This document shows, in pieces, positions 1 to 64,000 of a DNA stretch of 64,000 nucleotides. A program made the position numbers and the translations under genes. Every line of letters starts with the position of its first letter. The stretch's first letter is position 1. This stretch comes from Vulcanimicrobiota bacterium (lineage in GTDB: Bacteria > Vulcanimicrobiota > Vulcanimicrobiia > Vulcanimicrobiales > Vulcanimicrobiaceae): positions 248,001 through 312,000 of the forward strand of contig PMSI01000003.1 of assembly GCA_003168375.1 (NCBI GenBank). Direction: 5' to 3'. Below the pieces are notes generated by a model. That model saw only the letters and a list, made by a program, of their open reading frames with translations. It did not search any database and was not told where the DNA came from.

Positions 1-1154
1 CGCTCGGAACGGCCGTCACGCGGCTGTCGAGCGGTCTGCGTATCAACACGGCGGCCGACGACCCGTCCGGTCTCGCGATCGCCGAATCGCTGCAAGCGCA
101 AGTCAACGGATTCGACCAGGGCGCGCGTAACGTCCAGGACGCGACGAACGCGGCACAGGTCGCCGAGGGCGCGCTCCAAACGACGACGGACATCCTGCAG
201 CGCGTCCGCACCCTCGCAGTCGAGGGCGCGTCGGATATCACCTCGACCGACGACCGCAAGAACCTGCAGTCGGAAGTCCAGCAGCTCCTGCTGGAAGTCA
301 ACCGCATCTCGCAGAACACGAACTTCAACGGTCAGAATCTGCTCGACGGCTCGCACGCGGGCTTCCAGCAGCAGATCGACGTCAACGCGACCATCACATC
401 GAACTCCGACCTCGCGGCCGGCGGGACGCTGGTCAACTCGGCGCAGGTCTCGTTCGTAGCCAACGACGCGTCCGTTCAGGACGGCACGATCGAAGTCCAG
501 GTCGCGCAACTGACCTCGACCACGCAGGGCCTCATCGTCTCGTTCTTCAGCAGCGCGGCGAACGCGGTCACGTCGCAGGTTGTCCTGCTCAGCGCCGGCG
601 GCACGGCCGCCAACATCTCCGTCGACAACGTGACGATCGGCTTCGGCACGGTCGGCACCCTCGACGTCGGCGTCACCTCGTTCGTCAAGATCAGCCAGTA
701 CGTCGCGGCCGCCTCGAACCCGAATGCTCCGGCGTTCAACTTCCAGTCGGGCGCCGCGGAAGGCGCGACGATCCAGGTCGGCTTCATCAACACGTCGACC
801 AACTCGCTGCGCGTCGCCAACGTCAACCTGATCGGGCCGCAAGGCGCCGCCGGTTCGTTCGTCGCCGGCTCGCTCGCGTCGGAAGACTCGATCGGCCAGA
901 TCGACAACGCCCTGCAGACGGTGCTCGCGCAGCGCTCGCAGCTCGGCGCGACGATCGTCCGGCTCCAGGAAGACCTGAACAACGACAACGTCGCCTCGGT
1001 GAACCTCACGGCGTCGGAGTCCGCGATCCGCGATCTCAACGTCGGGTCCGAGACCACCCAGTACACGAAGCTCCAGATCCTGGTGCAGGTCGGTACGTCG
1101 GTGCTCGCCCAGGCGAACCAGAACGCGCAGTCGGTCATCAGCCTCTTCCGATAA
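1..1154 (+). CDS. fliC: Flagellin (5' end cut off by the window)
   Basis: Structural subunit of the flagellar filament, exported through the flagellar type III apparatus. The frame is open from base 3 and about 383 residues are visible. The N-terminal coiled-coil D0/D1 domain begins just before the window: LSSGLRINTAADDPSGLAI is a textbook flagellin signature, followed by QNTNFNGQNLLDG. The C-terminal D0/D1 helix ends with TKLQILVQVGTSVLAQANQN and SVISLFR, as usual. The Thr/Ser/Asn-rich middle part (about residues 120-250) is the variable surface region and would be the expected target of O-glycosylation. Three glycosyltransferase-like genes follow directly, and flaG-fliD-fliS lie 6 kb on. 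Only the start codon and first residues are missing. The family assignment is certain from sequence; glycosylation is inferred from context. Confidence 0.97.
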   Translation, partial: LGTAVTRLSSGLRINTAADDPSGLAIAESLQAQVNGFDQGARNVQDATNAAQVAEGALQTTTDILQRVRTLAVEGASDITSTDDRKNLQSEVQQLLLEVNRISQNTNFNGQNLLDGSHAGFQQQIDVNATITSNSDLAAGGTLVNSAQVSFVANDASVQDGTIEVQVAQLTSTTQGLIVSFFSSAANAVTSQVVLLSAGGTAANISVDNVTIGFGTVGTLDVGVTSFVKISQYVAAASNPNAPAFNFQSGAAEGATIQVGFINTSTNSLRVANVNLIGPQGAAGSFVAGSLASEDSIGQIDNALQTVLAQRSQLGATIVRLQEDLNNDNVASVNLTASESAIRDLNVGSETTQYTKLQILVQVGTSVLAQANQNAQSVISLFR

Positions 1155-1181
1155 GACCTCCCCGGTCTTCGGTAGGATGGG

Positions 1182-1217
1182 AAAGGCCTCGCTCAGGCGG
1201 GTCCTTTTCTCTTTTTT
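1182..1217 (+). terminator. Rho-independent terminator after flagellin
   Basis: AAAGGCCTCGC pairs with GCGGGTCCTTT around a 4-base loop (one mismatch and one G-U), followed by TCTCTTTTTT. It lies 28 bases after the flagellin stop and would separate flagellin mRNA from the glycosyltransferase genes. Confidence 0.75.
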
Positions 1218-1256
1218 CCCCGGGCGCGTCCGATAGTTGTACCAAGAGGTGATATC

Positions 1257-3230
1257 GTGCCGCTAGAGATCGTCGACGAGTTTCGCGACAGCGCGTTCGC
1301 CCGGGCCCAAACCGGGTTGCTCTTCAACTTGCCGGCTCCGCCGGATTGCGAGCAGCTGCCGGCGGGCCTGAGCCTGTGCATGATCGTGAAAAACGAAGAG
1401 CGGTTCCTCGCGGCCTGTCTGGAGAGCGTCCGTGGCGTCGTCGACGAGATCATCGTCGTGGACACCGGATCGACCGACGGCACGGTGGAGATCGCGCGCT
1501 CCTTCGGCGCAAACGTCGTCTTCCGCGAGTGGCGCAACGACTTCAGCTGGGCGCGTAACGAGTCGCTCGCGCTCGCGACGCGGCGCTGGACGCTCGTTCT
1601 CGACGCCGACGAGGAGGTCACGCCGGACTCCCTCGCGCTGCTGCGCGCACTGCGCGATACGCCTGCCGGAGTGACCGGCGTCTACGTGCAGATCCAGAAC
1701 GACGTCGACGACGCCTCGGGGGCGGCCTCGACGATGACGCACGTCCTCCCGCGCCTGTTCCCGACGACCCCGCGGATCCGCTACCGCAACGTGATCCACG
1801 AGAGCGCGGTCCTCGACGACGAAGCGTACTTGCTGTCGGTCGTGTCGCCGATCGTCGTTCGCCACAAAGGCTACACGGCGGCGATCGTCGGCGAGCGCGG
1901 CAAGCACGAGCGAAACCGGCCGTTGCTCGAGCGGGCGATCCGTGAAGCGGCGGACGATGCGTTCTCGTGGTTCAACTTCGGCACGTCCGCCGTCGCGTCG
2001 GGCGACTTCGACACTGCGATCGAGGCGTTGGAGCGGATGTTCGCGATGTCCGGACCGATGCGGGCCTTCTTCCCGATTGCATACGCGATGCTGGCGCAGG
2101 CTTACGCCGAGGGACCCAAGGACCTCGAGCGCGGGCTGAAGGTCGTCGACGACGGGCTCGCGGCATTCCCCGCGCACCCCAACATCGTCTTCACGAAGGG
2201 CTACTTGCTGGCCGAAGCCGGGCGCTATGACGAAGCGCGCAGCGAGTACGAGCAAGCGATGGCGGGCCAGTTCGAAGCCGCTCGCCATTCGATGGTCGAC
2301 GACGAGATATTCACCTGGAAGTCGGCGTTGAACATCGCCACGTCGTACGTCAAGGAGAACCGCGTCGCGGAGGCGATCCCCTGGTTCGAGCGCGCACTGG
2401 ACAGCAAGGCGGAGTCTTCGATGCTGCGCGGCGTGCTGGCGAGCGCGTACGAAAAGGTCGGGCGGTACTATGATGCCGAGCAGCGGTTCCGCGACGCCGG
2501 CGAGCGCGACGGTCAGGCGGGTTTCGTCTCGTACGTGAACTATCTCATGCGGCGCCACCGTTTTGCCGAGGCATTCGACCGCGTCGACCATCGGCGTGAC
2601 GCGATCGATGACGCGACCTATGCCGCGCTGCTCGTCTCGGCGGCGCGCGTCACGCGCGACGAGCGGCTCGGCGATCCCGAGCCATTTGCGCTCCGCGCGC
2701 TCAAGCTCGCGCCGGGCAACGGCGCGGCGCTCGCGTTCCTCGACGGCCTCTACGAAACGTACGGCGAGAGCGCAAAGCGCGACGGGCTGCGCGCCGCCGA
2801 GCTCGACGCACCGCTTTCCGCCGCGACCGATTTTGCGCGGCGCTCGCACCGCTTGCTCCAGGAGCAGCGCCCGGGCGAAGCCCTCACCGCCGCGTGCGCC
2901 GGGCTGGCCGTCGCGCCGAACGATGCCGTGCTTTCCTACAACGCCGGGCTCGCGGCGGCGCGTCTGCGGCGCGACGCCGAAGCGATCGCGTTCCTCGACA
3001 GCGTCGCGAGCGCGGACTCTCACGCAACCGCGGCGCTCGCGCTGCGCGCCGAGATCGAACGCCGCGGCGGCGACCTCGACGCGGCGGTCGCGACGCTCGA
3101 ACGCGTGCGCTCGCTGCCGGCGCCGGACGAGGCGCTGCTGCGCAACGCGACGCTCGGTCTGGCGGGTGCGCTGCTCGAGGCCGGACGCGTCGCGGACGCC
3201 GGGAAGCTCGCCGCCTTCGTCTTGAATTAG
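1257..3230 (+). CDS. Glycosyltransferase family 2 fused to TPR repeats
   Basis: A 657-residue cytoplasmic protein. Residues about 38-230 form a GT-A domain: LSLCMIVKNEERFL (nucleotide-binding strand), DEIIVVDTGSTDGT, and the metal-binding acidic motif in TLVLDADEEV. The rest (about 235-657) is helical with repeated TPR-like pairs such as AHPNIVFTKGYLLAEAGRYDEARSEY (given here in part) and EAIPWFERAL. GT2 proteins with TPR tails often modify proteins, the TPR part holding the acceptor. The GTG start is supported by AAGAGGTGAT five to six bases upstream; no ATG fits. It follows flagellin after a terminator, so flagellin is the likeliest acceptor (inference). The next gene starts 6 bases after its stop. 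The sugar and acceptor cannot be read from sequence. Confidence 0.88.
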   Translation: MPLEIVDEFRDSAFARAQTGLLFNLPAPPDCEQLPAGLSLCMIVKNEERFLAACLESVRGVVDEIIVVDTGSTDGTVEIARSFGANVVFREWRNDFSWARNESLALATRRWTLVLDADEEVTPDSLALLRALRDTPAGVTGVYVQIQNDVDDASGAASTMTHVLPRLFPTTPRIRYRNVIHESAVLDDEAYLLSVVSPIVVRHKGYTAAIVGERGKHERNRPLLERAIREAADDAFSWFNFGTSAVASGDFDTAIEALERMFAMSGPMRAFFPIAYAMLAQAYAEGPKDLERGLKVVDDGLAAFPAHPNIVFTKGYLLAEAGRYDEARSEYEQAMAGQFEAARHSMVDDEIFTWKSALNIATSYVKENRVAEAIPWFERALDSKAESSMLRGVLASAYEKVGRYYDAEQRFRDAGERDGQAGFVSYVNYLMRRHRFAEAFDRVDHRRDAIDDATYAALLVSAARVTRDERLGDPEPFALRALKLAPGNGAALAFLDGLYETYGESAKRDGLRAAELDAPLSAATDFARRSHRLLQEQRPGEALTAACAGLAVAPNDAVLSYNAGLAAARLRRDAEAIAFLDSVASADSHATAALALRAEIERRGGDLDAAVATLERVRSLPAPDEALLRNATLGLAGALLEAGRVADAGKLAAFVLN

Positions 3231-3236
3231 CGCATC

Positions 3237-5495
3237 ATGCGCTTCACGATCCTGGCCGCGCCGGGGAGCGACCCCGGTGACGCGCGTGCGCGCGCTTCCG
3301 CGGTCGTCGCCGTCGACGGCCCCGAGCGCTCCGCCGCGGCGGCGCGCGCGTGCGCGGACCGGTTCGTCCTGTTGTTGGCGCCGGGATCGCGGCCGCTGCC
3401 GGGCGCGTTCGGCGGCCTGAGCGCCTCGCTCGGCGATCGGACCGGCGTCCTGGGTGGCGGATCGCAGACCGGCGGCGTACGCGCGTACGGTTGGATGCTC
3501 GCGCCCGCGCTGTGGAGCCCGCTTCCGTTCGAGCTGGTCCCGATCGCCGCGCCGCTCGGGGAAGCGGGCGTCGAAGGACGCGTCCGCGGTCCGGTCGACG
3601 TCGTGGCGACAGGGATGATCCTGGCCGACCGGCGGCTGCTGCTCGAGCCGCTGCCGGCCGATCCGGTGGCGGCGGCGGTCGAACTCTGTGCCCGCGCCCG
3701 CGACGCGGGTCTGGACGTCGTCTGCCGCCCCTCGTTCGCCTGCGCAACGGTGGGCGGCGACGCCGACGACCGCGGTCGCGCCGCGGCGCTGCGGGCGCTC
3801 GCGGAGCGCCGTCCGGGGCTGTGCGGCCGGCACCGGATGCCGCCCGGCTTTGCGCGGGCTGCCGTCGACCGCGAAGTGCGGCTCGCCGGCGGGCGCCGCC
3901 TGCGCGTCCGTGTCCCGGTCCCGCCGGTCGCGGTCTTGGTTCACGGCGCGGGAGCGGAGCTCGCCGCGCGGCGGGCGGCCGAGCTGGCGCCGAACCTGAC
4001 CGTCAGGGCGGTCGGTGATCCCGCCGCGGCGCTGCGCGACCACATGCGTGTCCGGCGCGACGGCTACGTGCTGCTGGCGGCCGCCGGGCACGTCCCGGAC
4101 GCTGCGGGGTTCTCCGCGCTGCTCGAGGCGATCGAGTCCGCGCCCTTCGTCGCACTCGCCGCGCCGGACGCGGCGGCGCTCGACGGAACGTGCGTGCTCG
4201 TCGCGCCGGCGCGGTTCCCTGGACATATCGAAGCGGCCGGTCCGACCGCGGCGACCGCCGTCGCGAGTTTGGTCGCCGCCGCCGCCGCGCTGCGCCGCGC
4301 CGTCCGCGCGCCGGGCTTCGTCGCGGCGGATACGCCGCCGCCGGCGGTGCGTGGCGCGACGATCGTGTTCCTGGCGTCGTCGGACCCGGAGATCGCGAAG
4401 CTGACGCTCGGCGCGGTCGTGGAGTCGTCGCGCTCGAGCGACGAGATCGTCGCCGTCTGCCCCACTGGCGCGCAGACCACGCGCCGTATCCTCGCCGCCT
4501 ATCCGCAGATTCATGTCGAGCCCGACGACGGCGACCCGCTGCTCGCCCACGCGGCGAACCGCGCGATCGGCGCCGCGCGCGGCGCGCTCGTCGCGCTGAT
4601 CGCGGACGACGTGCTGCTCCCGACCGGTGCGCTCGACCGGCTGCGCGACGCGTTTGCGCGGATCCCGGCGCTTGGCGCGGCGTTCCCCGCCGTACCCGGA
4701 GCGGGCGGCGGCGAAGGGGTCGTCGACGTGCGCTACGCCGATCTCGCGCAGTTGCGGACCATCGCCGAGCAGCGCGCCGGCACGCGCGCACGGGAGGCAG
4801 AGCCGATCGATCTAGGCGTCACGCCGGCAGTCGTCGTGGCGCGCGAGGCATTCGAGGTCATTGGAGGTATCGCTCCGGCCTTCGGGCCGACGCGCCGCGG
4901 GATCGCCGACCTCGTGCAGCGCCTGCGCGCGGCGGGCTACGCCGTCGTGCGCTGCGACGACGCGCTGGTGCACCGGTTCGAGGCGCAGATCTCGCACAGC
5001 ATGATCGCGGCGGCGGACGATCAGCAGCCCGCACCGGTGGCCGACGCCGCAGCGATCGCGCGTGGCTTCGATCCGGCCCAGCGCGTCCCGTTCGTCCCAT
5101 CGATGGCATCGCCGCGCGCCGGCGCATCGCACGCCATCGCGGTCCCGGTCGGCAACCCGCTCGAGCTCGAGCGCGCCGCGGTATTCGTTGCGGCGGCGGC
5201 GCGTGCGTTCGATGCGAGGGCGCCGGTCCGCGTGCACGTGCTGCTCGACGGCTCCATCGGCCCGGGGGAGACGGCTGCCCGCTTGCGTCCGGTCTTGACA
5301 TCGGGTGGGCGGGCGATCGATGCCGCGCTCGCCGTCCGGGTGGAGCGCGTCCCCGATCTCGCAGCGTGGCGATCCGCGCTCGAGCCCGGGGTCCGGGCGT
5401 TCGTCGCGGCGGGGCACGAACGCGCGGAACTCGCCGGTCTGCCCGCCGTCGCGCCCGAAACGCTCGGGAATTTGCTGCGCCCGGTGCCGCGGTGA
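3237..5495 (+). CDS. Large GT2-like glycosyltransferase with divergent N-terminal half
   Basis: A 752-residue protein, very rich in Ala/Arg/Gly. A recognisable GT-A domain lies at about residues 375-560: ATIVFLASSDPEIAKLTLGA, SSDEIVAVCPTG, then ARGALVALIADDVLLPTGAL with an acidic ADD in the metal-binding position, and a later conserved IGGIAPAFGP. The N-terminal 200 residues (starting MRFTILAAPGSDPGD) carry a weaker GT2-like fold: FVLLLAPGSRPLPGAFGGL resembles the same strand and loop. The last 130 residues look like a further alpha/beta domain. ATG at 3237 is 6 bases after the previous stop, and the stop overlaps the next GTG, so the three genes form one operon. Donor and acceptor are unknown; a filament-glycosylation role is inferred from position. 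Confidence 0.75.
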   Translation: MRFTILAAPGSDPGDARARASAVVAVDGPERSAAAARACADRFVLLLAPGSRPLPGAFGGLSASLGDRTGVLGGGSQTGGVRAYGWMLAPALWSPLPFELVPIAAPLGEAGVEGRVRGPVDVVATGMILADRRLLLEPLPADPVAAAVELCARARDAGLDVVCRPSFACATVGGDADDRGRAAALRALAERRPGLCGRHRMPPGFARAAVDREVRLAGGRRLRVRVPVPPVAVLVHGAGAELAARRAAELAPNLTVRAVGDPAAALRDHMRVRRDGYVLLAAAGHVPDAAGFSALLEAIESAPFVALAAPDAAALDGTCVLVAPARFPGHIEAAGPTAATAVASLVAAAAALRRAVRAPGFVAADTPPPAVRGATIVFLASSDPEIAKLTLGAVVESSRSSDEIVAVCPTGAQTTRRILAAYPQIHVEPDDGDPLLAHAANRAIGAARGALVALIADDVLLPTGALDRLRDAFARIPALGAAFPAVPGAGGGEGVVDVRYADLAQLRTIAEQRAGTRAREAEPIDLGVTPAVVVAREAFEVIGGIAPAFGPTRRGIADLVQRLRAAGYAVVRCDDALVHRFEAQISHSMIAAADDQQPAPVADAAAIARGFDPAQRVPFVPSMASPRAGASHAIAVPVGNPLELERAAVFVAAAARAFDARAPVRVHVLLDGSIGPGETAARLRPVLTSGGRAIDAALAVRVERVPDLAAWRSALEPGVRAFVAAGHERAELAGLPAVAPETLGNLLRPVPR

Positions 5496-7465
5496 GGACG
5501 CATCGCACGCACCAGACGATCGCGCCGTGGAGCATCGGGACGCCGGTGACCGATCCGGCGCGGCTCGCCGTGGTGCGGATCGAGCCGGTGCTGCGCCAAA
5601 GGCGGCCCGCGTTCGTGCTGGACTTCTGCGTCGCGGACGCACGCGGAATGACGATCGTGCCGCTCGTGCTGGCCGATCCGGCGACGGTCGCCGAGCGCGA
5701 TCGCGACCCGCTGGTCTTCCCGGCCGGAATGCCCGGCGGCGACGATTTCGCAGCTGGCCTCGCGGAGCGGATTCTGCCGCATCTCGAGCGCCTGGTTCTC
5801 GGCGGCCGGCAAGTCTTCGAGCACGCCGTGATGTTCGAGGACTCTCCGTCGTTCGAGGCCGCGCGCGATGCCGGATGTTTCGGTGCCGCGCCGCTGCGCG
5901 ATGCACTCGCCCGGCTCGGGCCATACTTCTACGCGCGCCGCTTCTCGCACGGGCGCGCGGTCTACCTCGACGCGCCGGACGCCGTGGGCGGCTGGGCGCT
6001 GCTGCGCACGAGCGGCACCGTGATGGTCGCGGCAGCGCGCCGCGACGTGGCGGCGCTGGCGTGGTATGGCCCGGCGCCGAGCGCGGCCGGTGCGCCGGGT
6101 GCGGCAGAGGTCGCCGTCGTCGCGGGCGACGCCGACCCGGGCGCCGCCGCCTGCGTGCTGCGGCTCGACGCCGGAGGCGCGCGTCTCGCGCAAACCGCGG
6201 GACACGTCGTCGAGGTGATCGACCCAGTCCCGCTCGATGTCGGGATCACGTTCGACCCGCCCGAAGGACCGGCGTGCCGGTGGTTCGTGGTCGAGCGTGC
6301 GGCGGAGCCCCGGCTGCGTTCGGTTCCGCCGCCGCATCCCACGCCGATCCAGGGCTCGAGCGGCCGTATCGTCGTGCTGATGGGGCGCGCGGATGCGGGG
6401 CCGCGCCCATCGTCGGATAGCGACGAAGCGCGGGCCCTCATCGACGCGCTGGCGGCGGAGGGTTTCGACGCGCTGCTGGCCGAGTCGCCCGATGAGCTCG
6501 CAGGCGCGGACCTCGTCCACGTGATCGGGACGCGTGACGGCCGCCGCGCCCGGGCCGCCGTCGAGGCCGCGCGACGGGCCGGCATCCCATGCGCCGTGCA
6601 TGCGTACGAAGAGGACGCGGCCGACGGCGGCTGGTGGGGCGCCGAGGTGGCTCGCTACTGCTTCGAGTACGGGGACGATGAGCGCGACGTTCAGACGTAC
6701 CTCGCGATGCTCGCGCAGCGCGCGGTCGCGGTCGGCGCGGCTCGCGCCGACGGGCCGTACGCGCCGCCCGAGGCCGGCGTCGACGACGCCGCCGCGGCAC
6801 TGCGCGACGCGTCGATCGTCTTTGCCGCGACCGAAGAAGAGGCCGGCGCGGTACGTGCCCGCAGCGGCCGGCGTGGTCCGGTCACGGTCGTCCCGCCGCT
6901 GGCACCGGCGGCGATGCCACAGCCGATCGGCGCCCTGACGGGACCCGATCCGTTCGTGCTCGTCCACGCGCCGATCGGACCGCTGGCGAACCAGTTGCTC
7001 GTCGCCCGCTGCGCAAGCGACGCGGGGATCCCGTTGGTGCTGGCCGGACCGGTCGCGGATGCTTCCTACCTCGAGCGCGTCCGCGAATTCGGGGGACCGA
7101 GGCTGGTGGTGCTCGCGGACGAGCCGGCCCCAGGCGTCGCTGCCGCGCTGCGCTTCGCCGCCGCCGTCGTCGTGGATGCAGCGTGGATCGGCGAGGGCGG
7201 CGCCCGGCTCGCCGCTGCCGCCTTGGCGGGCGCGCGCATCGCGGTCGCGGATCGCCGCCGCTTCACCGTGCCCGGTGTCGCGCCGCGCCGGTTCGACCCG
7301 GCCGACGCGACGGCGCTCCGCCGCGCGCTCGGAGAAGCCTGGGATGAGGCGCTGCGCAGCCCCGCGCGCGCCGCGCCCGAGACGGCCGCAGCGCTCGCGC
7401 CGGACTCGGTCGTGCGGGCGATTGCACGCGGCTACGCGAGCATCGCGAGCCCGAGCGTGCCTTGA
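5492..7465 (+). CDS. Glycosyltransferase-like protein with GT-B (GT4-type) C-terminal domain
   Basis: A 657-residue protein starting at GTG, overlapping the previous TGA (GTGA). The open frame runs much further upstream, but that part lies inside the preceding gene and looks non-coding. The first 290 residues form an unrecognised domain. From about residue 290, GRIVVLMGRAD and the region up to 400 look like the first Rossmann domain of a GT-B enzyme; DPFVLVHAPIGPLANQLLV with IPLVLAGPVADASYLERV resembles the second, with the usual 'grip and list rivals' loop, and EGGARLAAAALAGARIAVAD sits where GT4 enzymes bind the nucleotide sugar. The classic E-x7-E motif is not clear, so activity is uncertain. 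It ends just before the flaG promoter. Function in filament glycosylation is inferred from position only. Confidence 0.68.
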   Translation: MRTHRTHQTIAPWSIGTPVTDPARLAVVRIEPVLRQRRPAFVLDFCVADARGMTIVPLVLADPATVAERDRDPLVFPAGMPGGDDFAAGLAERILPHLERLVLGGRQVFEHAVMFEDSPSFEAARDAGCFGAAPLRDALARLGPYFYARRFSHGRAVYLDAPDAVGGWALLRTSGTVMVAAARRDVAALAWYGPAPSAAGAPGAAEVAVVAGDADPGAAACVLRLDAGGARLAQTAGHVVEVIDPVPLDVGITFDPPEGPACRWFVVERAAEPRLRSVPPPHPTPIQGSSGRIVVLMGRADAGPRPSSDSDEARALIDALAAEGFDALLAESPDELAGADLVHVIGTRDGRRARAAVEAARRAGIPCAVHAYEEDAADGGWWGAEVARYCFEYGDDERDVQTYLAMLAQRAVAVGAARADGPYAPPEAGVDDAAAALRDASIVFAATEEEAGAVRARSGRRGPVTVVPPLAPAAMPQPIGALTGPDPFVLVHAPIGPLANQLLVARCASDAGIPLVLAGPVADASYLERVREFGGPRLVVLADEPAPGVAAALRFAAAVVVDAAWIGEGGARLAAAALAGARIAVADRRRFTVPGVAPRRFDPADATALRRALGEAWDEALRSPARAAPETAAALAPDSVVRAIARGYASIASPSVP

Positions 7466-7483
7466 GTTTGGCGCAGAATTCCC

Positions 7484-7511
7484 TAAACCGGCGTTCCCGC
7501 ACGTCCGATAC
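7484..7511 (+). promoter_or_regulatory. Candidate sigma-28 (FliA) promoter for flaG-fliD-fliS
   Basis: TAAA at 7484-7487, 16 bases, then TCCGATAC at 7504-7511. This is close to the known sigma-28 consensus TAAA-N15-GCCGATAA. It lies 26 bases before the flaG ATG and in front of filament genes, the class normally driven by FliA. A sigma-70 reading with -10 TACTTT (7509-7514) is also possible. Confidence 0.5.
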
Positions 7512-7536
7512 TTTCACGAGGAGGGCTCCGAAGAAC

Positions 7537-7917
7537 ATGGACGTTCAGGCGATCGAACAGGCTCCGGCGACCGCGCAGGCGGCGAGCGTGGTGGTGCAGG
7601 CCGGGCAGCTATCCGCTTTTGCGGCGGCGGCCACACCGGGGCAGCTATCCGCTTTCCCGGCGTCAGCCACACCGGGGCAGAAGCCCCAAGCATCGCACGT
7701 TCCGGACGCGACGCTGCACAACGCGCTCTCAGCGCTCGTCGGCGGCGGTTCGCACGTCTCCGTGCAGTTTCGCGTCGTCGGCCAGAACGAGATCGTCACG
7801 GTTTTCACGAACGCCGATACGGGCGAAGTGATCACGCAGTTTCCGCCCGAGGCGATGGTACTGATCGCGCAGTTCTTCAACAAGCTCGCCGGTGCCGTCG
7901 TGGATCGGACCGCCTGA
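7537..7917 (+). CDS. flaG: FlaG family flagellar protein
   Basis: A 126-residue protein. The C-terminal half is the FlaG domain: VSVQFRVVGQNEIVTVF, then NADTGEVITQFPPEAMV and IAQFFNKLAGAVVD, matching the family's 'V.v.d..TGEVIRQIPpEe.l' pattern. The N-terminal 65 residues are low-complexity Ala/Gln/Pro and contain two copies of a 12-residue repeat (GQLSAFAAAATP / GQLSAFPASATP). FlaG affects filament length and is normally encoded beside fliD. ATG at 7537 was chosen because GAGGAGGG lies about 11 bases upstream and a sigma-28-like promoter lies just before; an earlier in-frame start at 7462 would overlap the promoter. fliD starts one base after its stop. Confidence 0.88.
   Translation: MDVQAIEQAPATAQAASVVVQAGQLSAFAAAATPGQLSAFPASATPGQKPQASHVPDATLHNALSALVGGGSHVSVQFRVVGQNEIVTVFTNADTGEVITQFPPEAMVLIAQFFNKLAGAVVDRTA
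7603..7674 (+). repeat. Two tandem 36-bp repeats inside flaG
   Basis: Two in-frame 36-base units, each beginning GGGCAGCTATCCGCTTT, encode GQLSAF-(A/P)A(A/S)ATP; a third partial unit (GGGCAG) follows at 7675. The units differ at only a few positions, which suggests recent duplication in the disordered N-terminal part. Confidence 0.85.
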
Positions 7918-7918
7918 C

Positions 7919-9967
7919 GTGAGTGGACTGAGTTCGGCCTCCAGCTCGACTAGTTCCACGGCCGCGCCGGGGACCAACGTCGCGCCGATCTCGTTCCCCG
8001 GGATCGCATCGGGGATCGACTACAACTCGATCATCCAGAAGTACACCAACATCACGCTGCAGCAGGAGACGCCGCTCAACAACCAGGTCACGGCGCTCAA
8101 CAATCAGCAGGCCGAGCTGCTCAAGATCCAGGATCTGGTCGCGAAATTCCAGGACACGTTCCAAGCCGTCAGCGATCCGAACAACTTCAGCGCGACCTCG
8201 CCGACCTCGTCGAACTCCTCCGCGGTGGCGGCTTCGGCGGTCGCCGGCTCGATCGCGACGCCGGGCACGTACGTGATCACGAAGTCGTCGCTGGCGACCG
8301 CGACGCAGCTCACCAACGATCCCGCCGCGAACGGCGCGTTCGATCCGAACGCGACGCTGACGAACGCGGGCGCGTCGATCACGCCCAGCAACGGTCCCAC
8401 CAGCGGAACGAACGGCACGCTGACGATCGACGGCGTCGCGCTGCAGTACGACGTGAACACCCAGAATCTCAACAACTGGATCACGACGATCGCAAACCCG
8501 GCGCTCGCCGCGGCCGGCGTCGGTGCGTCGCTCGCATACAGCAACGGCAAGGTGACGGTCACCTCGACGCAGCCGCTCACGATCGGCAGCGCGAACGACA
8601 GCGGCAACCTGGCGCAAGTGCTCAAGCTCGACACGGCGCAGATCACGTTCAGCGGCGGCCAGTACACGGCGACCAGCACGTCGAACATCGGCGGGATCAA
8701 CCTCGGCGCGGTGCTGAACACCAGCAACAACGCCGGCTTCGCGACCGCGGTGACGGCCGGCAACTTCACCATCAACGGGGTCGTGTTCACGGTCGACCCC
8801 ACCACGAACAACCTGAACAACGTCCTGCAGCAGATCAACGGGTCGTCGGCCGGCGTCATCGCGAGCTACGACACCACGAACGACCGCATCGTGCTGACCG
8901 CGAAGAACAGCGGGCCGCAAGGGATCAGCGTCGGAAAATCCGGCGACACGTCGAACTTCCTGCAGGCTGCCGGTTTCCTCACCGACTACACGAAGCCGAA
9001 CCAGCTCAGCGGCGGCGCGCAGCTCGCGGTCGGCAAGTCGGCGCAGGTCCAGTACGTCGACAACGCCGGGACCTCGCACACCGTGTACGCGAACTCGAAC
9101 GACGTGACCAGCGTCATCCCGGGCGTCGATCTGAAGCTGCAGCAGGCCGTCGACGGCGTCGTCGTAGCGCCCGTGACGATCTCGGTCGCGCAGGACAGCT
9201 CCGCGCTCCAGACCTCGATCGGCACCTTCGTCACCGCGTACAACGCGGTCCTCGACGAGATCAACACCGCGACGCAGGCGCCGGTGATCGGGACGACGAC
9301 GACCACCACCGGGCAGACGACGGGGACGCAGGTCGCGAGCGGCGGCGTGCTCTTCAACAACCAGGACGTGCTCGCGCTGCGCGACCAGCTCGTCAACATC
9401 GTCTCGGGCTTCGGCAACACCGGCTCGACCTCGTACAACTCGCTCGCGTCGGTCGGTCTGACGCTGGATTCGAGCTTCACGGTCAACACGGCCTCGTCGA
9501 GCAGCACGCAGAACACGACCGCCCAGGGCAGTGTCTCGCAGCAGACGTTCCAGGGGACCAGCGGTCGCCTGAACACCCTCGACGTCACCAAGCTCAGCGC
9601 GGCGCTGGCCGCGAACTCGAGCGTGGTCGCGAAGCTCTTCACAGGAGCGTCCAGCATCGTCGGGCAGCTGGGTGCCTATCTCACCACCGTATCCGGGCTG
9701 CCGACCCAGCTTACCGGCGCGCTGGCGGGGAAGATCCCGGCGCAGTCGCTGTTCAGCACGCTGACCACGACGAACCAAGATCAGGTCAGCTCGCTGCAGC
9801 AACAGATCAAGCTCGTCACCGATCAGGCGAACATGCAGGCCGATCTACTGCGCCAAGAGTTCGTCAACAGCGAGACGCAGATCGCGCTGCTGCAGTCGAT
9901 GCAGTCCTCGCTCAGCGCGTTGACTTCGACCTCCAGCTCCGGTGCCAGTTCCAGTACGATAGGATGA
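7919..9967 (+). CDS. fliD: Flagellar hook-associated protein 2 (filament cap)
   Basis: A 682-residue FliD, the pentameric cap at the filament tip that folds incoming flagellin. The N-terminal domain has ISFPGIASGIDYNSIIQKY, the family signature, followed by a coiled segment LNNQVTALNNQQAELLKIQD. The C-terminal coiled domain ends with VTDQANMQADLLRQEFVNSE and IALLQSMQSSLSAL. The middle is Thr/Ser/Asn-rich and probably surface exposed. Its length is above the common 400-550, due to insertions in the middle domains. GTG at 7919 lies one base after the flaG stop and is chosen over the ATG at 7892, which lies inside flaG. fliS follows directly. Confidence 0.95.
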   Translation: MSGLSSASSSTSSTAAPGTNVAPISFPGIASGIDYNSIIQKYTNITLQQETPLNNQVTALNNQQAELLKIQDLVAKFQDTFQAVSDPNNFSATSPTSSNSSAVAASAVAGSIATPGTYVITKSSLATATQLTNDPAANGAFDPNATLTNAGASITPSNGPTSGTNGTLTIDGVALQYDVNTQNLNNWITTIANPALAAAGVGASLAYSNGKVTVTSTQPLTIGSANDSGNLAQVLKLDTAQITFSGGQYTATSTSNIGGINLGAVLNTSNNAGFATAVTAGNFTINGVVFTVDPTTNNLNNVLQQINGSSAGVIASYDTTNDRIVLTAKNSGPQGISVGKSGDTSNFLQAAGFLTDYTKPNQLSGGAQLAVGKSAQVQYVDNAGTSHTVYANSNDVTSVIPGVDLKLQQAVDGVVVAPVTISVAQDSSALQTSIGTFVTAYNAVLDEINTATQAPVIGTTTTTTGQTTGTQVASGGVLFNNQDVLALRDQLVNIVSGFGNTGSTSYNSLASVGLTLDSSFTVNTASSSSTQNTTAQGSVSQQTFQGTSGRLNTLDVTKLSAALAANSSVVAKLFTGASSIVGQLGAYLTTVSGLPTQLTGALAGKIPAQSLFSTLTTTNQDQVSSLQQQIKLVTDQANMQADLLRQEFVNSETQIALLQSMQSSLSALTSTSSSGASSSTIG

Positions 9968-9968
9968 C

Positions 9969-10394
9969 GTGACGGTCTCCAACGCCAACCTCCGGTACCT
10001 GGAAGCGTCGATCAACTCGGCGAGTCCCGAAGAGCTCATCATCAAGGTCTACGACGCGCTGCTGCTGTTCGCGCGGCAGGCGATCGAGGTGATGGAGTCC
10101 CGTCCCGCCGACATCCAGGCGCGCCACGACCTGCTGCGCCGCGCGCAGCGCGCGTGTGCGCTACTGATGGGCTCGCTGCGGCTCGACCTCGACAGCGAGA
10201 TCCCCGGCAACCTGTTCCGCATCTACGAGTTCTGGCACCATCAGCTGGTCGCCGCGAACATGCAGGGCGACGCGCAGAAAGTGCGCGAGGTCCTGCCGCT
10301 GATCGCCGGGATGCGCGAGACGTGGGTCGAGGCGATCAAGACCTACCGCGCGCAGGGCGGGTCCGGAGTGGAACTCGGTGCAGCCGTCTGCTGA
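9969..10394 (+). CDS. fliS: Flagellin export chaperone
   Basis: A 141-residue FliS, the cytosolic four-helix chaperone that caps the flagellin C-terminus before export. YLEASINSASPEELIIKVYD is the conserved first helix and loop, FARQAIEVMESRPADIQARH the second, LDLDSEIPGNLFRIYEFWHH (in place of the usual 'LYdYm') the third, and VLPLIAGMRETWVEAIK the fourth. The GTG start directly follows the fliD stop. It overlaps the next gene by 17 bases, suggesting coupled translation of both chaperones. Confidence 0.95.
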   Translation: MTVSNANLRYLEASINSASPEELIIKVYDALLLFARQAIEVMESRPADIQARHDLLRRAQRACALLMGSLRLDLDSEIPGNLFRIYEFWHHQLVAANMQGDAQKVREVLPLIAGMRETWVEAIKTYRAQGGSGVELGAAVC

Positions 10395-10758
10395 GTGCCC
10401 GCACGACGCGGTCGTGCGTACGATCATCGAGCTCGAGCGCGTCTGCCTGGCGGCCGACGCGGCACTCGTCGAGCGCCGCTGGCCCGACGTGGAGGCCTCG
10501 TTCCGCGAACAAGCCGAGCTGACGGGCCGGCTCGCGCGGCTGTTCGAAAGCGCCCCCGAGACGGCGCCTGCGAACGACACGAAGGTCGCCGAGCGCGTGC
10601 GCGGGATCCTCGTCTACCGTGACGACCAGCTGCGGCGCTTGGAGTCGTATCGCAACGAGATCGCCGGCCGCCTCAGCGCGATCGGGAAAGTGAACGCGTT
10701 CTCCCGCAGCTTCGGAAAGCGCCCCGGCCCGGCCCGGATCCTCGACGGCCAGTACTAA
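10378..10758 (+). CDS. Small helical protein in the FliT position
   Basis: A 126-residue, almost wholly helical protein (VVRTIIELERVCLAADAALV; VRGILVYRDDQLRRLESYRN). It sits immediately after fliS, where many bacteria carry fliT or another export-chaperone gene, and the size fits. Sequence similarity to FliT is only general (helical, charged), so the assignment rests mainly on position. GTG at 10378 lies within the end of fliS. Its stop overlaps the stop of the convergent minus-strand gene (TAA/TAG on opposite strands within four bases). Confidence 0.6.
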   Translation: MQPSAECPHDAVVRTIIELERVCLAADAALVERRWPDVEASFREQAELTGRLARLFESAPETAPANDTKVAERVRGILVYRDDQLRRLESYRNEIAGRLSAIGKVNAFSRSFGKRPGPARILDGQY

Positions 10759-11537
10759 GCGTCGTCGAGCGCCGCGTACAGGATCGTCGTTTCGAACGGC
10801 TCCTGGCGTTCGGCCGCGCGCGGGACGGTGTCGTCGAAAGGGACGAGCCGCGTTTCTCCGTCCTGCAGCACGATCATCCGCAGCCGGTCGGTCTCGGCGT
10901 CGCTCTCCCAGCGCTCCGGAGCGGTCGTCTCGCGGGCGCGGTCGTAGTGCCCGGCGCGCACGCCCGCGTGCAGCAGCACGCGGCGGCCCGCGGCGCGCAG
11001 CCGCTCGCAGAACAGATAGTCTTCGTCGCACTGGCGCACGACGCGGCTTCGTTCGTCGACGTAGACGTGCGCTGAGAAGTACGGCTGCGCCAGCGCGCGC
11101 AGCGCATCGACGCGCACGACGACGCAGCCGAACCCGATCCCGTCGACGAGCGCGACGCGGTCGCCGGCGTATGCCGGGATCCCCGCCGAGGTGGTGTCCC
11201 GCGAGTTCCAGCGCGTGACCGCCATCGGCCGCGCCGAGTCGCGGCTGTAATAGAGCGCACCGGCGAGCGCGGCGTCCGGGTCGGCCTCGAGCGCCGCGAC
11301 GAGCAGTACCAACGCATCGGGCGGCGCCACGATGTCGTCGTCGATCATCGCCAGCAGGTCGGCGCCGCGCGCGACCGCGGCGCGCGCGATCATCTCGCGC
11401 TGCACCGCCACCGCGTTCCCGGTCCAGACCAGGCGGTCGGCCTCGGTGACTGCCGCCGGAAGCGTCAGCTGGGCGAGCGCGTCGAGAAACGGCCGCGTCG
11501 GCTGGCCGCCGGTCGGGATCCCGATGAGCAGCTTCAC
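10755..11537 (-). CDS. GT-A type glycosyltransferase-like protein
   Basis: A 260-residue protein starting [20 protein letters not shown], a GT-A beta-strand and loop. [20 protein letters not shown] carries the acidic DDD motif for metal and nucleotide sugar; [20 protein letters not shown] and [16 protein letters not shown] resemble the acceptor side of family GT2/GT-A proteins; [20 protein letters not shown] matches the 'EDxxFc.r..~aG' motif. GTG at 11537 overlaps the stop of the upstream gene (GTGA), so it is the last gene of a three-gene coupled operon. The donor is unknown. It may work with the sugar pathway at 14-24 kb. Confidence 0.75.
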
Positions 11538-13111
11538 GCGACGGCGTGGCGCAACGTGGCGACGAGCGCGCGGCCCGCTTCGTGGAGCGTCGCGTCGTCG
11601 GCGGTCAGCGGATCGTAGCGACGGTCGACCGCGCGCCGCACCGTCACCCGCATCAGCCACGCACCGGCGGCGAGGCGATAGGCGGCGAGCGCGTCGCGCA
11701 CGTGCTCGGCCGCGTACGCGTCGACGCCTTCGAGCGCGCGCGGCGCAACGGCGAGGAGCACTTGCGCGCCGCGCAGGAACGCGTCCTCGAGGTCGCGCGC
11801 CAGCAGGCCGCGGAGCGCCTCGAGCTCGCGTGCGTCGAGCCGGGCGACGAGCAGCGCGCCCTCGTACGCCGGCTCCGCGGACGCGGCATCGCCGTTCGGG
11901 CGGATCGTGGCGAGCGCCTCGGGGGTGACGACCGCCGGCGTCGGGCGGTTCATCCGCGCGGCGACCAGCGCGCGCGGCAGCGCGGACGCGATCGACCGCG
12001 CGAACTCCGAGACGCCCAGCGCGCGCCCCAGCGGCGCGTCGACCGCTGCGACCGACGAGAGCAGCGCGAGCGCGGCCAGACCGTGGGGGACCGCCCCGGA
12101 GAAGACGCGCTCGAGCGCGCGGACTTCGTCGGCGTCGAGGACGCGCGCGAGAACGTGGGGCGCGCGCTTCGGCTCGGCGACCGCTTTTGCGGCCTTCGCC
12201 TTCGTCTTCGGCTTTGGCTCCGGTTTGGGCTTCGGCTCGGGCTCGGCCGCGGCTTCGGACGACGGAGCGGGGTCCGGCGGCGGCGGAGGTTCGGGCGCGG
12301 GCCTCGGGTCCGGCGTCGGTTCGGGCTCGGGTTCGGGTTCGGGTTCGGGCTCGGGCTCGGGTACCGGCTGCGCTTCGGCCGCGGGCGGCGGTTCGGCGGG
12401 CGGTTCGATCTGCGGCGCCGCCGGCGCGTCGCTGATCGCGTCGATCGTGCGCACCGGCTCGGCGGCGAGTTCGACGGCCTCGGGCGGTAGCTCCGCGCCG
12501 TCTTCGCCAACCTCGAGCTCGAAGAATGGTCGCGGCGCGTCGAACGCGGCGTGATGCGTGCGCCGCTTCAGCCGCAAGGACGGAGCCGCGATCGCGGGGA
12601 CGCCGGGGGCCTCGGCGTGCGCTGCGATGTCGAGTGGTTCGGTGCCGGGCAGCACGCGCATCACGAAGCGCAGCCGGATCGACCCGGCGGCCGGGATCGT
12701 GCCGAGGCGCAAGCCTTCGCCGAGCAGCGCCTCGCCGTCGAGCTCGATCCCGTCGCGCGCAAACGACCCGTCGACCGCTTCGCACTCCGGCGGGATCCCG
12801 ACCCGCAACCGGACGTCGTCGGCGTCGGTGTCGCCTTCGTCGGCCACTTCGGCGACCACCGTCACCACCGCGCCGGGGATCAGCTCCCGGTCCGGGCGGG
12901 CCTCCAGGGCAACCCGCAGCATCGGACCGCGAGGCGCTGCGATCGGGACGCCGCCCAGCATCGATTCGGGGCCGAAGCGAGCGGGGGTCGACGACGAGCT
13001 CGCGGCGGCGAGGGGCGGCAGGCCCAGCTCTTCGTGGCGCCGCCGGTCCAGGAGCCGGCTGTCGGCGTTCCGGTCGAACAGCCCGTCGACGTCGATCTCG
13101 CGCGCGCTCAT
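11534..13111 (-). CDS. Unrecognised protein with Ig-like repeat domain and long Glu-Pro linker
   Basis: A 525-residue protein I cannot name. Residues about 60-185 look like a beta-sandwich of the DUF11/conserved-repeat type: [20 protein letters not shown], then [20 protein letters not shown] and [20 protein letters not shown]. Residues about 250-330 are a Pro/Glu/Ala linker containing [15 protein letters not shown] and [17 protein letters not shown]. The C-terminal 190 residues are helical ([40 protein letters not shown]). No signal peptide or membrane helix is evident. ATG overlaps the TGA of the ATPase gene before it, and its stop overlaps the GT gene after it. A scaffold role spanning a distance is possible; this is inference from the linker. 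Confidence 0.7.
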
Positions 13112-14046
13112 CGCATGCGGAAGGCCGCCAACCAGGGGAACTGCCACCAATGCCGTGCCTCGGCCGGCGCGGCGTCGCCCGCCGGCTGCGCGACGCCGTT
13201 GGACGATGCGCCGGTCTTGGGGACCGACAGGCCGCGCAGCCGGGCGGCGGCTTCCGCATCGGTCCGGGTCGCGCGCGGTCGACCGTACGCGGCGGCCTCG
13301 CGCAGGGTCGCGTGGGCGAGCGTGAGCAGCCGGCGCGGCGTTCCGGCCGAGGCACCGACGATCGCGTCGAGCACGTCGTCGTCGAACAGCGCGGTGCCGT
13401 CGGCGGCGCCTCCGGCGCGCGAGACGCGATACGCGATCAGCGCGCGCGCCTCGTTCGCGTCGAGCGTGCCGAGCTCGTACCACTCATCGACGCGGTCGGC
13501 GAGGTTGCGCCGCGCCTCGATGCGCGGTCGCAGCTCGCTCTGGCCGAACAGCACGATGTTGAGCAGCTTGCGCTGCGGAACGTCGTAATTCAGCAGCAGG
13601 CGAAGGACCTCGAAGATCTCGTCGCTTGCGTTCTGCGACTCGTCGACGAGCAGCGCGATCGTCAGGCCGTCCAGGACCGCCGCGTCGTACAGGTAGTTCT
13701 TCAGCGCGTTCTTCAAGGCGGCGGGCGAGCGGGGCGGAAGCGCGAGCCCGAACGAGCGCGCGACACCCAGTAGGAACTCGGTCTCTGTCGCGAACGAGGG
13801 ATCGAGGATCTTGCCGAGCCGGACGTCGTCGCGGCCGAGCAGCTCGCGCTCGGTCTGCGCCATCAGGCTGGTCTTTCCGGTCCCGGGATCGCCGACGATG
13901 ACCTGCAGACCGCGCGACTCCAAGACGCCGCCAACCAGGCGGTCGCGCGCGCGCGCCAGCGCAGGCGTCGTCCGATAGAAGTGCGGATCCGCCGTGTCGA
14001 GGAACGGATCGCGCTCCAACCCGAAGTGCCGGTAGTACGGGATCAT
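13108..14046 (-). CDS. ExeA/TniB-type AAA+ ATPase
   Basis: A 312-residue protein. [20 protein letters not shown] is the typical ExeA beginning ('y...fgL...PF'). Walker A is [14 protein letters not shown], Walker B is [14 protein letters not shown], and sensor-like [17 protein letters not shown] follows. This matches general secretion protein A-type ATPases, which also include TniB and MSHA/GspA-like proteins. Canonical ExeA has a peptidoglycan-binding C-terminus after a membrane helix; here there is none, and the C-terminus is a short tail with [13 protein letters not shown] at 14046 was chosen because the family motif starts there; the upstream open frame is non-coding. It heads a coupled operon with the linker protein and a glycosyltransferase, and diverges from rfbF. 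Confidence 0.85.
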
Positions 14047-14090
14047 CCGACGTCGTAGCTTCGGCGCGGCGACCGTGACCGGCCTCTGCC

Positions 14091-14127
14091 TACAGGGAAC
14101 CCGCTTGGATGCCGATACCCTAGCAGG
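14091..14127 (+). promoter_or_regulatory. Candidate promoter of rfbF (sigma-28-like or leaderless)
   Basis: TACA at 14091-14094, 16 bases, then GCCGATAC at 14111-14118, the same spacing as the flaG box. The ATG at 14128 follows only nine bases later, which is short for a leader. TACCCT (14116-14121) six bases before the ATG fits a leaderless -10 element instead. AGCAGG adjoining the ATG is a poor ribosome site. Confidence 0.35.
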
Positions 14128-14898
14128 ATGAAGGCGGTGATCCTGGCGGGCGGCCTCGGTACGCGACTCAGCGAGGAGACGGCGACCCGCCCGAAACCGA
14201 TGGTGGAGCTCGGCGGCCGGCCGGTGCTCTGGCACATCATGAAGACGTATTCGGCGTACGGCATCGACGACTTCATCGTCTGCTGCGGATACAAGGGCTA
14301 CGTCATCAAGGAGTTCTTCGCCAACTACGCGCTCCACGCGTCGGACGTCACCTTCAACATGCGCGAGCGCTCGATGCGCGTCCACAACAACGCAGCCGAG
14401 CCGTGGACGGTGACCCTGGTCGATACCGGCGACGACACGATGACCGGCGGCCGGCTCCTGCGCGTCCGCCGCTACGTCGGCGACGAGCCGTTCTGCTTCA
14501 CGTACGGTGACGGTGTCTCCGACGTCGACGTGCGCGCCGTGATCGAGCACCACCGCGCCTCAGGCGCGCTGGCGACGATGACGACCGTGCAGCCGCCGGG
14601 GCGCTTCGGCGCGGTGCGCCTCGAAGAGCAGAAGATCGTGGCCTTCGACGAGAAGCCGCACGGCGACGGCGCGTGGATCAACGGCGGATACTTCGTGCTC
14701 TCGCCGGGCGTCTTCGACTTCATCGACGGCGACGACACGGTGTGGGAGCGCGAACCGCTCGAGCGCCTCGCGGCGGCGGGGAAGCTCTCGGCGTTCGTCC
14801 ACCGCGGCTTTTGGCAGCCGATGGACACGCTGCGCGACAAGGCGCTGCTCGAGGAGCACTGGTCGAGCGGCCGCGCGCCGTGGAAGGTCTGGCCGTGA
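14128..14898 (+). CDS. rfbF: Glucose-1-phosphate cytidylyltransferase
   Basis: A 256-residue enzyme making CDP-glucose from CTP and glucose 1-phosphate, the first step to CDP-linked 3,6-dideoxy and branched sugars. [18 protein letters not shown] is the nucleotidyltransferase signature; [50 protein letters not shown] (metal and sugar site), and [19 protein letters not shown] are all RfbF-specific, and the end [18 protein letters not shown] is typical. Full length. GTG of the next GT gene overlaps its TGA. Together with rfbG (16694-17752) it defines a CDP-sugar pathway. Confidence 0.95.
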
Positions 14899-16706
14899 GC
14901 GACGAGCGCTCCCCGCTGATCAGCGTCCTGATCCCGAACTACAACTACGTGAAGTACGTGGCGGCCGCAGTCGACAGCGCGCTGGCGCAGACGTATCCGA
15001 ACATCGAGGTCGTCGTCTCCGACAATTGCTCCACCGACGGGGCTTGGGAGCTGCTGAACGAGCGCTACGGCGGTGACCCGCGCGTGCGCCTGCATCAGAA
15101 CGAACGCAACATCGGGATGGCGCGCAACTTCGACGTGCTGATGGAGCTCGCGCGCGGAGAGTACGTGATGTGCCTCTCGTCCGACGACTTTCTGCTGCCG
15201 CCGCACCTGACGAGGCTCGAGGAAGGCTTTCGGCGCGATCCGCAGCTCGACGTCGTGTACTGCAACGCGTACTTCGCGCACGAGGACGGTACGGTCTACG
15301 CGACCCGTGCGCTGCCGGGGCAGTTTCCGGTCGACTTCGTCGATGCGCGCGACGAGCTGGTCGAGGAGTTCACCACCGTCTGCCCGGTCTGCTTTCCGTG
15401 CGCGCTCTTCAAGCGCGGCGTGCTGCTCGAGCCCGGGATCTGCGGCGATCCGGAGAACGGCCAGGACGCGCGCGACTGGGAGCTGATCATCCGGTTGGCG
15501 CTGGCCGGCAAGCGCTTCGGCTACATCGCGCAGCCCAGCATGGCGATCCGGCTGCACGCCGACCAGTTCTCCGGCGACGCGTACCATCGTTCGGGCCGCA
15601 ACGTGCTCGATTTCGCGTCGTACGTCGAGCGCTACGCTGACCATCCGGAGTTCGTGCGGCGCATGCGCGGGCGCGAGAGCGGGGTCGCCCGGCTGCTCGG
15701 CGCGATGGTCGCACAAGCTCCTGCGATGAACGACGGGCGGACGCCGTTCGATGCGGCACAACTCGCCCGGTTTGCCGCGCTCGAGGGGCGTTTGAACGCG
15801 CGCGCCGCGGTCTACGAGCCGGCGCGCGTGCGCGAGTCTCGCGTCAGCGTCGTCGTGCAGAGCGCGGGGCCGCCGCAAACGATGCTGCGCGCGCTCGACT
15901 CGCTGGTCGCGCAAAGCTGGACGAACTGGGAGGCGGTGATCGTCGATCACGGCCCGATACCGGTCGACGCTCTGGTGCGCGCCCATCCGGCGTGGGGGCG
16001 CGTTTCGTACGCGCGTTTACCCGTGCCGCACACGGCCGGGGCTGCGCGGAACCTCGGCTTGCGAATGATCCGGGGCGAGTACGTGGCGTTCCTCGATCCC
16101 GACAACCGCTACACTCCTGATCATCTCGAGCGCGCGGTCGACGCGATCGCGCGCACCGGCGCCATGGCCGCGCTTTCGCAGACGCGTCTCGTCCTCGAAC
16201 CGAGTGCCGGGTCGCGGAGTACGCCCCAGGCGCTCGGCGTCGTCGAACCGTTCGGCGGCAGCGAAGACGACGTCGTCCGGCTCGAGATCGCGCACGCCGT
16301 CGCGCTCGACGCGGTCGTGCTCTACCGCGGCGTGTTCGACCGCATCGGCACCTTCAACGAAACGGTGCCTTCGCTCGACGACTGGGACTTCACGCTGCGC
16401 TTGGCGCGCGCCGCGCGCTTTGCGCCGGCCGGCGCGATCACGGTGGACGTCGTCGCGCGGCTCGGCCTCGCGGCCCAGCGTCTCGGCGGCGCGCTCCCGA
16501 ATTACCTGGCCGTCATGGACGCGCTGTACGCAGCGCACCCAGTCGACGCGCGCGTCGCCGAGGAGCGTCTGCGCCATCGAGCTGCGCTCGCGAACACGCT
16601 CGGCGCATCGGCCGACTGGCTGCGGGAACCACACGGTCTGGCCGCGTTCATGGACGCACTCGCCGGCCGCACGGCGTCGGCGCTGCGCCGAACTCAGCCC
16701 GCGTAG
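14895..16706 (+). CDS. Tandem GT2 glycosyltransferase
   Basis: A 603-residue protein with two GT-A domains. The first (about 8-230): [57 protein letters not shown]. The second (about 315-520): [38 protein letters not shown], and [18 protein letters not shown] with the acidic DPD motif, plus [17 protein letters not shown] (ED-like acceptor motif). Two active sites suggest successive addition of two sugars. GTG start overlaps the rfbF stop. It ends 13 bases into the convergent rfbG. Acceptor is unknown. Confidence 0.87.
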
Positions 16707-17752
16707 GCGTCCAGGTCGCGCTCGACGAGCCGTTCCGCCGGTTCGCCGCCGTGGAAGTCGCGGTACCACGCGGCCGCGGCGTCGACCGCCGTTTCGGTCG
16801 CCCAGCGCGGGCGCCAGCCAAGGTCCGCGTGGGCTCGCGCGCTGTCGACGGCGAGCACCGCGGTCTCGTGCTCGGGGCTCGCCGCGACGCGGATCGCAAA
16901 CGGCGCGCCCGCGCCGAGCGTACGCAGAAATCGCTCGACGACGCTGCGGACATCGGCTGTGCGGTCCGGCCCGAAATTGTAGGCGTCGAACCCGGCACCA
17001 CCGCCTGCGGCCGCTTCCGCAATGCGGAGGTAGCCGTGGAGCGGGTCCAGGACGTGCTGCCACGGGCGGATCGCGTCCGGACGCCGGATCGTCAGTATCG
17101 ACCCGGCGGCGAACGCACGGTACGCGTCCGGCAGCAGGCGGTCGAGTGCGAAATCACCGCCGCCGACGACGTTCCCCGCGCGCGCTGTCGCGATCTTCGG
17201 CGATCCGGGCGCTGAGAAGAACGCGGTGCGATACGTCTCGACGACGAGCTCGGCGGCGGCCTTGCTCCCCGCGTACGGATCGGCGCCGCCGAGGCGCGCG
17301 TCTTCGGTGTAGCCGTCCTCACTCGGCCGATCGGCGTACACCTTGTCGCTGGTGACGACGACGGTACTCTCCAGCGCAGCGCACGAACGCGCGGCTTCGA
17401 GGAGGTGTAGCGTCCCCATCACGTTCGTCGCGTACGTCTCGACCGGCTCGGCGTAGCCGCGTCGCACGAGCGATTGCGCCGCGAGATGGAAGATCGTCTG
17501 CGGCCGCAGGGCGCCGATCGCCGCGCCGATGCCGTCGCGGTCGCGCAGGTCGACGAGGCGTTGCTCGACGTGCGCACCGTAGGGCAGGAGCGCCCACAGG
17601 CTCGGCGTCGTCTCGGGCGGCAGCGCGATCCCGGCGACGCGCGCACCGCGCCGCAGCAGCAGCGCGCACAGCCACGAACCCTTGAATCCCGTGTGGCCGG
17701 TGACCAGGACCCGGCGGCCGCGCCAGAAACCGCCCTCAGCGATGGACGTCAT
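16694..17752 (-). CDS. rfbG: CDP-glucose 4,6-dehydratase
   Basis: A 352-residue short-chain dehydrogenase/reductase that turns CDP-glucose into CDP-4-dehydro-6-deoxyglucose with bound NAD. FWRGRRVLVTGHTGFKGSWL is the RfbG-specific Rossmann motif; IFHLAAQSLVRRGYAEPVET, VVVTSDKVYADRPS, and DPYAGSKAAAELVVETYR (YxxxK) give the catalytic Ser/Tyr/Lys; ATARAGNVVGGGDFALDRLL and IRRPDAIRPWQHVLDPLHGY are also diagnostic. The ATG at 17752 has GAGAGG about 8 bases before it. Its first 11 bases overlap the start of the divergent epimerase gene, an unusual arrangement. Works directly after RfbF. Confidence 0.95.
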   Translation of the reverse strand: MTSIAEGGFWRGRRVLVTGHTGFKGSWLCALLLRRGARVAGIALPPETTPSLWALLPYGAHVEQRLVDLRDRDGIGAAIGALRPQTIFHLAAQSLVRRGYAEPVETYATNVMGTLHLLEAARSCAALESTVVVTSDKVYADRPSEDGYTEDARLGGADPYAGSKAAAELVVETYRTAFFSAPGSPKIATARAGNVVGGGDFALDRLLPDAYRAFAAGSILTIRRPDAIRPWQHVLDPLHGYLRIAEAAAGGGAGFDAYNFGPDRTADVRSVVERFLRTLGAGAPFAIRVAASPEHETAVLAVDSARAHADLGWRPRWATETAVDAAAAWYRDFHGGEPAERLVERDLDAYAG

Positions 17753-18287
17753 CCCCACCTCTCTCGACGGGCTTTTGAAGATTCCGCTCCGGCGCGAGCG
17801 CGACGAGCGCGGCTGGTTCGCGCGCACGTTCGATGCCGACGCGTTTGCGGCGCTGGGCCTTGCGACGAGCTGGCCCGAGCAGGGCGAGGCGTGGAACGCA
17901 CGCGCCGGGACGCTGCGCGGCCTGCACCTGCAGCGCGAGCCGCACGGGGAAACGAAGGTGATCCGCTGCACCCGCGGAGCCGTCTACGACGTGCTGGTCG
18001 ATGCACGGCCCGGATCGCCGACCTTCGGCCGTTGGGAGGCGTTCGAACTGAGCGAGGACGACGAGACGGCGCTCTACGCGCCGGCCGGGCTCGCGCACGG
18101 CTACCAGACGCTGCGCGACGGCTCGGCGTTGCATTATCTGCTCTCGGCGGCGTACGAGCCGTCCGCTGCCGCGGGGTACCGGTACGACAGCCCGCGGCTC
18201 GCGATTCCGTGGCCGCTCGAACCGAGCGTCATCTCGGCGCGCGACCGCGCGCTGCCGCCGTTCGAGGCGTCAGGCATCGACGCGTAG
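17742..18287 (+). CDS. RfbC-like NDP-4-keto-6-deoxyhexose 3,5-epimerase
   Basis: A 181-residue cupin of the dTDP-4-dehydrorhamnose 3,5-epimerase family. VIPTSLDGLLKIPLRRERDE then RGWFARTFD, the core AGTLRGLHLQREPHGETKVI with the catalytic His, RGAVYDVLVDARPGSPTFGR, and ALYAPAGLAHGYQTL are family hallmarks. With CDP-sugar enzymes on both sides and no dTDP-rhamnose genes in view, the substrate may be the CDP-4-keto-6-deoxy sugar or its methylated derivative (inference). The ATG at 17742 gives the expected N-terminus, but has no ribosome site and overlaps the start of rfbG on the other strand. The last 18 bases overlap the convergent methyltransferase gene. Confidence 0.88.
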   Translation: MDVIPTSLDGLLKIPLRRERDERGWFARTFDADAFAALGLATSWPEQGEAWNARAGTLRGLHLQREPHGETKVIRCTRGAVYDVLVDARPGSPTFGRWEAFELSEDDETALYAPAGLAHGYQTLRDGSALHYLLSAAYEPSAAAGYRYDSPRLAIPWPLEPSVISARDRALPPFEASGIDA

Positions 18288-19493
18288 CGCGGGGATGGCG
18301 AGCACGAACCGGCCGCCCCAGGCGCGTACGTCGGCGAGCTCGGCCCGGATCTCGTCCTCGACGTTCCACGGGAAGATCACGACGTAGTCGGGCCGGTCGG
18401 CGCGAATGCGGTCCGGCGCGACGATCGGCACCCGGACACCCGGCACCAGGTAGCCCTGTTTGTGCGGGCTCTTATCGGCGACGTACGGCAAGAGGTCGGC
18501 GCGCACGCCGGCGTAGTTCAGCAGCGTCGTCGCCTTCGCGGCGGCGCCGTAACCAACGACGCGCTTTCCGGCGTGCTTCGCGTCGTGCAGGAACGTGACG
18601 AAGTCGTCCCTGATGCGCGCCATGCGGGCGCCGAACGCGGCGTACGTCTCGATGCGGTCGAGTCCCGCGGCGCGCTCGGCCGCGAGGGCCGCGGCGACGG
18701 TCGGTTCGATCGGGCGTGAGCCGCGCGGCGCGACGAAGACGCGCAGCGAGCCGCCGTGCGTGGACAGCTCGGCGACCTCGACGATCTCGAGTCCGTGCCG
18801 CGCGAACAGCGGCGTCAGCGCGATCAGCGACAGGTACGAGAAATGCTCGTGGTAGATGGTGTCGAACTGCATCCCGGCGATCGTGCGCAGCACGTGCGGG
18901 AACTCGATCGTCACGACGCCGTCGGGCGCGAGCAGCGCCGCGAACCCGCCGACGAAGTCGTTCACGTCGGGGACGTGCGCCAGCACGTTGTTCGCGACGA
19001 TCAGGTGCGCCGCGCCGAACTCGGCGCGCACGCGGTGCGCCAGCGCGGTGCCGAAGAACTCGTCGAGTGTCGGCACGCCGGCCTCGCGGGCGACCGCGGC
19101 GACGTTGCTCGCCGGCTCGATGCCGAGCACGGGGATGCCGCGCGCGACGAAGTTGCGCAGCAGGTAGCCGTCGTTGCTCGCGACCTCAACCACCCGCGAG
19201 CGCGGTCCGATCCCGCGCCGCGTCATCTCCTCGGCGTATGCTTCGGCATGCGCAAGCCAGGTCGTCGAATAAGACGAGAAGTAGCGGTAGTCGCGGAACA
19301 GCTCGTCGGGACCGGCGAATTTGTCGAGCTGCACCAGGTAGCACCGCTCGCACACGAACGCGTGCAGCGGGTAGAACGTCTCGCCGCGGCCGAGCGCGTC
19401 CGGTGAGGTCAGCGCGTTCGAAGGCGGAGAGAGTCCGAGGTCGACGACCTCCGCGCTCAGCGCATAGCCGCACGAGCGGCAGTGCAAGTTCAC
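18270..19493 (-). CDS. Sugar C-methyltransferase (TylC3/NovU type)
   Basis: A 407-residue SAM-dependent enzyme with the three-part layout of NDP-4-keto-sugar C3-methyltransferases. The N-terminal zinc domain has CRSCGYAL and CERCYLVQ; the SAM domain has VVEVASNDGYLLRNFVARGI and VLGIEPASNVA; IEFPHVLRTIAGMQFDTIYH then EHFSYLSL is highly characteristic of this family; the C-terminal Rossmann-like domain starts VVGYGAAAKATTLLNYAGV. Expected product: a 3-C-methyl branched deoxysugar nucleotide, here probably CDP-linked because rfbF and rfbG are adjacent. ATG at 19493 lies just before a 27-bp repeat. Confidence 0.92.
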   Translation of the reverse strand: MNLHCRSCGYALSAEVVDLGLSPPSNALTSPDALGRGETFYPLHAFVCERCYLVQLDKFAGPDELFRDYRYFSSYSTTWLAHAEAYAEEMTRRGIGPRSRVVEVASNDGYLLRNFVARGIPVLGIEPASNVAAVAREAGVPTLDEFFGTALAHRVRAEFGAAHLIVANNVLAHVPDVNDFVGGFAALLAPDGVVTIEFPHVLRTIAGMQFDTIYHEHFSYLSLIALTPLFARHGLEIVEVAELSTHGGSLRVFVAPRGSRPIEPTVAAALAAERAAGLDRIETYAAFGARMARIRDDFVTFLHDAKHAGKRVVGYGAAAKATTLLNYAGVRADLLPYVADKSPHKQGYLVPGVRVPIVAPDRIRADRPDYVVIFPWNVEDEIRAELADVRAWGGRFVLAIPALRVDA

Positions 19494-19495
19494 CC

Positions 19496-19522
19496 TGACC
19501 CTTCGACAAGCTCAGGGTGACA
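19496..19522. repeat. 27-bp dispersed repeat, copy 1
   Basis: Core CCCTTCGACAAGCTCAGGG flanked by TGA and TGACA. An identical 27-base copy lies at 29491-29517. The ends CCCT/AGGG are partly self-complementary. Here it lies between the aminotransferase stop region and the methyltransferase start. Confidence 0.9.
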
Positions 19523-19529
19523 CGAAGGG

Positions 19530-20696
19530 TTAGGCAAAGAAGGTGCGGACGCCGTCGATCACCCGCTCGATCGAACGCTCGGCCATCAGCGAGTGGAGCG
19601 GCAGCGTCACGACCTCGTCGACGACCCGCTCGGTCACCGGCATCGGCGCGCGGCGCGCGTTCGCGAAGTACGTGTGCTGGTGCACCGGGACGAAGTGGAT
19701 CCCGACATCGACGCCGCGTGCCGCGAGATGTTCGATCAGCGCCTCGCGGCGGTCCGCGGCGACACGCAGACTATAGATGAACGGCGAAACGTCCGCGTAG
19801 TCGCGGCGCAGCACGCGCACGCCGGGCAGACCGTCGAATGCTGCCGAGTAGCGCTCGCAGACCGCGCGGCGGCTCGCGATGAACTCGTCGACGCGCTTGA
19901 TCTGCGAGACGCCGACGCTCGCCATGATGTTGGTGAGGTGATAGCGGAAGCCCTCGGAGACGACGTCGTAGTCCCAGGCTCTCTTGTTCTGATAGCGCAG
20001 CGTGGTGTCTTTGTCGACGCCGAGCAGCCGCAGGTGGTGCAGCCGCTCGACCTCCTCGCGGTGCGGCGTCACGACGCAGCCGCCGTCGATCGACGTGATG
20101 ACCTTGACCGGATCGAAGCTGAAGAACTGCACGTCGCCGCCGCTCCCGATCTTCGCGCCGCCGGCGGTCGACCCGAACGCGTGGCATGCGTCCTCGATCA
20201 CGCGCAGGCCGTGACGGCGAGCGAGGGCGTGGACATCATCGATGCGGCACGGGATCCCCGCGAAATGCAGCGGGACGATCGCTTTCGTCCGCGGCCCGAC
20301 CAGCGACTCCGCCGAGGCGACGTCGATCCCCAGATCGTCGTCGCGAATGTCGCACATGACCGCCTCCGCGCCGGTCGCGCGGATCGCTTGGTGGTCGGCG
20401 ACGTAGTTGAACGACGGCGTGATCACCTCGTCGCCCGGACCGACGCCCGCGGCCAGCAGCGCGATGTGCAGCGCCGAGGTCCCGGTGTTGGTGCAGACGA
20501 CGTAGCGGTCCTCGAGCCCGAGGTAGGCGGCGATCCGGTCCTCGAACTCCTTGGTGGTCGCTCCCATACCGAGCCAGCCGACATCGAGCGCGTCGGTCAG
20601 GTGCTTGAGGGTGTCGACCCCGACGTAGGGGACGAAGACGGGGACCCGCGCGTCCGACGACGCCGGCGGGACCGGCGGGCGATCGAGGACGTTCAT
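19530..20696 (-). CDS. DegT/DnrJ/EryC1 family PLP sugar aminotransferase
   Basis: A 388-residue PLP enzyme that aminates a keto sugar nucleotide. The N-terminal VFVPYVGVDTLKHLTDALDV, cofactor region CTNTGTSALHIALLAAGVGP, and GDEVITPSFNYVADHQAI fit. VIEDACHAFGSTAGGAKIG carries the PLP-binding Asp, and the Schiff-base Lys is in FSFDPVKVITSIDGG. Having Lys, not His, at this site marks it as an aminotransferase and argues against RfbH-type 3-dehydratase. YHLTNIMASVGVSQIKRVDE is the conserved substrate loop. GGAGG lies about 12 bases before the ATG. A CCGATA box lies further upstream. It probably acts on the CDP-4-keto-6-deoxy sugar made by RfbF/RfbG (inference). Confidence 0.93.
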   Translation of the reverse strand: MNVLDRPPVPPASSDARVPVFVPYVGVDTLKHLTDALDVGWLGMGATTKEFEDRIAAYLGLEDRYVVCTNTGTSALHIALLAAGVGPGDEVITPSFNYVADHQAIRATGAEAVMCDIRDDDLGIDVASAESLVGPRTKAIVPLHFAGIPCRIDDVHALARRHGLRVIEDACHAFGSTAGGAKIGSGGDVQFFSFDPVKVITSIDGGCVVTPHREEVERLHHLRLLGVDKDTTLRYQNKRAWDYDVVSEGFRYHLTNIMASVGVSQIKRVDEFIASRRAVCERYSAAFDGLPGVRVLRRDYADVSPFIYSLRVAADRREALIEHLAARGVDVGIHFVPVHQHTYFANARRAPMPVTERVVDEVVTLPLHSLMAERSIERVIDGVRTFFA

Positions 20697-20728
20697 GCTA
20701 TTGTTCCAGGCCTCCGTTGACGATTACC

Positions 20729-20736
20729 TTATCGGT
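20729..20736 (-). promoter_or_regulatory. CCGATAA box upstream of the aminotransferase
   Basis: On the minus strand ACCGATAA matches seven of eight bases of the sigma-28 -10 element GCCGATAA, 32 bases before the ATG at 20696. The -35 side (TCAA at N16) is poor, so only the -10-like half is supported. It lies in the short divergent gap before the CmcI-like gene. Confidence 0.3.
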
Positions 20737-20743
20737 GAACGAC

Positions 20744-21517
20744 ATGGCGACCTTGAGCACGCCGAGCGATCCCGGCAGCCCCGATCCGCACGATCCCAAG
20801 GACGCGGCGCTGCTGCAGAAGATGGGGAACGACCCCGAGGTGCGGGCCGCCTGGAAGCGCGCCTTCGACCTGATCGCGCCCTACCGCTACGCGTACAACT
20901 GGTCGTGGATGGGCCGGCCGGCGATCCAGTTCCCGCAGGACTTGATCGCGCTCCAGGAGATCATCTGGCGCACGCAGCCCGAGGTGATCGTCGAGACCGG
21001 GATCGCGCACGGCGGCTCGCTGGTCTTCTCCGCCTCGATGCTGGCGCTGCTCGGCGGGGAGCGCGAAGCGATCGGGATCGACATCGACGTGCGCGCACAC
21101 AACCGCGCCGCGATCGAAGCGCATCCAATGGCCTCGCGCATCGTGATGTTCGAAGGATCGTCGGTCGACGACGCGCTCGCCGCGCTCGTCCGCGAACGCG
21201 TCGCGGGCCGCTCCGCGATGGTTGTGCTCGACTCGAACCACACCGCGGATCACGTCGCGCGCGAGCTCGCGCTCTACGCACCGCTGGTGCGGGCCGGTTA
21301 TTTTCTGGTCGTCATGGACACCGCCGTCGAGTACGCCGATCCGGCCTCGATCGTCGACCGGCCGTGGGGTCCCGGGAACAGCCCGATGACCGCGGTCGAC
21401 GCGTTCCTCGCGCGCGAGCCGCGCTTCGTCGTCGACGCCGAATACGATGCGAAGCTGCTGTTCACGGTCGCGCCGCGCGGTTATCTGCGGGCCGAGAGCG
21501 ATCCCGCACCGGCGTGA
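20744..21517 (+). CDS. CmcI-type SAM methyltransferase (annotated family 'cephalosporin hydroxylase')
   Basis: A 257-residue Rossmann-fold protein. VIVETGIAHGGSLVFSASML is the SAM-binding loop of the CmcI family, EAIGIDIDVRAHNRAAIEAH the second strand, and SAMVVLDSNHTADHVAREL then LVRAGYFLVVMDTAVEYADP the catalytic/metal region. Despite the family name, members near polysaccharide genes are best viewed as sugar O-methyltransferases. The first 55 residues are a charged extension (LSTPSDPGSPDPHDPKDAAL). ATG at 20744 has GGTGAA upstream; a TTG at 20717 is possible. It heads five coupled genes (to 24786) and is divergent from the aminotransferase. Confidence 0.85.
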   Translation: MATLSTPSDPGSPDPHDPKDAALLQKMGNDPEVRAAWKRAFDLIAPYRYAYNWSWMGRPAIQFPQDLIALQEIIWRTQPEVIVETGIAHGGSLVFSASMLALLGGEREAIGIDIDVRAHNRAAIEAHPMASRIVMFEGSSVDDALAALVRERVAGRSAMVVLDSNHTADHVARELALYAPLVRAGYFLVVMDTAVEYADPASIVDRPWGPGNSPMTAVDAFLAREPRFVVDAEYDAKLLFTVAPRGYLRAESDPAPA

Positions 21518-22017
21518 CCACCTGCCGCGAGCCGCGTGAAGCCGACATCGCCGCGCTGACGGCTCTCCGCAACGACGTCCGCACGCAGTACGCGCTGCTG
21601 GCGGACCCGCGGCCGAACACGCCGGACGACGTGCGCGACTGGCTGGAGCGCCGCACCGCCGACCCGGCGACGCTGTTCTGGGTGATCGCCGACGAGCACG
21701 ATGCCGCGGTGGGGATGACGCAGATCATCGCGATCGACGAGCGCGGCCGGCACGGCATGTTCGGGATCGCGATCGACGCGCGCCACCGCGGCAAAGGGCA
21801 CGGGCGCGCGGCGATGCAGCAGGTGCTCGCGGCGGCGCGCGACGACGGGCGGCTCGACAAGCTCGTGCTGCATGTCGCGACCGACAACGCCGTCGCGTGC
21901 GAACTCTACCGTTCGCTCGGTTTTCGCGACGTCGGCGTCCATCGCCACCACTACCGGGCTCCGGACGGCTGGCACGACGTCGCGGTGATGGAACGCTTCC
22001 TGGCACACGGCCCGTGA
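21514..22017 (+). CDS. GNAT family N-acetyltransferase
   Basis: A 167-residue GNAT. CREPREADIAALTALRNDVR is the first strand/helix; WVIADEHDAAVGMTQIIAID and GMFGIAIDARHRGKGHGRAA give the acetyl-CoA binding motif A (RGKGHG); LHVATDNAVACELYRSLGFR is the C-terminal motif. GTG start overlaps the previous TGA. In this operon the natural target is the amino group installed by the DegT aminotransferase (inference, as in many acylated amino sugars of flagellin and O-antigen). Confidence 0.88.
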   Translation: MTTCREPREADIAALTALRNDVRTQYALLADPRPNTPDDVRDWLERRTADPATLFWVIADEHDAAVGMTQIIAIDERGRHGMFGIAIDARHRGKGHGRAAMQQVLAAARDDGRLDKLVLHVATDNAVACELYRSLGFRDVGVHRHHYRAPDGWHDVAVMERFLAHGP

Positions 22018-22748
22018 AAACCGTCGTCATCCTGCAGCCACAGTTCCTCCCCTGGCGCGGCGTGTTCGAGCAGATCCGCCTCGCCGACGAGTTCGTCCAC
22101 CTCGACGACGCGCAGTTCCAGAAGGGCGGTTTCACGAACCGCGTGCAGTTGAAGACCGCGCACGGCCCGCTCTGGCTGACCGTGCCGGTGCTGCGCCACG
22201 GGAAGCTGCCGCCGATCGCCGAGGTCGAGATCGACTACAAGACGGACTGGCGCGAGAAGCACCTGCGCACGTTCGAGATGAGTTACGCCCGCGCGCCGTT
22301 CCTCGCGGCGGCGCGCTCGATCCTCGCCGACGTGTATGCTGAGCGGCCGCGCACGATCGCCGAGCTCGACATCGCCGGACTCGAACGCTGCTGCGCGGAG
22401 CTCGGCCTGCATCCCGCGTTCAGCCGCTCGTCGGCGACGCCGGTCGACGCCTCGCAAACGGAGCGGCTCATCGCACTGCTCGCACCGCGCGGCGCCAGGC
22501 GCTACGTCACCGGGCTGGGCGCGTTGAACTATCTCGACGAGCCACAGCTCGCCGCCGCCGGCGTCGAGGTGCGGGTGATGCGCTACACGCGCCGGCCGTA
22601 CCCGCAGCTCCACGGCGCGTTCGACCCGCACGTCTCGATCCTCGACACGATCGCCAACCTGGGACCGGACGCCGGGGCAACGCTCGATTCGCCGGCGGAA
22701 TCGTGGCGCGACGCGGTCGCGGCGCACACGGCGGCGGTCGCATCGTGA
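22014..22748 (+). CDS. WbqC family protein
   Basis: A 244-residue protein of the WbqC family, which is common in surface-polysaccharide clusters but biochemically poorly defined. VVILQPQFLPWRGVFEQIRL, ADEFVHLDDAQFQKGGFTNR, WLTVPVLRHGKLPPIAEVEI and the later YVTGLGALNYLDEPQLAAAG with HVSILDTIANLGPDA are all family marks ('iQPyflPw.gyf.li...D.fv.lDdvqf.k..~~nRn'). The family is thought to act on amino-sugar acylation, often beside formyl- or acyltransferases; here a GNAT precedes it. GTG start overlaps the GNAT stop. Confidence 0.88.
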   Translation: MKTVVILQPQFLPWRGVFEQIRLADEFVHLDDAQFQKGGFTNRVQLKTAHGPLWLTVPVLRHGKLPPIAEVEIDYKTDWREKHLRTFEMSYARAPFLAAARSILADVYAERPRTIAELDIAGLERCCAELGLHPAFSRSSATPVDASQTERLIALLAPRGARRYVTGLGALNYLDEPQLAAAGVEVRVMRYTRRPYPQLHGAFDPHVSILDTIANLGPDAGATLDSPAESWRDAVAAHTAAVAS

Positions 22749-23620
22749 CGCCTGATTCGCTTGCGAACGTCGAGCTGCGCGCGACGTTCGAGCGCGACGG
22801 CTTCGTCGTGCTGCGCGGATGGCTCGACCTCGCGCGCGAGCTGGTCCCGCTGCAGCGCGAGCTCGGGATGCTGATCGAGCACGCGGCGCGCGCCTGCGGC
22901 GCGGAGTACGAGGCGCCGGCCGATCCGGCCGAGTTCGACCGCGGGTACCTCGCACTCGTCGCCGCGCATCCCGACGTCCAGCCGCTCGTCTACGACATGG
23001 CGAAGAACCTCGTCGCGTTCCAGCGCCTGATCGTCAGCGAACGCCTCGCCGGTCTGTTTCGGGAACTGCGGGCAACGGAGCTGGCGGGAACCGCGCCCGG
23101 CTCGAACGGCGTGCGCATCGATCGTCCCGGTGACGACCGCCGTTTGGCGCCGTGGCATCAGGAGTTCCAGTACCAGTTCCGCAGCCTCGACGGCGTCACG
23201 TTCTGGATCCCGCTGGTCCCGGTCACCGCCGAGATGGGGCCGGTCGTGCTGGCGCGCGGCTCGCACCGCGGCGGCGTCGAACCGCTGGTCGATACCTCCG
23301 GACGCGGCGAAGCCGAGACGGCGTCGGGCGCGTACGGTGCGCTGCGCCTGCCCGACGAAGCCACGATCCCCGAGCGCTACGAACTGTGCGCGCCGCTCTC
23401 GAACCCGGGCGATCTGTTCGCGTTCGATTTCCTCACGCTGCACGCGTCGGGCGCGAACGTCGGAACGCGCGCGCGCTGGACGGTGCAGATCCGCTACTTC
23501 AACTTCAGCGAGGAGTACGGCGCCAGCATCCGCTGGATCGGTGGGCTGAAGTACGGCACCACGCTCGCCGGCGCGAACGCGCTGCTCGCGCAGGCGCGCG
23601 AAGCGGCGCTCGGCCGATGA
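22745..23620 (+). CDS. Phytanoyl-CoA dioxygenase (PhyH) family protein
   Basis: A 291-residue Fe(II)/2-oxoglutarate-type dioxygenase. FERDGFVVLRGWLDLARELV is the typical start. LAPWHQEFQYQFRSLDGVTF carries the first iron ligands, with HQE in place of the usual HxD, and WIPLVPVTAEMGPVVLARGS is the conserved strand after it. The distal His lies in FLTLHASGANVGTRARWTVQ, followed by the 2-oxoglutarate-binding Arg. Such enzymes hydroxylate small molecules or acyl groups. In this operon the target could be the sugar or its N-acyl chain (inference). GTG start overlaps WbqC. Confidence 0.85.
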   Translation: MTPDSLANVELRATFERDGFVVLRGWLDLARELVPLQRELGMLIEHAARACGAEYEAPADPAEFDRGYLALVAAHPDVQPLVYDMAKNLVAFQRLIVSERLAGLFRELRATELAGTAPGSNGVRIDRPGDDRRLAPWHQEFQYQFRSLDGVTFWIPLVPVTAEMGPVVLARGSHRGGVEPLVDTSGRGEAETASGAYGALRLPDEATIPERYELCAPLSNPGDLFAFDFLTLHASGANVGTRARWTVQIRYFNFSEEYGASIRWIGGLKYGTTLAGANALLAQAREAALGR

Positions 23621-24786
23621 ACGAGGTCGCCGCGGCGACGGCATGCCTCGTGTGCGGCGAGGCGAGCGGAGCGCCGGCGTACCGCTACGACGGCGCGGTC
23701 TCGGTGTCGTCGACGGCGCGCGCGATCGCGGTGCCGACGATCGTCTACGTGTGCGAGATCTGTGGCCACGGCCAAACACCCGCGCTCGCGGACATCAGCG
23801 GCTACTATGATACAGCGTACAACGTCCACCTCGAGAGCGACGATTCCGACGACCTCTACGACGAGCGCGACGGCGTGCCGCTCTACCGCGCGCAGCACCA
23901 GGCGAACGTCGCGCTGGAAAAACTCGCGCTCGCGCCCGGCGCGTCGGTTCTCGACTACGGCTGCGGCAAAGGGATGTCGCTGCGCGCGCTGCTCGCCGCG
24001 CGCCCCGATCTCGACGGCGCCGTGTTCGACGTCAGCGATGCGTATCGCACTGCCTGGGACGCGTTCGTTGCGCGCCGCAATCAAGCCGCATACACGACGC
24101 CGGACTCGTGGGCCGGGCGCTTCGACGCCGTCCTCTCGTTCTTCGCGCTCGAGCACGTGAGCGATCCGCGCAGGTTCCTGACCGGGATCCGCAAGCTGCT
24201 GCGACCGGGCGGCGAGCTGCACCTGACCGTCCCCAACGTGCGGCGCAACGTCGGCGACTTCATCGTCGTCGATCACGTCAACCACTTCATGCCGAGCTCG
24301 CTCCGCCGCGCGCTCGCCGAAGCGGGTTACATCGACGTGCGCATCGACGAAGAAGCGCACGACGCCGCGTTCGTCGTGAACGCGCGGCGCGGGTTCGGTC
24401 GTGCCGGCAAGATCGCGCCGGCCGAAATCGCCGGGTACGTCGCCGAGGCTCACCAGTTTGCGGCGTTTTGGCAGCGAGCGAGCGACGCCGTCGCGTCCTT
24501 CGAGCGCGAGCGAGCCTGCGGCCGCAAGAGCGCGATCTACGGCAGCGGCTTCTACGGCGTGTTCATCGCCAGCCGCCTCGCGAATCGGGACCCGCTTGCC
24601 TACTTCCTCGACCGCAACCCGCACCAGCAAGCCAAGCGCATCTTCGACCGCCCGGTCCTCGCGCCCGACGCGATCGAAGACGACGTCGAGGTGGTCTACG
24701 TCGGGCTCAATCCGGCCCGCGCCCGCGAGATCGCGGCCGGGGTAGCCCCGCTGCACCGGCGGGATCGCGAGTTCTTCTACCTGTAG
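23617..24786 (+). CDS. Class I SAM methyltransferase with zinc-ribbon N-terminus
   Basis: A 389-residue protein with a three-part layout. CLVCGEAS and CEICGHGQ form a zinc site (about 9-50); LDYGCGKGMSLRALLAARPD is the SAM motif, FDAVLSFFALEHVSDPRRFL and LLRPGGELHLTVPNVRRNVG follow; from about 285 a second nucleotide-like domain begins SAIYGSGFYGVFIASRLANR. It is related in layout to sugar C-methyltransferases, but the hallmark 'EFPH..~YHEH' region is replaced (VPNVRRN...VDHVNHFMPSSL), so it may methylate another position. ATG overlaps the PhyH stop; it is the last gene of the five-gene operon. Confidence 0.85.
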   Translation: MNEVAAATACLVCGEASGAPAYRYDGAVSVSSTARAIAVPTIVYVCEICGHGQTPALADISGYYDTAYNVHLESDDSDDLYDERDGVPLYRAQHQANVALEKLALAPGASVLDYGCGKGMSLRALLAARPDLDGAVFDVSDAYRTAWDAFVARRNQAAYTTPDSWAGRFDAVLSFFALEHVSDPRRFLTGIRKLLRPGGELHLTVPNVRRNVGDFIVVDHVNHFMPSSLRRALAEAGYIDVRIDEEAHDAAFVVNARRGFGRAGKIAPAEIAGYVAEAHQFAAFWQRASDAVASFERERACGRKSAIYGSGFYGVFIASRLANRDPLAYFLDRNPHQQAKRIFDRPVLAPDAIEDDVEVVYVGLNPARAREIAAGVAPLHRRDREFFYL

Positions 24787-24797
24787 CCCGGTCGTGG

Positions 24798-24940
24798 TAT
24801 AGTATCGGGGTTGCTCCGGGGAGACCCGGCGGCGGCCGGGGTCCTCGGACCCCACCACTTCACCCGGCCGGAGGCCGGGGGTGAATGCGTCCATCACGGC
24901 GCCACGGAGGGCGGCCGCGGGCTCAGAGAGGTTCATCCAC
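24798..24940 (+). promoter_or_regulatory. rpsB promoter and structured 5' leader
   Basis: TATAGT at 24798-24803 is a good -10 element; the -35 side is weak. The leader holds two hairpins: GGGGTCC/GGACCCC at 24838-24853, and a larger one at 24859-24885 with 11-base arms beginning TTCACCCGGCC, a GGA loop and a two-base bulge. Neither is followed by a U run. Such leaders before rpsB commonly mediate S2 autoregulation; that role is inferred here. AGAGAGG at 24926-24932 is the ribosome site. Confidence 0.5.
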
Positions 24941-25705
24941 ATGGCGTCAGGCGTCACCATGCGCGCTCTTCTGGAGGCGGGGGTCCATTTCGGACACCAG
25001 ACCCGCCGCTGGAATCCGAAGATGAAGCCGTACATCTTCCAAGAGCGCAACGGCATCTACATCATCGACCTGTCGCAGACGCTGGCGATGCTGAACCGCG
25101 TCTACGACGCGGTCAAGCAGATGTCGCGCGAGGGTCGCGTGATTCTGTTCGTCGGCACGAAGAAGCAGGCGCAAGACGTCGTCCGCGAAGAGGCGGAGCG
25201 CGCCGGCACGTTCTTCGTCAACCAGCGCTGGCTGGGCGGAACGCTCACCAACTTCGCGACGATCCAGAAGCGCATCTCGCGACTGCGCGAGCTCGAGGGG
25301 ATGCGCCAGCAAGGCACCTTCGATCTGCTCCCCAAGAAAGAGGTCGCGCGCCTCACCGACGAGCTCGAGAAGCTCGAGAAGTTTCTCGGCGGGATCAAGG
25401 ACATGCACCGGCTCCCCGACGCGATGTTCATCGTCGACCCGAAGAAAGAGCGCATCGCCGTCGCCGAGGCGCAGAAGCTGAAGATCCCGATCATCGCGGT
25501 GATCGACACGAACTGCGATCCCGACGAGATCGACCTCGCGATCCCGGGGAACGACGACGCGATCCGCAGCGTGCGGCTGATGGTCAGCACGATCGCGAAC
25601 GCGATCGTCGAAGGGAAGACCGAGACCGAGTCCGCCTACGACGCGGCCGACTACGAAGACCAGTATGCCGACATCGCAGCCGAGCCCGAGCCGGCCGGCG
25701 TCTAG
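24941..25705 (+). CDS. rpsB: 30S ribosomal protein S2
   Basis: A 254-residue S2 protein of the small subunit. [20 protein letters not shown] is the S2 signature; [40 protein letters not shown], and [20 protein letters not shown] are all conserved. The ATG at 24941 is preceded by AGAGAGG, and the family motif starts 7 residues in; the frame is open to an earlier ATG at 24881 but that would lie in the structured leader. First gene of the rpsB-tsf-pyrH-frr series. Confidence 0.97.
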
Positions 25706-25723
25706 CACGGGACAACAGAAAAC

Positions 25724-26329
25724 GTGAACGTGGCTTACAAACCGACCGCCGACGAAATCAAACGCCTGCGGGAAGAGACGGGCGCCGGGATCTCGGACGT
25801 CCGCAACGCCCTGGTTTGGGCCGAAGGCGACCAAGAGCGCGCGAAGGCGCGCCTCGGGGACCTCGGCCACGCCAAGGCCGAGAAGAAGGCCGAGCGCGCT
25901 GCGAACGAAGGGCTCGTCGGATCGTACATCCACGCCGGCGGCAAGATCGGCGTGCTCGTCGAGGTGAACTGCGAGACCGACTTCGTCGCGCGCAACGAGC
26001 GCTTCAAAGAGCTCGTCCGCGACGTTGCGATGCACGTGGCGGCGATGTCGCCGCAGTATCTGGACCGTGCCGCCGTTCCCGAGGCCGTGCTGACCGAGGT
26101 CAAGGCCGAACTCGAGAAGACCGTGCCGCCCGGCAAGCCGCCCGAGGTCGTCGAGAAGATCCTGTCCGGCAAGCTGAACAAGTGGTACGAAGAGCACACC
26201 CTGCTCGAGCAGCCGTTCGTCAAGGACGACGCGCAGACCGTCGGCGAGCTCGTCAAGACCGTCTCCGGCGTGCTCGGCGAGAAGATCGACGTCCGCCGCT
26301 ACGTGAAGTTCGCCCTCGGCGAAGAGTAG
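25724..26329 (+). CDS. tsf: Elongation factor Ts (short form)
   Basis: A 201-residue EF-Ts, the nucleotide exchange factor for EF-Tu. [20 protein letters not shown] is the N-terminal UBA-like domain with the EF-Tu contact, and [20 protein letters not shown] the core motif. It is the compact form with a single dimerisation subdomain, well below the 280-300 residues of E. coli, as seen in Thermus and cyanobacteria-like lineages. Starts at GTG 25724; a second GTG lies six bases on. Ribosome site is weak (GGGACAACAG). Confidence 0.95.
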
Positions 26330-26355
26330 CCGCCCCCGCCCCGGAAAGGGACACC

Positions 26356-27108
26356 GTGCCTAGACCCGCCTACGAACGCGTTCTCCTCAAGCTTTCGGGC
26401 GAAGCGTTCGCCGGGCGGGGCGGGAGCATCGACGTCGACACGACGACGGTGATGGCGAAGGAGATCGCGGAGGTGCACGCCGACGGCGTCACCACCGCGG
26501 TCGTCGTCGGCGGCGGGAACATTTGGCGCGGCAAGATGCACGAAGCCGCGGGGATGGACCGCTCGACCGCGGACTACATGGGGATGTTGGCGACGGTGAT
26601 CAACGCGCTCGCGCTGCAGGACTCGCTCGAGAAGATCGGCGTGCAATCGCGCGTGCAAACGGCGATCGCGATGAACGCGATCGCGGAACCGTACATCCGC
26701 CGCAAGGCGATCCGCCATCTCGAGAAGGGCCGGGTCGTCATCTTCGCGGCCGGTACCGGCAACCCGTACTTCACCACCGACACGACCGCCGCGCTGCGCG
26801 CGGTCGAGATCGGCGCGCAGGCGATCCTCAAGGCGACCAAGGTCGACGGTGTCTACAGCGCCGACCCGTTCAAGGATCCGAGCGCGACCCGGTTCACGCA
26901 CCTCGACTACCTGCGCGTCCTCGAGCTGGGCCTCGAGGTGATGGATTCGACCGCGCTGACCCTGTGCATGGACAACGCCCTGCCGATCATCGTCTTCGAC
27001 ATGCACGTCCCGGGCAACATCCGGCGGGTCGTGATGGGCGAGGAGATCGGGACGACCGTCGGACGGAGTGCCGCGCGGGTCCACGGCGAAGGGGTCGGCC
27101 ATGCTTGA
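26356..27108 (+). CDS. pyrH: Uridylate kinase
   Basis: A 250-residue UMP kinase of the amino-acid kinase fold, making UDP for RNA and cell-wall precursors. [48 protein letters not shown]-type loop [20 protein letters not shown], and [20 protein letters not shown] are PyrH hallmarks; [20 protein letters not shown] binds ATP. GTG start is preceded by GGAAAGGG; the long open frame upstream is non-coding. Overlaps frr by 8 bases. Confidence 0.97.
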
Positions 27109-27658
27109 TGACGTCTACCGTGACACCGAGTCGAAGATGAAGAAGGCGATCGAGGCGACCACGGGCGACTTCGCCTCGATCCGCACCGGCCGGGCGTCCC
27201 CGGCGCTCCTCGACCGCATTCACGTCGAAGCGTACGGCTCGACGCAGCCGCTCAAGGCGGTGGCGAGCGTGAACTCGCCCGACGGGCGGTCGCTGCTGGT
27301 GACCGCGTTCGACAAGAGCGTCGTCGGCGCGATCCGCAAGGCGATCGAGACCAGCGACCTCGGGCTCAACCCGAACGTCGACGGGGCGACGATCCGCCTC
27401 TCGATCCCGCCGCTGAGCGAAGAGCGCCGCAAAGACCTGGTCAAGCTGGTCAAGAAGAAGTCCGAAGAGCACAAGGTCGCCGTGCGCAACATCCGCCACA
27501 AGGCGAACGACGACGTGAAGGCACTCGCGAAGAAGGGCACGATCACCGACGATCAGATCAAGCGCGGCACCGATCAGGTGCAGAAGCTGACCGACAAGTT
27601 CATCAAACAGATCGACGATCTCGTCCACGGCAAAGAAAAAGAAATAATGGAGGTTTGA
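27101..27658 (+). CDS. frr: Ribosome recycling factor
   Basis: A 185-residue RRF, which splits post-termination ribosomes together with [23 protein letters not shown] is the first helix signature; [20 protein letters not shown] and [20 protein letters not shown] complete the tRNA-like fold. Full length. ATG lies inside the end of pyrH, so translation is coupled. Confidence 0.97.
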
Positions 27659-27873
27659 TGACCTCCCTGACCTCTGACGATTTGGTGCTCTTACCATGGC
27701 TGCAGGCGCGGGCGTTGCTGAGCGACCGGCCGCTGCGGTTTCGCGTGCTGACCCCGCCGTACGCGGCGATCGGGGTCGGAACACTGCGGGCGCTGCGCGT
27801 CGCCGCGCTCTCCGGGGAGCATGACGGTGCGTGGGAGCTGCTCGCCGGCTACGATGGCTACGAGCGAATCTGA
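27658..27873 (+). CDS. Small protein of unknown function between frr and uppS
   Basis: A 71-residue soluble protein that I do not recognise (starts TSLTSDDLVLLPWLQARALL, ends WELLAGYDGYERI). A strong ribosome site GGAGG lies about 4 bases before the ATG, which overlaps the frr stop, and the composition is like a real protein with alternating hydrophobic strands (RPLRFRVLTPPYAAIGVGTL). Its end overlaps the start of uppS. The good ribosome site and tight packing between essential genes support that it is expressed. Confidence 0.65.
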   Translation: MTSLTSDDLVLLPWLQARALLSDRPLRFRVLTPPYAAIGVGTLRALRVAALSGEHDGAWELLAGYDGYERI

Positions 27874-28618
27874 GGTGGCGGCGATCCTGCGCCCGCCGCA
27901 CGGCGTCACGCTCGACGCGACGGCGCTCCCCACGCACGTCGCGATCATCATGGACGGCAACCGCCGCTGGGCGCGCGCCCGCCGCATGCCGGCGATCGAG
28001 GGCCACCGCCGCGGGATCGTCGCACTGCGAGAGATCACGCGCGCGTGCAGCGACTGGGGCATCCCGATGCTGACGGTCTACGGTTTCTCCACCGAGAACT
28101 GGAAGCGCGACAAGACCGAGATCTCGCTGCTGCTCGACCTGTGCGTCTACTTCGCGAGCACCGAGCTCGCGGAGCTCGACCGAAACGGCGTTCGGGTCAA
28201 CGTGATCGGACGCTACGACCTGCTGCCCCTGGCGTCGAAAGACGCGCTCGACCGGCTCGTGGCGAAGACCGCACGCAACACTGGGCTCATCCTCAACTTG
28301 GCGGTGAACTACAGCGCGCGCACCGAGCTGCGCGATGCAGTCGCGCGCATGATGCAGGACGTGCAGGCGGGCGCGCTGGCCCCCGACGCGATCGAAGAAC
28401 AGACGCTGGCCTCGTATCTGACCACGGCGGGGATGCCCGATCCAGATTTGCTGATCCGGCCCGGCGGCGAGTCCCGGCTCTCGAACTTTCTGCTGTACCA
28501 GGTCGCGTACGCCGAGCTCGTGATGCTCGAAACGTTCTGGCCCGATTTCGGCCGCGACGCCTTTGCCGACGCCATCGCGGAGTATCAGCGCCGCAGGCGC
28601 CGGTTCGCCGGCGCATGA
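27854..28618 (+). CDS. uppS: Isoprenyl (undecaprenyl) diphosphate synthase
   Basis: A 254-residue cis-prenyltransferase making the lipid carrier for peptidoglycan and glycans. PTHVAIIMDGNRRWARARRM contains the catalytic Asp; GIVALREITRACSDWGIPML, LTVYGFSTENWKRDKTEISL, and MPDPDLLIRPGGESRLSNFL are diagnostic. ATG at 27854 gives the usual short N-terminus; ATG at 27821, which has GGGGAG just before it, is a real alternative. Overlaps cdsA by ATGA. Confidence 0.95.
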   Translation: MATSESEVAAILRPPHGVTLDATALPTHVAIIMDGNRRWARARRMPAIEGHRRGIVALREITRACSDWGIPMLTVYGFSTENWKRDKTEISLLLDLCVYFASTELAELDRNGVRVNVIGRYDLLPLASKDALDRLVAKTARNTGLILNLAVNYSARTELRDAVARMMQDVQAGALAPDAIEEQTLASYLTTAGMPDPDLLIRPGGESRLSNFLLYQVAYAELVMLETFWPDFGRDAFADAIAEYQRRRRRFAGA

Positions 28619-29493
28619 CCACGAGCGCGGCATCGGCCGGCGCCGCTGCGCCGGCGAACGACCCGAAGCAGCGTGCCGTGAGCGGGCGGCGCATCCTGAT
28701 CGGGCTGCTCCTCGCCGCGATCGGCTTCGCGGCGGTCGCGTGGCCGCCCGCGTTCACCGTGCTGGCGCTCGCCGTTGCGACGGGCTGCATTTACGAGTTC
28801 GCCGGTTTGTCGGCGAAAAAGGGCCCGGCGCTGGAGTTGCCGGTCGCGATCGCGGCGGTGTGGGCGTACGTGATCCTCACGCACTTCGGGCTGATCCATC
28901 GCTACGAGGGGCTGCTGCTCGCCGGGACCGTGATCGTCGCGCTCGCGACGGCGACCTTCACCCGCGAGTCGGGCGTCTTGGCGCGCAGCGGCTACACGCT
29001 GCTCGGCGTGCTGTATATCGGCAAGCTGATGACGTATTTCATCGCGATTCGCGCCCTGCACGACGGTGTGATCTGGACGGTCTGGATCATCTTCCTGGTC
29101 GCGTTCACCGACATCTTCGCGATGCTGATCGGCACGGCGTTCGGCAAGCACCGGCTGACCCGGCTTTCGCCGAAGAAGACCGTTGAAGGCGCGGTCGGCG
29201 GCTTTGCGGCCGCCCTGCTCGCGGGCGCCGCGATCGGGCTCGTCCCCTCGGTCCACGTCGCGTGGTGGCAGGGCATCATCGTCGCCGCGATCACCTCGCT
29301 CGCCGCGCAGGCCGGTGACTTGGTCGAGAGCGCGCTCAAGCGCGACGCGAAGGTGAAGGACGCGGGCTCGCTGATCTCCGGCCACGGCGGCGTGCTCGAC
29401 CGCTTCGACTCGTACATCTTCGCCGGCGTGGCGTTCTACTTCGCGCTCTACCTGATCGGCGTGATCTCCGAAAACCACCTGGTGAACTCGTGA
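28615..29493 (+). CDS. cdsA: Phosphatidate cytidylyltransferase
   Basis: A 292-residue inner-membrane enzyme forming CDP-diacylglycerol. About eight hydrophobic segments, beginning RILIGLLLAAIGFAAVAWPP. FTDIFAMLIGTAFGKHRLTR, SPKKTVEGAVGGFAAALLAG, and the family end signature SAAQAGD-like LAAQAGDLVESALKRDAKVK with SLISGHGGVLDRFDSYIF are all present. The first 23 residues are Ala-rich and soluble. It overlaps uppS (ATGA) and dxr (GTGA). Confidence 0.95.
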   Translation: MTTSAASAGAAAPANDPKQRAVSGRRILIGLLLAAIGFAAVAWPPAFTVLALAVATGCIYEFAGLSAKKGPALELPVAIAAVWAYVILTHFGLIHRYEGLLLAGTVIVALATATFTRESGVLARSGYTLLGVLYIGKLMTYFIAIRALHDGVIWTVWIIFLVAFTDIFAMLIGTAFGKHRLTRLSPKKTVEGAVGGFAAALLAGAAIGLVPSVHVAWWQGIIVAAITSLAAQAGDLVESALKRDAKVKDAGSLISGHGGVLDRFDSYIFAGVAFYFALYLIGVISENHLVNS

Positions 29494-30665
29494 CCCTTCG
29501 ACAAGCTCAGGGTGACAAACGGCGCGTCGCCATCTTGGGGTCGACCGGCAGCATCGGGCGGCAGGCGCTGGACGTGATCGCGCGCCATCCGGGGCGGTTC
29601 GAGGTCGCCGGGCTCGCGGCGGGACGCAACGTCGAGCTGCTCGCCGAGCAGGTAGCGCGCTTCGCTCCGCGCGTCGTCTCCGACGCGTCGGACGGCGCGC
29701 GCGGGCTGCACGCCGTCGCTTGCGAGAGCGGTGCCGATATCGTGCTCGCCGCAACCGACGGTGCGGTCGCGTTCGACGCCGTGTTCGCCGCGGTCGACGG
29801 TGGGATCGACGTCGCGGTCGCCAACAAGGAGCTGATCGTCGCGGCGGGCGAGCTGCTGGTGGCGCATGCGGCGCGCAGCGGCGCGCAGCTGCTCCCGGTC
29901 GACAGCGAGCACTCCGCGATCTTCCAGTGCCTGCAGGGTGCGCCGCGCGAGCGTGTCGCAGCGATCGTCGTCACCGCGTCGGGCGGGCCGTTTCGCGACC
30001 GTTCCGCCGACGAGATCGCGTCGGCGACGCTCGCCGAAGCGCTCGCTCACCCGACCTGGCAGATGGGCGTCAAGAACACGATCGACTCGGCGACGCTGAT
30101 GAACAAGGGGCTCGAGGTGATCGAGGCCGCGAAGTGGTTCGGGCTCCCCGGCGAGCGGATCCACGTCCTCGTCCACCGGACCTCGGTCGCGCACGGCTTC
30201 GTCGTCTTCACCGACGGCAACGTCGTCGGCCAGTTGGCGGCACCCGATATGCGGCTCCCGATCGGCTACGCCCTAGCCTATCCCGACCGCCTCGACGACC
30301 GGCCGCACAGCGACGACCCGATCGAGGCGCTCGGCGGCGAGCGCGGGGCCCCGACGACGACCCTCGGGTTCGAGCGGCCGGACCAGGCACGCTTCCCGTG
30401 TCTGCGGCTGGCTTACGAGGCCTTGGCCGCCGGGGGGACCGCCCCGGCGATCCTCTCGGCCGCGAACGAGGTAGCGGTGGCCGCCTTCGTGTCGGGAACC
30501 ATCCGCTTCGGCGAAATAGCCGTTTGCATCGAAACCGTCCTCGATCGGGTCGATACTAGAGACGTGAGCCTCGAGGCCGTTCGTATGGCTGATCGCTCGG
30601 CCCGAGACGCGGCCCGGGCATTCGTCGTTGAACGTACAAGCGCGCCCATAAACCGGAGCCTATGA
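29490..30665 (+). CDS. dxr: 1-deoxy-D-xylulose 5-phosphate reductoisomerase
   Basis: A 391-residue NADPH-dependent enzyme of the MEP isoprenoid pathway. VAILGSTGSIGRQALDVIA binds NADPH; VAVANKELIVAAGELLVAHA, PVDSEHSAIFQCLQG, IVVTASGGPFRDRS, and KNTIDSATLMNKGLEVIEAA give metal and substrate ligands. The usual HPQS motif reads HRTS here (VLVHRTSVAHGFV), with the substrate-contacting His kept. GTG at 29490 overlaps the cdsA stop. Codons 2-9 (TLRQAQGD) are the 27-bp repeat also seen at 19496, so the natural N-terminus is partly repeat derived. Confidence 0.95.
   Translation: MTLRQAQGDKRRVAILGSTGSIGRQALDVIARHPGRFEVAGLAAGRNVELLAEQVARFAPRVVSDASDGARGLHAVACESGADIVLAATDGAVAFDAVFAAVDGGIDVAVANKELIVAAGELLVAHAARSGAQLLPVDSEHSAIFQCLQGAPRERVAAIVVTASGGPFRDRSADEIASATLAEALAHPTWQMGVKNTIDSATLMNKGLEVIEAAKWFGLPGERIHVLVHRTSVAHGFVVFTDGNVVGQLAAPDMRLPIGYALAYPDRLDDRPHSDDPIEALGGERGAPTTTLGFERPDQARFPCLRLAYEALAAGGTAPAILSAANEVAVAAFVSGTIRFGEIAVCIETVLDRVDTRDVSLEAVRMADRSARDAARAFVVERTSAPINRSL
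29491..29517. repeat. 27-bp dispersed repeat, copy 2 (inside the dxr start)
   Basis: Identical to 19496-19522 over 27 bases, core CCCTTCGACAAGCTCAGGG. Here it follows the first base of the dxr GTG and encodes TLRQAQGD in frame. Confidence 0.9.
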
Positions 30666-31762
30666 CCGCCGAACGAATCATCGTCTACCTGCTGATGCTC
30701 TCCGTCCTCGTGGTGCTCCATGAGTACGGCCACTTCTTGGTGGCGCGCAGGAACGGCGTGCGGGTGACCGACTTCGCGTTCGGCTTCGGCCCGACGATCG
30801 CCAAGTGGACTTCGCCCCGCAGCGGCACCGTCTATCGCTGGAACGTCTTCCCGATCGGCGGCTACTGCCAGATGAAGGGCGAGGACGGGAAGTCGACCGA
30901 GGCGGAGCAGCAGCGCGAGTTCCGTACCGCCGGCACCTACGACCACGACAACTTCCAAGCGAAAAGGCCGCTGCAGCGGCTGGCGATCGTCGTCGCCGGC
31001 CCGATCGCGAACTTCATCGTGGCGCTGGTGCTGTTTTTCGGCGCGGCGCTGCTGTTCGGGATCCCGGGCGGCAAGGTGACGACGCAGATCTTCCAGCTGC
31101 TCCCCGGCTACCCGGCGGCGCGCGCCGGCATGCACGTCGGCGACCGGATCGTCTCCGTCGACGGCCGCACCGTCTCGGACGGAAACGCCTTGGTCGATAT
31201 CATCCACGCGTCGTTCGGCAAGCGCCTGCACGTCGTGTTCGAGCGCGACGGCAGCACGCAGGCGGTCGACATTACGCCGGTCGCGGGGCCCGACGGCAAA
31301 CGGGTCGGCCACCTTGGTTTCCAGCCGCTGCCGCAGACGCAGCGCGTCGGGGTCATCCAAGCGGCGAGCTCGGCGTGGGGCCAGTTCACCGGGATCACCG
31401 GCGCAACGCTCGGCGCGCTCGGTTCGCTGATCTCCCATCCCTCGACGGTCGCCGGACAGTTCCAGGGCCCGATCGGGATCGCGCGGGTCTCCGCGCAGGC
31501 ACAGCAGTTCGGTCCGGCGATTTTCCTCTCGCTGGCCGGGATGGTGTCGATCTCGCTGGGGATCTTCAACCTGCTGCCGATCCCCGCGCTCGACGGCGGG
31601 CGCGCCGTCTTCATCCTGGTCGAGATGGTCCGCGGACGGCCTGTCGATCCGGAGAAGGAGGCGCTGGTCCACGTCGGCGGCTTCGCGATGCTGATCGTGC
31701 TGATGCTGGTCGTGTCCTATCAGGACGTGGCGCGCGCGATCGCAGGTCAGGGCGCCTTTTAG
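30662..31762 (+). CDS. rseP: RIP metalloprotease RseP
   Basis: A 366-residue membrane-embedded zinc protease for regulated intramembrane cleavage of anti-sigma factors. VVLHEYGHFLVARRNGVRVT carries HExxH in the first membrane helix; AIVVAGPIANFIVALVLFF is the second; one PDZ domain (PGYPAARAGMHVGDRIVSVD) follows; ISLGIFNLLPIPALDGGRAV gives the third zinc ligand Asp. Only one PDZ domain is seen, unlike E. coli (two). ATG overlaps the dxr stop. The long hairpin element begins at the base after its stop. Confidence 0.95.
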   Translation: MTAERIIVYLLMLSVLVVLHEYGHFLVARRNGVRVTDFAFGFGPTIAKWTSPRSGTVYRWNVFPIGGYCQMKGEDGKSTEAEQQREFRTAGTYDHDNFQAKRPLQRLAIVVAGPIANFIVALVLFFGAALLFGIPGGKVTTQIFQLLPGYPAARAGMHVGDRIVSVDGRTVSDGNALVDIIHASFGKRLHVVFERDGSTQAVDITPVAGPDGKRVGHLGFQPLPQTQRVGVIQAASSAWGQFTGITGATLGALGSLISHPSTVAGQFQGPIGIARVSAQAQQFGPAIFLSLAGMVSISLGIFNLLPIPALDGGRAVFILVEMVRGRPVDPEKEALVHVGGFAMLIVLMLVVSYQDVARAIAGQGAF

Positions 31763-31921
31763 GGTGCTGAGCCAGATGTTCGCGCACAAAATCTCGCTTG
31801 GCTTTTCGCCCGGCTCTTCGTCGTTCTTCGGTCACAACGCTACGGCGTTGCTCCCTCATCACTCCTCGATCCGAGCAAAAATCCTACGCGATCTTTTGCA
31901 CGGAACATCTGGCCCAGCACC
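31763..31921. repeat. 159-bp imperfect palindrome (MITE/REP-like or structured RNA)
   Basis: The outer 19 bases (GGTGCTGAGCCAGATGTTC, 31763-31781) are complementary to 31903-31921 at 18 of 19 positions. Pairing continues inward with gaps (for example CGGCTC-type blocks near 31808 and 31868). At the exact centre CAACGC-TACG-GCGTTG (31835-31850) forms a stem with a UACG tetraloop, the very stable C(UNCG)G type. It starts directly after the rseP stop and ends three bases before the ispG ATG. No target-site duplication was recognised. Symmetry of arms and loop about one centre argues that it is a single element. Confidence 0.85.
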
Positions 31922-31924
31922 CGC

Positions 31925-33079
31925 ATGATCCGTCTGCGCCGTCACACCAAGGCCGTGCTGCTCGAGAACAAGTCGGCTTGGTCGAAGGACGCGAAAAAAG
32001 CGTGGATCGGCGGCGACCACCCGATCGTGGTGCAGTCGATGACGACGACCGACACGGCCGACGTCGACAAGACGCTGGAGCAAGTCTATGCGCTGGCGAT
32101 GGCCGGCTGCGAGGTCGTGCGCGTCACCTGCCAAGACACCCGCGACGCTGCCGGGTTGCCGCAGATCGTCGCCCGGTCGCCGGTCCCGATCGTCGCCGAC
32201 GTTCACTTCGACCACCGCATGGCGCTCGCCGCGATCGAGGCCGGCGTCGCGAAGCTGCGGCTCAACCCCGGCAACATCACCGACCCGGTGAAGACCCGCG
32301 AGGTCGTCAAGCTGGCGATCGAGCGCGGGACGCCGATCCGTATCGGGGTGAACATGGGCTCGCTGGCCCGCGATCTCGAGCAGAAGCTCGGCCACACGCC
32401 CGAGGCGCTCGCCGCCTCGGCGCTGCGCCACGTCGAGCTCCTCGAGGAGCTCGGCCATACCGACATCATCATCTCGGTCAAGGCGCACGACGCGGTCACG
32501 ACGATCTACTCGTACCGCCTGCTGGCCAAGCAGCTCGACGAGCGCGGCACGCCCTACCCGCTGCACCTCGGCGTCACCGAGGCCGGCCTGCCGCGCGACG
32601 GGACGATCAAGTCCTCGATCGGGCTGGGCGTCCTGCTGTTCGAGGGGATCGGCGACACGCTGCGGGTCTCGCTCGCCGCCGACCCGGTCGAGGAGGTCCC
32701 CGTCGCCTGGGGGATCCTCAAGGCGCTCGGCCTGCGCGAGAAGGGGTTCGACATCACGGCCTGCCCCTCGTGCGGCCGGGCGGAGATCGAGGTCGTCGAG
32801 CTTGCTCGGATGGTCGAGGCTATCGCCAAAGAGTACACGGCCCCGGTCAAGGTCGCTGTAATGGGATGTGTCGTGAACGGCCCAGGCGAGTCTAAGATGG
32901 CAGATGTAGGTATAGCAGGGGGCAAGGGCAAGGGCGCCATCTATCGCAAAGGCGAGTTGGTGGGGACCTTCGCCGAGGCTGACCTCCTGGGCCGCCTGCG
33001 GCTCGAGATCGAAAAGGTCATCGAGGAGCAATACCCGGACTACAGACACGAAATTCACCGTGAGCCGACCACTGTTTAG
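31925..33079 (+). CDS. ispG: 4-hydroxy-3-methylbut-2-enyl diphosphate synthase
   Basis: A 384-residue [4Fe-4S] enzyme of the MEP pathway, acting two steps from its end. GGDHPIVVQSMTTTDTADVD, GCEVVRVTCQD, VPIVADVHFDHRMALAAIEA and LRLNPGNITDP form the TIM barrel; the C-terminal cluster domain has ACPSCGRAEIEV and MGCVVNGPGESKMADVGIAG with the three Cys and Glu ligands. No ribosome site is visible before the ATG, because the upstream bases are the arm of the palindromic element; translation may depend on folding or on coupling to rseP. Confidence 0.95.
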   Translation: MIRLRRHTKAVLLENKSAWSKDAKKAWIGGDHPIVVQSMTTTDTADVDKTLEQVYALAMAGCEVVRVTCQDTRDAAGLPQIVARSPVPIVADVHFDHRMALAAIEAGVAKLRLNPGNITDPVKTREVVKLAIERGTPIRIGVNMGSLARDLEQKLGHTPEALAASALRHVELLEELGHTDIIISVKAHDAVTTIYSYRLLAKQLDERGTPYPLHLGVTEAGLPRDGTIKSSIGLGVLLFEGIGDTLRVSLAADPVEEVPVAWGILKALGLREKGFDITACPSCGRAEIEVVELARMVEAIAKEYTAPVKVAVMGCVVNGPGESKMADVGIAGGKGKGAIYRKGELVGTFAEADLLGRLRLEIEKVIEEQYPDYRHEIHREPTTV

Positions 33080-33557
33080 CGCCCTTGCGGCGCTCGTCCC
33101 CAGCGGACGACTGATCGTAGCGACTGCAGCGACCGCCCTGGTCGCCTCGCTGTCGCTCGCGCTCGCGACCCCGGCGACGATCAGCGTCGACGGCCAGCGG
33201 CTCGCCTCGGATGTCGCCCCCGTGACGACGCCCGGCGGGACTGCGTATCTTCCGCTGCGCGCCGTCGCCGAAGCGGCTGGAGCGCGGACCACGTTCGACA
33301 TGGCCAAGGCCGAGATCGGCGTCTATCGCGGTACCGACGTGCTGGTGATGCACACCGGCTCGACCGCGGCCACCTTGAACGGACATACGGTCACCCTGGC
33401 ACACGCGCCGTTCACCGTGCGCGGCCGGACGATGGTCGCCGGCGCCACGATCGCGCGCGCCTTCGGCTCGACGGTCTCCTTCGACGCGAAGCACAGCCGG
33501 GTGATCGTCCGCACGCCGGGCGTCGTCGTCGCCGGCGCGGCCGACGACGAACCGTAG
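33060..33557 (+). CDS. Exported protein with copper amine oxidase N-terminal-like domain
   Basis: A 165-residue protein with a signal peptide (IVATAATALVASLSLALATP) and a domain of the copper amine oxidase N-terminal type, a cell-surface/adhesive fold found in many secreted bacterial proteins and without redox activity itself. TISVDGQRLASDVAPVTTPG, TAYLPLRAVAEAAGARTTFD (the 'vPlR.iae.lGa.v.wd' motif) and TVRGRTMVAGATIARAFGST with VSFDAKHSRVIVRT support this. GTG start lies 20 bases inside the end of ispG. Secretion and domain are clear; the function is unknown. Confidence 0.8.
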   Translation: MSRPLFSALAALVPSGRLIVATAATALVASLSLALATPATISVDGQRLASDVAPVTTPGGTAYLPLRAVAEAAGARTTFDMAKAEIGVYRGTDVLVMHTGSTAATLNGHTVTLAHAPFTVRGRTMVAGATIARAFGSTVSFDAKHSRVIVRTPGVVVAGAADDEP

Positions 33558-33633
33558 CTCCAGCCGGGCCGTCAAGGAATGGCGCCTGCCGCTGGTATGC
33601 GCATGCATCCTCCTGGCCCTCGTCGCCGGGCTC

Positions 33634-33942
33634 ATGCTGCCCGCGTTCACGGCCTATTACCGATCGTACTCATTTCTCACGCCGCTCACCATGACCGCGA
33701 CGATATTCCTCGTCGCGTCCGGCAAGGGCAACACACCCGACGGCCGGTTCTTGTTTTGGTGCGCCTCGGGGACGCTCGGCCTTTACGTCCTCTTCTTGGC
33801 CGCTCTGACGGTCTTGCAGACATCCGATGGCTCGAAGGCACTTCTGCTTGCCCGTGCCAGCGTCGTGGTCGCGCTGGTCGACGTGACGGTGCTCGTTGCG
33901 GTTCTCGTGCGACCGCTCTGGTCGCGGCGCAAATCCCTGTAG
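33634..33942 (+). CDS. Small membrane protein, start uncertain
   Basis: A 102-residue protein with three probable membrane segments (FLTPLTMTATIFLVASG; FWCASGTLGLYVLFLAALTV; ARASVVVALVDVTVLVAVLV) and a basic C-terminus RPLWSRRKSL. The frame stays open upstream to 33505 and reads WRLPLVCACILLALVAGLML just before the ATG, which looks like a further membrane helix. No ATG, GTG or TTG occurs there, so the true start is either non-canonical or lost. No known family recognised. Confidence 0.5.
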   Translation: MLPAFTAYYRSYSFLTPLTMTATIFLVASGKGNTPDGRFLFWCASGTLGLYVLFLAALTVLQTSDGSKALLLARASVVVALVDVTVLVAVLVRPLWSRRKSL

Positions 33943-33966
33943 GCGAAGCCCGCGGCGCGGCGTGTG

Positions 33967-34161
33967 ATGCGTCCTAGCGCCCCTCGCGCGAGCGGATCGC
34001 GCATCGCGGTCAACGCAGCGGTGGCGATCGTGCTGATCGTCATGGGCACACGTACCACCGGTCCGTCGGCGGCGATTTCGTACGTGCTCGGCGGGATCAT
34101 GGCGCTCAGCGCCCTCGCGCTCGGCGTCATCGCGCTCAGAAACAGACGAACGTCGACGTAG
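33967..34161 (+). CDS. Small two-helix membrane protein
   Basis: A 64-residue protein with two membrane segments (IAVNAAVAIVLIVMGTRTTG; ISYVLGGIMALSALALGVIA) and a positive tail RNRRTST. A GTG directly before the ATG is an alternative start. Family not recognised. It is followed by a decayed hicB. Confidence 0.5.
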   Translation: MRPSAPRASGSRIAVNAAVAIVLIVMGTRTTGPSAAISYVLGGIMALSALALGVIALRNRRTST

Positions 34162-34166
34162 GCTAG

Positions 34167-34352
34167 TCGACACGCGTTCCGGATCTTCCGGGCTGTTTTA
34201 GCTTGGGCGCGACGCCCGCCGAGGCTGCTCGGAATGCCCGGGAGGCGATTCAAGGGCATATCGCAGTGATGCGCGAGTTTGGCCACCCCGTGCCCGACGG
34301 TTCGGACGGCAATCAACTCGTGGAGATCGTGGAGATCGTCGAGGCTCGATAG
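34167..34352 (+). pseudogene. hicB antitoxin remnant
   Basis: An open frame without a start codon encodes about 61 residues. VPDLPGCFSLGATPAEAARN then AREAIQGHIAVMREFGHPVP and LVEIVEIVEAR match the body of HicB (PDLPGCfs.G.T.eEA..na.eai..~l..l.e.G..iP). The first 15-20 residues of HicB (the conserved strand before PDLPG) are absent and the frame is closed by TAG at 34164. No hicA lies beside it. It seems to be the relic of a toxin-antitoxin locus. It is different in sequence from the intact hicB at 48000. Confidence 0.75.
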
Positions 34353-34396
34353 CGGCAGCCCCCTCGTCCGCCCGCTCGGGTGTGATCCTTCGGCGT

Positions 34397-34418
34397 GCGG
34401 GTACGACGATCGTACGCG
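34397..34418. promoter_or_regulatory. Inverted repeat before the aldehyde oxidoreductase operon
   Basis: GTACG-N5-CGTAC at 34401-34415, extended by GCG on both sides with a one-base bulge, lies about 18 bases before the start codon and just before the ribosome site GGGGAG. It could be an operator; no regulator gene is adjacent. Confidence 0.3.
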
Positions 34419-34433
34419 CTCGGGGAGCTGCAG

Positions 34434-35048
34434 ATGGACGTTGGCAAGGTCACGCGCCGCCGCTTTCTGGTGCGGGCGGCGCTTCCCACGATTGCTGCGG
34501 GGGTCGGAATCGGCTCGCCGCGGCTGTGCGCGCTCGCTCAGGCGGCTGCGTCGGTTTCGGTGCTGCCGGCGAGCGGCCCGGGGCCGATGCCGGTCACGCT
34601 AAACGTGAACGGGCGCGCGCACGAACTGCGCATCGAGCCGCGGGTGACGCTGTTGGACGCGCTCCGCGAGCGGCTCGCCCTGACCGGAACCAAGAAGGGC
34701 TGCGACCAGGGGACCTGCGGCGCGTGTACGGTGCTGGTCGACGGCCGGCGCGTCAACGCATGTCTGACGCTGGCGGTGATGGTGCAGCGCAAAGCGATCA
34801 CGACGATCGAAGGGCTTGCCGACGGTGACCAGCTCCATCCCATGCAGGCGGCGTTTCTCGCGCACGACGGTTTCCAATGCGGGTACTGTACGCCGGGGCA
34901 GATCCTGTCGGCGGTCGCGCTGCTCGCGGAGAAGCGCGCGACCGACGAGGCGTCGGTGCGCGAGTGGATGAGCGGGAACATCTGCCGCTGCGGAGCGTAT
35001 CCGAATATCGTCGCGGCGGTGCGAAGCGTCGCGGGGCAGCCGTCGTGA
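34434..35048 (+). CDS. Periplasmic aldehyde oxidoreductase, 2Fe-2S subunit (PaoA/YagT type)
   Basis: A 204-residue iron-sulfur subunit with a Tat signal (VTRRRFLVRAALPTIAAGVG), so the complex is exported folded. The plant-type ferredoxin domain has KKGCDQGTCGACTVLVDGRR, and the second 2Fe-2S domain has FQCGYCTPGQILSAVALLAE with ICRCGAYPNIVAAVR. ATG at 34434 is chosen since GGGGAG lies before it and the Tat motif starts 7 residues in. The FAD and Mo subunits follow with overlapping codons. Substrate: aldehydes or a related carbon compound. Confidence 0.92.
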   Translation: MDVGKVTRRRFLVRAALPTIAAGVGIGSPRLCALAQAAASVSVLPASGPGPMPVTLNVNGRAHELRIEPRVTLLDALRERLALTGTKKGCDQGTCGACTVLVDGRRVNACLTLAVMVQRKAITTIEGLADGDQLHPMQAAFLAHDGFQCGYCTPGQILSAVALLAEKRATDEASVREWMSGNICRCGAYPNIVAAVRSVAGQPS

Positions 35049-36028
35049 ACGCGTTCCGCTACGCGCAGGCGCGCGACGCCGCGTCGGCGATGGCGGCGCT
35101 CGCCGCCGACCCGCGGGCGCGCTACATCGCCGGCGGCACGAACGTCGTCGACTTGATGAAAGAAGGCGTGGAACGTCCCTCGCTGCTGGTCGACATCACC
35201 CAGCTCCCGCTGCGCGGGATCGACCGCACCGCGACCGGCGTGCGCGTCGGGGCGCTGGCGCTCATGAGCGACGTCGCCGACCATCCGGCGATCGCGCGCG
35301 ACTACCCGGTCGTCGCGCAGGCGCTGCTCGCCAGCGCGTCGCCGCAGCTGCGCAACATGGCGACGATCGGCGGCAACCTGATGCAGCGCACGCGCTGTGC
35401 GTACTTTCGCGACGTGTCGCAGCACTGCAACAAGCGCGCACCGGGGACCGGCTGTGCGGCGATCTCGGGCGTGAACCGGCGGCACGCGGTCGTCGGCGGG
35501 AGCGAGCAGTGCATCTGCACGCATGCTTCCGATCTCGCGGTGGCGCTGCTGAGCGTCGATGCGATCGTCCACGTGCGAGGCCGTGCCGGCGAGCGGACCG
35601 TCCCGCTCGAACGGTTCCACGTGCTTCCCGGCTCGACGCCGCAGCGTGAGACCGTCCTGGAGCACGGCGATCTGATCACCGCGGTCGAGTTGCCCGCGAG
35701 CGCCGCGGCGCGGAACTCCTATTATCTGAAAGTGCGCGACCGCGCTTCGTACGAGTTCGCGCTGGTCTCGGTCGCTGCCGCGCTGAACGTTGCGGGCGGG
35801 CGCATTCGCGCCGCGCGCGTCGCGCTCGGCGGCGTTGCGCCGACACCTTGGCGCGCGCACGCGGCCGAGGCCGCGCTGCTCGGCCGGCCGGCGACCGGGG
35901 GGACGTTCGCCGCCGCTGCGGAGGCGGCGACGCGCGGGATGAAAGGCTACGGCCAAAACGACTTCAAGATCGTGCTCGTGCGTCGGGCGGTGAATCGCGC
36001 GCTGCAGCACGTCGGGGCAATCGCATGA
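35045..36028 (+). CDS. Aldehyde oxidoreductase, FAD subunit (PaoB/YagS type)
   Basis: A 327-residue FAD-binding subunit that passes electrons from the Mo site. YIAGGTNVVDLMKEGVERPS and LRNMATIGGNLMQRTRCAYF bind FAD. Extra cysteines in TRCAYFRD, QHCNKRAPGTGCAAISGVNR and GGSEQCICTHASDLAVALL fit the additional [4Fe-4S] cluster found in PaoB but not in plain xanthine dehydrogenase subunits. GTG start overlaps the previous TGA. Confidence 0.92.
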   Translation: MNAFRYAQARDAASAMAALAADPRARYIAGGTNVVDLMKEGVERPSLLVDITQLPLRGIDRTATGVRVGALALMSDVADHPAIARDYPVVAQALLASASPQLRNMATIGGNLMQRTRCAYFRDVSQHCNKRAPGTGCAAISGVNRRHAVVGGSEQCICTHASDLAVALLSVDAIVHVRGRAGERTVPLERFHVLPGSTPQRETVLEHGDLITAVELPASAAARNSYYLKVRDRASYEFALVSVAAALNVAGGRIRAARVALGGVAPTPWRAHAAEAALLGRPATGGTFAAAAEAATRGMKGYGQNDFKIVLVRRAVNRALQHVGAIA

Positions 36029-38148
36029 GCGGGCTCGTCGGGGCACCGGTCGATCGCGTCGACGGCCGCCTGAAGGTGACCGGGGCTGCGAAGTACTCGG
36101 CCGAGATCGCGTTGCCCGGCCTCGTCTACGGCGTGATGGTGCTGAGCACCACCGCCAGCGGAACGTCGCAGGTCGATGCGGACGCCGCGCGCCGCGCGCC
36201 CGGCGTCATCGCGGTCATGACGCCGCAGAACGCGCCGCGGGTCGACAGCGGGGGTAACGGCGCCGGCGACCGCACCTTGATGGTGCTGCAGGACGAGGTC
36301 GTGCGCTACGACCGCCAACCGGTCGCGGTCGTCGTCGCCGATACGTTCGAGCGCGCGACCGACGCGGCCGCGATGGTCCGCGTCCGCTACGCAGCCGCGC
36401 CGGCGGTGACGCGCTTCGACGCCGCCGCGGAGTACAAGCCGGCTTCCGGCGGGCGCGATGTCGACAAACACAAAGGCGATGCCGCGGCGGCGCTCGCGCA
36501 AGCGGCGGTGAAGGTCGACGGGACGTACATCGTTCCGGTCGAGCATCACAACCCGATGGAACCGCACGCGACCGTCGCGCAATGGGACGGGGACCAGCTC
36601 ACGGTGTACGAGTCGACGCAGGGCGTGATCAACGCGCGCCGCACGCTGGCGCAGACCTTCGGGATCCCGACCGCGAGCGTGCGCGTCGTGTCGAAGTTCA
36701 TCGGCGGCGGCTTCGGAGGCAAGGGCTCCGTCTGGCCGCATGCAGTGCTCGCGGCGATGGCCGCAAAGCTGGTGAACCGCCCGGTGAAGATCGTGCTGAG
36801 CCGGCCGCAGATGTTCGGTTCGGTCGGCTTCCGCCCGCAGACCGTCCAGCGCGTCGCGCTGGGCGCCGGGAGCGACGGCCGCCTCAGCGCGATCATCCAC
36901 GAGACGAGCGCGCAGACCTCGGTGTTCGACGAGTTCATGGCCGGGACGGGTGCGATCTCGGCGGTGCTCTACGGAACGCCGAACCTCACCATCACCCATC
37001 GGCTGCGGCGCCTGAACACCTCGACCCCGACCTTCATGCGCGCGCCCGGCGAGGCGTGCGGATCGTTCGCGCTGGAGTCGGCGATGGACGAGCTCGCCTA
37101 CGCGACCGGGATCGATCCGGTCGAGCTGCGCCTGCGCAACGACACGCAGGTCGATGCCGACGGGAAACCGTTCTCGAGTCGGGCGCTGCGTGAGGCGCTG
37201 CGCCAGGGGGCCGAGCGTTTCGGCTGGAGCCGGCGCGATCCGCGTCCGCGTTCGATGCGCGATGGCCGGCTGCTGGTCGGGATGGGCGTTGCCGCGGCTT
37301 CCTATCCCACCCACCGCAGCGCCGCGAGCGCGCTGGTGCGGGTGAACGCCGACGGTACCGCGCTCGTGCAGAGCTCCGGCGTCGACATCGGAACGGGCGC
37401 ATATACCGTGTTCACGCAGATCGCGGCCGAGCAGCTCGGCCTGCCGGTCGAACAGGTACGCATCGAGCTAGGCGATAGTGCCTTCCCGGCCGCACCGAAC
37501 GCCGGCGGCTCGCAGCTGACGGCGAGCGCCGGTTCGGCGATCAAGCTCGCCGCGCTGGACGCGCGCGCGAAGCTGCTCGCGCTCGCGCGCGGAGACGCGT
37601 CGGCGTTGATCGGCGGCGCTGCCGCGATCGCGGCGCTGATGCGGACGGGCGGCGTCGAGACGATCGAAGGCCGCAGTGACGCGAAGCCGGGGGACGACGC
37701 GCAGAAGTACGCGATGCACTCCTTCGGCGCGCAGTTCGCGGAGGTCCGGGTCGACCCGGATCTCGGAACCGTGCGCGTCGTTCGCTTCGTCAACGCATTC
37801 GGAGCGGGCCGTATCCTCAACGAGAAGACCGCCCGGAGCCAGTACATCGGCGGCGCGGTCTGGGGGATCGGCATGGCGCTGCTCGAGCACACGCGGTACG
37901 ACGAGCGTTCGGGGCGGATCATGACCGCGAACCTGGCCGAGTATCTGGTGCCGGTCAACGCCGACGTCCCCGCGATCGAGCCGATCATCATCCCCGAGGA
38001 CGATCCGCACGTCAACGAGATCGGCGTGAAGGGGATCGGCGAGATCGGGATCGTCGGGGCGGCCGCCGCGATCGCGAACGCGGTCTATCACGCCACGGGC
38101 AAGCGCGTGCGCGACCTTCCGATCACGCCGGAGAAACTGCTGGCGTAA
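36025..38148 (+). CDS. Aldehyde oxidoreductase, molybdenum cofactor subunit (PaoC/YagR type)
   Basis: A 707-residue large subunit. The N-terminal domain starts VGAPVDRVDGRLKVTGAAKY; VPVEHHNPMEPHATVAQWDG, FIGGGFGGKGSVWPHAVLAA, and MRAPGEACGSFALESAMDEL bind the cofactor; the catalytic Glu is expected in NEIGVKGIGEIGIVGAAAAI. It lacks its own signal peptide and would ride with the Tat-tagged small subunit. No cofactor-inserting chaperone (PaoD-like) lies next to it. The end overlaps the convergent comB by 26 bases. Confidence 0.93.
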   Translation: MSGLVGAPVDRVDGRLKVTGAAKYSAEIALPGLVYGVMVLSTTASGTSQVDADAARRAPGVIAVMTPQNAPRVDSGGNGAGDRTLMVLQDEVVRYDRQPVAVVVADTFERATDAAAMVRVRYAAAPAVTRFDAAAEYKPASGGRDVDKHKGDAAAALAQAAVKVDGTYIVPVEHHNPMEPHATVAQWDGDQLTVYESTQGVINARRTLAQTFGIPTASVRVVSKFIGGGFGGKGSVWPHAVLAAMAAKLVNRPVKIVLSRPQMFGSVGFRPQTVQRVALGAGSDGRLSAIIHETSAQTSVFDEFMAGTGAISAVLYGTPNLTITHRLRRLNTSTPTFMRAPGEACGSFALESAMDELAYATGIDPVELRLRNDTQVDADGKPFSSRALREALRQGAERFGWSRRDPRPRSMRDGRLLVGMGVAAASYPTHRSAASALVRVNADGTALVQSSGVDIGTGAYTVFTQIAAEQLGLPVEQVRIELGDSAFPAAPNAGGSQLTASAGSAIKLAALDARAKLLALARGDASALIGGAAAIAALMRTGGVETIEGRSDAKPGDDAQKYAMHSFGAQFAEVRVDPDLGTVRVVRFVNAFGAGRILNEKTARSQYIGGAVWGIGMALLEHTRYDERSGRIMTANLAEYLVPVNADVPAIEPIIIPEDDPHVNEIGVKGIGEIGIVGAAAAIANAVYHATGKRVRDLPITPEKLLA

Positions 38149-38863
38149 CGACCAAGATCCCGTCGCGCAGCGTGGGGACGACGTCGAGGGTGTCGAGCGC
38201 GGCGCAGCGGGTGACGTCGCTCGCAAAGCCTTTGCGGCTCAGCGCTTGCGCGTGGTCGGAACTCGCGATCGCTTCGGGCAGGCGGCCGGCGACGGCGCGG
38301 TAGAGCAGCGCGGCGGCTCGTGCGCCGTCCTTCAGCTCCACGTCGCCGATTAGCGTGAGGAGCGTGTCGACCAGTGCGCCGGCGCCGATCGCGTCCTCGA
38401 GCGCGAAGCCGTCGGTGTTGCCCGCGCAGACGATCGCGACGTTACCCTCTTCGTGAGCGAGCGCGTCCGCAACGGCGAGACGGTTCACCAGCGCCGCGGT
38501 GCGGACCGAGGCGGCCGCGGCGACGGCGCGCAGCGCGTGCGTTCCGTTGGTGGTCGTCATGATCAGCGTCTTGCCGGCGACCGCATCGGCGACGAACGAT
38601 GCGGGCGAGTTGTCGAGGTCGAAACCGTCGATCCGTTCCGCGTCCCGCTCGCCGCAAAAGAGGACGCGATCGCGCCCGAGCCGATGGCCGAGCGCGATCG
38701 CGTCGCCGGGTTCGGCGACCGGGATCACGCCGGTAGCTCCGTTCGCGAGTGCGACCGCGATCGTCGTCGACGCTCGCAGCACGTCGACGACGGCGACGTG
38801 CGCGCCGCGGACCACGTCCGCCGGCCAGGGGGGCGCGAGCAGGACCTCGATGCTGCGACTCAC
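38123..38863 (-). CDS. comB: 2-phosphosulfolactate phosphatase family protein (ComB)
   Basis: A 246-residue Mg-dependent phosphatase-family protein. HVAVVDVLRASTTIAVALAN is the family start; VLFCGERDAERIDGFDLDNS, GKTLIMTTTNGTHALRAVAA and NVAIVCAGNTDGFALEDAIG are diagnostic. ComB acts in coenzyme M and sulfolactate pathways in archaea; many bacteria carry it without either, where the substrate is not known. No other sulfolactate gene is in view. Confidence 0.9.
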   Translation of the reverse strand: MSRSIEVLLAPPWPADVVRGAHVAVVDVLRASTTIAVALANGATGVIPVAEPGDAIALGHRLGRDRVLFCGERDAERIDGFDLDNSPASFVADAVAGKTLIMTTTNGTHALRAVAAAASVRTAALVNRLAVADALAHEEGNVAIVCAGNTDGFALEDAIGAGALVDTLLTLIGDVELKDGARAAALLYRAVAGRLPEAIASSDHAQALSRKGFASDVTRCAALDTLDVVPTLRDGILVVTPAVSPA

Positions 38864-38902
38864 AGAGCATGCAGGTACTCCGCGCGCCGCGGCTGTGCCT
38901 GG

Positions 38903-39158
38903 TTAGCGCGTGAAGTCGACGATGAACGCGGACGGCGACGATGCCTGTCCGCTGCTGCTCGGCCGCGATGACGGGCAGTTCCGCCGGCTCTGCGGCGGCG
39001 ACCGACGCCGCGACGGACGGTACGGCACAGGCGGGCACGCTGGCGCCGACTTTGCGTTCCCCGAGCGGAACGAGCCGCACGGTGGCGGCGGCGGCGACGG
39101 ACGAGAGCGCCAGCGTGACCGTGGCGGCGATGGTGGCGAGGCGAAGCGGCGTGTTCAT
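38903..39158 (-). pseudogene. Exported TonB-like protein remnant, probably frameshifted or deleted
   Basis: GGGAGA seven bases before an ATG at 39158 starts a clear signal peptide (RLATIAATVTLALSSVAAAA), followed by VPSVAASVAAAEPAELPVIA then AEQQRTGIVAVRV, which resembles the first strand and helix of TonB-type C-terminal domains ('p.Yp..A...gieG.V.v.v'). After this the frame runs without stop into non-coding sequence over comB. One base out of frame, FIVDFTR and a stop at 38903 look like the last strand of the same domain. This suggests an internal deletion with loss of frame. A short functional secreted peptide is also possible. Confidence 0.45.
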
Positions 39159-39270
39159 GGTGAATCTCCCGACGCGGTTGGAATGCCGCGAGAACACGGG
39201 GACGGCGCTCGCGTTGCATCGCGGAAGGCGACGAAGCAGTTGCCGCCGCCGCGTCGAAGCCCGTGGGAGC

Positions 39271-40338
39271 ATGAGCACCAACGTCCTCGACCTCGTCGTC
39301 GAAGCGCTTCCGCACCTTCGCGGCGGGTTGGGCGAGGACTCCGCGACGTTCACCGCGCGGCTGCTCTACGAGAACCTCGAGCTCGACGCGTGCGCCGTCG
39401 TCGACACCGAGCGCGTGCTGGCGTACGTCGGGCGCGGCGAGGACCATCACCTCGTCGGCGGTCCATCGCTGACCGGGCTCACCCACAAGGCGATCGCGAC
39501 CGGGCAGCCGTTCACCGCGCGTTCCCGCGAGGAGATCGAGTGCCCCGTCCCAGGCTGCCCGCTGACCTCGGTGACGATCGCACCGTTCATCGTGCGCGGT
39601 GCGGCGGTCGGCGCGCTCAAACTCTATCGCGCCGGGACGCCGATCGTGGAGGACGACCGGCGGGTCGCGGTCGGCTTGGCGCGCGTCTTCTCGGTCTCGC
39701 TCGAGGCGGCGGAGCTCGACGCGCGTTCGGCGCTGGTCGCGCAGGCCGAGCTCGACGCGCTGCGCGCGCGCATCTCGCCGCATTTCCTGTTCAACACGCT
39801 GACCACGATCGCCGCGCTGACCCGCACGGATCCGCATCGCGCACACGATCTGGTGGTCGATTTCGCGGAGTACTTCCGCGACTCGCTGGCGCAGCACTCG
39901 GAGTTCGTCTCGCTCGACGAAGAGCTGGAGCACGTCGAGCAGTACCTGCGCTTCGAGGACGCGCGCTTCGGCGAGCGCCTGCGCGTCGCGTTCGATGTCG
40001 ACCCGCGCGCGCGCGTCGCGCTGGTCCCCGTGCTCTCGGTGCAGCCGCTGGTCGAGAACGCGATCGTGCACGGCCTCGCGCCCAAAGGCGGCGCGGGTGT
40101 GGTGCGCGTGCGCGCGCGTCCCGGCGCCGGCGGCACCGAGATCGCGGTGAGCGACGATGGCGTCGGCTTCGTCCCCGGCAAACGGGTCGGCGGAAACGGG
40201 ATCGGGATGGACAACGTCGATCAGCGCCTGCGGAAGCTCTTCGGCCCCGCCAGCGCCCTGCAGGTGACGAGCGTCCCGGGCGAAGGGACGACGGTCGCCT
40301 TCCACGTCCCCGCGCATCTGCCGGCCGCGGCGCGATAG
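39271..40338 (+). CDS. LytS/YehU-type sensor histidine kinase with GAF-like domain
   Basis: A 355-residue kinase without membrane helices. The first 150 residues form a GAF-like sensor containing Cys residues in EEIECPVPGCPLTSVTIAPF. The LytS-type core has the phosphorylated His in ARISPHFLFNTLTTIAALTR, then LEHVEQYLRFEDARFGERLR, and the ATP lid with VQPLVENAIVHGLAPKG and AVSDDGVGFVPGKRVGGNGI. GGGAGC lies just before the ATG. The partner response regulator follows after 11 bases. CxxxxC in the GAF part could bind an iron-sulfur cluster or metal (inference). Confidence 0.92.
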   Translation: MSTNVLDLVVEALPHLRGGLGEDSATFTARLLYENLELDACAVVDTERVLAYVGRGEDHHLVGGPSLTGLTHKAIATGQPFTARSREEIECPVPGCPLTSVTIAPFIVRGAAVGALKLYRAGTPIVEDDRRVAVGLARVFSVSLEAAELDARSALVAQAELDALRARISPHFLFNTLTTIAALTRTDPHRAHDLVVDFAEYFRDSLAQHSEFVSLDEELEHVEQYLRFEDARFGERLRVAFDVDPRARVALVPVLSVQPLVENAIVHGLAPKGGAGVVRVRARPGAGGTEIAVSDDGVGFVPGKRVGGNGIGMDNVDQRLRKLFGPASALQVTSVPGEGTTVAFHVPAHLPAAAR

Positions 40339-40349
40339 ACCGCAAGCGA

Positions 40350-41075
40350 GTGCGCGTCTTAGTCGTCGACGATGAAGCGCTGGTCCGCAGCGAGCTCGTC
40401 TACGCGCTGGGGAAGGTCGCCGGCGAGCTCGAGGTCACCGAGGCCCCCGACGCCGTCGAGGCGCTCCGTGAGCTCGCCGGCGCGCAGTACGACGTGGTCT
40501 TCCTCGACATCAGCCTGCCGGGGCTGAGCGGACTGGAAGCGACGAAGATCATCAATGCGCTTCCGTCGCCGCCGCACGTCGTTTTCGTGACCGCGCACGA
40601 CGGCCACGCCGTCGACGCGTTCGAGCTGGCGGCGTTCGACTACGTCGTGAAGCCGGTCTCCGAGGCGCGCCTCGCGCGCACGCTCGAACGGCTGCGGGCG
40701 GCGCGCGAGAGCTCCGCGCAGCCCGCGCCCGCGGTCGCGAATACCGGCCGCGTCGCGCTCGAGGACGGCGAACGGACGCGGCTGGTGAAGACGGCCGAGA
40801 TCCGCTACGTGCAGGCGAACGGCCACCTCGTCACGGCGCGCGTGTTCGACGGCGAGCTGCGCTGGAAGGGATCGCTCGCGGACGCGGCGTCGCGGCTCGA
40901 GCCGAGCGGGTTTCTGCGCGTGCACCGGGCGTATCTCGTCAATCCGGAGCGGGTGATCGAGGTCGAGCCGTTCTTCGGCGGATCGTATCTGCTGCGCGTC
41001 GACGACAAGAACCGCAGTGAGGTCCCCGTCTCGCGCAACTATCTGCCCGCGGTGCGCAAAGCACTGGGCCTGTGA
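40350..41075 (+). CDS. LytTR family response regulator
   Basis: A 241-residue regulator. Receiver domain: VRVLVVDDEALVRSELVYAL, phospho-acceptor Asp in YDVVFLDISLPGLSGLEATK, and Lys in AAFDYVVKPVSEARL. DNA-binding LytTR domain (about 135-241): TAEIRYVQANGHLVTARVFD, RLEPSGFLRVHRAYLVNPER, and PVSRNYLPAVRKALGL. GTG start. It overlaps the mannosidase gene (GTGA), so the pair may control, or be expressed with, the mannosidase and YhhN genes. Confidence 0.93.
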   Translation: MRVLVVDDEALVRSELVYALGKVAGELEVTEAPDAVEALRELAGAQYDVVFLDISLPGLSGLEATKIINALPSPPHVVFVTAHDGHAVDAFELAAFDYVVKPVSEARLARTLERLRAARESSAQPAPAVANTGRVALEDGERTRLVKTAEIRYVQANGHLVTARVFDGELRWKGSLADAASRLEPSGFLRVHRAYLVNPERVIEVEPFFGGSYLLRVDDKNRSEVPVSRNYLPAVRKALGL

Positions 41076-42463
41076 GGGCGGCGCGCAAATCGTTTCTGCT
41101 CGGGGCGGCTGCGGCCGTCGCCGCGCCGCGGATCGCGCGGGCCGCACCGGCTGCGTTCCGCCGGCCGGCACCGAAGGCCGTCGCGCAACTCGTGCGGACG
41201 GAGTTCCGGCACGCGTGGAACGGTTACAAGCTGGTCGCCTGGGGGCGTGACGAGGTCAAGCCGGTCTCCGGTACGACGAACGACTTCTTCGTCGACGGCA
41301 GAACGTTCGGGCTCTCGATCGTCGAGGCGCTCGACACGCTGTACGTTATGGAGCTCGACGACGACCTCGCGCGCTGCGTACGGTGGATCGATCAGCACTT
41401 GGAGTTGGACGTCGATGCCGACGTGCAGATGTTCGAGTGGGTGATTCGCATCGTCGGCGGGCTGCTCGCCGGTCACGCGGCGACCGGCGAGCGGATGCTG
41501 CTCGACCGCGCGCGGGAGGCGGCCGACCGCGTCTTCCCGTGCTTCGCGAAGTCCCCGACCGGCGCGCCGTACCGCTACGCCAACCTGCGGACCGGCGCGG
41601 TGCGCGAGCCGCTGATGAACCTCGCCGAGATCGGTAGCAACGTGCTGGAGTTCGGCGAGCTCTCGCGGCTGACGGGCGATCCGAAATATCTCGCCGCGTC
41701 GAGGCGCGCGTACGAGGCGGTACTCGCGAAGCGCTCGCCGCTCGGACTGCTGGCGACCTACTTCGACGTGGAAAAGGGAGCGTTCACCAAGAGCGTCGAC
41801 GTCGCGCCGAACCCGCCGGTCGACTCGTTCTACGAATATCTCTGGGGCGCGTGGGAGATGTTCGGCGACGCTGCATATCGCGATTGGTACCGCGTGCTGA
41901 CCGACGCGATCCTGAAGTACCAAGTCGATCGCACCAGCGGCGGCCTGTGGTTCCGGCAAGTCGACTACCTGAGCGGTGCGCCCGCCGGAACGCGGCAGGT
42001 CGAGCTCGCCGCGTTCTATGCAGAGCTGCTCGCACGGGGCGGTGACCGGGCGATCGGCGAGGCGTACTTCGATTCGTGGACCTCGATCTCGGACCGGTAT
42101 GGGATCATCCCGGAAGTCTTCGACTACGCGAGCGGGACGGTGAGCACGCCGAGCAACGAGCTGCGTCCCGAATACGCGAATGCCGCCTTCGACCTGTGGT
42201 TCCTCACCCGGGAGCAAAAGTATCGCGACGCGGCGTACCGGCATTTTCTCGCGTTGCGGGAACATTGCCGGGTTGCGAACGGCTACACGATCGTGGACGA
42301 CGTGCGGCCGCGGCCGATGAAGCTCGGCGACGTATTTCCCGCCTACTCGTTCGCTGAGAACTTCAAGTACCTGTACCTGATGTTCGCCGACGCGCCGCGC
42401 TTCGACGGTGATCGGCATTCCCTGAGCACCGAAGGGAAAGTGCTGCGCGGTCTGCGCCGATGA
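41072..42463 (+). CDS. Glycoside hydrolase family 47 alpha-mannosidase
   Basis: A 463-residue exported protein with a Tat-like or Sec leader (MRAARKSFLLGAAAAVAAPR then IARA). The mature part is an (alpha/alpha)7 GH47 enzyme: VRTEFRHAWNGYKLVAWGRD then EVKPVSG, FGLSIVEALDTLYVMELDDD, LAEIGSNVLEFGELSRLTGD, LRPEYANAAFDLWFLTREQK, SFAENFKYLYLMFADAP, and the calcium-binding Thr in LSTEGKVL. GH47 cleaves alpha-1,2-mannose; it is typical of eukaryotic N-glycan processing and rare in bacteria. GTG start overlaps the response regulator. It probably trims mannose-containing glycans outside the cytoplasm. Confidence 0.9.
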   Translation: MRAARKSFLLGAAAAVAAPRIARAAPAAFRRPAPKAVAQLVRTEFRHAWNGYKLVAWGRDEVKPVSGTTNDFFVDGRTFGLSIVEALDTLYVMELDDDLARCVRWIDQHLELDVDADVQMFEWVIRIVGGLLAGHAATGERMLLDRAREAADRVFPCFAKSPTGAPYRYANLRTGAVREPLMNLAEIGSNVLEFGELSRLTGDPKYLAASRRAYEAVLAKRSPLGLLATYFDVEKGAFTKSVDVAPNPPVDSFYEYLWGAWEMFGDAAYRDWYRVLTDAILKYQVDRTSGGLWFRQVDYLSGAPAGTRQVELAAFYAELLARGGDRAIGEAYFDSWTSISDRYGIIPEVFDYASGTVSTPSNELRPEYANAAFDLWFLTREQKYRDAAYRHFLALREHCRVANGYTIVDDVRPRPMKLGDVFPAYSFAENFKYLYLMFADAPRFDGDRHSLSTEGKVLRGLRR

Positions 42464-43149
42464 AGCCGTTCCTGATCGTCTTCGGGCTCCTGGCGCTGAC
42501 GGATCTGGCATTGCTCGCGAGCGGGCACGACGCCCTGCGCTGGTATACCAAGCCGTTCCTGATGCCGGTCCTGGCGGTCGGCGTCGTCGTCGCGGCGCGC
42601 TGGCGGCTCGACCGTGCGCGCGCCGCGCTCGTCCTCGGGCTGATCGCGAGCGCGACCGGCGATACGGCGCTGCTCCGCTCCGGAGACGGCGCGTTCGTGC
42701 TCGGCACGCTGTGGTTTGCAATGGCGCAGCTGTGCTACATCGTCGCTGTCGCGAACGCGGGCCGGGGACGCGGCCTGGTGCGGCGCCGGCCCTGGCTCGC
42801 GATCCCGTACGCCGGCGTGTGGCTCGCCGGCACCGCGCTGCTGTGGCAGCACCTGGGTGCGTTGCGCGTCGCGGTCGTACCCTACAGCGCGCTGCTCACC
42901 GCGATGGCGGTGTGCGCCCTCGACCTCTTCGGCCGGATCGTGCGTCGCGACGCGCTGCTCGTCGCCGCCGGCGCGGCGATGTTCGTGCTCAGCGACTCGA
43001 CGCTGGCCTTCGAGCGCTTCGATGCGGCGCTCGCGCCGCCGCAGGCGCCGCTGCTGGTGATGCTGACATACGTGATCGCGCAGGCGCTGATCGTCAGCGG
43101 GCTCGCGGGGCGACGGGAACCGGCGCCTCCAGCGGCCGTCCGGCCATGA
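42460..43149 (+). CDS. YhhN family lysoplasmalogenase-like membrane protein
   Basis: A 229-residue protein with about eight membrane helices. WYTKPFLMPVLAVGVVVAAR, GLIASATGDTALLRSGDGAF, VLGTLWFAMAQLCYIVAVAN and MFVLSDSTLAFERFDAALAP match the YhhN/TMEM86 family, which includes lysoplasmalogenase and related lipid hydrolases. ATG overlaps the mannosidase stop. The C-terminal end overlaps a convergent gene by 56 bases. The substrate in this organism is unknown. Confidence 0.88.
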   Translation: MKPFLIVFGLLALTDLALLASGHDALRWYTKPFLMPVLAVGVVVAARWRLDRARAALVLGLIASATGDTALLRSGDGAFVLGTLWFAMAQLCYIVAVANAGRGRGLVRRRPWLAIPYAGVWLAGTALLWQHLGALRVAVVPYSALLTAMAVCALDLFGRIVRRDALLVAAGAAMFVLSDSTLAFERFDAALAPPQAPLLVMLTYVIAQALIVSGLAGRREPAPPAAVRP

Positions 43150-44059
43150 AGTGGCCGAGGTTGCGCTCGACGAGCGCCAGGATGCGGCGCGGCGCGACGT
43201 CGCCGCCGTAGCCCGCGACGTGCGGGGTGATCAGCACGTTCGGCAACGTCCACAAGGGATCGCCGGGCGGAAGCGGCTCGGGATCAGTGACGTCGAGACC
43301 GGCCGCGCCCAGACGGCCGCCGGCGAGCGCGTCGTACAGTGCGGCGTGGTCGACGACGCCGCCGCGCGAGACGTTGATCACGATCGCATGCGGCCGCAGC
43401 GCCTCGAGCGCGGCGGCGCCCAGCAGGTGCCGGGTCTGTGCGTTCAGGGGCAGCGCGAGGACGACGGCGTCGCTGCGCGCGAAAACGGCCGGCAGCTCCG
43501 CGGCGTCCGCCGATTCGTCGGCGAGCGGGTCGGCGCGGCCGCTGCGCGTCACGGCGATGATGCGCGCGCCGAACCCGCGTATCCGCGTCGCGACCTCGCG
43601 TCCGATGTTGCCGAACCCGACCACGGCGACGGTCGCGCCGTTCAGCGTTCCGATCTCCCCCGCGCCTGCCTGGTCCCAGCGGCCGTCGAGGCCGTTTCGG
43701 ACCGCGGCGGGGATCCGCCGCACCAGGGCCAGCAGCAGCGCGACGGCATGCTCGGCGACAGTCGGGGCGTAGGCGTCGCCGGCGCAGGTTACGGTCACCC
43801 CCGGCGGGACACCGTGCAGCTCGACCGGATCGTAGCCCATCGTCGGCAGTTGCACCCAGCGCAAGCGCGGCGCGTGGCGTTCGAGCAGCGCCACCAGGTC
43901 CGCGTCGTAGAACGTCGGCCAGGTCCAGAGCGCGTCGGCGTCGGCCAGCTCGCGGCGCATCCCCTCCGCGTCGTCGACCGCAGTGCTGTCCGCCCCCAGG
44001 CGCCCCGCGAGCGCCTCGAACTGCGGTGCCAGAACGGGAGTTCGTATCACGACGCGCAT
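43094..44059 (-). CDS. D-2-hydroxyacid dehydrogenase family protein
   Basis: A 321-residue NAD(P)-dependent enzyme. The substrate domain has LRWVQLPTMGYDPVELHGVP; the cofactor domain has GATVAVVGFGNIGREVATRI; VVLALPLNAQTRHLLGAAAL, AIVINVSRGGVVDHAALYDA, GAAGLDVTDPEPLPPGDPLW (catalytic Glu region) and NVLITPHVAGYGGDVAPRRI (catalytic His) are present. The family covers glyoxylate/hydroxypyruvate and related 2-ketoacid reductases; the substrate is not evident. ATG at 44059; divergent from the aldolase-like gene at 44168. Confidence 0.92.
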   Translation of the reverse strand: MRVVIRTPVLAPQFEALAGRLGADSTAVDDAEGMRRELADADALWTWPTFYDADLVALLERHAPRLRWVQLPTMGYDPVELHGVPPGVTVTCAGDAYAPTVAEHAVALLLALVRRIPAAVRNGLDGRWDQAGAGEIGTLNGATVAVVGFGNIGREVATRIRGFGARIIAVTRSGRADPLADESADAAELPAVFARSDAVVLALPLNAQTRHLLGAAALEALRPHAIVINVSRGGVVDHAALYDALAGGRLGAAGLDVTDPEPLPPGDPLWTLPNVLITPHVAGYGGDVAPRRILALVERNLGHFMAGRPLEAPVPVAPRAR

Positions 44060-44167
44060 CGGCGGGGCGTTCGCCGCGCGCCGTCGGGTGCATTTCGCGC
44101 GCCGTTTCGTGCCTTTCGCGCACCGGCCGGCGACGGAACCGGGCCGACGCGGTACGGTCGGTGCGTG

Positions 44168-45226
44168 ATGACGAACGATCTCGCCACGATCGCGCAGGCC
44201 CTGGTCTCCGGCGGCCGCGGTATCCTTCCGATCGACGCAACGCCGAAAACGTGCAACGCACGCTTCATCGGGTTCGCGATCGCGCCGACCGAGGAAAATC
44301 GCCGAGCGTACCGCGAGTTCGTCGTCACCGCCCCCGGAATCGACCGTTACGTCGGCGGGATGACGCTGGACCACGAGGCGATGCGCCAGACCGACGCGGA
44401 CGGCCGCCGTTTCGTCGACATCCTGCGCGGGCGCCGGATCGTCCCCGGGGTCACCGTCGAGAGCGGCAGCTCGCCGCTCCCGTTCTCGCCCGGCGAGACG
44501 GTCGTCGAAGGACTGGACGGCCTGCGCGGCCGGCTGGTCGAGTACGCCGCGCTCGGTGCCGGGTTCGCGAAGCGCCGCGCGACGTTCCGCATCTCCGAGG
44601 TCGGCGGCGAGACGCCGTCCGACCGCGCGATCGCGGCGAACGCACACGCACTGGCGCGCTTCGCGGCGCTGGCCCAGGAATGCGGCATCGTTCCGATCCT
44701 CGAACCCGAAGTGCTCGCGGAAGGCGACCACGACATCGCGCGCTGCGCCGACGCGACGGAACGTGTGTTGCGCCGCCTGTTCGCGGAGCTCGCGGAGGCG
44801 GGCGTCGCGCTCGAAGCGATGGTGCTGCAGCCGAACATGGTCGCACCCGGCGGCGCGTCGTCGCAGCGCGTCGAGACCGCCGACGTCGTCGCGGCGACAC
44901 TGCGCGTGCTCGGTACGACGGTGCCCGTAGCGGTCGCCGGCATCGCGTTCATCGCGGGGGCCGAGGACGATCGCATCGCGCGCGAGCGGCTCTGCTCGCT
45001 GAACAAGACGATGCCGCGCCGCCGCCCTTGGCCGTTGACGTTCTCGTACGGCGGCGCGCTGCAGCAGGCGGTGCTCGCAGCATGGGGCGGCCGCTCCGAC
45101 CGCGTGCTCGAGGCGCAGCGTATTCTGGTGCATCACGCGTACTGCAGCGGGCTCGCGGCCTGCGGCGCGTACACCGTGAAGGTCGAGGATCTGCTGGAGA
45201 CGTTCGCGGTTCCGATCGCCGCGTAG
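44168..45226 (+). CDS. Class I fructose-bisphosphate aldolase homologue lacking catalytic residues
   Basis: A 352-residue TIM-barrel protein clearly of the eukaryote-type class I aldolase family: GRGILPIDATPKTCNARF, PTEENRRAYREFVVTAPGI, EGLDGLRGRLVEYAALGAGF, IVPILEPEVLAEGDHDIARC, and RRPWPLTFSYGGALQQAVLA. However, the Schiff-base Lys in the family motif LLKPNMV is Gln here (VLQPNMVAPGG); the phosphate-binding Arg of FSYGRALQ is Gly; the Lys of 'WRCVLKI' is Arg (RRATFRI); and the SGGQ loop reads AGAE. The DNA is clear at these points. It therefore cannot use the standard mechanism. It may be a non-enzymatic or re-purposed protein. GTG just before the ATG is an alternative start. Confidence 0.85.
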   Translation: MTNDLATIAQALVSGGRGILPIDATPKTCNARFIGFAIAPTEENRRAYREFVVTAPGIDRYVGGMTLDHEAMRQTDADGRRFVDILRGRRIVPGVTVESGSSPLPFSPGETVVEGLDGLRGRLVEYAALGAGFAKRRATFRISEVGGETPSDRAIAANAHALARFAALAQECGIVPILEPEVLAEGDHDIARCADATERVLRRLFAELAEAGVALEAMVLQPNMVAPGGASSQRVETADVVAATLRVLGTTVPVAVAGIAFIAGAEDDRIARERLCSLNKTMPRRRPWPLTFSYGGALQQAVLAAWGGRSDRVLEAQRILVHHAYCSGLAACGAYTVKVEDLLETFAVPIAA

Positions 45227-45288
45227 CGGGGATCGCGCCGCGCCGGCCCCGAGGGGGACGGCCGCGGACGGCGTCCGAAGCCCGCCGC

Positions 45289-46806
45289 ATGTCGTTCGTC
45301 TCGACCCTGTTCGCGACCAGCTCCGTCGAGAAGCTGCGCGCGATGAGCAAGAGCAAGAGGCTGCGCCGCGCGCTCACGGCCAAGGACCTCGTCGCGATCG
45401 GGCTCGGAACGATGATCGGCGGCGGGATCTTCACCACCATCGGGACCGGTGTCAAAGGCGCCGGTCCCGCCGTCATCGTTTCGTATCTGCTCGCCGGCCT
45501 GACCTCGTTCTTCGCGGCGCTGTGCTACGCCGAGCTGGGCGCGATGGTACCCGTCGCGGGCAGTGCCTACACGTACGCGTACGCGACGATGGGGAAGCTG
45601 TTCGCCTGGATCATCGGCTTCGCGCTGATCTTCGAGTACGGGATCAGCGCCGCACCGGTCGCACAACAGTTCTCCGCGGCGATCCAGGACGTGCTCAAGA
45701 CCATCGGCGTCGTTGTGCCGAGCTGGGCGCAGACGTCGAATCTGGTCATCCACGGTGATTGGTGGCAGCCCGCCGCGTACGACCTCGCGCATTCCCAGTA
45801 CGACATCGTCGGCGCGGTGTTCGTGCTCGGGCTGAGCGTGCTGCTCTCCATCGGGATTCGCGAGTCGGCGACGACCAACAACATCTTCGTGGTGCTGAAG
45901 ATCTCGGCGCTGCTGGTCTTCATCGTCGCCGGCTTGTTCTTGTTCCACGCGTTCAACCTGCACGACTTCAACCCCAAGGGGATCGGAGCGCTGGTGCCGT
46001 TCGGCGGCGCGGTCGAATCGGACCAACCGTATGGGATCATCCCGATCGCGGCGTTCGTGTTCTTCAGCTACATCGGCTTCGACACGGCGACCACCACGGC
46101 CGAGGAGTGCAAGAACCCGCAGCGCGACGTGCCGATGGGCGTCATCGGTGCTTTGGCGATCGGCACCGTGATCTACTGCGCGACCGCGATCGTGCTGGTC
46201 GGCGCGGTGCCGTGGCAGCAGGTCTCGGTGAAGAATCCGCTGGTCGCGGCGCTGGCGCCGCTGAACCTCCCGATCCTGAACTGGGTCATCACGATCGGCG
46301 TCCTGGCCGGTACGACCAGCGTCGCCCTCGCCTCGCTGCTCGGGCAGTCGCGGATCTTCTACGTGATGGCGCGCGACAAGATGCTGCCTCCCGCGGTGGC
46401 GCACATCCACCCGCGCTTCAAAACGCCGGTCATCACCACGATGATCACCGGCGTCGCCGTGGCCCTGCTCACGCTGATCGTGCCGCTGGTCCAGCTGCTC
46501 AACCTGGTCAACATCGGGACGCTGATGGCGTTCACCGTCGTCTGCGCCGGCGTGCTGTACCTGCGGCACCGCAAACCGGATATCCCGCGCACGTTCCGCG
46601 TACCGTTCGTTCCGCTCTTCCCGATCCTGGGGATCGTCTTCTCGCTGTTCCTGGCGATCTTCGGGCTGTCGCGCACGACGTGGATCTGGTTCGCGCTCGC
46701 GCTGGTCGTCGGGCTGATCTTTTTCTTCAGCTACGGCTATTGGAAGTCGAAGCCGGAAGAGATCGCCGCGGTCGAGGAGCCCGAGGGCCTGTCCGAGTTC
46801 GCATAG
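45289..46806 (+). CDS. APC superfamily amino acid permease (cationic amino acid transporter type)
   Basis: A 505-residue transporter with about 12 membrane helices. LTAKDLVAIGLGTMIGGGIF is the substrate-binding first helix; YLLAGLTSFFAALCYAELGA then MVPVAGSAYTYAYATMGKLF, IAAFVFFSYIGFDTATTTAE and ECKNPQRDVPMGVIGALAIG match the CAT/YfnA branch. Import of amino acids in exchange for protons is expected. The downstream Nudix gene starts 8 bases after the stop. Confidence 0.93.
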   Translation: MSFVSTLFATSSVEKLRAMSKSKRLRRALTAKDLVAIGLGTMIGGGIFTTIGTGVKGAGPAVIVSYLLAGLTSFFAALCYAELGAMVPVAGSAYTYAYATMGKLFAWIIGFALIFEYGISAAPVAQQFSAAIQDVLKTIGVVVPSWAQTSNLVIHGDWWQPAAYDLAHSQYDIVGAVFVLGLSVLLSIGIRESATTNNIFVVLKISALLVFIVAGLFLFHAFNLHDFNPKGIGALVPFGGAVESDQPYGIIPIAAFVFFSYIGFDTATTTAEECKNPQRDVPMGVIGALAIGTVIYCATAIVLVGAVPWQQVSVKNPLVAALAPLNLPILNWVITIGVLAGTTSVALASLLGQSRIFYVMARDKMLPPAVAHIHPRFKTPVITTMITGVAVALLTLIVPLVQLLNLVNIGTLMAFTVVCAGVLYLRHRKPDIPRTFRVPFVPLFPILGIVFSLFLAIFGLSRTTWIWFALALVVGLIFFFSYGYWKSKPEEIAAVEEPEGLSEFA

Positions 46807-46814
46807 GTGACGCC

Positions 46815-47357
46815 GTGAGCGACGCCGGCTATCGCCGCCTCTCCGAGCGCGTCGTCTACGAGAACCCGTGGCTGCGTTTCGAGGCGCACGAGATGATCCA
46901 CCCCAACGGCACGCCGGGCGTGCACGGCGTGGTGGTGACACCGCGCGCGAGCGCGGTCGTGCTGCTCGACGGCGACGAGGTGCTGCTCGCGCGCCAGTCA
47001 CGGTTCGCCGTCGACGCGATCGTGCTCGAGGTGATCAAAGGCGGCCGGCATGCCGGTGAGTACAGCCTCGCCTGTGCGCAGCGTGAGGCGCGCGAGGAGG
47101 CGGGCGTCGTCGCCGCGCGGTGGCGTTCGCTGGGTCGCGCGTACGAGGTCCCGTCGATTCTCAAGGAGCCGGTCGACCTGTATCTCGCCGGCGGATTATC
47201 GCCCGCGCCGCTCCCGCCCGAGGAGGTCGAACGCATCGAGATCGTGCGGATGCGCTTCGACGACGCGCTCGCGGCGTGCGTGGACGGCCGCATCGACGAC
47301 GCGATCACCGCGCTCGCGCTGCTGCGCGCGCGCCGCGTCATCGAGCGCGAACGGTGA
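46815..47357 (+). CDS. Nudix hydrolase (ADP-ribose pyrophosphatase-like)
   Basis: A 180-residue Nudix protein. YRRLSERVVYENPWLRFEAH is the N-terminal sandwich typical of ADP-sugar pyrophosphatases. The Nudix box runs from GGRHAGEYSLACAQREAREE to AGVVA; the glutamates REAREEAG bind metal, though the first position is modified (KGGRHAGEYSLACAQRE for the usual GG.~e.gE....Aa.RE). YEVPSILKEPVDLYLAGGL follows as expected. GTG start; overlaps the next gene by GTGA. Confidence 0.88.
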   Translation: MSDAGYRRLSERVVYENPWLRFEAHEMIHPNGTPGVHGVVVTPRASAVVLLDGDEVLLARQSRFAVDAIVLEVIKGGRHAGEYSLACAQREAREEAGVVAARWRSLGRAYEVPSILKEPVDLYLAGGLSPAPLPPEEVERIEIVRMRFDDALAACVDGRIDDAITALALLRARRVIERER

Positions 47358-47698
47358 GCAAAAAGAAGCAGGCCGGTCCGGGAGCACGGCTCCGGGAACG
47401 CTCGCTCGCGTTCCCCGGCGCATGGGAGGATCACCCGTGGGGTGACTCGGTCGTCAAGGTCGGAAAGAAAATCTTCGCGATGCTCGGCGAGACGACGGTG
47501 ACGCTGAAGCTGCCGGAAGCCCATGATGCAGCGCTCTCGGTCCCCGGCGCGACGCCGACAGGCTACGGGCTCGGCAAAGCGGGTTGGGTGACGATACCGC
47601 TCGACGCCGGCGTTCCGCCGTTCGAGATCTGGTGCGACTGGCTCGACGAGAGCTACCGCGCGATCGCGCCCAAGAAGCTGAGCGCACAACTCGGCTGA
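47354..47698 (+). CDS. MmcQ/YjbR family protein
   Basis: A 114-residue protein of the MmcQ/YjbR fold (double-wing DNA-binding-like). FPGAWEDHPWGDSVVKVGKK, KIFAMLGETTVTLKLPE, and LGKAGWVTIPLDAGVPPFEI with WLDESYRAIAPKKLSAQL are family features. No function is firmly known. GTG start overlaps the Nudix stop. Confidence 0.88.
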   Translation: MSKKKQAGPGARLRERSLAFPGAWEDHPWGDSVVKVGKKIFAMLGETTVTLKLPEAHDAALSVPGATPTGYGLGKAGWVTIPLDAGVPPFEIWCDWLDESYRAIAPKKLSAQLG

Positions 47699-47999
47699 CC
47701 CAAGTCGCGCCTATCTGAATGGCATAGCGTTAGATACGCGTTACGTTTCAGACGCGTTAGAATGTCGAAACGAGTCGTTCGAGCGCTGCTCTTCGGTGAC
47801 CCGACGTCCGTTGCCTGACGCTCAGCGGCAGCCTCGACCGGCCGAGCTCTGATGGGCGTCGAGCAAACCTCGAAGATCTCCGCTCTCTGCGGCGCGCGTT
47901 CGCCCCGGTGATGCGCCGCCGGACCACGGGACGCAAGCAGGGCGCCCGCGCAATCGAGGGCGACCGGGGAGGATTCGTTCCGCGTCGAAGGTTTGAGCG
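47699..47999. other. Intergenic region with lower GC and GCGTTA repeats
   Basis: A 301-base gap before hicB. Bases 47712-47770 are less GC-rich than the surroundings and contain AGCGTTAGAT, TACGCGTTACG and GACGCGTTAGAA within 45 bases. They may be operator half-sites or traces of an inserted piece. I see no convincing gene on either strand in the rest. GAAGG near 47987 serves hicB. Confidence 0.5.
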
Positions 48000-48251
48000 A
48001 TGGCGGAACCCCTGGCCTATCGCGTGATCCTCGAAGCCGACCCTGACGACGGCGGCTTCGTCGTGCGAATTCCGGCGTTCCCCCACGCCCATACGCAGGG
48101 CGACAACGTCGAGGATGCTCTTGCGAACGCTCGTGAGGTCATAGAACTCGAGATCGAGGTTGCGACCGAACGCGGGGAAGAGTTGCCCGCCCCGGACGCG
48201 GACGTTCCGGTGCGCATCGAGCGAGTCGTCGTCGTCCCGCCTGCGGCCTAA
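48000..48251 (+). CDS. hicB: HicB-type antitoxin
   Basis: An 83-residue partial-RNase-H-fold antitoxin. YRVILEADPDDGGFVVRIPA then FPHAHTQGDNVEDALANARE and VIELEIEVATERGEELPAPD match HicB, with the core 'P.lpg..t.Gd..eeAl.na.eai'. No C-terminal DNA-binding domain is seen (it ends RVVVVPPAA), so it is the short form. It precedes hicA; the order antitoxin-toxin is the less usual one. GAAGG lies about 9 bases before the ATG. It should neutralise HicA and repress the operon. Confidence 0.85.
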   Translation: MAEPLAYRVILEADPDDGGFVVRIPAFPHAHTQGDNVEDALANAREVIELEIEVATERGEELPAPDADVPVRIERVVVVPPAA

Positions 48252-48289
48252 CGCAGCCACATTCTGCGTCAATCTTCTAGGGTGTGACA

Positions 48290-48502
48290 ATGAAACTGCC
48301 GGTCGTGCGCGGGACGGACTTAGTGCGTGCACTTCGACGCGCCGGGTGGATACCGATTCGTACGCGGGGATCCCACGTTCGCCTCGAACGCGGCGGCGAA
48401 CACGTCAGCGTTCCGCTGCACGATCCTGTGAAGCGGGGTACGCTGGCGCAGATCTTGGAGGATGTCGGGATGAGTCCCAGCGAGTTACGGAGCCTCCTCT
48501 AA
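48290..48502 (+). CDS. hicA: HicA-type mRNA interferase toxin
   Basis: A 70-residue dsRBD-like toxin. LPVVRGTDLVRALRRAGWIP then RTRGSHVRLERGGEHVSVPL and HDPVKRGTLAQILEDVGMS are the full HicA pattern, with the catalytic His in GSHVRL. Starts at ATG 48290 after TAGGGTGTG; a GTG six bases upstream is possible. HicA cleaves translated mRNA. It appears intact, as does its antitoxin. Confidence 0.9.
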   Translation: MKLPVVRGTDLVRALRRAGWIPIRTRGSHVRLERGGEHVSVPLHDPVKRGTLAQILEDVGMSPSELRSLL

Positions 48503-48517
48503 TACCCCGCCGGCACC

Positions 48518-49408
48518 TCAGCCGCGGAGGTTCTTGTTGAAGAAGTCGATCGTGCGCTGCCATGCCAGCTTTGCGGCGGGAGCGTCGTAGCGCGGTGTCG
48601 TGTCGTTGTTGAAGCCGTGCTCGACGCCCGGATAGGTGTATTCCTGATACTTCACGCCCGCCGCTTTGAGGGCGGTCTCGTACGCCGGCCAGCCCGCGTC
48701 GATGCGTTGGTCGTTGCCCGCGTAGTGGATCAGCAGCGGCGCTTTGATCTTGGCGACCTCTTCGGCGGGCGGCTGCGCGCCGTAGAACGGCACGGCCGCG
48801 GCGAGGTCGGGGATGCGCGTCGCGAGGAAGTTCGCGATCCCGCCGCCGTAGCAGAACCCGACCACGCCAACCTTGCCGTTGCCGTCCGGGAGTTTCTTGA
48901 GATAGTCGGCGGCCGCCAGGAAGTCGTTCCGCGTCTTCGCCTGATCGAGCTTCGCGAACAGCGCAACGGCTTTTTCCTCATCGCCGGGGTATCCGCCCAG
49001 CGGCGTCAGCGCATCGGGCGCGAACGCGATGAAGTTGTCGAGCGCCAAGCGGCGCGCGATGTCCTCGATGTGCGGATTGAGGCCGCGGTTCTCGTGCACG
49101 ACCAGCACCGTCGGCAGCTTGCCGGACGCCTTGGCCGGACGCACCAAATAGCCGCGAACCGTCCCGCTGCCCTGCGGCGAAGCGTAGGAGATGCGCTCGA
49201 TCTTGATCCGCGGATCGGCTTCCGGAACTTGCGCCGCTTCCGCGAAGCGCGGTCTCAGCGCGTTCAGGAGCGCCTCGGCGGTGACGCCGGCCGCGGCATA
49301 GCGCGCCGCCGACTTCAAGAAGTCGCGCCGCCCGATGACGCCGTGAACGTACTTGTCGAAGAGCTTGAGAACTTCAGGATGAAAATCGCTGGCGGTCTTG
49401 CGTGACAT
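48518..49408 (-). CDS. Dienelactone hydrolase family protein, Tat-exported
   Basis: A 296-residue alpha/beta hydrolase. A twin-arginine motif GRRDFLKSAARYAAAGVTAE begins at about residue 26, after a helix, as in other exported members. The nucleophile is Cys in VGVVGFCYGGGIANFLATRI, the acid Asp is in LLIHYAGNDQRIDAGWPAYE, and the His is in YPGVEHGFNNDTTPRYDAPA. A typical dienelactone hydrolase acts on carboxymethylenebutenolide, but many members have other esters as substrates. The stop lies close to the convergent hicA stop. Confidence 0.9.
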   Translation of the reverse strand: MSRKTASDFHPEVLKLFDKYVHGVIGRRDFLKSAARYAAAGVTAEALLNALRPRFAEAAQVPEADPRIKIERISYASPQGSGTVRGYLVRPAKASGKLPTVLVVHENRGLNPHIEDIARRLALDNFIAFAPDALTPLGGYPGDEEKAVALFAKLDQAKTRNDFLAAADYLKKLPDGNGKVGVVGFCYGGGIANFLATRIPDLAAAVPFYGAQPPAEEVAKIKAPLLIHYAGNDQRIDAGWPAYETALKAAGVKYQEYTYPGVEHGFNNDTTPRYDAPAAKLAWQRTIDFFNKNLRG

Positions 49409-49418
49409 GGAGACCCTT

Positions 49419-50042
49419 TCAGGTGAGGAAATGCGCGATCGCGACGAATTGGATCGTGGCTCCGGCGAGCACGAAGAGATGGAACGCTTCGTGGAATCCG
49501 AGACGCGGCCACGCGATGCGCACCCGCTTGGTTGCGTACACGACCGCGCCGGCGGTGTAGAAGATCCCGCCGGCGCCGATGAGGACCGTCGCCGTGCGCG
49601 GAAGGATGGGGACGAGCTTGAACGCGGGGACGATCGCGAACCAGCCCATCGCGATGTAGACCGCCGCGGAGACCCAGCGCGGCGCGTTCACGAACCAGAC
49701 CGTCAGCACGATGCCGGCGACGGCGGCGCTCCAGATCGCGGCGATCGTCGCGATGCGCCACGCGCCGTCGAGTCCGACGAACAGTACCGGCGTATACGAC
49801 CCGGCGATCAAGACGTAGATCGCGGCGTGATCGAGGCGCCGCAAGACCGCGGTCCCGCGCGCGCCGAACGCGACGCCGTGGTACAGCGAACTCGCGCCGA
49901 ACAGCGCGCACACGCTCGCGCCGTAGACGAGCATCGCCGCGAGCACTGGGTCGCCGTGGAAGCGGATCGCCAGGTAGACCAAACCGGCGAGCGCAGCGAG
50001 AAACCCGGTGAACGAGATCCGCGCGTCGACGAACTCCTTCAC
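49419..50042 (-). CDS. Hemolysin III / PAQR family membrane protein
   Basis: A 207-residue protein with seven membrane helices. ALFGASSLYHGVAFGARGTA (SxxxH), LRRLDHAAIYVLIAGSYTPV (the HA.I..LIAGsYTP motif), and LGFHEAFHLFVLAGATIQFV (H..~fH..v) give the metal-binding set of the PAQR/HlyIII family, thought to be ceramidase-like hydrolases. GTG at 50042 overlaps the stop of the adenosyltransferase. The role in this organism is unknown. Confidence 0.9.
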   Translation of the reverse strand: MKEFVDARISFTGFLAALAGLVYLAIRFHGDPVLAAMLVYGASVCALFGASSLYHGVAFGARGTAVLRRLDHAAIYVLIAGSYTPVLFVGLDGAWRIATIAAIWSAAVAGIVLTVWFVNAPRWVSAAVYIAMGWFAIVPAFKLVPILPRTATVLIGAGGIFYTAGAVVYATKRVRIAWPRLGFHEAFHLFVLAGATIQFVAIAHFLT

Positions 50043-50668
50043 GAAGGGGGCTTGGTGCTTGCGTTCCAAAGGTGCTCGGGCTGGTCGAGCGCGTGGTTGA
50101 TCCAGCGCGACCACACGAACAGCGCGTCCGAGAGCCGGTTCACGTACTTCACGACGTCGTCCGAGATCGGCTCGTCGTCGCGCAGCGCGATCAGCAGCCG
50201 CTCCGCGCGGCGGCACACCGTGCGCGCTTGATGGAGGAACGCGCCGGGATATGATCCGCCGGGCAGGATGAAGTTCGCCAGCGGCTCCAGGCCCTGCTGG
50301 GCACGGTCGATCGCGCGCTCGAGTCCCTTCGCGTCGTCGGGGCCGATCAGCGGCATCCCCTCCCAGCGGTCTTTCGGGAGGGTCGCGAGATCGCTGCCGA
50401 GGTTGAACAGCGCGTCCTGCGTCCAGGCGAGCCACGCGTCGAGTTCGCGCGCGACATCGTGCGCGCGCTGCAGGTCCTGGACGGGGCGCGTGCGGAGCAC
50501 GTCGGTGAGCGCGGTGCGGGCGAGCCCGATCGCCGACGAGAGCTCGTCGATCGTCCCGTACGCCTCGATCCGCGGCGCGGTCTTCTTGACGCGCTGGCCG
50601 CCGACGAGCCCGGTCGTCCCGTCGTCCCCGGTCCGCGTGTAGATTCGCGTCAGTTTCGGCACAGACAC
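50039..50668 (-). CDS. Cob(I)alamin adenosyltransferase (PduO/MMAB type)
   Basis: A 209-residue enzyme making adenosylcobalamin from ATP and cob(I)alamin. KLTRIYTRTGDDGTTGLVGG is the ATP-binding start; RIEAYGTIDELSSAIGLART, TQDALFNLGSDLATLP, FILPGGSYPGAFLHQARTVC and RRAERLLIALRDDEPISDDV then VKYVNRLSDALFVWSRW are diagnostic. Starts at GTG 50668 on the minus strand. Divergent from proS by about 50 bases. Confidence 0.94.
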   Translation of the reverse strand: MSVPKLTRIYTRTGDDGTTGLVGGQRVKKTAPRIEAYGTIDELSSAIGLARTALTDVLRTRPVQDLQRAHDVARELDAWLAWTQDALFNLGSDLATLPKDRWEGMPLIGPDDAKGLERAIDRAQQGLEPLANFILPGGSYPGAFLHQARTVCRRAERLLIALRDDEPISDDVVKYVNRLSDALFVWSRWINHALDQPEHLWNASTKPPS

Positions 50669-50718
50669 GGCTTTGAACAGGACGGGCTCCGACCCCCGCG
50701 AACCCCGGCCGATTGGTC

Positions 50719-52152
50719 ATGGAACGCATCCCGTCGAAGAGCGCCGATCTCGCGGAGTGGTATCAGGCCGTCTGCTATCAGGCGGAACTGGTCTCGCAAG
50801 CCCCCGTCCGCGGCTGCCTCGTGCTGCGGCCCTACGGGATGGGGATGTGGGAGCGGCTCGTGGCCGAGCTCGACCGGCGCTTCAAAGAAACCGGCCATGA
50901 GAACGCCTACTTTCCGCTGCTGATCCCCGAGTCGCTGCTCGTGAAGGAAGCCGAGCACGTCGAAGGCTTCGCGCCGGAAGTCGCCTGGGTGACCGAGGGC
51001 GGGACCGAAAAGCTGACCGAACGGCTCGCGATCCGGCCGACGTCGGAGGTGATCATCGGCGTGATGTACGCCGAGTGGATCCAGTCGTACCGCGATCTCC
51101 CGCTGCTGATCAACCAGTGGGCGAACGTGATGCGGTGGGAGAAGCGCACGCGCCCGTTCCTGCGCACCGCAGAGTTTCTGTGGCAAGAAGGTCACACCGC
51201 GCACGCGACCGAGCAGGAAGCCGCCGAAGAGGTCGCGCGGATGCTCGAGGTCTACCGCGAGGTGGCGGAAGACGTCTGCGGCGTCCCGGTCTACACGGGC
51301 GAGAAGTCGGCCTCCGAGCGGTTCGCGGGCGCGAACCACACGTACTCGATCGAGGGGCTGATGCCCGACGGCCGTGCGCTGCAGTCGGCGACCTCGCACG
51401 AGCTCGGGCAGAACTTCGCGCGCGCGTACGACATCACGTTCGCCGCCGAAGACCAGACGCAGCAGTTCGCGTGGACGACCTCGTGGGGGATGTCGTGGCG
51501 AATGCTCGGCGCGCTGATCATGACGCACGGCGACGACCGCGGCCTGCGCATTCCGCCGAAGATGGCCCCGACCGAGGTGGTGATCGTGCCGATCCCGCGC
51601 GGCGACACGACGCGGCTCGACGAGGCGGCGCGCGAGCTGTACCGCGCCTGCAAGGCGGCGGGGCTGCGGGTGAAACTCGACGACCGGCCGGGACAGTCGC
51701 CGGGCTATAAGTTCAACGAGTGGGACCTGCGCGGGGTCCCGATCAGGCTCGAGCTCGGGAACCGCGACCTCGACGCGGGTGTCGCAACGCTCGTTCGCCG
51801 CGACAAAGCTCTCAAGGAAGAAGGGCAGAAGCAGCAGGTTCCGCTCGGCGAGGTCGTTGCGTTCATCCCGACCGTGCTGGAACAGATTCAGCACTCGCTC
51901 ACCGCGCAGGCGAGAACGTTCTTGCAGGACCACACGTTCGCGACGCTCGATCGCGACGAGTTCTTCAAACTGCTGCGAGACCGCGCCGGGATGGTGGACG
52001 CGCCCTGGTGCGGCCGCCCGGAGTGCGAGGCCGCGGTGAAGGAAGCGACGAGCGCGTCGACGCGCAATCTGCGCGCGCCGGCGCGGGCCGAGCGATGCGT
52101 TCCGTGCGGCGAGCCGGCGCGGTACCAGGCCTATTTCGCGCAAAGCTATTAG
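50719..52152 (+). CDS. proS: Prolyl-tRNA synthetase, archaeal/eukaryotic type
   Basis: A 477-residue class II synthetase charging tRNA-Pro. The order is catalytic domain (RGCLVLRPYGMGMWERLVAE, RPTSEVIIGVMYAEWIQSYR, MRWEKRTRPFLRTAEFLWQE, GHTAHATEQEAAEEVARMLE), anticodon domain (APTEVVIVPIPRGDTTRLDE), and a C-terminal zinc domain with Cys pairs WCGRPECEAAV and ERCVPCGEPARYQAYF. No bacterial editing insertion is present. This is the type-3 ProRS of archaea, eukaryotes and some bacteria. ATG at 50719 is used; a TTG two codons before is possible. Confidence 0.96.
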   Translation: MERIPSKSADLAEWYQAVCYQAELVSQAPVRGCLVLRPYGMGMWERLVAELDRRFKETGHENAYFPLLIPESLLVKEAEHVEGFAPEVAWVTEGGTEKLTERLAIRPTSEVIIGVMYAEWIQSYRDLPLLINQWANVMRWEKRTRPFLRTAEFLWQEGHTAHATEQEAAEEVARMLEVYREVAEDVCGVPVYTGEKSASERFAGANHTYSIEGLMPDGRALQSATSHELGQNFARAYDITFAAEDQTQQFAWTTSWGMSWRMLGALIMTHGDDRGLRIPPKMAPTEVVIVPIPRGDTTRLDEAARELYRACKAAGLRVKLDDRPGQSPGYKFNEWDLRGVPIRLELGNRDLDAGVATLVRRDKALKEEGQKQQVPLGEVVAFIPTVLEQIQHSLTAQARTFLQDHTFATLDRDEFFKLLRDRAGMVDAPWCGRPECEAAVKEATSASTRNLRAPARAERCVPCGEPARYQAYFAQSY

Positions 52153-52159
52153 CGCGCTG

Positions 52160-52666
52160 TTGGTGGCTGCGACGCTCGGACTGACGGCGCCGGCCTGGAG
52201 TGCCGAGGATCCGCGCGTGCTGCAGCGCAGCACGGGATCGGACCTTGCGACGGCACGGAGGATCGCGGCGGCGCTGCTCGCGCACCCGCTCCCCGCGCAG
52301 CTCGTACGCGTACGCTGCGAGCGGGTCGGCGCGCACGTCGATTGCGGGCTGGTCGTCTCGGGCGTGAAGTTCCACCGGCCGCTCGCCCTGGCCGCATGGA
52401 ATGCGGAGATCGCCGGGCTGATCGAGGGTGCCTTCGCGGCGGTCCCTGCCGTCGAGGAGGTCGACTGCTGGGCGACGGTACCGCTCGATGCCGGCCGGGG
52501 GATCGTGGTGAGCGGCGATTTCGCGAAGCCGACCGCGGCGACCGTCTTCTCGATCACCGTCCCGCGCGCGCAGCGGGGCGCCGTCCGAGCCCGCTTAGGC
52601 TCCGGTGAGGGGATCTTTTGGGACCCGGCCTTTCGGGCGGCGCTGTCGAAAGGGACGAGCGGATGA
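52160..52666 (+). CDS. Exported protein of unknown function
   Basis: A 168-residue protein, starting with a signal peptide (ATLGLTAPAWSAEDP gives a cleavage site near WSA). The rest is a small alpha/beta domain, DLATARRIAAALLAHPLPAQ, VDCGLVVSGVKFHRPLALAA and CWATVPLDAGRGIVVSGDF; I do not recognise the family. The start is uncertain: TTG at 52160, GTG at 52163, with no clear ribosome site, and the frame is open upstream. It overlaps the protease gene (ATGA). Confidence 0.6.
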   Translation: MVAATLGLTAPAWSAEDPRVLQRSTGSDLATARRIAAALLAHPLPAQLVRVRCERVGAHVDCGLVVSGVKFHRPLALAAWNAEIAGLIEGAFAAVPAVEEVDCWATVPLDAGRGIVVSGDFAKPTAATVFSITVPRAQRGAVRARLGSGEGIFWDPAFRAALSKGTSG

Positions 52667-53922
52667 TCCGGACCAGCACGCTCCCGAACGGTTTGCACGT
52701 GCTCACGGAGAGCATGAGCCACGTCCGCTCCGCGACCATCGGGGTCTGGTGCGACGTCGGCTCGTCGTTCGAGCCGGCCGAGCGGCGCGGGATCTCGCAC
52801 CTGCTGGAGCACATGGTGTTCAAAGGGACCCAGCGGCGGACCGCGCGGCAGATCGCCGAGGAGATGGACGCCGTCGGTGGCGAGCTCAACGCGATGACCG
52901 ACAAGGAGTCGACGTGCTTCTATGCTCACGTCGTCGACCGCCATCTGCCGCGCGCCGTCGACGTGCTGGCCGACATGCTCCTGAACGCGCGGTTCGACGC
53001 GGACGATCTGGCGCGCGAGCAGCAGGTCGTGCTCGAAGAGATCAAGATGTACGACGACTCGCCGGGCGAGGTCGTGCATGAGCGGTTCACGCGCACGCTG
53101 TGGCGGGGGGCGAATCTCGGCGACCCGACGATCGGATTCGCCGCGACCGTCGCGGGGATCGCGCGCCAGGATCTGGTCGCCTGGCGCGCCGCGCGCTACG
53201 CGCCCTCGACGACGATCGTGACGGCGGCCGGTAACCTCGAGCATGAGGCCGTTGTAGCGCTCGTCGCCGATGCCTTCGCCGCGTTCGCGGGCACCGTCCC
53301 TGCGCCGGTCCCCGAGCGGCCGCGCTTCATGCCCGCGCTGGACGTGACGATCGACGAGACGGAGCAGGCGTACGTCCTGCTCGGTGCGCCGGGGCTCGGG
53401 CTGCGGGACGAGCGCCGCTACGCGCTCTCCGTGCTCGACACGCTGCTCGGCGGCGGGATGTCGAGCCGGCTCTTCCAGAGCGTCCGCGAAGAGCGCGGCC
53501 TGGCCTACGAGATCTCGACCTTCCAGCAGGGCTACCGTGAAGCCGGACTGTTCGGCGTGAGCGCGGGCTGCACGCCGGAGCGGGCGCAGGAGTGCGTCGA
53601 CGTCGTCTCCGACGAGCTCGACCGGCTGCTGCACGACGGCGTCGTCGCCGACGAGGTCGAACGCGCCCGCGAACATCTCAAAGGCAACCTCACGCTGGCG
53701 CTGGAGAGCACCTTCAACCGGATGTCGCGGCTCGCGCGAAACCACATCGTGCACGGGCGCCAGATCTCGACCGAAGAAGTCGAGGCGCGATTCGACGCGG
53801 TGACCGCGGACGATGTGGACACGCTCGCGCGCGAGTTGCTGAACCCTGCGGAGCGCGGGCTCTGCGTCCTCGGCCCGGGCGAGGTGCGCGCAGTCCGCTT
53901 GCCGGGGGCCGCCGCCGCGTGA
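52663..53922 (+). CDS. M16 family zinc peptidase
   Basis: A 419-residue processing-peptidase-like protein. TLPNGLHVLTESMSHVRSAT begins the fold; the zinc motif HxxEH is in GISHLLEHMVFKGTQRRTAR with the distal Glu in LEEIKMYDDSPGEVVHERFT. A second homologous domain follows, with LLGGGMSSRLFQSVREERGL then AYEISTFQQGY, the R/Y pair needed for the active site. About half the size of pitrilysin, so it works as a dimer. It overlaps the Amj gene by GTGA. Confidence 0.94.
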   Translation: MIRTSTLPNGLHVLTESMSHVRSATIGVWCDVGSSFEPAERRGISHLLEHMVFKGTQRRTARQIAEEMDAVGGELNAMTDKESTCFYAHVVDRHLPRAVDVLADMLLNARFDADDLAREQQVVLEEIKMYDDSPGEVVHERFTRTLWRGANLGDPTIGFAATVAGIARQDLVAWRAARYAPSTTIVTAAGNLEHEAVVALVADAFAAFAGTVPAPVPERPRFMPALDVTIDETEQAYVLLGAPGLGLRDERRYALSVLDTLLGGGMSSRLFQSVREERGLAYEISTFQQGYREAGLFGVSAGCTPERAQECVDVVSDELDRLLHDGVVADEVERAREHLKGNLTLALESTFNRMSRLARNHIVHGRQISTEEVEARFDAVTADDVDTLARELLNPAERGLCVLGPGEVRAVRLPGAAAA

Positions 53923-54779
53923 GCGAGGTCCTCGGCGGAAACGTCGTCCTCGCTGCAATCCTCACGCTGGTGACCCAGGCGATCCAGATCGGTGCCTACT
54001 CGGCACGCTACGCGGGGATCGTCACCGGACGCATCGCGACCGCGATCTCGCTGTTCAGCCTGTTGGTCACGGCCAGCCGGCTCGCATCGCTGTTCATGGT
54101 GCCCTCGCTCGGGGTGATCGCCGACAAAGCGAGCAACCCGGCGGTGAAGGCGCACCTCGCGACCGTGGATCCGTCCACGCTGCACGTCTTCGACCTACAG
54201 ATGCGCATCGTCGTCGCCGCGGGTTCGCTCGGTATCCTGCTCGGCGCATTGCTCCTGCCGGTGTTCCTGATCATGTTCGTTCGCGGGATCGGGGCATTCG
54301 AACGGCTCGGTTCGGTACCCAGGGCGCTCCTGCGGCTGTTCGATCCGCGGGTCGCGGGCGATCTGCTCCGCGCCCTCAAGCCGCCGCGGTTCCGGCTCTC
54401 CGATTTCCCGATCGACGCGGTACCGAAGAAGCTGCTGATCGCCAACACGCTGCTCTTCGCCGTGTACTCGGTCGGCGTGGTGGCGGCGTACTACGCCAGC
54501 GTGATCGTGCTCGACGCGCGGACGACGGCGACCGGTCTCTCGGGGCTGGTGAACGGCATCGGTACGGTGGCATTCTCGCTGTTCATCGATCCCACGACGG
54601 CGTTTATCGTCGACCAAACGGCGCGCGGCGAGCGGCCGCGCCGGGACGTGCTGGCGATGATCTTCTGGCTCGTCGTCACCGCGTTCATCGGAACGGTACT
54701 GGCGCAGCTGATCTTGTATCCATCCGCGGAGTATATCGCGGCGGTCGCGAACTTCTGGGTCAGCCACTCCAAGCACTGA
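53919..54779 (+). CDS. amj: Amj-type lipid II flippase (DUF2837)
   Basis: A 286-residue membrane protein with about six helices. LTLVTQAIQIGAYSARYAGI then VTGRIATAISLFSLLVTASR, and LFMVPSLGVIADKA match Amj ('alternate to MurJ'), which flips lipid-linked peptidoglycan precursor. FAVYSVGVVAAYYASVIVLD and LVNGIGTVAFSLFIDPTTAF are also family-like. GTG start overlaps the protease stop. No MurJ gene is in view, so whether Amj is the main flippase here is unknown. Confidence 0.85.
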   Translation: MSEVLGGNVVLAAILTLVTQAIQIGAYSARYAGIVTGRIATAISLFSLLVTASRLASLFMVPSLGVIADKASNPAVKAHLATVDPSTLHVFDLQMRIVVAAGSLGILLGALLLPVFLIMFVRGIGAFERLGSVPRALLRLFDPRVAGDLLRALKPPRFRLSDFPIDAVPKKLLIANTLLFAVYSVGVVAAYYASVIVLDARTTATGLSGLVNGIGTVAFSLFIDPTTAFIVDQTARGERPRRDVLAMIFWLVVTAFIGTVLAQLILYPSAEYIAAVANFWVSHSKH

Positions 54780-54781
54780 CG

Positions 54782-55447
54782 ATGAAACGCATGATCCGCC
54801 TCGCCGCCCTCCTCCTCACCGGTGCCGTGCTCGCGCTCGGGACGAGCGGCTGCGCCACCAGCATCGCGCAGTGGATCGTCAAAGAACGCACCCACCAAGG
54901 CGACATCGCCTTGCGGAACAGCAACTATCCCGAGGCATCGGTGGCCTACCAGCTGGCGCTCAAGGTCGATCCGTCGAACAAGCACGCGCGCGACGGCCTC
55001 ACGAACGTGCAGATCCGGCTCGCCCAGACGTTCTTCGCTGCCTCGAAGTTCGAGAATGCGATCGACGCGCTCGCCGTCGCGTCGCACTACTCGCCTGCGG
55101 ACGACCGCGTCCAGAGCCTGCGCGCGGAGATCGAGCAGGCCGAGATCAAACGCGACATCGTGGTCTCGAACTACCCGCTCTACAAAGTGACCGCCGCGTC
55201 GCTCCAGCGCGCGTACGCCCAGCTCAAGACGCAGAACACCGAGATCCTGCAGGCGCTCAAGCGCTTCGACTACACGTACGATACCGCCGACCTGACGTCC
55301 GCGATCCGCCAGAGCTACCTGCTCAACGAAGAGGTCGCGCGGCTGACGAACCGGCTCCAGCTCTACCGGCAGCTCGTCGAATCCGGCGTCCCCGAAAACT
55401 CCGCCGAGAACCTCGCGCCGCCCGCCTCGCTGCTACCGCTCCCCTGA
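54782..55447 (+). CDS. TPR lipoprotein
   Basis: A 221-residue lipoprotein. Signal peptide with lipobox LGTSGC (Cys near residue 24). The mature part has TPR-like helices: ERTHQGDIALRNSNYPEASV, AYQLALKVDPSNKHARDGLT, TFFAASKFENAIDALAVASH and a longer helical tail (LLNEEVARLTNRLQLYRQLV). It starts 2 bases after the Amj stop. Likely a periplasmic scaffold in the cell-envelope; no specific partner is clear. Confidence 0.82.
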   Translation: MKRMIRLAALLLTGAVLALGTSGCATSIAQWIVKERTHQGDIALRNSNYPEASVAYQLALKVDPSNKHARDGLTNVQIRLAQTFFAASKFENAIDALAVASHYSPADDRVQSLRAEIEQAEIKRDIVVSNYPLYKVTAASLQRAYAQLKTQNTEILQALKRFDYTYDTADLTSAIRQSYLLNEEVARLTNRLQLYRQLVESGVPENSAENLAPPASLLPLP

Positions 55448-55463
55448 CCGCGCGGCGAACGTC

Positions 55464-57218
55464 CTACGCTCGCATCGCCGCCATGACCGTACCGGCCATC
55501 CGGAGCAGCGACGGTTTGGCGGTGTACTCGAAGAGCTTGCGGCCGACGACGTCGGCGCGGCGGTGGGTGACGAACCAGGGCGGCGTGGGGAGCAGCGTGC
55601 GTTCACCGTCGCCCAACGAGCGAGGGAAGGGCGCGAACGGTGCGCGGACGACGCTCTTTTGCGGCTTGTCGAACAGATACGCGTTGTGGACGATCCCGAT
55701 CCCGCTTCCGACGTCGTCGATCGTGTTGCCGGGATAGGCGCCCCAACTCGTCGTCGGTAGCGTGAAGCCGACGCCGGGCCAGGTGTTGATCGTCACGCAG
55801 CCGTAGCGCAGCGCCGCGATCGCATCGTCGAAGACGGGACCGAGCTCGGCGATCGTGCGCGGATGGATCAGGATCGCCGCGCCGAGGGTGCCGTGCAGAC
55901 GCTCGTTGCAGAAGGCGACCGCGTTCCGCAGGAAACTCGCCGCGTCGTCGCCCGGCAGCGCGGTCTGCGCCAGCACCGGACCGAAGGTCTCGCTGCGGAA
56001 GAGGAGTTCATCGGCGTTCCGGGCGTCGAGCCCGGCGACGAAGGTGCGGTGTATGCCGTCCATCGGCACGCCGATGCTCTCGGCGTTCGGATACGCGTGC
56101 TCGACCACGTGGACGCGCTCGCGCGAGCCGGGATAGTACGACGGACGTTGCGGGGCGTGGCCGATCGCGGCCCGCACTTTCTCGAGGAAACGCGGCCCGA
56201 GCTCCCAGGACTGCGGCGTCACGATCACCTGCGCCGCGATGCAGTTCGCCGCGGCGTTGTGCAGCTTCTGCGTCGCGACGTGGGCCGCGTGATAGCCGAG
56301 GTCCGGCTCCGACCACGGGCCGGGGACGACGATCACCGGCGTCACGTTGCCGAGCTCGCTGGTCACCGGCTTCGACAGCACCGGCTGGTTCGCGCGCTTG
56401 CGCGCTTCGCCGTCGGGCCCGCTTCCGAAGACGATCGCGTCGTGGGTGCGCTCGCCGCCGGTGAGATGGACCGCATCGACCTCCGGATGCGCGCACAGGA
56501 ACGCGCCGGCGTCGGCGCCGCCCGCGACGATTCGCACGAACCCTTCGTCGATCAGCGAGGAGAAGATGCGCGCGAATACCGGCGCGAGGTACGCGTTCAC
56601 CGGATTGAGCTTGAGCATGACGGCGCTGCCGTGGGCGTACAGCGCGTACAGCGTGTCGAGGGGAGGGATGCTGGCGATGTTGCCGGCACCGAGCACGAGC
56701 GTCACCGCGCCCTCGGGGTCGCGCTGCCGGTAGAAGCTCGCGGTGTTCTCGATCAGCATCTCGCGCGTTACCTCGGGTTCCATCCAGACTTCGGCGCGCA
56801 CCCCGTTCAGAAGGATCGCATCGCCGCGGTCGACGGGGAAGACGTCGACGACGACCTGCCCGTCCGGGCGCGTTCGGATCGCACGCGCCGGCACCGGCGG
56901 CACGCCGTCGCGTGCGATCCCGGCGAGCGTCGCGGTTAACCGGTCGAGCGCCGTCAGCAGCGGGTAGGGCCCGGAGAGCCACTCCTCGCCGGCGAGCGCG
57001 GTGCCGGCGATCCCTTTGGCCTGCGCCGCGAGTTCGACCCACGTTTTCGCGGTCTCGACCGTGCGCCCGCGCATCGCGCGCAGGTGGCAGATCTTCTCGG
57101 CGACGCCGAGGCGCGCCCACGTCTGCGCGTGCGCGCGCAGCGTCGCGAGATCCGTTTCGAGCGCCGCCTCCGCGGCGCGCACCTCGGGGGTCAGCACGGG
57201 TTCGGCGCCGACTTCCAT
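55464..57218 (-). CDS. Aldehyde dehydrogenase superfamily protein
   Basis: A 584-residue protein, longer than usual ALDHs (about 480-500). Catalytic Cys in KLHNAAANCIAAQVIVTPQS; general base Glu in LSKPVTSELGNVTPVIVVPG; NAD-binding region VTLVLGAGNIASIPPLDTLY with Lys in AVMLKLNPVNAYLAPVFARI; C-terminal RSETFGPVLAQTALP and CVTINTWPGVGFTLPTTSWG. The first 100 residues form an extra helical region. The substrate is unknown. The start overlaps the end of the divergently functioning GT39 gene on the same strand by 28 bases. Confidence 0.88.
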   Translation of the reverse strand: MEVGAEPVLTPEVRAAEAALETDLATLRAHAQTWARLGVAEKICHLRAMRGRTVETAKTWVELAAQAKGIAGTALAGEEWLSGPYPLLTALDRLTATLAGIARDGVPPVPARAIRTRPDGQVVVDVFPVDRGDAILLNGVRAEVWMEPEVTREMLIENTASFYRQRDPEGAVTLVLGAGNIASIPPLDTLYALYAHGSAVMLKLNPVNAYLAPVFARIFSSLIDEGFVRIVAGGADAGAFLCAHPEVDAVHLTGGERTHDAIVFGSGPDGEARKRANQPVLSKPVTSELGNVTPVIVVPGPWSEPDLGYHAAHVATQKLHNAAANCIAAQVIVTPQSWELGPRFLEKVRAAIGHAPQRPSYYPGSRERVHVVEHAYPNAESIGVPMDGIHRTFVAGLDARNADELLFRSETFGPVLAQTALPGDDAASFLRNAVAFCNERLHGTLGAAILIHPRTIAELGPVFDDAIAALRYGCVTINTWPGVGFTLPTTSWGAYPGNTIDDVGSGIGIVHNAYLFDKPQKSVVRAPFAPFPRSLGDGERTLLPTPPWFVTHRRADVVGRKLFEYTAKPSLLRMAGTVMAAMRA

Positions 57219-58780
57219 TCTCGCCTCCAGTTTGCGTACGCGCCGGCCATCTCACGGCGGCGGAAGGCGCGCCAGCGGTCTTCCGCGCCGGGCAGCACCT
57301 TCGCGGGATCCGTCTCGTACACCGGCCACGCGGCCGCCGGGTCGAGCACCGGGAAGCGTGCGAGCCAGCAATAGAGCTCGAGGTTCGTCTGCTCGAGCCG
57401 CGCGTGCTCGACCGAGATGTAGTAGCGGGCTCCCTTGCGGATCGCGCTCTGCTCGTCCAACGGCGTCCAGAGGCGCGGATCCTCTTCCCAGCCCTTGCGT
57501 CCGATCGTGTACAGGATCGACGGATCGTAGTGACCCATCACGACCAGCGCCCCCGGTGCGAGGGTCGCGTCGAGCTGCTTCGCGCGCACGTAGTTCACCG
57601 CGCTCCAGCGGTAGTACGGCGCGATCTCGCGGTAGCCGAAGACGATCGCTGCGATCCACACCACGGCGGCGATCCCGGCGAGCGTCGCGCGCCGCTCGCG
57701 CGCCGTGCCCCAGCGCTCCACCGCGAACGCGGACAAACGCCCGATCGCCAGCGCGCCGAGCGGGAGCAGCAGGTAGAGATAGTAGTCGACCCGCTCGACG
57801 GTCACCACGACCCAGGCGTAGAGCAGACCACCGCCGAGCCAGCCCCACAGCAAGGCGTCGCTGCGCGAGCGGAGCCGAACGCAAAAGCCCACGATCGTCA
57901 GCGCGAAGGCGATCGGCCCGAGCATCGTCGTCGCGAGCATCTTGAGCGCGTGAGCGAACGCCACGGCTTTCGCGGTGAACGCGGGGGGCGAGGTGAGCGC
58001 CGCCTGCAGCGAAGGGATGACGTGCAGCGTCGTGATCCCGCTCGCCCAGTGCCACTCGGCGTGCGAGGAGACGAACTGGCCGTAGACCGCGAGCGGGACG
58101 AACGCGGTCGCCGCGAGCGCCCACAGCTGCGGCCGCGTCAGCGCGCCGCGCCAGCCGAGCCGGGCGAGCGCGCACGCCGCGAGCGGGATCGCCGCGGTGA
58201 CCGCGACCGGTTTCGCGAGAAACGCCAGCATCAGCAGCAGCGCCGCCGGCCACCAGCCGCGCCACGACCGTGCTGCGTCGTCGACGATCCAGCGGGCGCA
58301 TGCGAACAGCGCGCACGTCGTGAAGAACACCATCGCGGTGTCCGGCATGAAGGTGTGGCTGTAGTACCACGCCCCGGGCAGCACCGCGAACGCAGCCGCT
58401 GCGGCGACGCCGGCGAGCTCCGACCGGAACAGCCAGCGGCCGAACGCGGCGAGCACCGGGATCGTCGCGACGCCGAAGCCGATCGAGATCAGCCGTCCGA
58501 AGACCTCGTGCACGCCGAAGAGCTTGTACAGCGTCGCCGCCAGGAAGGGAACGATCTGCAGCTCGAGCTCGACGTAGTGCGGCGACGGGCCGTTGTAGTC
58601 GACTTGCGGGAAGAAGATGTTGTACTGGAGCTGTGCGAAGTTGCGCGCGATCGCGGCGGTGTCGCCTTGACGCCAGCCCGGATGATCGAAGATCGGGTCG
58701 TGGATCCCTTTGAACCGCAGCACCGCGCCCAGGGCGGTGAACGCGAGCGTCGAGATCCAGAACAGCCGCGAGGCCGTCAC
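57191..58780 (-). CDS. GT39/ArnT-type membrane glycosyltransferase
   Basis: A 529-residue protein with about eleven membrane helices. IFDHPGWRQGDTAAIARNFA (with the acidic residue on the first outer loop), NIFFPQVDYNGPSPHYVELE, LPGAWYYSHTFMPDTAMVFF, and LLMLAFLAKPVAVTAAIPLA are as in polyprenyl-phosphate-dependent transferases of the GT39/PMT/ArnT clan. It would use a lipid-linked sugar on the outer face of the inner membrane. GTG overlaps the GtrA stop; with the PIG-V-like gene they form one operon. Confidence 0.85.
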   Translation of the reverse strand: MTASRLFWISTLAFTALGAVLRFKGIHDPIFDHPGWRQGDTAAIARNFAQLQYNIFFPQVDYNGPSPHYVELELQIVPFLAATLYKLFGVHEVFGRLISIGFGVATIPVLAAFGRWLFRSELAGVAAAAAFAVLPGAWYYSHTFMPDTAMVFFTTCALFACARWIVDDAARSWRGWWPAALLLMLAFLAKPVAVTAAIPLAACALARLGWRGALTRPQLWALAATAFVPLAVYGQFVSSHAEWHWASGITTLHVIPSLQAALTSPPAFTAKAVAFAHALKMLATTMLGPIAFALTIVGFCVRLRSRSDALLWGWLGGGLLYAWVVVTVERVDYYLYLLLPLGALAIGRLSAFAVERWGTARERRATLAGIAAVVWIAAIVFGYREIAPYYRWSAVNYVRAKQLDATLAPGALVVMGHYDPSILYTIGRKGWEEDPRLWTPLDEQSAIRKGARYYISVEHARLEQTNLELYCWLARFPVLDPAAAWPVYETDPAKVLPGAEDRWRAFRRREMAGAYANWRREWKSAPNPC

Positions 58781-59214
58781 CCTACGGACCGGAACGTCCA
58801 ATACTTGTTGACGAAGAAGTTCACGACGATGCCGGAGATCGTCGCGAGGAACCACGTCTTGTGTCCGTGACCGAGCGACGGTGCGACCAGGAACGACACC
58901 AGCAGTCCCACCAGCAGTGCGAGGACGGAGACGCTGAGGAACTGCACCGCTTCCCGGCCCGCGTGGCCGGTCGAGCGAAACGTCCAGATCCGGTTGAGGA
59001 AATAGTTCGAGACGCCGCCGGACAGGAACGCGACCGAGTACATCGCGTAGTACGGTCCGGCCGCCGCGTGGTTCGGAACGACGCGTTGCAGGAGCGTGAA
59101 GATGATCAGGTTCACCAAGAACCCCGACGCGCCGACGATCCCGAACTTGACGAACTGCCGGACGCCGCGCCGCTGCCGCACGCGCTCGAAGATGTTCGTG
59201 CTCGGCGCGCTCAT
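58777..59214 (-). CDS. GtrA family membrane protein
   Basis: A 145-residue protein with four membrane helices, of the GtrA family involved in moving polyprenyl-phosphate sugars across the membrane. VRQFVKFGIVGASGFLVNLI, GPYYAMYSVAFLSGGVSNYF, LNRIWTFRSTG and the end NFFVNKYWTFRSVG are typical. ATG overlaps the stop of the upstream gene. Placed between two membrane glycosyltransferases, it probably supplies their lipid-linked donor. Confidence 0.93.
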   Translation of the reverse strand: MSAPSTNIFERVRQRRGVRQFVKFGIVGASGFLVNLIIFTLLQRVVPNHAAAGPYYAMYSVAFLSGGVSNYFLNRIWTFRSTGHAGREAVQFLSVSVLALLVGLLVSFLVAPSLGHGHKTWFLATISGIVVNFFVNKYWTFRSVG

Positions 59215-60746
59215 GCCACCCAGTACCAGTCGGCGAACAGCACGGTGAAGAGCCCGAGCAGCGGGAGCGAGAACGCGACGTACGCGTTGCCGAACGTCGG
59301 CCGCGCACCCCACAGGCCGAACAGCGCGAACATCGGGAAGAGCACGAGCGCGAACCGCGGCATGCTCATCAGACTGCCCGTGCACATCGGGATCAGGACC
59401 GAGAGCGCCATGTAGACGACGTACGAGAGGCGCAGCCGGCGCATCCCGACGAAGAGCACGGTCAGCATCAGCAGCGTGAACGCGAGTTCGAGCGCCTCGT
59501 TGGCGATCGTTTGCGGTGCCTGCGCATGAGCGATCTTTTGGACCGTGTTGGCGAACGACACCCAGGGCGGTGCGAAGTGCCGTCCCCAGTGCGACTGGAC
59601 GTGCGAGAAGCGGAGCGGGTCGCCGCTGAGCACCCACAGGTACGCCGTGTAGGTCGCGAGGCCGAGCGGCACCAGCGCCATCCCGATCAGCGGCTTCAGC
59701 ACGTCGTCGACCCAGTAGCGGAAGAACTCTCGCCCCCCTTCCTTCGCCGCGATCACCCATTCGATGAACAGCGGTGCGGCCAGCAGCACGCCTTCGGCGC
59801 GCGTCAGCGCCGCCAGGAAGCCGAAGGCACCGGCGAGCACCCAGCGGCGCTCGCGCACGTAGTAGAACGACGCGACGGTCAGGAACAGGAAGAGCGACTC
59901 GCTGTAGACCGCCGAGAAGAAGATCGCGGTCGGGAAGATCGAGACGTAGAACGTCGCGCGCTGCGCGACGTGACGATTGTACTCGTGCTCGATCAGCTTG
60001 TAGAGATAGAGCAGCGCCAAGAAGCTCGCCGCGTTCGAGATGATCAGGCCGGCGATCAGCTGCGAGCCCGTGACCGCGCCCACGATCCGGATGAGCAGCG
60101 GGTAGAGCGGAAAGAACGCGGGCTCGGTGCCGGAGTAGCCGAACTTCGCGATCGAGAGATAGTGCTCGGCGTCCCAGCGCCCCCACACCGCGAGCATCGG
60201 GTTCGTCGAGGCGGCGTAGTGCACGCCGGGTCGCTGCCCGATCACCATCGCGGCGAGCTCCGCGATCGCGATCATCGGGAGCCGCGTCATGAGAAAGGTC
60301 AGCGCGACGTCGCGGACGGTGCGGTTGAAGCGCGCGGCGACGACGAGCTTGGCCAGGACAAACGCGGCGACCGCGATTCCGACCGCGCGCCCCGTGCCAA
60401 GTCCGCCGCTGGGGGGGAGCAGGACCCCCCAAAGCAGGACGAGCGCGGACCAGGAGATCGCGTCGTACTGCAGGGCGATTTTCTCGTCGACGCGAGCACG
60501 CCGCGCGAAGTACCGCGAGTACGCGATCCAGCCGCCGTAGGTACCGGCGACGCCCACCACGAGCGAGAGCACCCAGGTGAGGTCGAGGAAAGCGGCTCCG
60601 TGCGGGCCGCGCAGCGCGAGCTCGTACCAAAGGAAGAATCCGACGGTGAGCCCGGCGATGCCGACGGCGGCGACGGCCGGGCGCCCGGCGGCGGCGACGA
60701 AGGCGAGGGGCTTCGATCGGACGGCACCGACGAACGCGAGATCCAC
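59211..60746 (-). CDS. PIG-V-like (GT76-type) mannosyltransferase family protein
   Basis: A 511-residue protein with about twelve membrane helices. GRWDAEHYLSIAKFGYSGTE then PAFFPLYPLLIRIVG is the PIG-V catalytic-loop motif ('wDg.hYl.IA..GY....~affPlyPll'), and VSIFPTAIFFSAVYSESLFL then FLTVASFYYVRERRWVLAGA and FLAALTRAEGVLLAAPL continue the family pattern. The first 130 residues are an additional set of hydrophobic segments. It could attach mannose from a polyprenyl carrier. First gene of the operon with gtrA and GT39. Confidence 0.85.
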   Translation of the reverse strand: MDLAFVGAVRSKPLAFVAAAGRPAVAAVGIAGLTVGFFLWYELALRGPHGAAFLDLTWVLSLVVGVAGTYGGWIAYSRYFARRARVDEKIALQYDAISWSALVLLWGVLLPPSGGLGTGRAVGIAVAAFVLAKLVVAARFNRTVRDVALTFLMTRLPMIAIAELAAMVIGQRPGVHYAASTNPMLAVWGRWDAEHYLSIAKFGYSGTEPAFFPLYPLLIRIVGAVTGSQLIAGLIISNAASFLALLYLYKLIEHEYNRHVAQRATFYVSIFPTAIFFSAVYSESLFLFLTVASFYYVRERRWVLAGAFGFLAALTRAEGVLLAAPLFIEWVIAAKEGGREFFRYWVDDVLKPLIGMALVPLGLATYTAYLWVLSGDPLRFSHVQSHWGRHFAPPWVSFANTVQKIAHAQAPQTIANEALELAFTLLMLTVLFVGMRRLRLSYVVYMALSVLIPMCTGSLMSMPRFALVLFPMFALFGLWGARPTFGNAYVAFSLPLLGLFTVLFADWYWVA

Positions 60747-60819
60747 GGTCCGCCTCGTTCCGCGCGAGCGGCGCCGGTTGCCTGCATGGATCGTCCTCGC
60801 TCAGGTTAAACGGGGTACC

Positions 60820-62292
60820 GTGCCGCCGGAACCGTCCGCTTCGTCCAGCGTGTCATCACTCACGGGGTTCGAGTCCCCGGGGAGCAGCACCATTCCGAAT
60901 CGATTCGATGTCATCGTGATCGGCGCCGGCAGCGGCGGTTACGCTGCCGCTCGCACCGCACGCGACTTGGGCGCAGCGGTTGCCTTGGTCGACCACGGCC
61001 CCCTCGGCGGTCTCTGCATCCTGCGCGGGTGCATGCCCTCAAAGACGCTGATCGCGACCGGTGACCTGCTCCACGAGATCCGCAAAGCCGACGAGCTCGC
61101 GGTGCGCGCCGGCGTACCCGAGCTCGACTATCGCAAGCTGGCGGAGCGCAAGCGGACGCTCGTGCGCGGCTGGGCCGACTACCGCATCGCCGGGATCGAG
61201 ACGTTCCCGGTGTTTCAAGGGGCGGTGCGGTTCGAGTCGCCGACGACGCTGCGCGTCGGCGACGAGGTGCTCTACGCACCGCGCTTCATCGTCGCGACCG
61301 GAAGCAGCGTCGCGCCGGCTGCGGTCCCCGGGCTCGCCGAAGCGGGCTTCATCGACAGCGACGCCGCGCTCGACCTGGAGGCGCCCCCGAAGTCGCTGAT
61401 CGTGCTCGGCGGCGGATACGTCGGGAGCGAGCTCGGCCAGTTCTTCCATCGCGCCGGCGTGCCGACGACGATCGTGCTGCGTTCGCCGCACTTGCTCTCG
61501 GGCGAGGACCACGACATCGGGACCGGGCTGACCGAGTACTTCCGCGAGGAGGGTATCCGGGTCGAGACGGGCGGGCAAGTCCACCGCGTCACCATCCGTG
61601 ACGGGATGAAGGTCGTCCACTACGTGAAGGCCGGCGAGGAGCATGAGGTCGCGGCGCACGAGATCTTCTACGCACTGGGCCGTATCCCGAACGTCGCCGG
61701 TCTCGTGCTCGAGAAGGCGGGTGTCGAGTACCACGAGATCACCGGGATCGCCGTCGACGACACGCTGCGCACGACGAACCCCGACGTGTACGCCGTCGGC
61801 GACGTCACCGGAGAGTACCTGCTCGTACACGTCGCGATCCAGCAGGGTGAGATCGCGGGGCGCAACGCGGCGACCGGCGCGCGCGAACGGGCCGACTACC
61901 GGTTGAGCAAGACGCATACCGTCTTCACCGATCCGCAGGTCGCCATCGTCGGCGAGACCGAGCGCGAGCTGCAAGCCGCGGGCGTGGAGTACCTCACCGC
62001 GTCATATCCGTTCAACGATCACGGCAAGGCGGTCGCGCTCGGGCGGACGCAGGGCTTCGTGAAGATGATGGCGGCGCCGCAGGACGGCCGCATCCTCGGC
62101 GCGGCGATCCTTGGCCCCGACGCCTCCGATCTGATCGAGCCGCTGATCGTCGCGATGGCGTACGGCGCGACCGTTGCGGACTACGCACGCATCCCGCACC
62201 TCCACCCGACGCTGGTCGAGATCCTCACCTATCCCGCGGAGGAGCTCGCCGAGCGGCTGCGCACGACGCCGACGCTCGCAGTAGCGAAATAG
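60820..62292 (+). CDS. Dihydrolipoyl dehydrogenase/mercuric reductase-type FAD disulfide oxidoreductase
   Basis: A protein of about 490 residues. FDVIVIGAGSGGYAAARTAR binds FAD; the redox-active pair is in GGLCILRGCMPSKTLI; SLIVLGGGYVGSELGQFFHR binds NAD(P)H; TNPDVYAVGDVTGEYLLVHV is the second FAD motif; the active-site His-Glu is in IPHLHPTLVEILTY. The substrate class (lipoamide, glutathione-like or other) is not decided. Starts: GTG 60820 has CGGGG six bases before it and is used; GTG 60850 is shorter. The first 25 residues are unlike the family and overlie a tRNA-like T-arm. Confidence 0.9.
   Translation: MPPEPSASSSVSSLTGFESPGSSTIPNRFDVIVIGAGSGGYAAARTARDLGAAVALVDHGPLGGLCILRGCMPSKTLIATGDLLHEIRKADELAVRAGVPELDYRKLAERKRTLVRGWADYRIAGIETFPVFQGAVRFESPTTLRVGDEVLYAPRFIVATGSSVAPAAVPGLAEAGFIDSDAALDLEAPPKSLIVLGGGYVGSELGQFFHRAGVPTTIVLRSPHLLSGEDHDIGTGLTEYFREEGIRVETGGQVHRVTIRDGMKVVHYVKAGEEHEVAAHEIFYALGRIPNVAGLVLEKAGVEYHEITGIAVDDTLRTTNPDVYAVGDVTGEYLLVHVAIQQGEIAGRNAATGARERADYRLSKTHTVFTDPQVAIVGETERELQAAGVEYLTASYPFNDHGKAVALGRTQGFVKMMAAPQDGRILGAAILGPDASDLIEPLIVAMAYGATVADYARIPHLHPTLVEILTYPAEELAERLRTTPTLAVAK
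60863..60892 (+). other. tRNA 3'-end-like sequence (T-arm)
   Basis: CGGGG-TTCGAGT-CCCCG is an exact T-arm: five perfect pairs and the TTCRANY loop. It is followed by GGGAGCA, G and CACCA. No complementary acceptor strand or anticodon arm is seen upstream, so there is no complete tRNA gene. It could be an attachment-site remnant left by an integrating element, or chance. It lies inside the N-terminal coding extension of the next gene. Confidence 0.4.
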
Positions 62293-62296
62293 CACC

Positions 62297-63184
62297 TTGC
62301 TTGCAGCGCTGGTCCAGTTCAAGCCGCGCAAGGGGGACGTACCGGCGAACCTCGCGGCGATGCGCGCGATTTTCGCGCGACTCGCGCCGAAGGCGCCGGA
62401 GCTGATCGTGTTTCCGGAGGCCGCGCTGACCGGGTATTTCCTGGAAGGCGCGGTCTACGAGCTCGCGGTCGATGCGCCGACAATGGCCCAGCGCATCGAC
62501 GAGCAGTGGCGCGCATCAGGGGCGGCCGCACCGTGCGACATCGTCGCCGGCTTCTACGAAAACGTCGCCGGCACGTTCCACAACAGCGCGATCTACGTGC
62601 GGTGCGGCGAGCCGGACGGCGTGCACATCGTACACGTCCACCGCAAGATGTTCTTGCCGACCTACGGCGTCTTCGACGAGGAGCGCTTCCTCACGCGCGG
62701 CCGCCGGCTGGCGACGTTCGAGACGCCGTTCGGGACCGCCGCGATCCTGATCTGCGAGGACGCCTGGCACGCGATCATGCCGACGATCGCGGCCCTCAAA
62801 GGCGCGCGGCTCATCATCGTCCCAAGTGCGTCGCCCGGCCGCGGGCTGTGCGGCGGCGACGAGCTGGAGAGCAACACCCGGTGGAAGGCGATCCTTTCGT
62901 CGGCGGCGGCCGAGCACGGCGTCTACGTGCTGTACGCGGCCCTGACGGGCTTCGAAGGCGGGAAGGGGATGTCGGGCGGGACGTGCGCGTTCTCGCCGCG
63001 CGGCGATCTGCTGGCCTCGGCCGGGCCGCTCGAGAGCTGCATCATCACCGTGAACCTCGAGCGCGAAGAAGTCGATCTCGCGCGCGCGACGATCCCGCTG
63101 CTCGGCGATCTCTCCGCGGTACTCCCCGACCTCTGGCTCGACGACGAGATCCCGGTGATGCGGCGGCTCGAGGAGTCGCCGTGA
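62297..63184 (+). CDS. Nitrilase-fold amidohydrolase (probable glutaminase partner of NadE)
   Basis: A 295-residue carbon-nitrogen hydrolase. The catalytic triad is complete: Glu in ELIVFPEAALTGYFLEGA, Lys in VHVHRKMFLPTYGVFDEERF, Cys in TAAILICEDAWHAIMPTIAA. It starts at TTG 62297, four bases after the previous stop, and overlaps nadE by GTGA. In most bacteria with glutamine-dependent NAD+ synthetase this domain is fused in front of the synthetase; here it is a separate gene directly before it. Its likely role is to release ammonia from glutamine for NadE. Confidence 0.87.
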   Translation: MLAALVQFKPRKGDVPANLAAMRAIFARLAPKAPELIVFPEAALTGYFLEGAVYELAVDAPTMAQRIDEQWRASGAAAPCDIVAGFYENVAGTFHNSAIYVRCGEPDGVHIVHVHRKMFLPTYGVFDEERFLTRGRRLATFETPFGTAAILICEDAWHAIMPTIAALKGARLIIVPSASPGRGLCGGDELESNTRWKAILSSAAAEHGVYVLYAALTGFEGGKGMSGGTCAFSPRGDLLASAGPLESCIITVNLEREEVDLARATIPLLGDLSAVLPDLWLDDEIPVMRRLEESP

Positions 63185-64000
63185 CGATGCCGCTCATCGA
63201 GGCGCCGCTCGACGAGCCGTCGCTCGTGATCAACGCGGCGCTGACCGCGCGCTGGCTGGAAGCGTTCCTGCACGACGAGCTGGTGGTGCGGCGCGGGATC
63301 GGCAGGGCGATCCTCGGACTCTCCGGCGGGATCGACAGCGCACTGGTCGCATACCTGTGCGCCCGCGCGCTCGGTCCGCAGAACGTCTATGCGATCCGCA
63401 TGCCGTACCGGACCTCGAGCCCGAGCTCGCTCTCCGACGCGCAGCGCATCGTCGACGCGCTCGGAATCAACGCCGAGACGATCGAGATCTCCGACGCGGT
63501 CGACGGCTACCTCAAACACGCGCCCGATGCCGATCCGCGCCGCAAGGGGAACGTGATGGCGCGGATGCGGATGCTGGTGCTGTTCGATCAGTCCGCGCGC
63601 CGCGGCGCGCTCCCGGTCGGCACCGGCAACAAGACGGAGCGGCTCATGGGCTACTTCACCTGGCACGCCGACGACACGCCGCCGGTGAACCCGATCGGCG
63701 ACCTCTACAAGACGCAGGTGTGGGCGCTCGCGCGTCACCTCGGCGTTCCGAACGACGTCGTCGACAAGCCGCCGAGCGCCGATCTCGAAGCGAATCAGAC
63801 CGACGAGCGCGACCTCGGGATCACGTACGCGAAGGCGGACCGCATCCTGAACCTCATCCTGCTCGGCTACAAAGACGACGCGATCGTCGCACGCGGCCAC
63901 GGTGCTGCCGACGTGCGGCTGGTGCGCCGGCGCGTCGACGCGACGCACTGGAAGCGGCACCTCCCGACGACCGCGCTGGTCTCCGGCACGGCGATCAACG
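63181..64000 (+). CDS. nadE: NAD+ synthetase (3' end cut off by the window)
   Basis: The visible 273 codons start at GTG 63181 or ATG 63187. The N-type ATP pyrophosphatase loop is in GRAILGLSGGIDSALVAYLC; VYAIRMPYRTSSPSSLSDAQ, LPVGTGNKTERLMGYFTWHA then DDTPPVNPIGDLYKTQVWAL, and DKPPSADLEANQTDERDLGI are diagnostic. It amidates deamido-NAD+ to NAD+. Residues near the end (RHLPTTALVSGTAIN) suggest that only a short tail is missing. It overlaps the nitrilase-fold gene, which probably acts as the glutaminase. Confidence 0.95.
   Translation, partial: MTMPLIEAPLDEPSLVINAALTARWLEAFLHDELVVRRGIGRAILGLSGGIDSALVAYLCARALGPQNVYAIRMPYRTSSPSSLSDAQRIVDALGINAETIEISDAVDGYLKHAPDADPRRKGNVMARMRMLVLFDQSARRGALPVGTGNKTERLMGYFTWHADDTPPVNPIGDLYKTQVWALARHLGVPNDVVDKPPSADLEANQTDERDLGITYAKADRILNLILLGYKDDAIVARGHGAADVRLVRRRVDATHWKRHLPTTALVSGTAIN

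Follow-up and report, generated by a model that had tools for sequence, protein, structure and literature searches.

A hairpin element in the rseP stop codon of a Vulcanimicrobiota genome belongs to a dispersed, probably IS630-mobilised family whose fold appears to be selected on one strand

Hairpin-forming MITEs of bacteria are usually seen as by-products of insertion sequences. In the Correia/NEMIS elements of Neisseria and the ERIC/IRU elements of enterobacteria, the ends are conserved in sequence. These elements are 100-170 bp long with TA ends, are often co-transcribed with genes, and form a stem-loop over their whole length in RNA (PMC2229807). The 107-bp RUP element of pneumococcus has ends like those of IS630-Spn1 and was proposed to be moved in trans by IS630 (PMC2229807, PMC3049150). 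Members of the IS630 family (e.g., IS630 and ISY100) duplicate TA upon insertion, a few ISY100 insertions in vitro lacking part of the TA on one side (PMC2170065), and a preference of IS630 for the TA in CTAG is announced in the title of Tenzen and Ohtsubo 1991, as cited in PMC2170065. In addition, copies of the Coxiella MITEs QMITE1 and QMITE2 give folded small RNAs (PMC5896051), and in 36 cases a neighbouring gene takes its stop codon from a BOX repeat of pneumococcus (PMC3049150).

In the 64,000-nucleotide stretch analysed in the present study (the window), positions 31762-31922 form a 161-nt near-perfect hairpin, far beyond chance, which is one copy of a previously undescribed dispersed family of ~163 bp. 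Like RUP, it is short and non-coding, with a TA target and, in one carrier genome of its family, IS630-like ends, but RUP belongs to another phylum, differs in length and sequence, and has no reported covarying arms or conserved single-strand fold. The whole-length stem-loop is shared with Correia/NEMIS and ERIC/IRU elements, whereas the ends of the present family differ widely yet pair, and its tip is conserved across two phyla. As in the few ISY100 insertions mentioned above, the TA of the window copy is complete on one side only; in contrast to IS630-family elements, the hairpin has no transposase gene and has a structured interior. Compensatory maintenance of the fold was not reported for QMITE1 and QMITE2, which are also of another size and have other ends, and the modular boxA/B/C build of BOX repeats differs from fixed-length hairpins in TA/CTAG.

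A covariance model of the family matched the whole element on the minus strand (31762-31922, 161 bp) over all of its positions (1-162 of 162; cmsearch, 154 bits, E 2.9e-33). Within the family, this is the purine-rich "top" strand, which folds better than the other. On this strand, the 5' basal arm or terminal inverted repeat GGGTGCTGGGCCAGATGTTC (31903-31922) and the 3' basal arm or terminal inverted repeat GAACATCTGGCTCAGCACCC (31762-31781), both also backed by family covariation, constitute a 20-nt inverted repeat with 95% complementarity, confirming the outer-arm pairing of the original prediction with one base added per side. The conserved tip CGAGGAGTGATGAGGGAGCAACGCCGTAGCGTTGTGACCGAAGAACGACGAAG (31815-31867, minus strand), recognised by identity, invariant columns in the family alignment and cmsearch matches in Sphingomonadales, contains tandem G-A internal loops separated by one or two standard pairs, and the C(UACG)G loop described earlier was recovered on the plus strand (31841-31844, with the element's centre at 31842). 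The gap between the rseP stop and the ispG ATG is filled as had been proposed, but the true ends of the element are 31762 and 31922. The predicted fold reached -96.4 kcal/mol on the minus strand (shuffles -48.6 +/- 3.6; z -13.2) and -65.4 kcal/mol on the plus strand (shuffles -39.5 +/- 3.7; z -6.9), and no shuffle folded as well as the element on either strand. DNA energy parameters ranked the strands in the same way (-50.4 for the minus strand vs -36.6). The concern that folding might be no better than in shuffled controls was thus dispelled for both strands, and the transcript strand does fold well, but the stronger structure lies on the minus strand. A candidate second copy at 24424-24564 (21 bits, E 0.005) was discarded, as it showed no excess fold (z -0.1) and a coding-like sequence.

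The source genome (4.43 Mb, 7 contigs) harbored one copy, and blastn revealed copies in many relatives at unrelated places; the element is therefore single-copy in its own genome but, contrary to the possibility that it was unique to this site, not so across relatives. About 60 copies were read, nearly all of which were rods that hardly varied in length and kept the tip but diverged strongly in their arms, and 30 copies were used to build an alignment (A1) and a covariance model (R1). R1 matched 65 of the 99 GTDB-family genomes and, elsewhere in the order, 3 genomes from another family. Three genomes each had at least 29 candidate copies, and presence was patchy even within one genus. Across 100 distinct copies, the length was 156-166 bp, and the family is non-coding, multi-copy and dispersed. 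A search for the exact tip pattern in one genome per species (84,980 species) yielded matches in Eremiobacterota MAGs and Sphingomonadales, among the latter Sphingomonas gilva (18), an Altererythrobacter MAG (8), and a Croceibacterium (1). In these three, the tip hairpin usually sits inside a larger CTAG-flanked element (~260-300 bp) that also contains another hairpin and has near-perfect ends of ~30 bp. The tip pattern was not found in viral contigs, and blastn of one Eremiobacterota and one Sphingomonadales copy gave no match in plasmids. No Rfam 15 family reached its gathering score on the window element, the copies had no relevant Rfam match up to E 1, and the literature searched, of which coverage was incomplete, contained no description of the element. 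Two variants were also observed: a divergent rod (L102 in G038), whose tip has ordinary pairs and a different loop in place of the G-A loops, and three S. gilva copies (L281, L282, and L285), whose tip and second hairpin enclose smaller perfect palindromes (GGGCCCCCGCAAAGTAATACTTTGCGGGGAGCCCC and others) that leave the rod unbroken.

Comparison of G122 with G029 gave two reciprocal pairs of filled and empty sites, in which insertion at TA had duplicated the TA: L172:3429-3591 reads CGCAT-TA-[element]-TA-GGACG where L221 has the empty CGCAT-TA-GGACG, and L221:4027-4189 is filled where L172 is empty. TA within CTAG/YTAR flanks the copies: of 100 distinct ones, 64 are bordered by TA at both ends and 33 by CTAG at both ends. 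In the 64-kb window, CTAG occurs 12 times vs 179 expected from composition, i.e., ~15-fold more rarely. Furthermore, among ~83 flanks reading toward the element, in which genes were crudely called by codon-position GC, 52 had a neighbouring stop codon made of TA followed by the element's opening base. Insertion sites of the CTAG/YTAR kind are rare in this GC-rich genome and often stop codons, and the element's first base, G, restores a stop codon as TA+G on either side; with the stop codon rebuilt, insertions at gene ends would therefore be nearly harmless. In the window, the rseP-side target TA (31760-31761, plus strand) together with G 31762 constitutes the TAG stop of an ORF (30662-31762, plus strand; stop at 31760-31762, common to the element), which we take to be rseP (site-2 protease) from the HEYGHF and NLLPIPALDGG motifs in its translation, following the original naming and general knowledge. 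On the ispG side, GC occupies 31923-31924 where the second TA is expected, which is lost or changed. The window copy probably entered the rseP stop codon after the lineage split from its sisters, with one TA probably lost after insertion. Solo TAGGGTCCAAACYC ends without an element were also observed beside CTAG/TTAG in S. gilva (L296, L301, and L306), and these could be excision footprints or end fragments.

Considering its dispersed copies, TA duplication and IS630-like ends, the last represented by two elements of G026, an IS630-type MITE is the most fitting class for the element, the autonomous partner being a caveat. G026 harbored two complete IS630-family insertion sequences, both in CTAG sites. 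One of them (L103, 274-1395; 356-aa ORF) has the end TAGTGCTTACTTGC, which matches TAGTGCTTGGTTGC of five G026 hairpins at 12 of 14 bases, and the other (L105, 914-2083; 364-aa ORF) has the ends TAGTGTACTGAGGC/TAGTGTACTGCGGC, which resemble another hairpin end type of the family. Together with the empty sites and the terminal inverted repeats of the family, these features bear out the earlier suggestion of a MITE-like mobile element, whereas its REP-like version found no support, as the RAYT/Y1 transposase is absent from most carriers and no REP layout was seen. Movement is likely to occur as DNA, the element being non-autonomous and an IS630/Tc1-mariner-type transposase being supplied in trans, which would bind the terminal repeats, insert at TA and duplicate it. 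An IS630 gene (DDE_3, PF13358, E 0.001) was not found in the source genome or in the multi-copy genomes G036 and G055, nor was IS630 found in most carriers tested; the mover is therefore absent or unrecognised in these three genomes, and IS630 acting in trans is the best-supported mover rather than a proven one. As a further point against this reading, the ends of the family vary beyond what one transposase should allow. By eye, only ordinary-looking genes, and no cargo transposase, were seen between two same-strand copies that lie close together in L203. The TAGGGTCCAAAC ends in S. gilva were considered as insertion-sequence ends and rejected, as most are the elements' own paired ends and a few are solos. 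An Rfam DUF3800-VIII RNA above gathering score was observed at L164:1748-1812, 1.3 kb from the Croceibacterium (Sphingomonadales) copy. A link to DUF3800 was likewise rejected, with PF12686 present in 10 of 99 genomes and absent from most high-copy carriers, and no Rfam DUF3800 model matched the element, which sets it apart from the DUF3800 RNA motifs.

RNAalifold analysis of A1 uncovered 45 pairs, of which 36 had double changes; in helix 1 of the family, 21 of 22 pairs showed double changes. Double changes occurred in 288 cells, compared with 82 for shuffles and 44-85 for slid versions, with 93% paired cells (shuffles, 71%; slid partners, 42-48%) and a covariation score of 0.635 (shuffles, 0.21; slid partners, 0.08-0.14); the copies are related by descent, and thus these counts and the strand counts below, which cover non-independent copies, overstate the independent events. 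Among non-redundant copies, mean pairwise identity was 0.61 in the outer arms and 0.84 in the tip, where A1 has invariant columns. In all 34 non-redundant copies, the top strand was the more stable one, and the bases juxtaposed in its fold were G-T 155 vs A-C 25 and A-G 146 vs C-T 5, with G-T 41 vs A-C 6 in the outer 20 nt alone (strand bias was also computed on a larger redundant copy set). The nearest copy, at another locus of a sister genome (L004 in G001), has 12 differences from the window copy, 10 of them in stems, and keeps all pairs with 3 double changes and 4 single changes via G-U. The covarying arms and one-strand pairing therefore suggest that a fold of RNA or of single-stranded DNA is under selection, and judging from the sequences, selection on folded RNA is the simplest account in Eremiobacterota; single-stranded DNA, which stays in view since DNA parameters favour the same strand, is less likely. 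The outer arms in Sphingomonadales are near-perfect without strand bias, and thus the argument for RNA rests on Eremiobacterota and the shared tip. In Eremiobacterota, the element persists as a ~163-nt rod with compensatory changes keeping the fold on one strand, and the top strand would act as folded RNA (less likely as single-stranded DNA). Between co-directional genes, there is a tendency for the top strand to lie antisense (20 vs 9, p 0.06), which is not what read-through RNA would predict. The structured RNA of the original prediction thus gains from strand-specific pairing and family covariation as a predicted fold, but on the strand opposite to ispG.

The most probable explanation overall is an IS630-type MITE in the rseP stop codon, with a fold kept on one strand in Eremiobacterota, for which RNA is the simplest reading. 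It is unlikely that the palindrome is instead kept by DNA processes, without selection on a single-strand fold, either by template switching or gene conversion between the arms or by the need for matched transposase ends. The terminal repeats of DDE elements must match and the Sphingomonadales arms are nearly perfect, as such processes would have it, but homogenisation is strand-symmetric, yet G-T far exceeds A-C and A-G far exceeds C-T; pairs mid-rod, away from the ends, also covary, and the conserved tip mismatches have not been homogenised. Symmetric DNA processes are not expected to give such base asymmetry and compensated pairs. A mover from the IS5/IS4 family (DDE_Tnp_1) appears improbable: such transposases can also use YTAR targets, where the copies sit, and they are present in G029, G122, G026, and G000, but PF01609 is absent from the multi-copy genomes G036, G055, and G131 and from both Sphingomonadales genomes tested, and the DDE_Tnp_1 loci contained no insertion sequence with matching inverted ends. 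Slightly more doubtful still is mobility of the folded strand itself, through a Y1/REP transposase acting on single strands or through reverse transcription, although the structure lies on one strand and DNA folding parameters favour that same strand. Y1_Tnp (PF01797) was found in 2 of 12 carriers and absent from 10, unlike what REP/REPIN sequences with a RAYT would show, and the reverse transcriptase PF00078 was found in 4 and absent from 8, including the near-complete G036, G029, and G131, which does not fit a retron or retroelement; moreover, TA duplication is a signature of IS630 DDE transposases. Accordingly, DDE_Tnp_1, Y1_Tnp, and RVT_1 were each rejected as drivers, being missing from several multi-copy carriers.

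The reading with the lowest probability, very slight in our estimation, is that of a cis-acting RNA controlling ispG (riboswitch, attenuator or translational switch). The ispG ORF (31925-33079, plus strand), with IspG homologues in 56 of 60 relatives and a start region alike in close relatives, has its ATG at 31925, two bases past the element end, and the start codon is intact despite the insertion. The whole gap is filled, the mRNA strand folds well, and no SD-like motif was found upstream of ispG, all of which would suit such control. However, SD-like motifs are not the rule in the window (13 of 44 crudely called ORFs; chance 15%), and the rseP-ispG gap is also short in relatives without the element (TTCTGACGCCATG in the closest relative), indicating no visible displacement of a ribosome-binding site; the proposal that the element replaces one is thus right about the missing motif, but no displacement is visible. 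The closest relative (G004, IspG 97% identical) has the junction TTC-TGA-CGCC-ATG, and the element was missing from every relative's rseP-ispG junction that could be read; hence, there is no conserved position before ispG of the kind expected from a cis-regulatory RNA. Copies elsewhere adjoin unrelated genes in all orientations, and the better fold is antisense to ispG. Confined to this genome or lineage, the insertion is not an evolved ispG switch, so that the suggested control of ispG was not upheld. The copy at rseP-ispG is likely a passenger, which may have weakened or altered the coupling of the two genes, and in three dimensions the hairpin would put the rseP stop near the ispG start.

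Within what could be checked, three features are new: ends that covary while pairing on one strand, a tandem G-A tip common to two phyla, and ends that rebuild stop codons. A wider reading, offered tentatively as a possibility, is a MITE superfamily that links Eremiobacterota with Sphingomonadales and whose selected unit is an RNA or single-stranded DNA module with the tandem G-A tip, while the ends turn over, the RNA having a function of its own. If so, one RNA module would hop under different transposases, hidden in stop codons that it rebuilds itself, and the RNA could, for example, bind a host or transposase protein. The folded single strand of these hairpins appears selected, and the family thus lets selection on a selfish element's RNA be put to the test, with stop-codon rebuilding as an explanation for the harmless residence of such elements at gene ends. 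An uncatalogued structured element of this kind could pass for an ispG riboswitch, and a covariance model suffices to find its family. Apart from the element, the window contains a short palindromic repeat CCCTTCGACAAGCTCAGGG at 29493-29518, inside the 5' end of the called dxr gene (start codon GTG at 29490; its protein begins MTLRQAQGDKRR), with a second copy of its core at 19501-19516.

Follow-up and report, generated by a model that had tools for sequence, protein, structure and literature searches.

A class I aldolase-like protein that lacks its Schiff-base lysine and is probably retained as a pseudoenzyme in one WPS-2 genus

Class I fructose-bisphosphate aldolases (FBAs; PF00274), represented by the rabbit muscle and the Bartonella henselae (PDB ID: 3mmt) enzymes, form the family to which the gene described here belongs. 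Its protein shares with them the length, the TIM barrel and the residues D33, K146, R148, E187 and E189 (numbered by alignment to rabbit aldolase A unless stated otherwise), but lacks K229, K107, S271, R303 and E34, and its pocket is no longer conserved. The pseudoenzyme PDX1.2 is thought to co-assemble with its catalytic paralogues; such paralogues stand beside PDX1.2, whereas none were found in the carriers studied here. PMC6829848 describes PDX1.2 as a plant pseudoenzyme, non-catalytic and limited to one clade, and the present protein resembles it in being, as judged from its sequence, a non-catalytic pseudoenzyme of a single clade. Adducin contains another aldolase fold that has become non-catalytic and binds proteins (PMC12599920); this class II aldolase domain differs in its class II fold, its unrelated family and its place in the animal cytoskeleton. 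In the open-access literature we found no description of a natural class I aldolase pseudoenzyme that is both lysine-less and maintained.

The gene lies at positions 44168-45226 on the plus strand of the window, by which we mean the whole stretch of 64,000 nucleotides that was analysed, and encodes 352 amino acids in an uninterrupted open reading frame nested in a longer open frame. A Pfam profile search matched the protein to PF00274 at 334.6 bits, and the NCBIfam equivalog model NF033379 matched it at 361.7 bits with a cut-off of 250. The top PDB match was the Bartonella enzyme 3mmt (E = 5e-79), followed by rabbit and human aldolase A. The AlphaFold2 model based on a 38-row alignment reached a mean pLDDT of 88.4, superseding a model from 3 alignment rows (pLDDT 49.7), and its predicted TIM barrel matched rabbit aldolase with a TM-score of 0.92. 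These data bear out the class I aldolase family, the preserved fold and length and the undamaged frame, all of which a first-pass annotation had read from the sequence.

Alongside the profile match and the fold of a functional aldolase, the protein has lost a large part of the active site. The Schiff-base lysine of strand 6, K229, is a glutamine at codon 221 (44828-44830, plus strand, as are all codons given here); the phosphate-binding R303 is a glycine at codon 296 (45053-45055); S271 is an alanine at codon 263 (44954-44956), the SGGQ loop reading AGAE; K107 is a threonine at codon 96 (44453-44455); and E34 is an alanine at codon 24 (44237-44239). These replacements were assigned by alignment, and the position of the Schiff-base residue in VLQPNMV was occupied by Gln rather than Lys in the alignments. 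In addition, W147 is R136. Of the retained residues, D33, K146 and E187 are not kept in every other carrier of the gene. K107, K146, K229, S271, R303 and E34 are each invariant in 15/15 intact family copies, a comparison that leaves out the incomplete G017, G064 and G028 and an actinobacterial copy, and the losses are beyond chance because of this invariance. Five residues fixed in the 15 intact genes are missing from all variants, namely Y68, K96, Y165, K221 and S263 in the numbering of the 44168-45226 protein, where K96, K221 and S263 correspond to rabbit K107, K229 and S271. Most of the residue losses noted in the first-pass annotation, i.e., those of the catalytic lysine, the phosphate-binding arginine and the SGGQ loop, are therefore real, whereas its second active-site lysine, seen as Arg in RRATFRI, was misplaced. 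That residue aligns with rabbit position 152. Both intact copies of the genus have R there as well, and the remaining 13 intact ones have A, T or V, so that no catalytic loss is involved. The genuine active-site K146 of barrel strand 4 is the retained lysine of codon 135 (44570-44572) in GFAKRR, and the losses of K107, E34 and W147 had not been recognized.

To place the gene among its relatives, we aligned 22 loci of the bacterial family and sampled 11 genomes of the genus. K229 was absent from five of the 22 loci and kept in the other 17/17. All lysine-less genes belong to the genus of the host, i.e., the organism carrying the window, and were found in 5/11 genomes, with Gln at this position in the host and G095, Thr in G091 and Ala in G094 and G090. 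Orthologues are present in four more genomes, and none has the lysine. Two further genomes of the genus, G087 and G092, carry an intact PF00274 gene at another place, and four of the 11 lack any such gene. In the tree the five lysine-less genes formed one clade (support 100/98), sister to the intact genes of the genus. A relative of the host protein, from G095, is 91% identical; its gene is truncated by the contig start, so that 223 codons were compared and E34, D33 and K107 fall outside. No lysine-less members outside the genus were found among 117 genomes of the class or 149 genomes of the phylum, and a scan of GTDB contigs returned, among the matches listed, G095 itself and one actinobacterial homologue but no further member. 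Class I aldolases are also encoded on 79 contigs of the IMG/VR viral collection (L083-L161), some longer than 80 kb, and 35/35 of those aligned from the 79 loci retain the catalytic lysine.

We infer a loss of catalytic activity because the Schiff-base lysine is missing, and consider the protein to be, with fair probability, a pseudoenzyme specific to this lineage that persists as a folded barrel scaffold with a non-catalytic role. Slow decay is a rather unlikely alternative, in which a DhnA-type aldolase took over the reaction, the class I gene drifts, and the frames stay open since stops are rare in a GC-rich genome. It would account for the differing residues that fill the same catalytic positions from carrier to carrier, for large deletions in the G090 and G091 copies and for the 6/11 genomes of the genus without the gene. 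The substitution pattern between the host gene and G095 argues against it. Over the 223 codons, substitutions at codon positions 1/2/3 numbered 13/11/70 (chi-square p = 3e-16 against equality), and dN/dS (w) was 0.093 (95% bootstrap 0.054-0.147), similar to the values for flanking genes of the same pair of 0.10 (permease), 0.12 (dlh) and 0.20 (hly3), the latter two being our labels for two further flanking genes. The catalytic lysine was lost before the two lineages split, because both copies have Gln at 229, and this constraint therefore came after the loss.

A branch codon model, implemented as a custom script and run on the five variant genes alone, gave terminal w values of 0.02 (host), 0.12 (G095), 0.16 (G091), 0.25 (G094) and 0.40 (G090), and w = 1 was rejected on all five branches (2dL of 20.9, 7.4, 27.3, 31.6 and 7.3, respectively). 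The branch ahead of the host/G095 pair had a w of 0.68, for which w = 1 was not rejected, a point in favor of decay. A second codon model returned the same order with lower values and a w of 1.6 for the pre-pair branch, not different from 1. As a control, the permease gave w values of 0.02-0.21 in the branch model; the G091, G094 and G090 branches (0.16-0.40) exceed the permease there (0.04-0.13, two models), and constraint is therefore weaker in these three lineages. A phase of relaxed or rapid evolution, after which constraint returns, is typical of a protein that has changed its role. A nine-taxon codon model including the intact genes was dropped, as synonymous sites were saturated with branch lengths up to 55, rendering the w of the intact branches meaningless. 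An overlapping antisense gene was rejected as the cause of the conservation: the changes concentrate at the third codon position when read in sense, and in G091 and G090 a stop interrupts the long antisense frame. The dS to G095 (L036) differs between neighbours, being 0.55 for the aldolase-like gene and 0.17 for the permease, perhaps owing to recombination.

The deletions point in the same direction as the substitutions. Across three lineages we counted 13 lineage-specific gaps, 13/13 of them in frame, for which the odds are 1 in 1.6 million if gaps are independent and random. On the predicted model, 12/13 gap midpoints fall on the catalytic side, a result equalled by random placement in 0.1% of trials, as do 108/134 of the deleted residues. 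The catalytic side, taken as the strand end to the middle of the next helix, was defined after the gaps had been seen and with strand 6 placed by hand. The largest exception is a 21-residue gap in G090, of which 43% lies on that side. Erosion is hence uneven and concentrated on the pocket side. No in-frame stops occur in any of the five carriers (the G095 copy being partial) and neutral substitution was rejected on every terminal branch, which does not fit a pseudogene; catalytic residues lost with the fold kept, as seen in the alignment and the predicted model, together with selection after the loss, are what is expected of a pseudoenzyme. Plain decay is thus disfavoured for the host gene and G095, and less so for G090 and G091.

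The distribution of constraint within the protein bears on a second alternative, a changed enzyme using the pocket on another substrate, possibly with K135 of strand 4 as the new Schiff-base residue. Transaldolase uses a strand-4 lysine. The host protein retains K135, R137, D23, E179 and E181 (own numbering), and the w of 0.02 on its branch would suit such an enzyme. The pocket itself, however, is the least conserved part. For 22 positions taken to form the pocket in rabbit numbering, pairwise identity among four intact genes was 95%, compared to 54% for the rest, whereas among four variants this relation was inverted, with 38% for the pocket and 60% for the rest. The intact genus pair G092/G087 is identical at 20/22 pocket positions and 206/306 elsewhere; for the host and G095 the corresponding values are 10/16 and 178/191, and the differences of this pair cluster within two residues of the pocket (8/38 vs 11/185 sites, p = 0.006). 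Invariant sites on the catalytic side number 18/98 in the variants and 56/143 in the intact genes (p = 6e-4). K146 is still a lysine in the host and G095 but has become A in G091, T in G094 and R in G090, and valine replaces E187 in G095. Since R148 is the only main ligand shared by all five carriers, a new reaction in the former pocket is disfavoured, and we regard the changed enzyme as improbable. Of the selection for a different function proposed in the first-pass annotation, selection beyond aldolase catalysis is supported by the dN/dS after the lysine loss and the orthologues in four more genomes; a new catalytic function is not supported, given the disagreeing pocket residues and the deletions gathered on the catalytic side.

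Returning to the pseudoenzyme, a binding or structural role is suggested because the old active site is least constrained while the barrel, the opposite face and the C-terminal helices are kept. A clade-specific conserved segment, MPRRRPW (codons 282-288; 45011-45031, plus strand), precedes strand 8 on the non-catalytic side; PRRRPW is invariant in the five variants, and P283, R284 and R286 are clade-specific under a 20% rule. Nucleic-acid binding via these arginines was considered and rejected, as the variants have a pI of 6.0-7.7, against 5.5-7.1 in the family and actinobacterial proteins, and the intact proteins of the genus are about as rich in Arg.

Regarding another normal aldolase in the host genome, which is 97% complete, no second PF00274 gene was found, and neither was a class II aldolase (PF01116) or a PF01950-type aldolase/phosphatase; a DhnA-type class I aldolase, L031 (PF01791), is present. 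Its best PDB match is the T. tenax FBPA 1ojx, and its ADIVK lysine aligns with the ADAMK lysine of 1ojx, which we take to be the Schiff-base residue. Since all of its NCBIfam matches fall short of the cut-offs (the best reaching 213 of 277), the DhnA-type name is a putative one. L031 thus belongs to another family than the aldolase-like protein and keeps the aligned lysine, and has in common with it the presumed reaction of the ancestral enzyme. A phosphofructokinase gene is present as well, and L031 is likely the working aldolase of the host. The DhnA type occurs in 75/99 genomes of the family and 10/11 of the genus, where the exception is the lysine-less carrier G095, an incomplete assembly. 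The 24 family genomes without it comprise 10 with a strong PF00274 match, 8 with weak PF00274 matches only, G095, and 5 with neither; two of the weak loci (L023, L027) were identified as full-scoring NF003784 class I aldolases, a third type. Genomes of the family that have neither the DhnA type nor a strong PF00274 gene may often carry this third type, and different aldolases seem to have replaced one another several times in the family.

By analogy to PDX1.2, the protein could be a regulatory subunit assembled together with a catalytic class I aldolase; the fold kept in the predicted model would fit this, and class I FBAs are tetramers. Such a heteromer is nevertheless very improbable, because no carrier has a catalytic twin, the search for a second PF00274 gene having been negative in the other four carriers as well. 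That the protein is still an ordinary FBA, as the NF033379 match would name it, is hardly credible, as K229, S271, R303 and K107 are gone and the same model also passes the lysine-less proteins of G091 (281 bits) and G094 (292 bits).

Directly downstream of the gene lies an APC-family amino acid permease (45289-46806, plus strand; Pfam AA_permease, 160 bits), which adjoins the variant gene in 4/5 carriers, and upstream a divergent D-2-hydroxyacid dehydrogenase (43094-44059, minus strand; PF02826, 189 bits), also the neighbour in G091. In G091 a 2.2-kb insert separates the aldolase-like gene from the permease, which speaks against a clade-wide operon; in G092 and G096 the dehydrogenase adjoins the permease with no aldolase in between. 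The permease tree of the genus gives a single branch of the carriers weak support (50/81). The G091 insert (L037:10744-12741) contains a minus-strand stretch with a 496-aa ORF, putatively peroxidase-like. Between the gene and the permease, a short G-rich stretch at 45227-45288 (GGGGGACG...CGAAGCC) is shared by several genomes of the genus, including some without the aldolase-like gene. A riboswitch at this site was rejected, as Rfam gave no match at gathering scores across the window and the sub-threshold matches were implausible. Further upstream, 41072-42463 (plus strand) encodes a member of glycoside hydrolase family 47 (PF01532, 314 bits), homologues of which also occur close to the aldolase-like gene of G091 and of G090. 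This family is best known from eukaryotic mannosidases.

We propose that in the ancestor of a subset of one genus of candidate division WPS-2, for which Eremiobacterota is a synonym, the PF00274 aldolase would have become dispensable because the DhnA type does the same reaction and would have taken it over. The Schiff-base lysine and phosphate ligands would then have been lost while the protein was retained for a non-catalytic role. The pseudoenzyme probably works as a binding protein through its barrel and non-catalytic face, the folded TIM-barrel scaffold most likely contacting a partner with its conserved region distant from the catalytic mouth, for which the N-terminal strand ends, helices 6-8, the MPRRRPW segment and the CGAYT end are candidates. 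Counting against this proposal are the variants outside the host/G095 pair, which evolve faster than the permease, the reduction of the G090 copy to 258 aa, the w of the pre-pair branch, the lack of a clade-wide operon and the lack of a DhnA-type gene in G095. The variant is dispensable at the genus level, being absent from 6/11 genomes, and the copies of G091, G094 and G090 could be on their way out.

The variants measure 352, 343, 314 and 258 aa, and in the G090 copy the D33 end of strand 1 is gone, together with most loops of the catalytic side. They may quite possibly, though we put this forward tentatively, represent a natural series within one genus in which an aldolase barrel is stripped stepwise of its catalytic face while the opposite face and the C-terminal helices are still selected, turning a TIM barrel into a pure scaffold; the 258-aa form may then be a functional reduced barrel. 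If true, this series would show which elements of the fold remain necessary when no chemistry is performed. For genome annotation, it matters that an NCBI equivalog model names lysine-less proteins active aldolases; metabolic reconstructions of uncultured phyla can be misled in this way. For the genus itself, a textbook glycolytic enzyme would provide a case of redundancy, lost chemistry and retention, with intact sister genes at hand for comparison.
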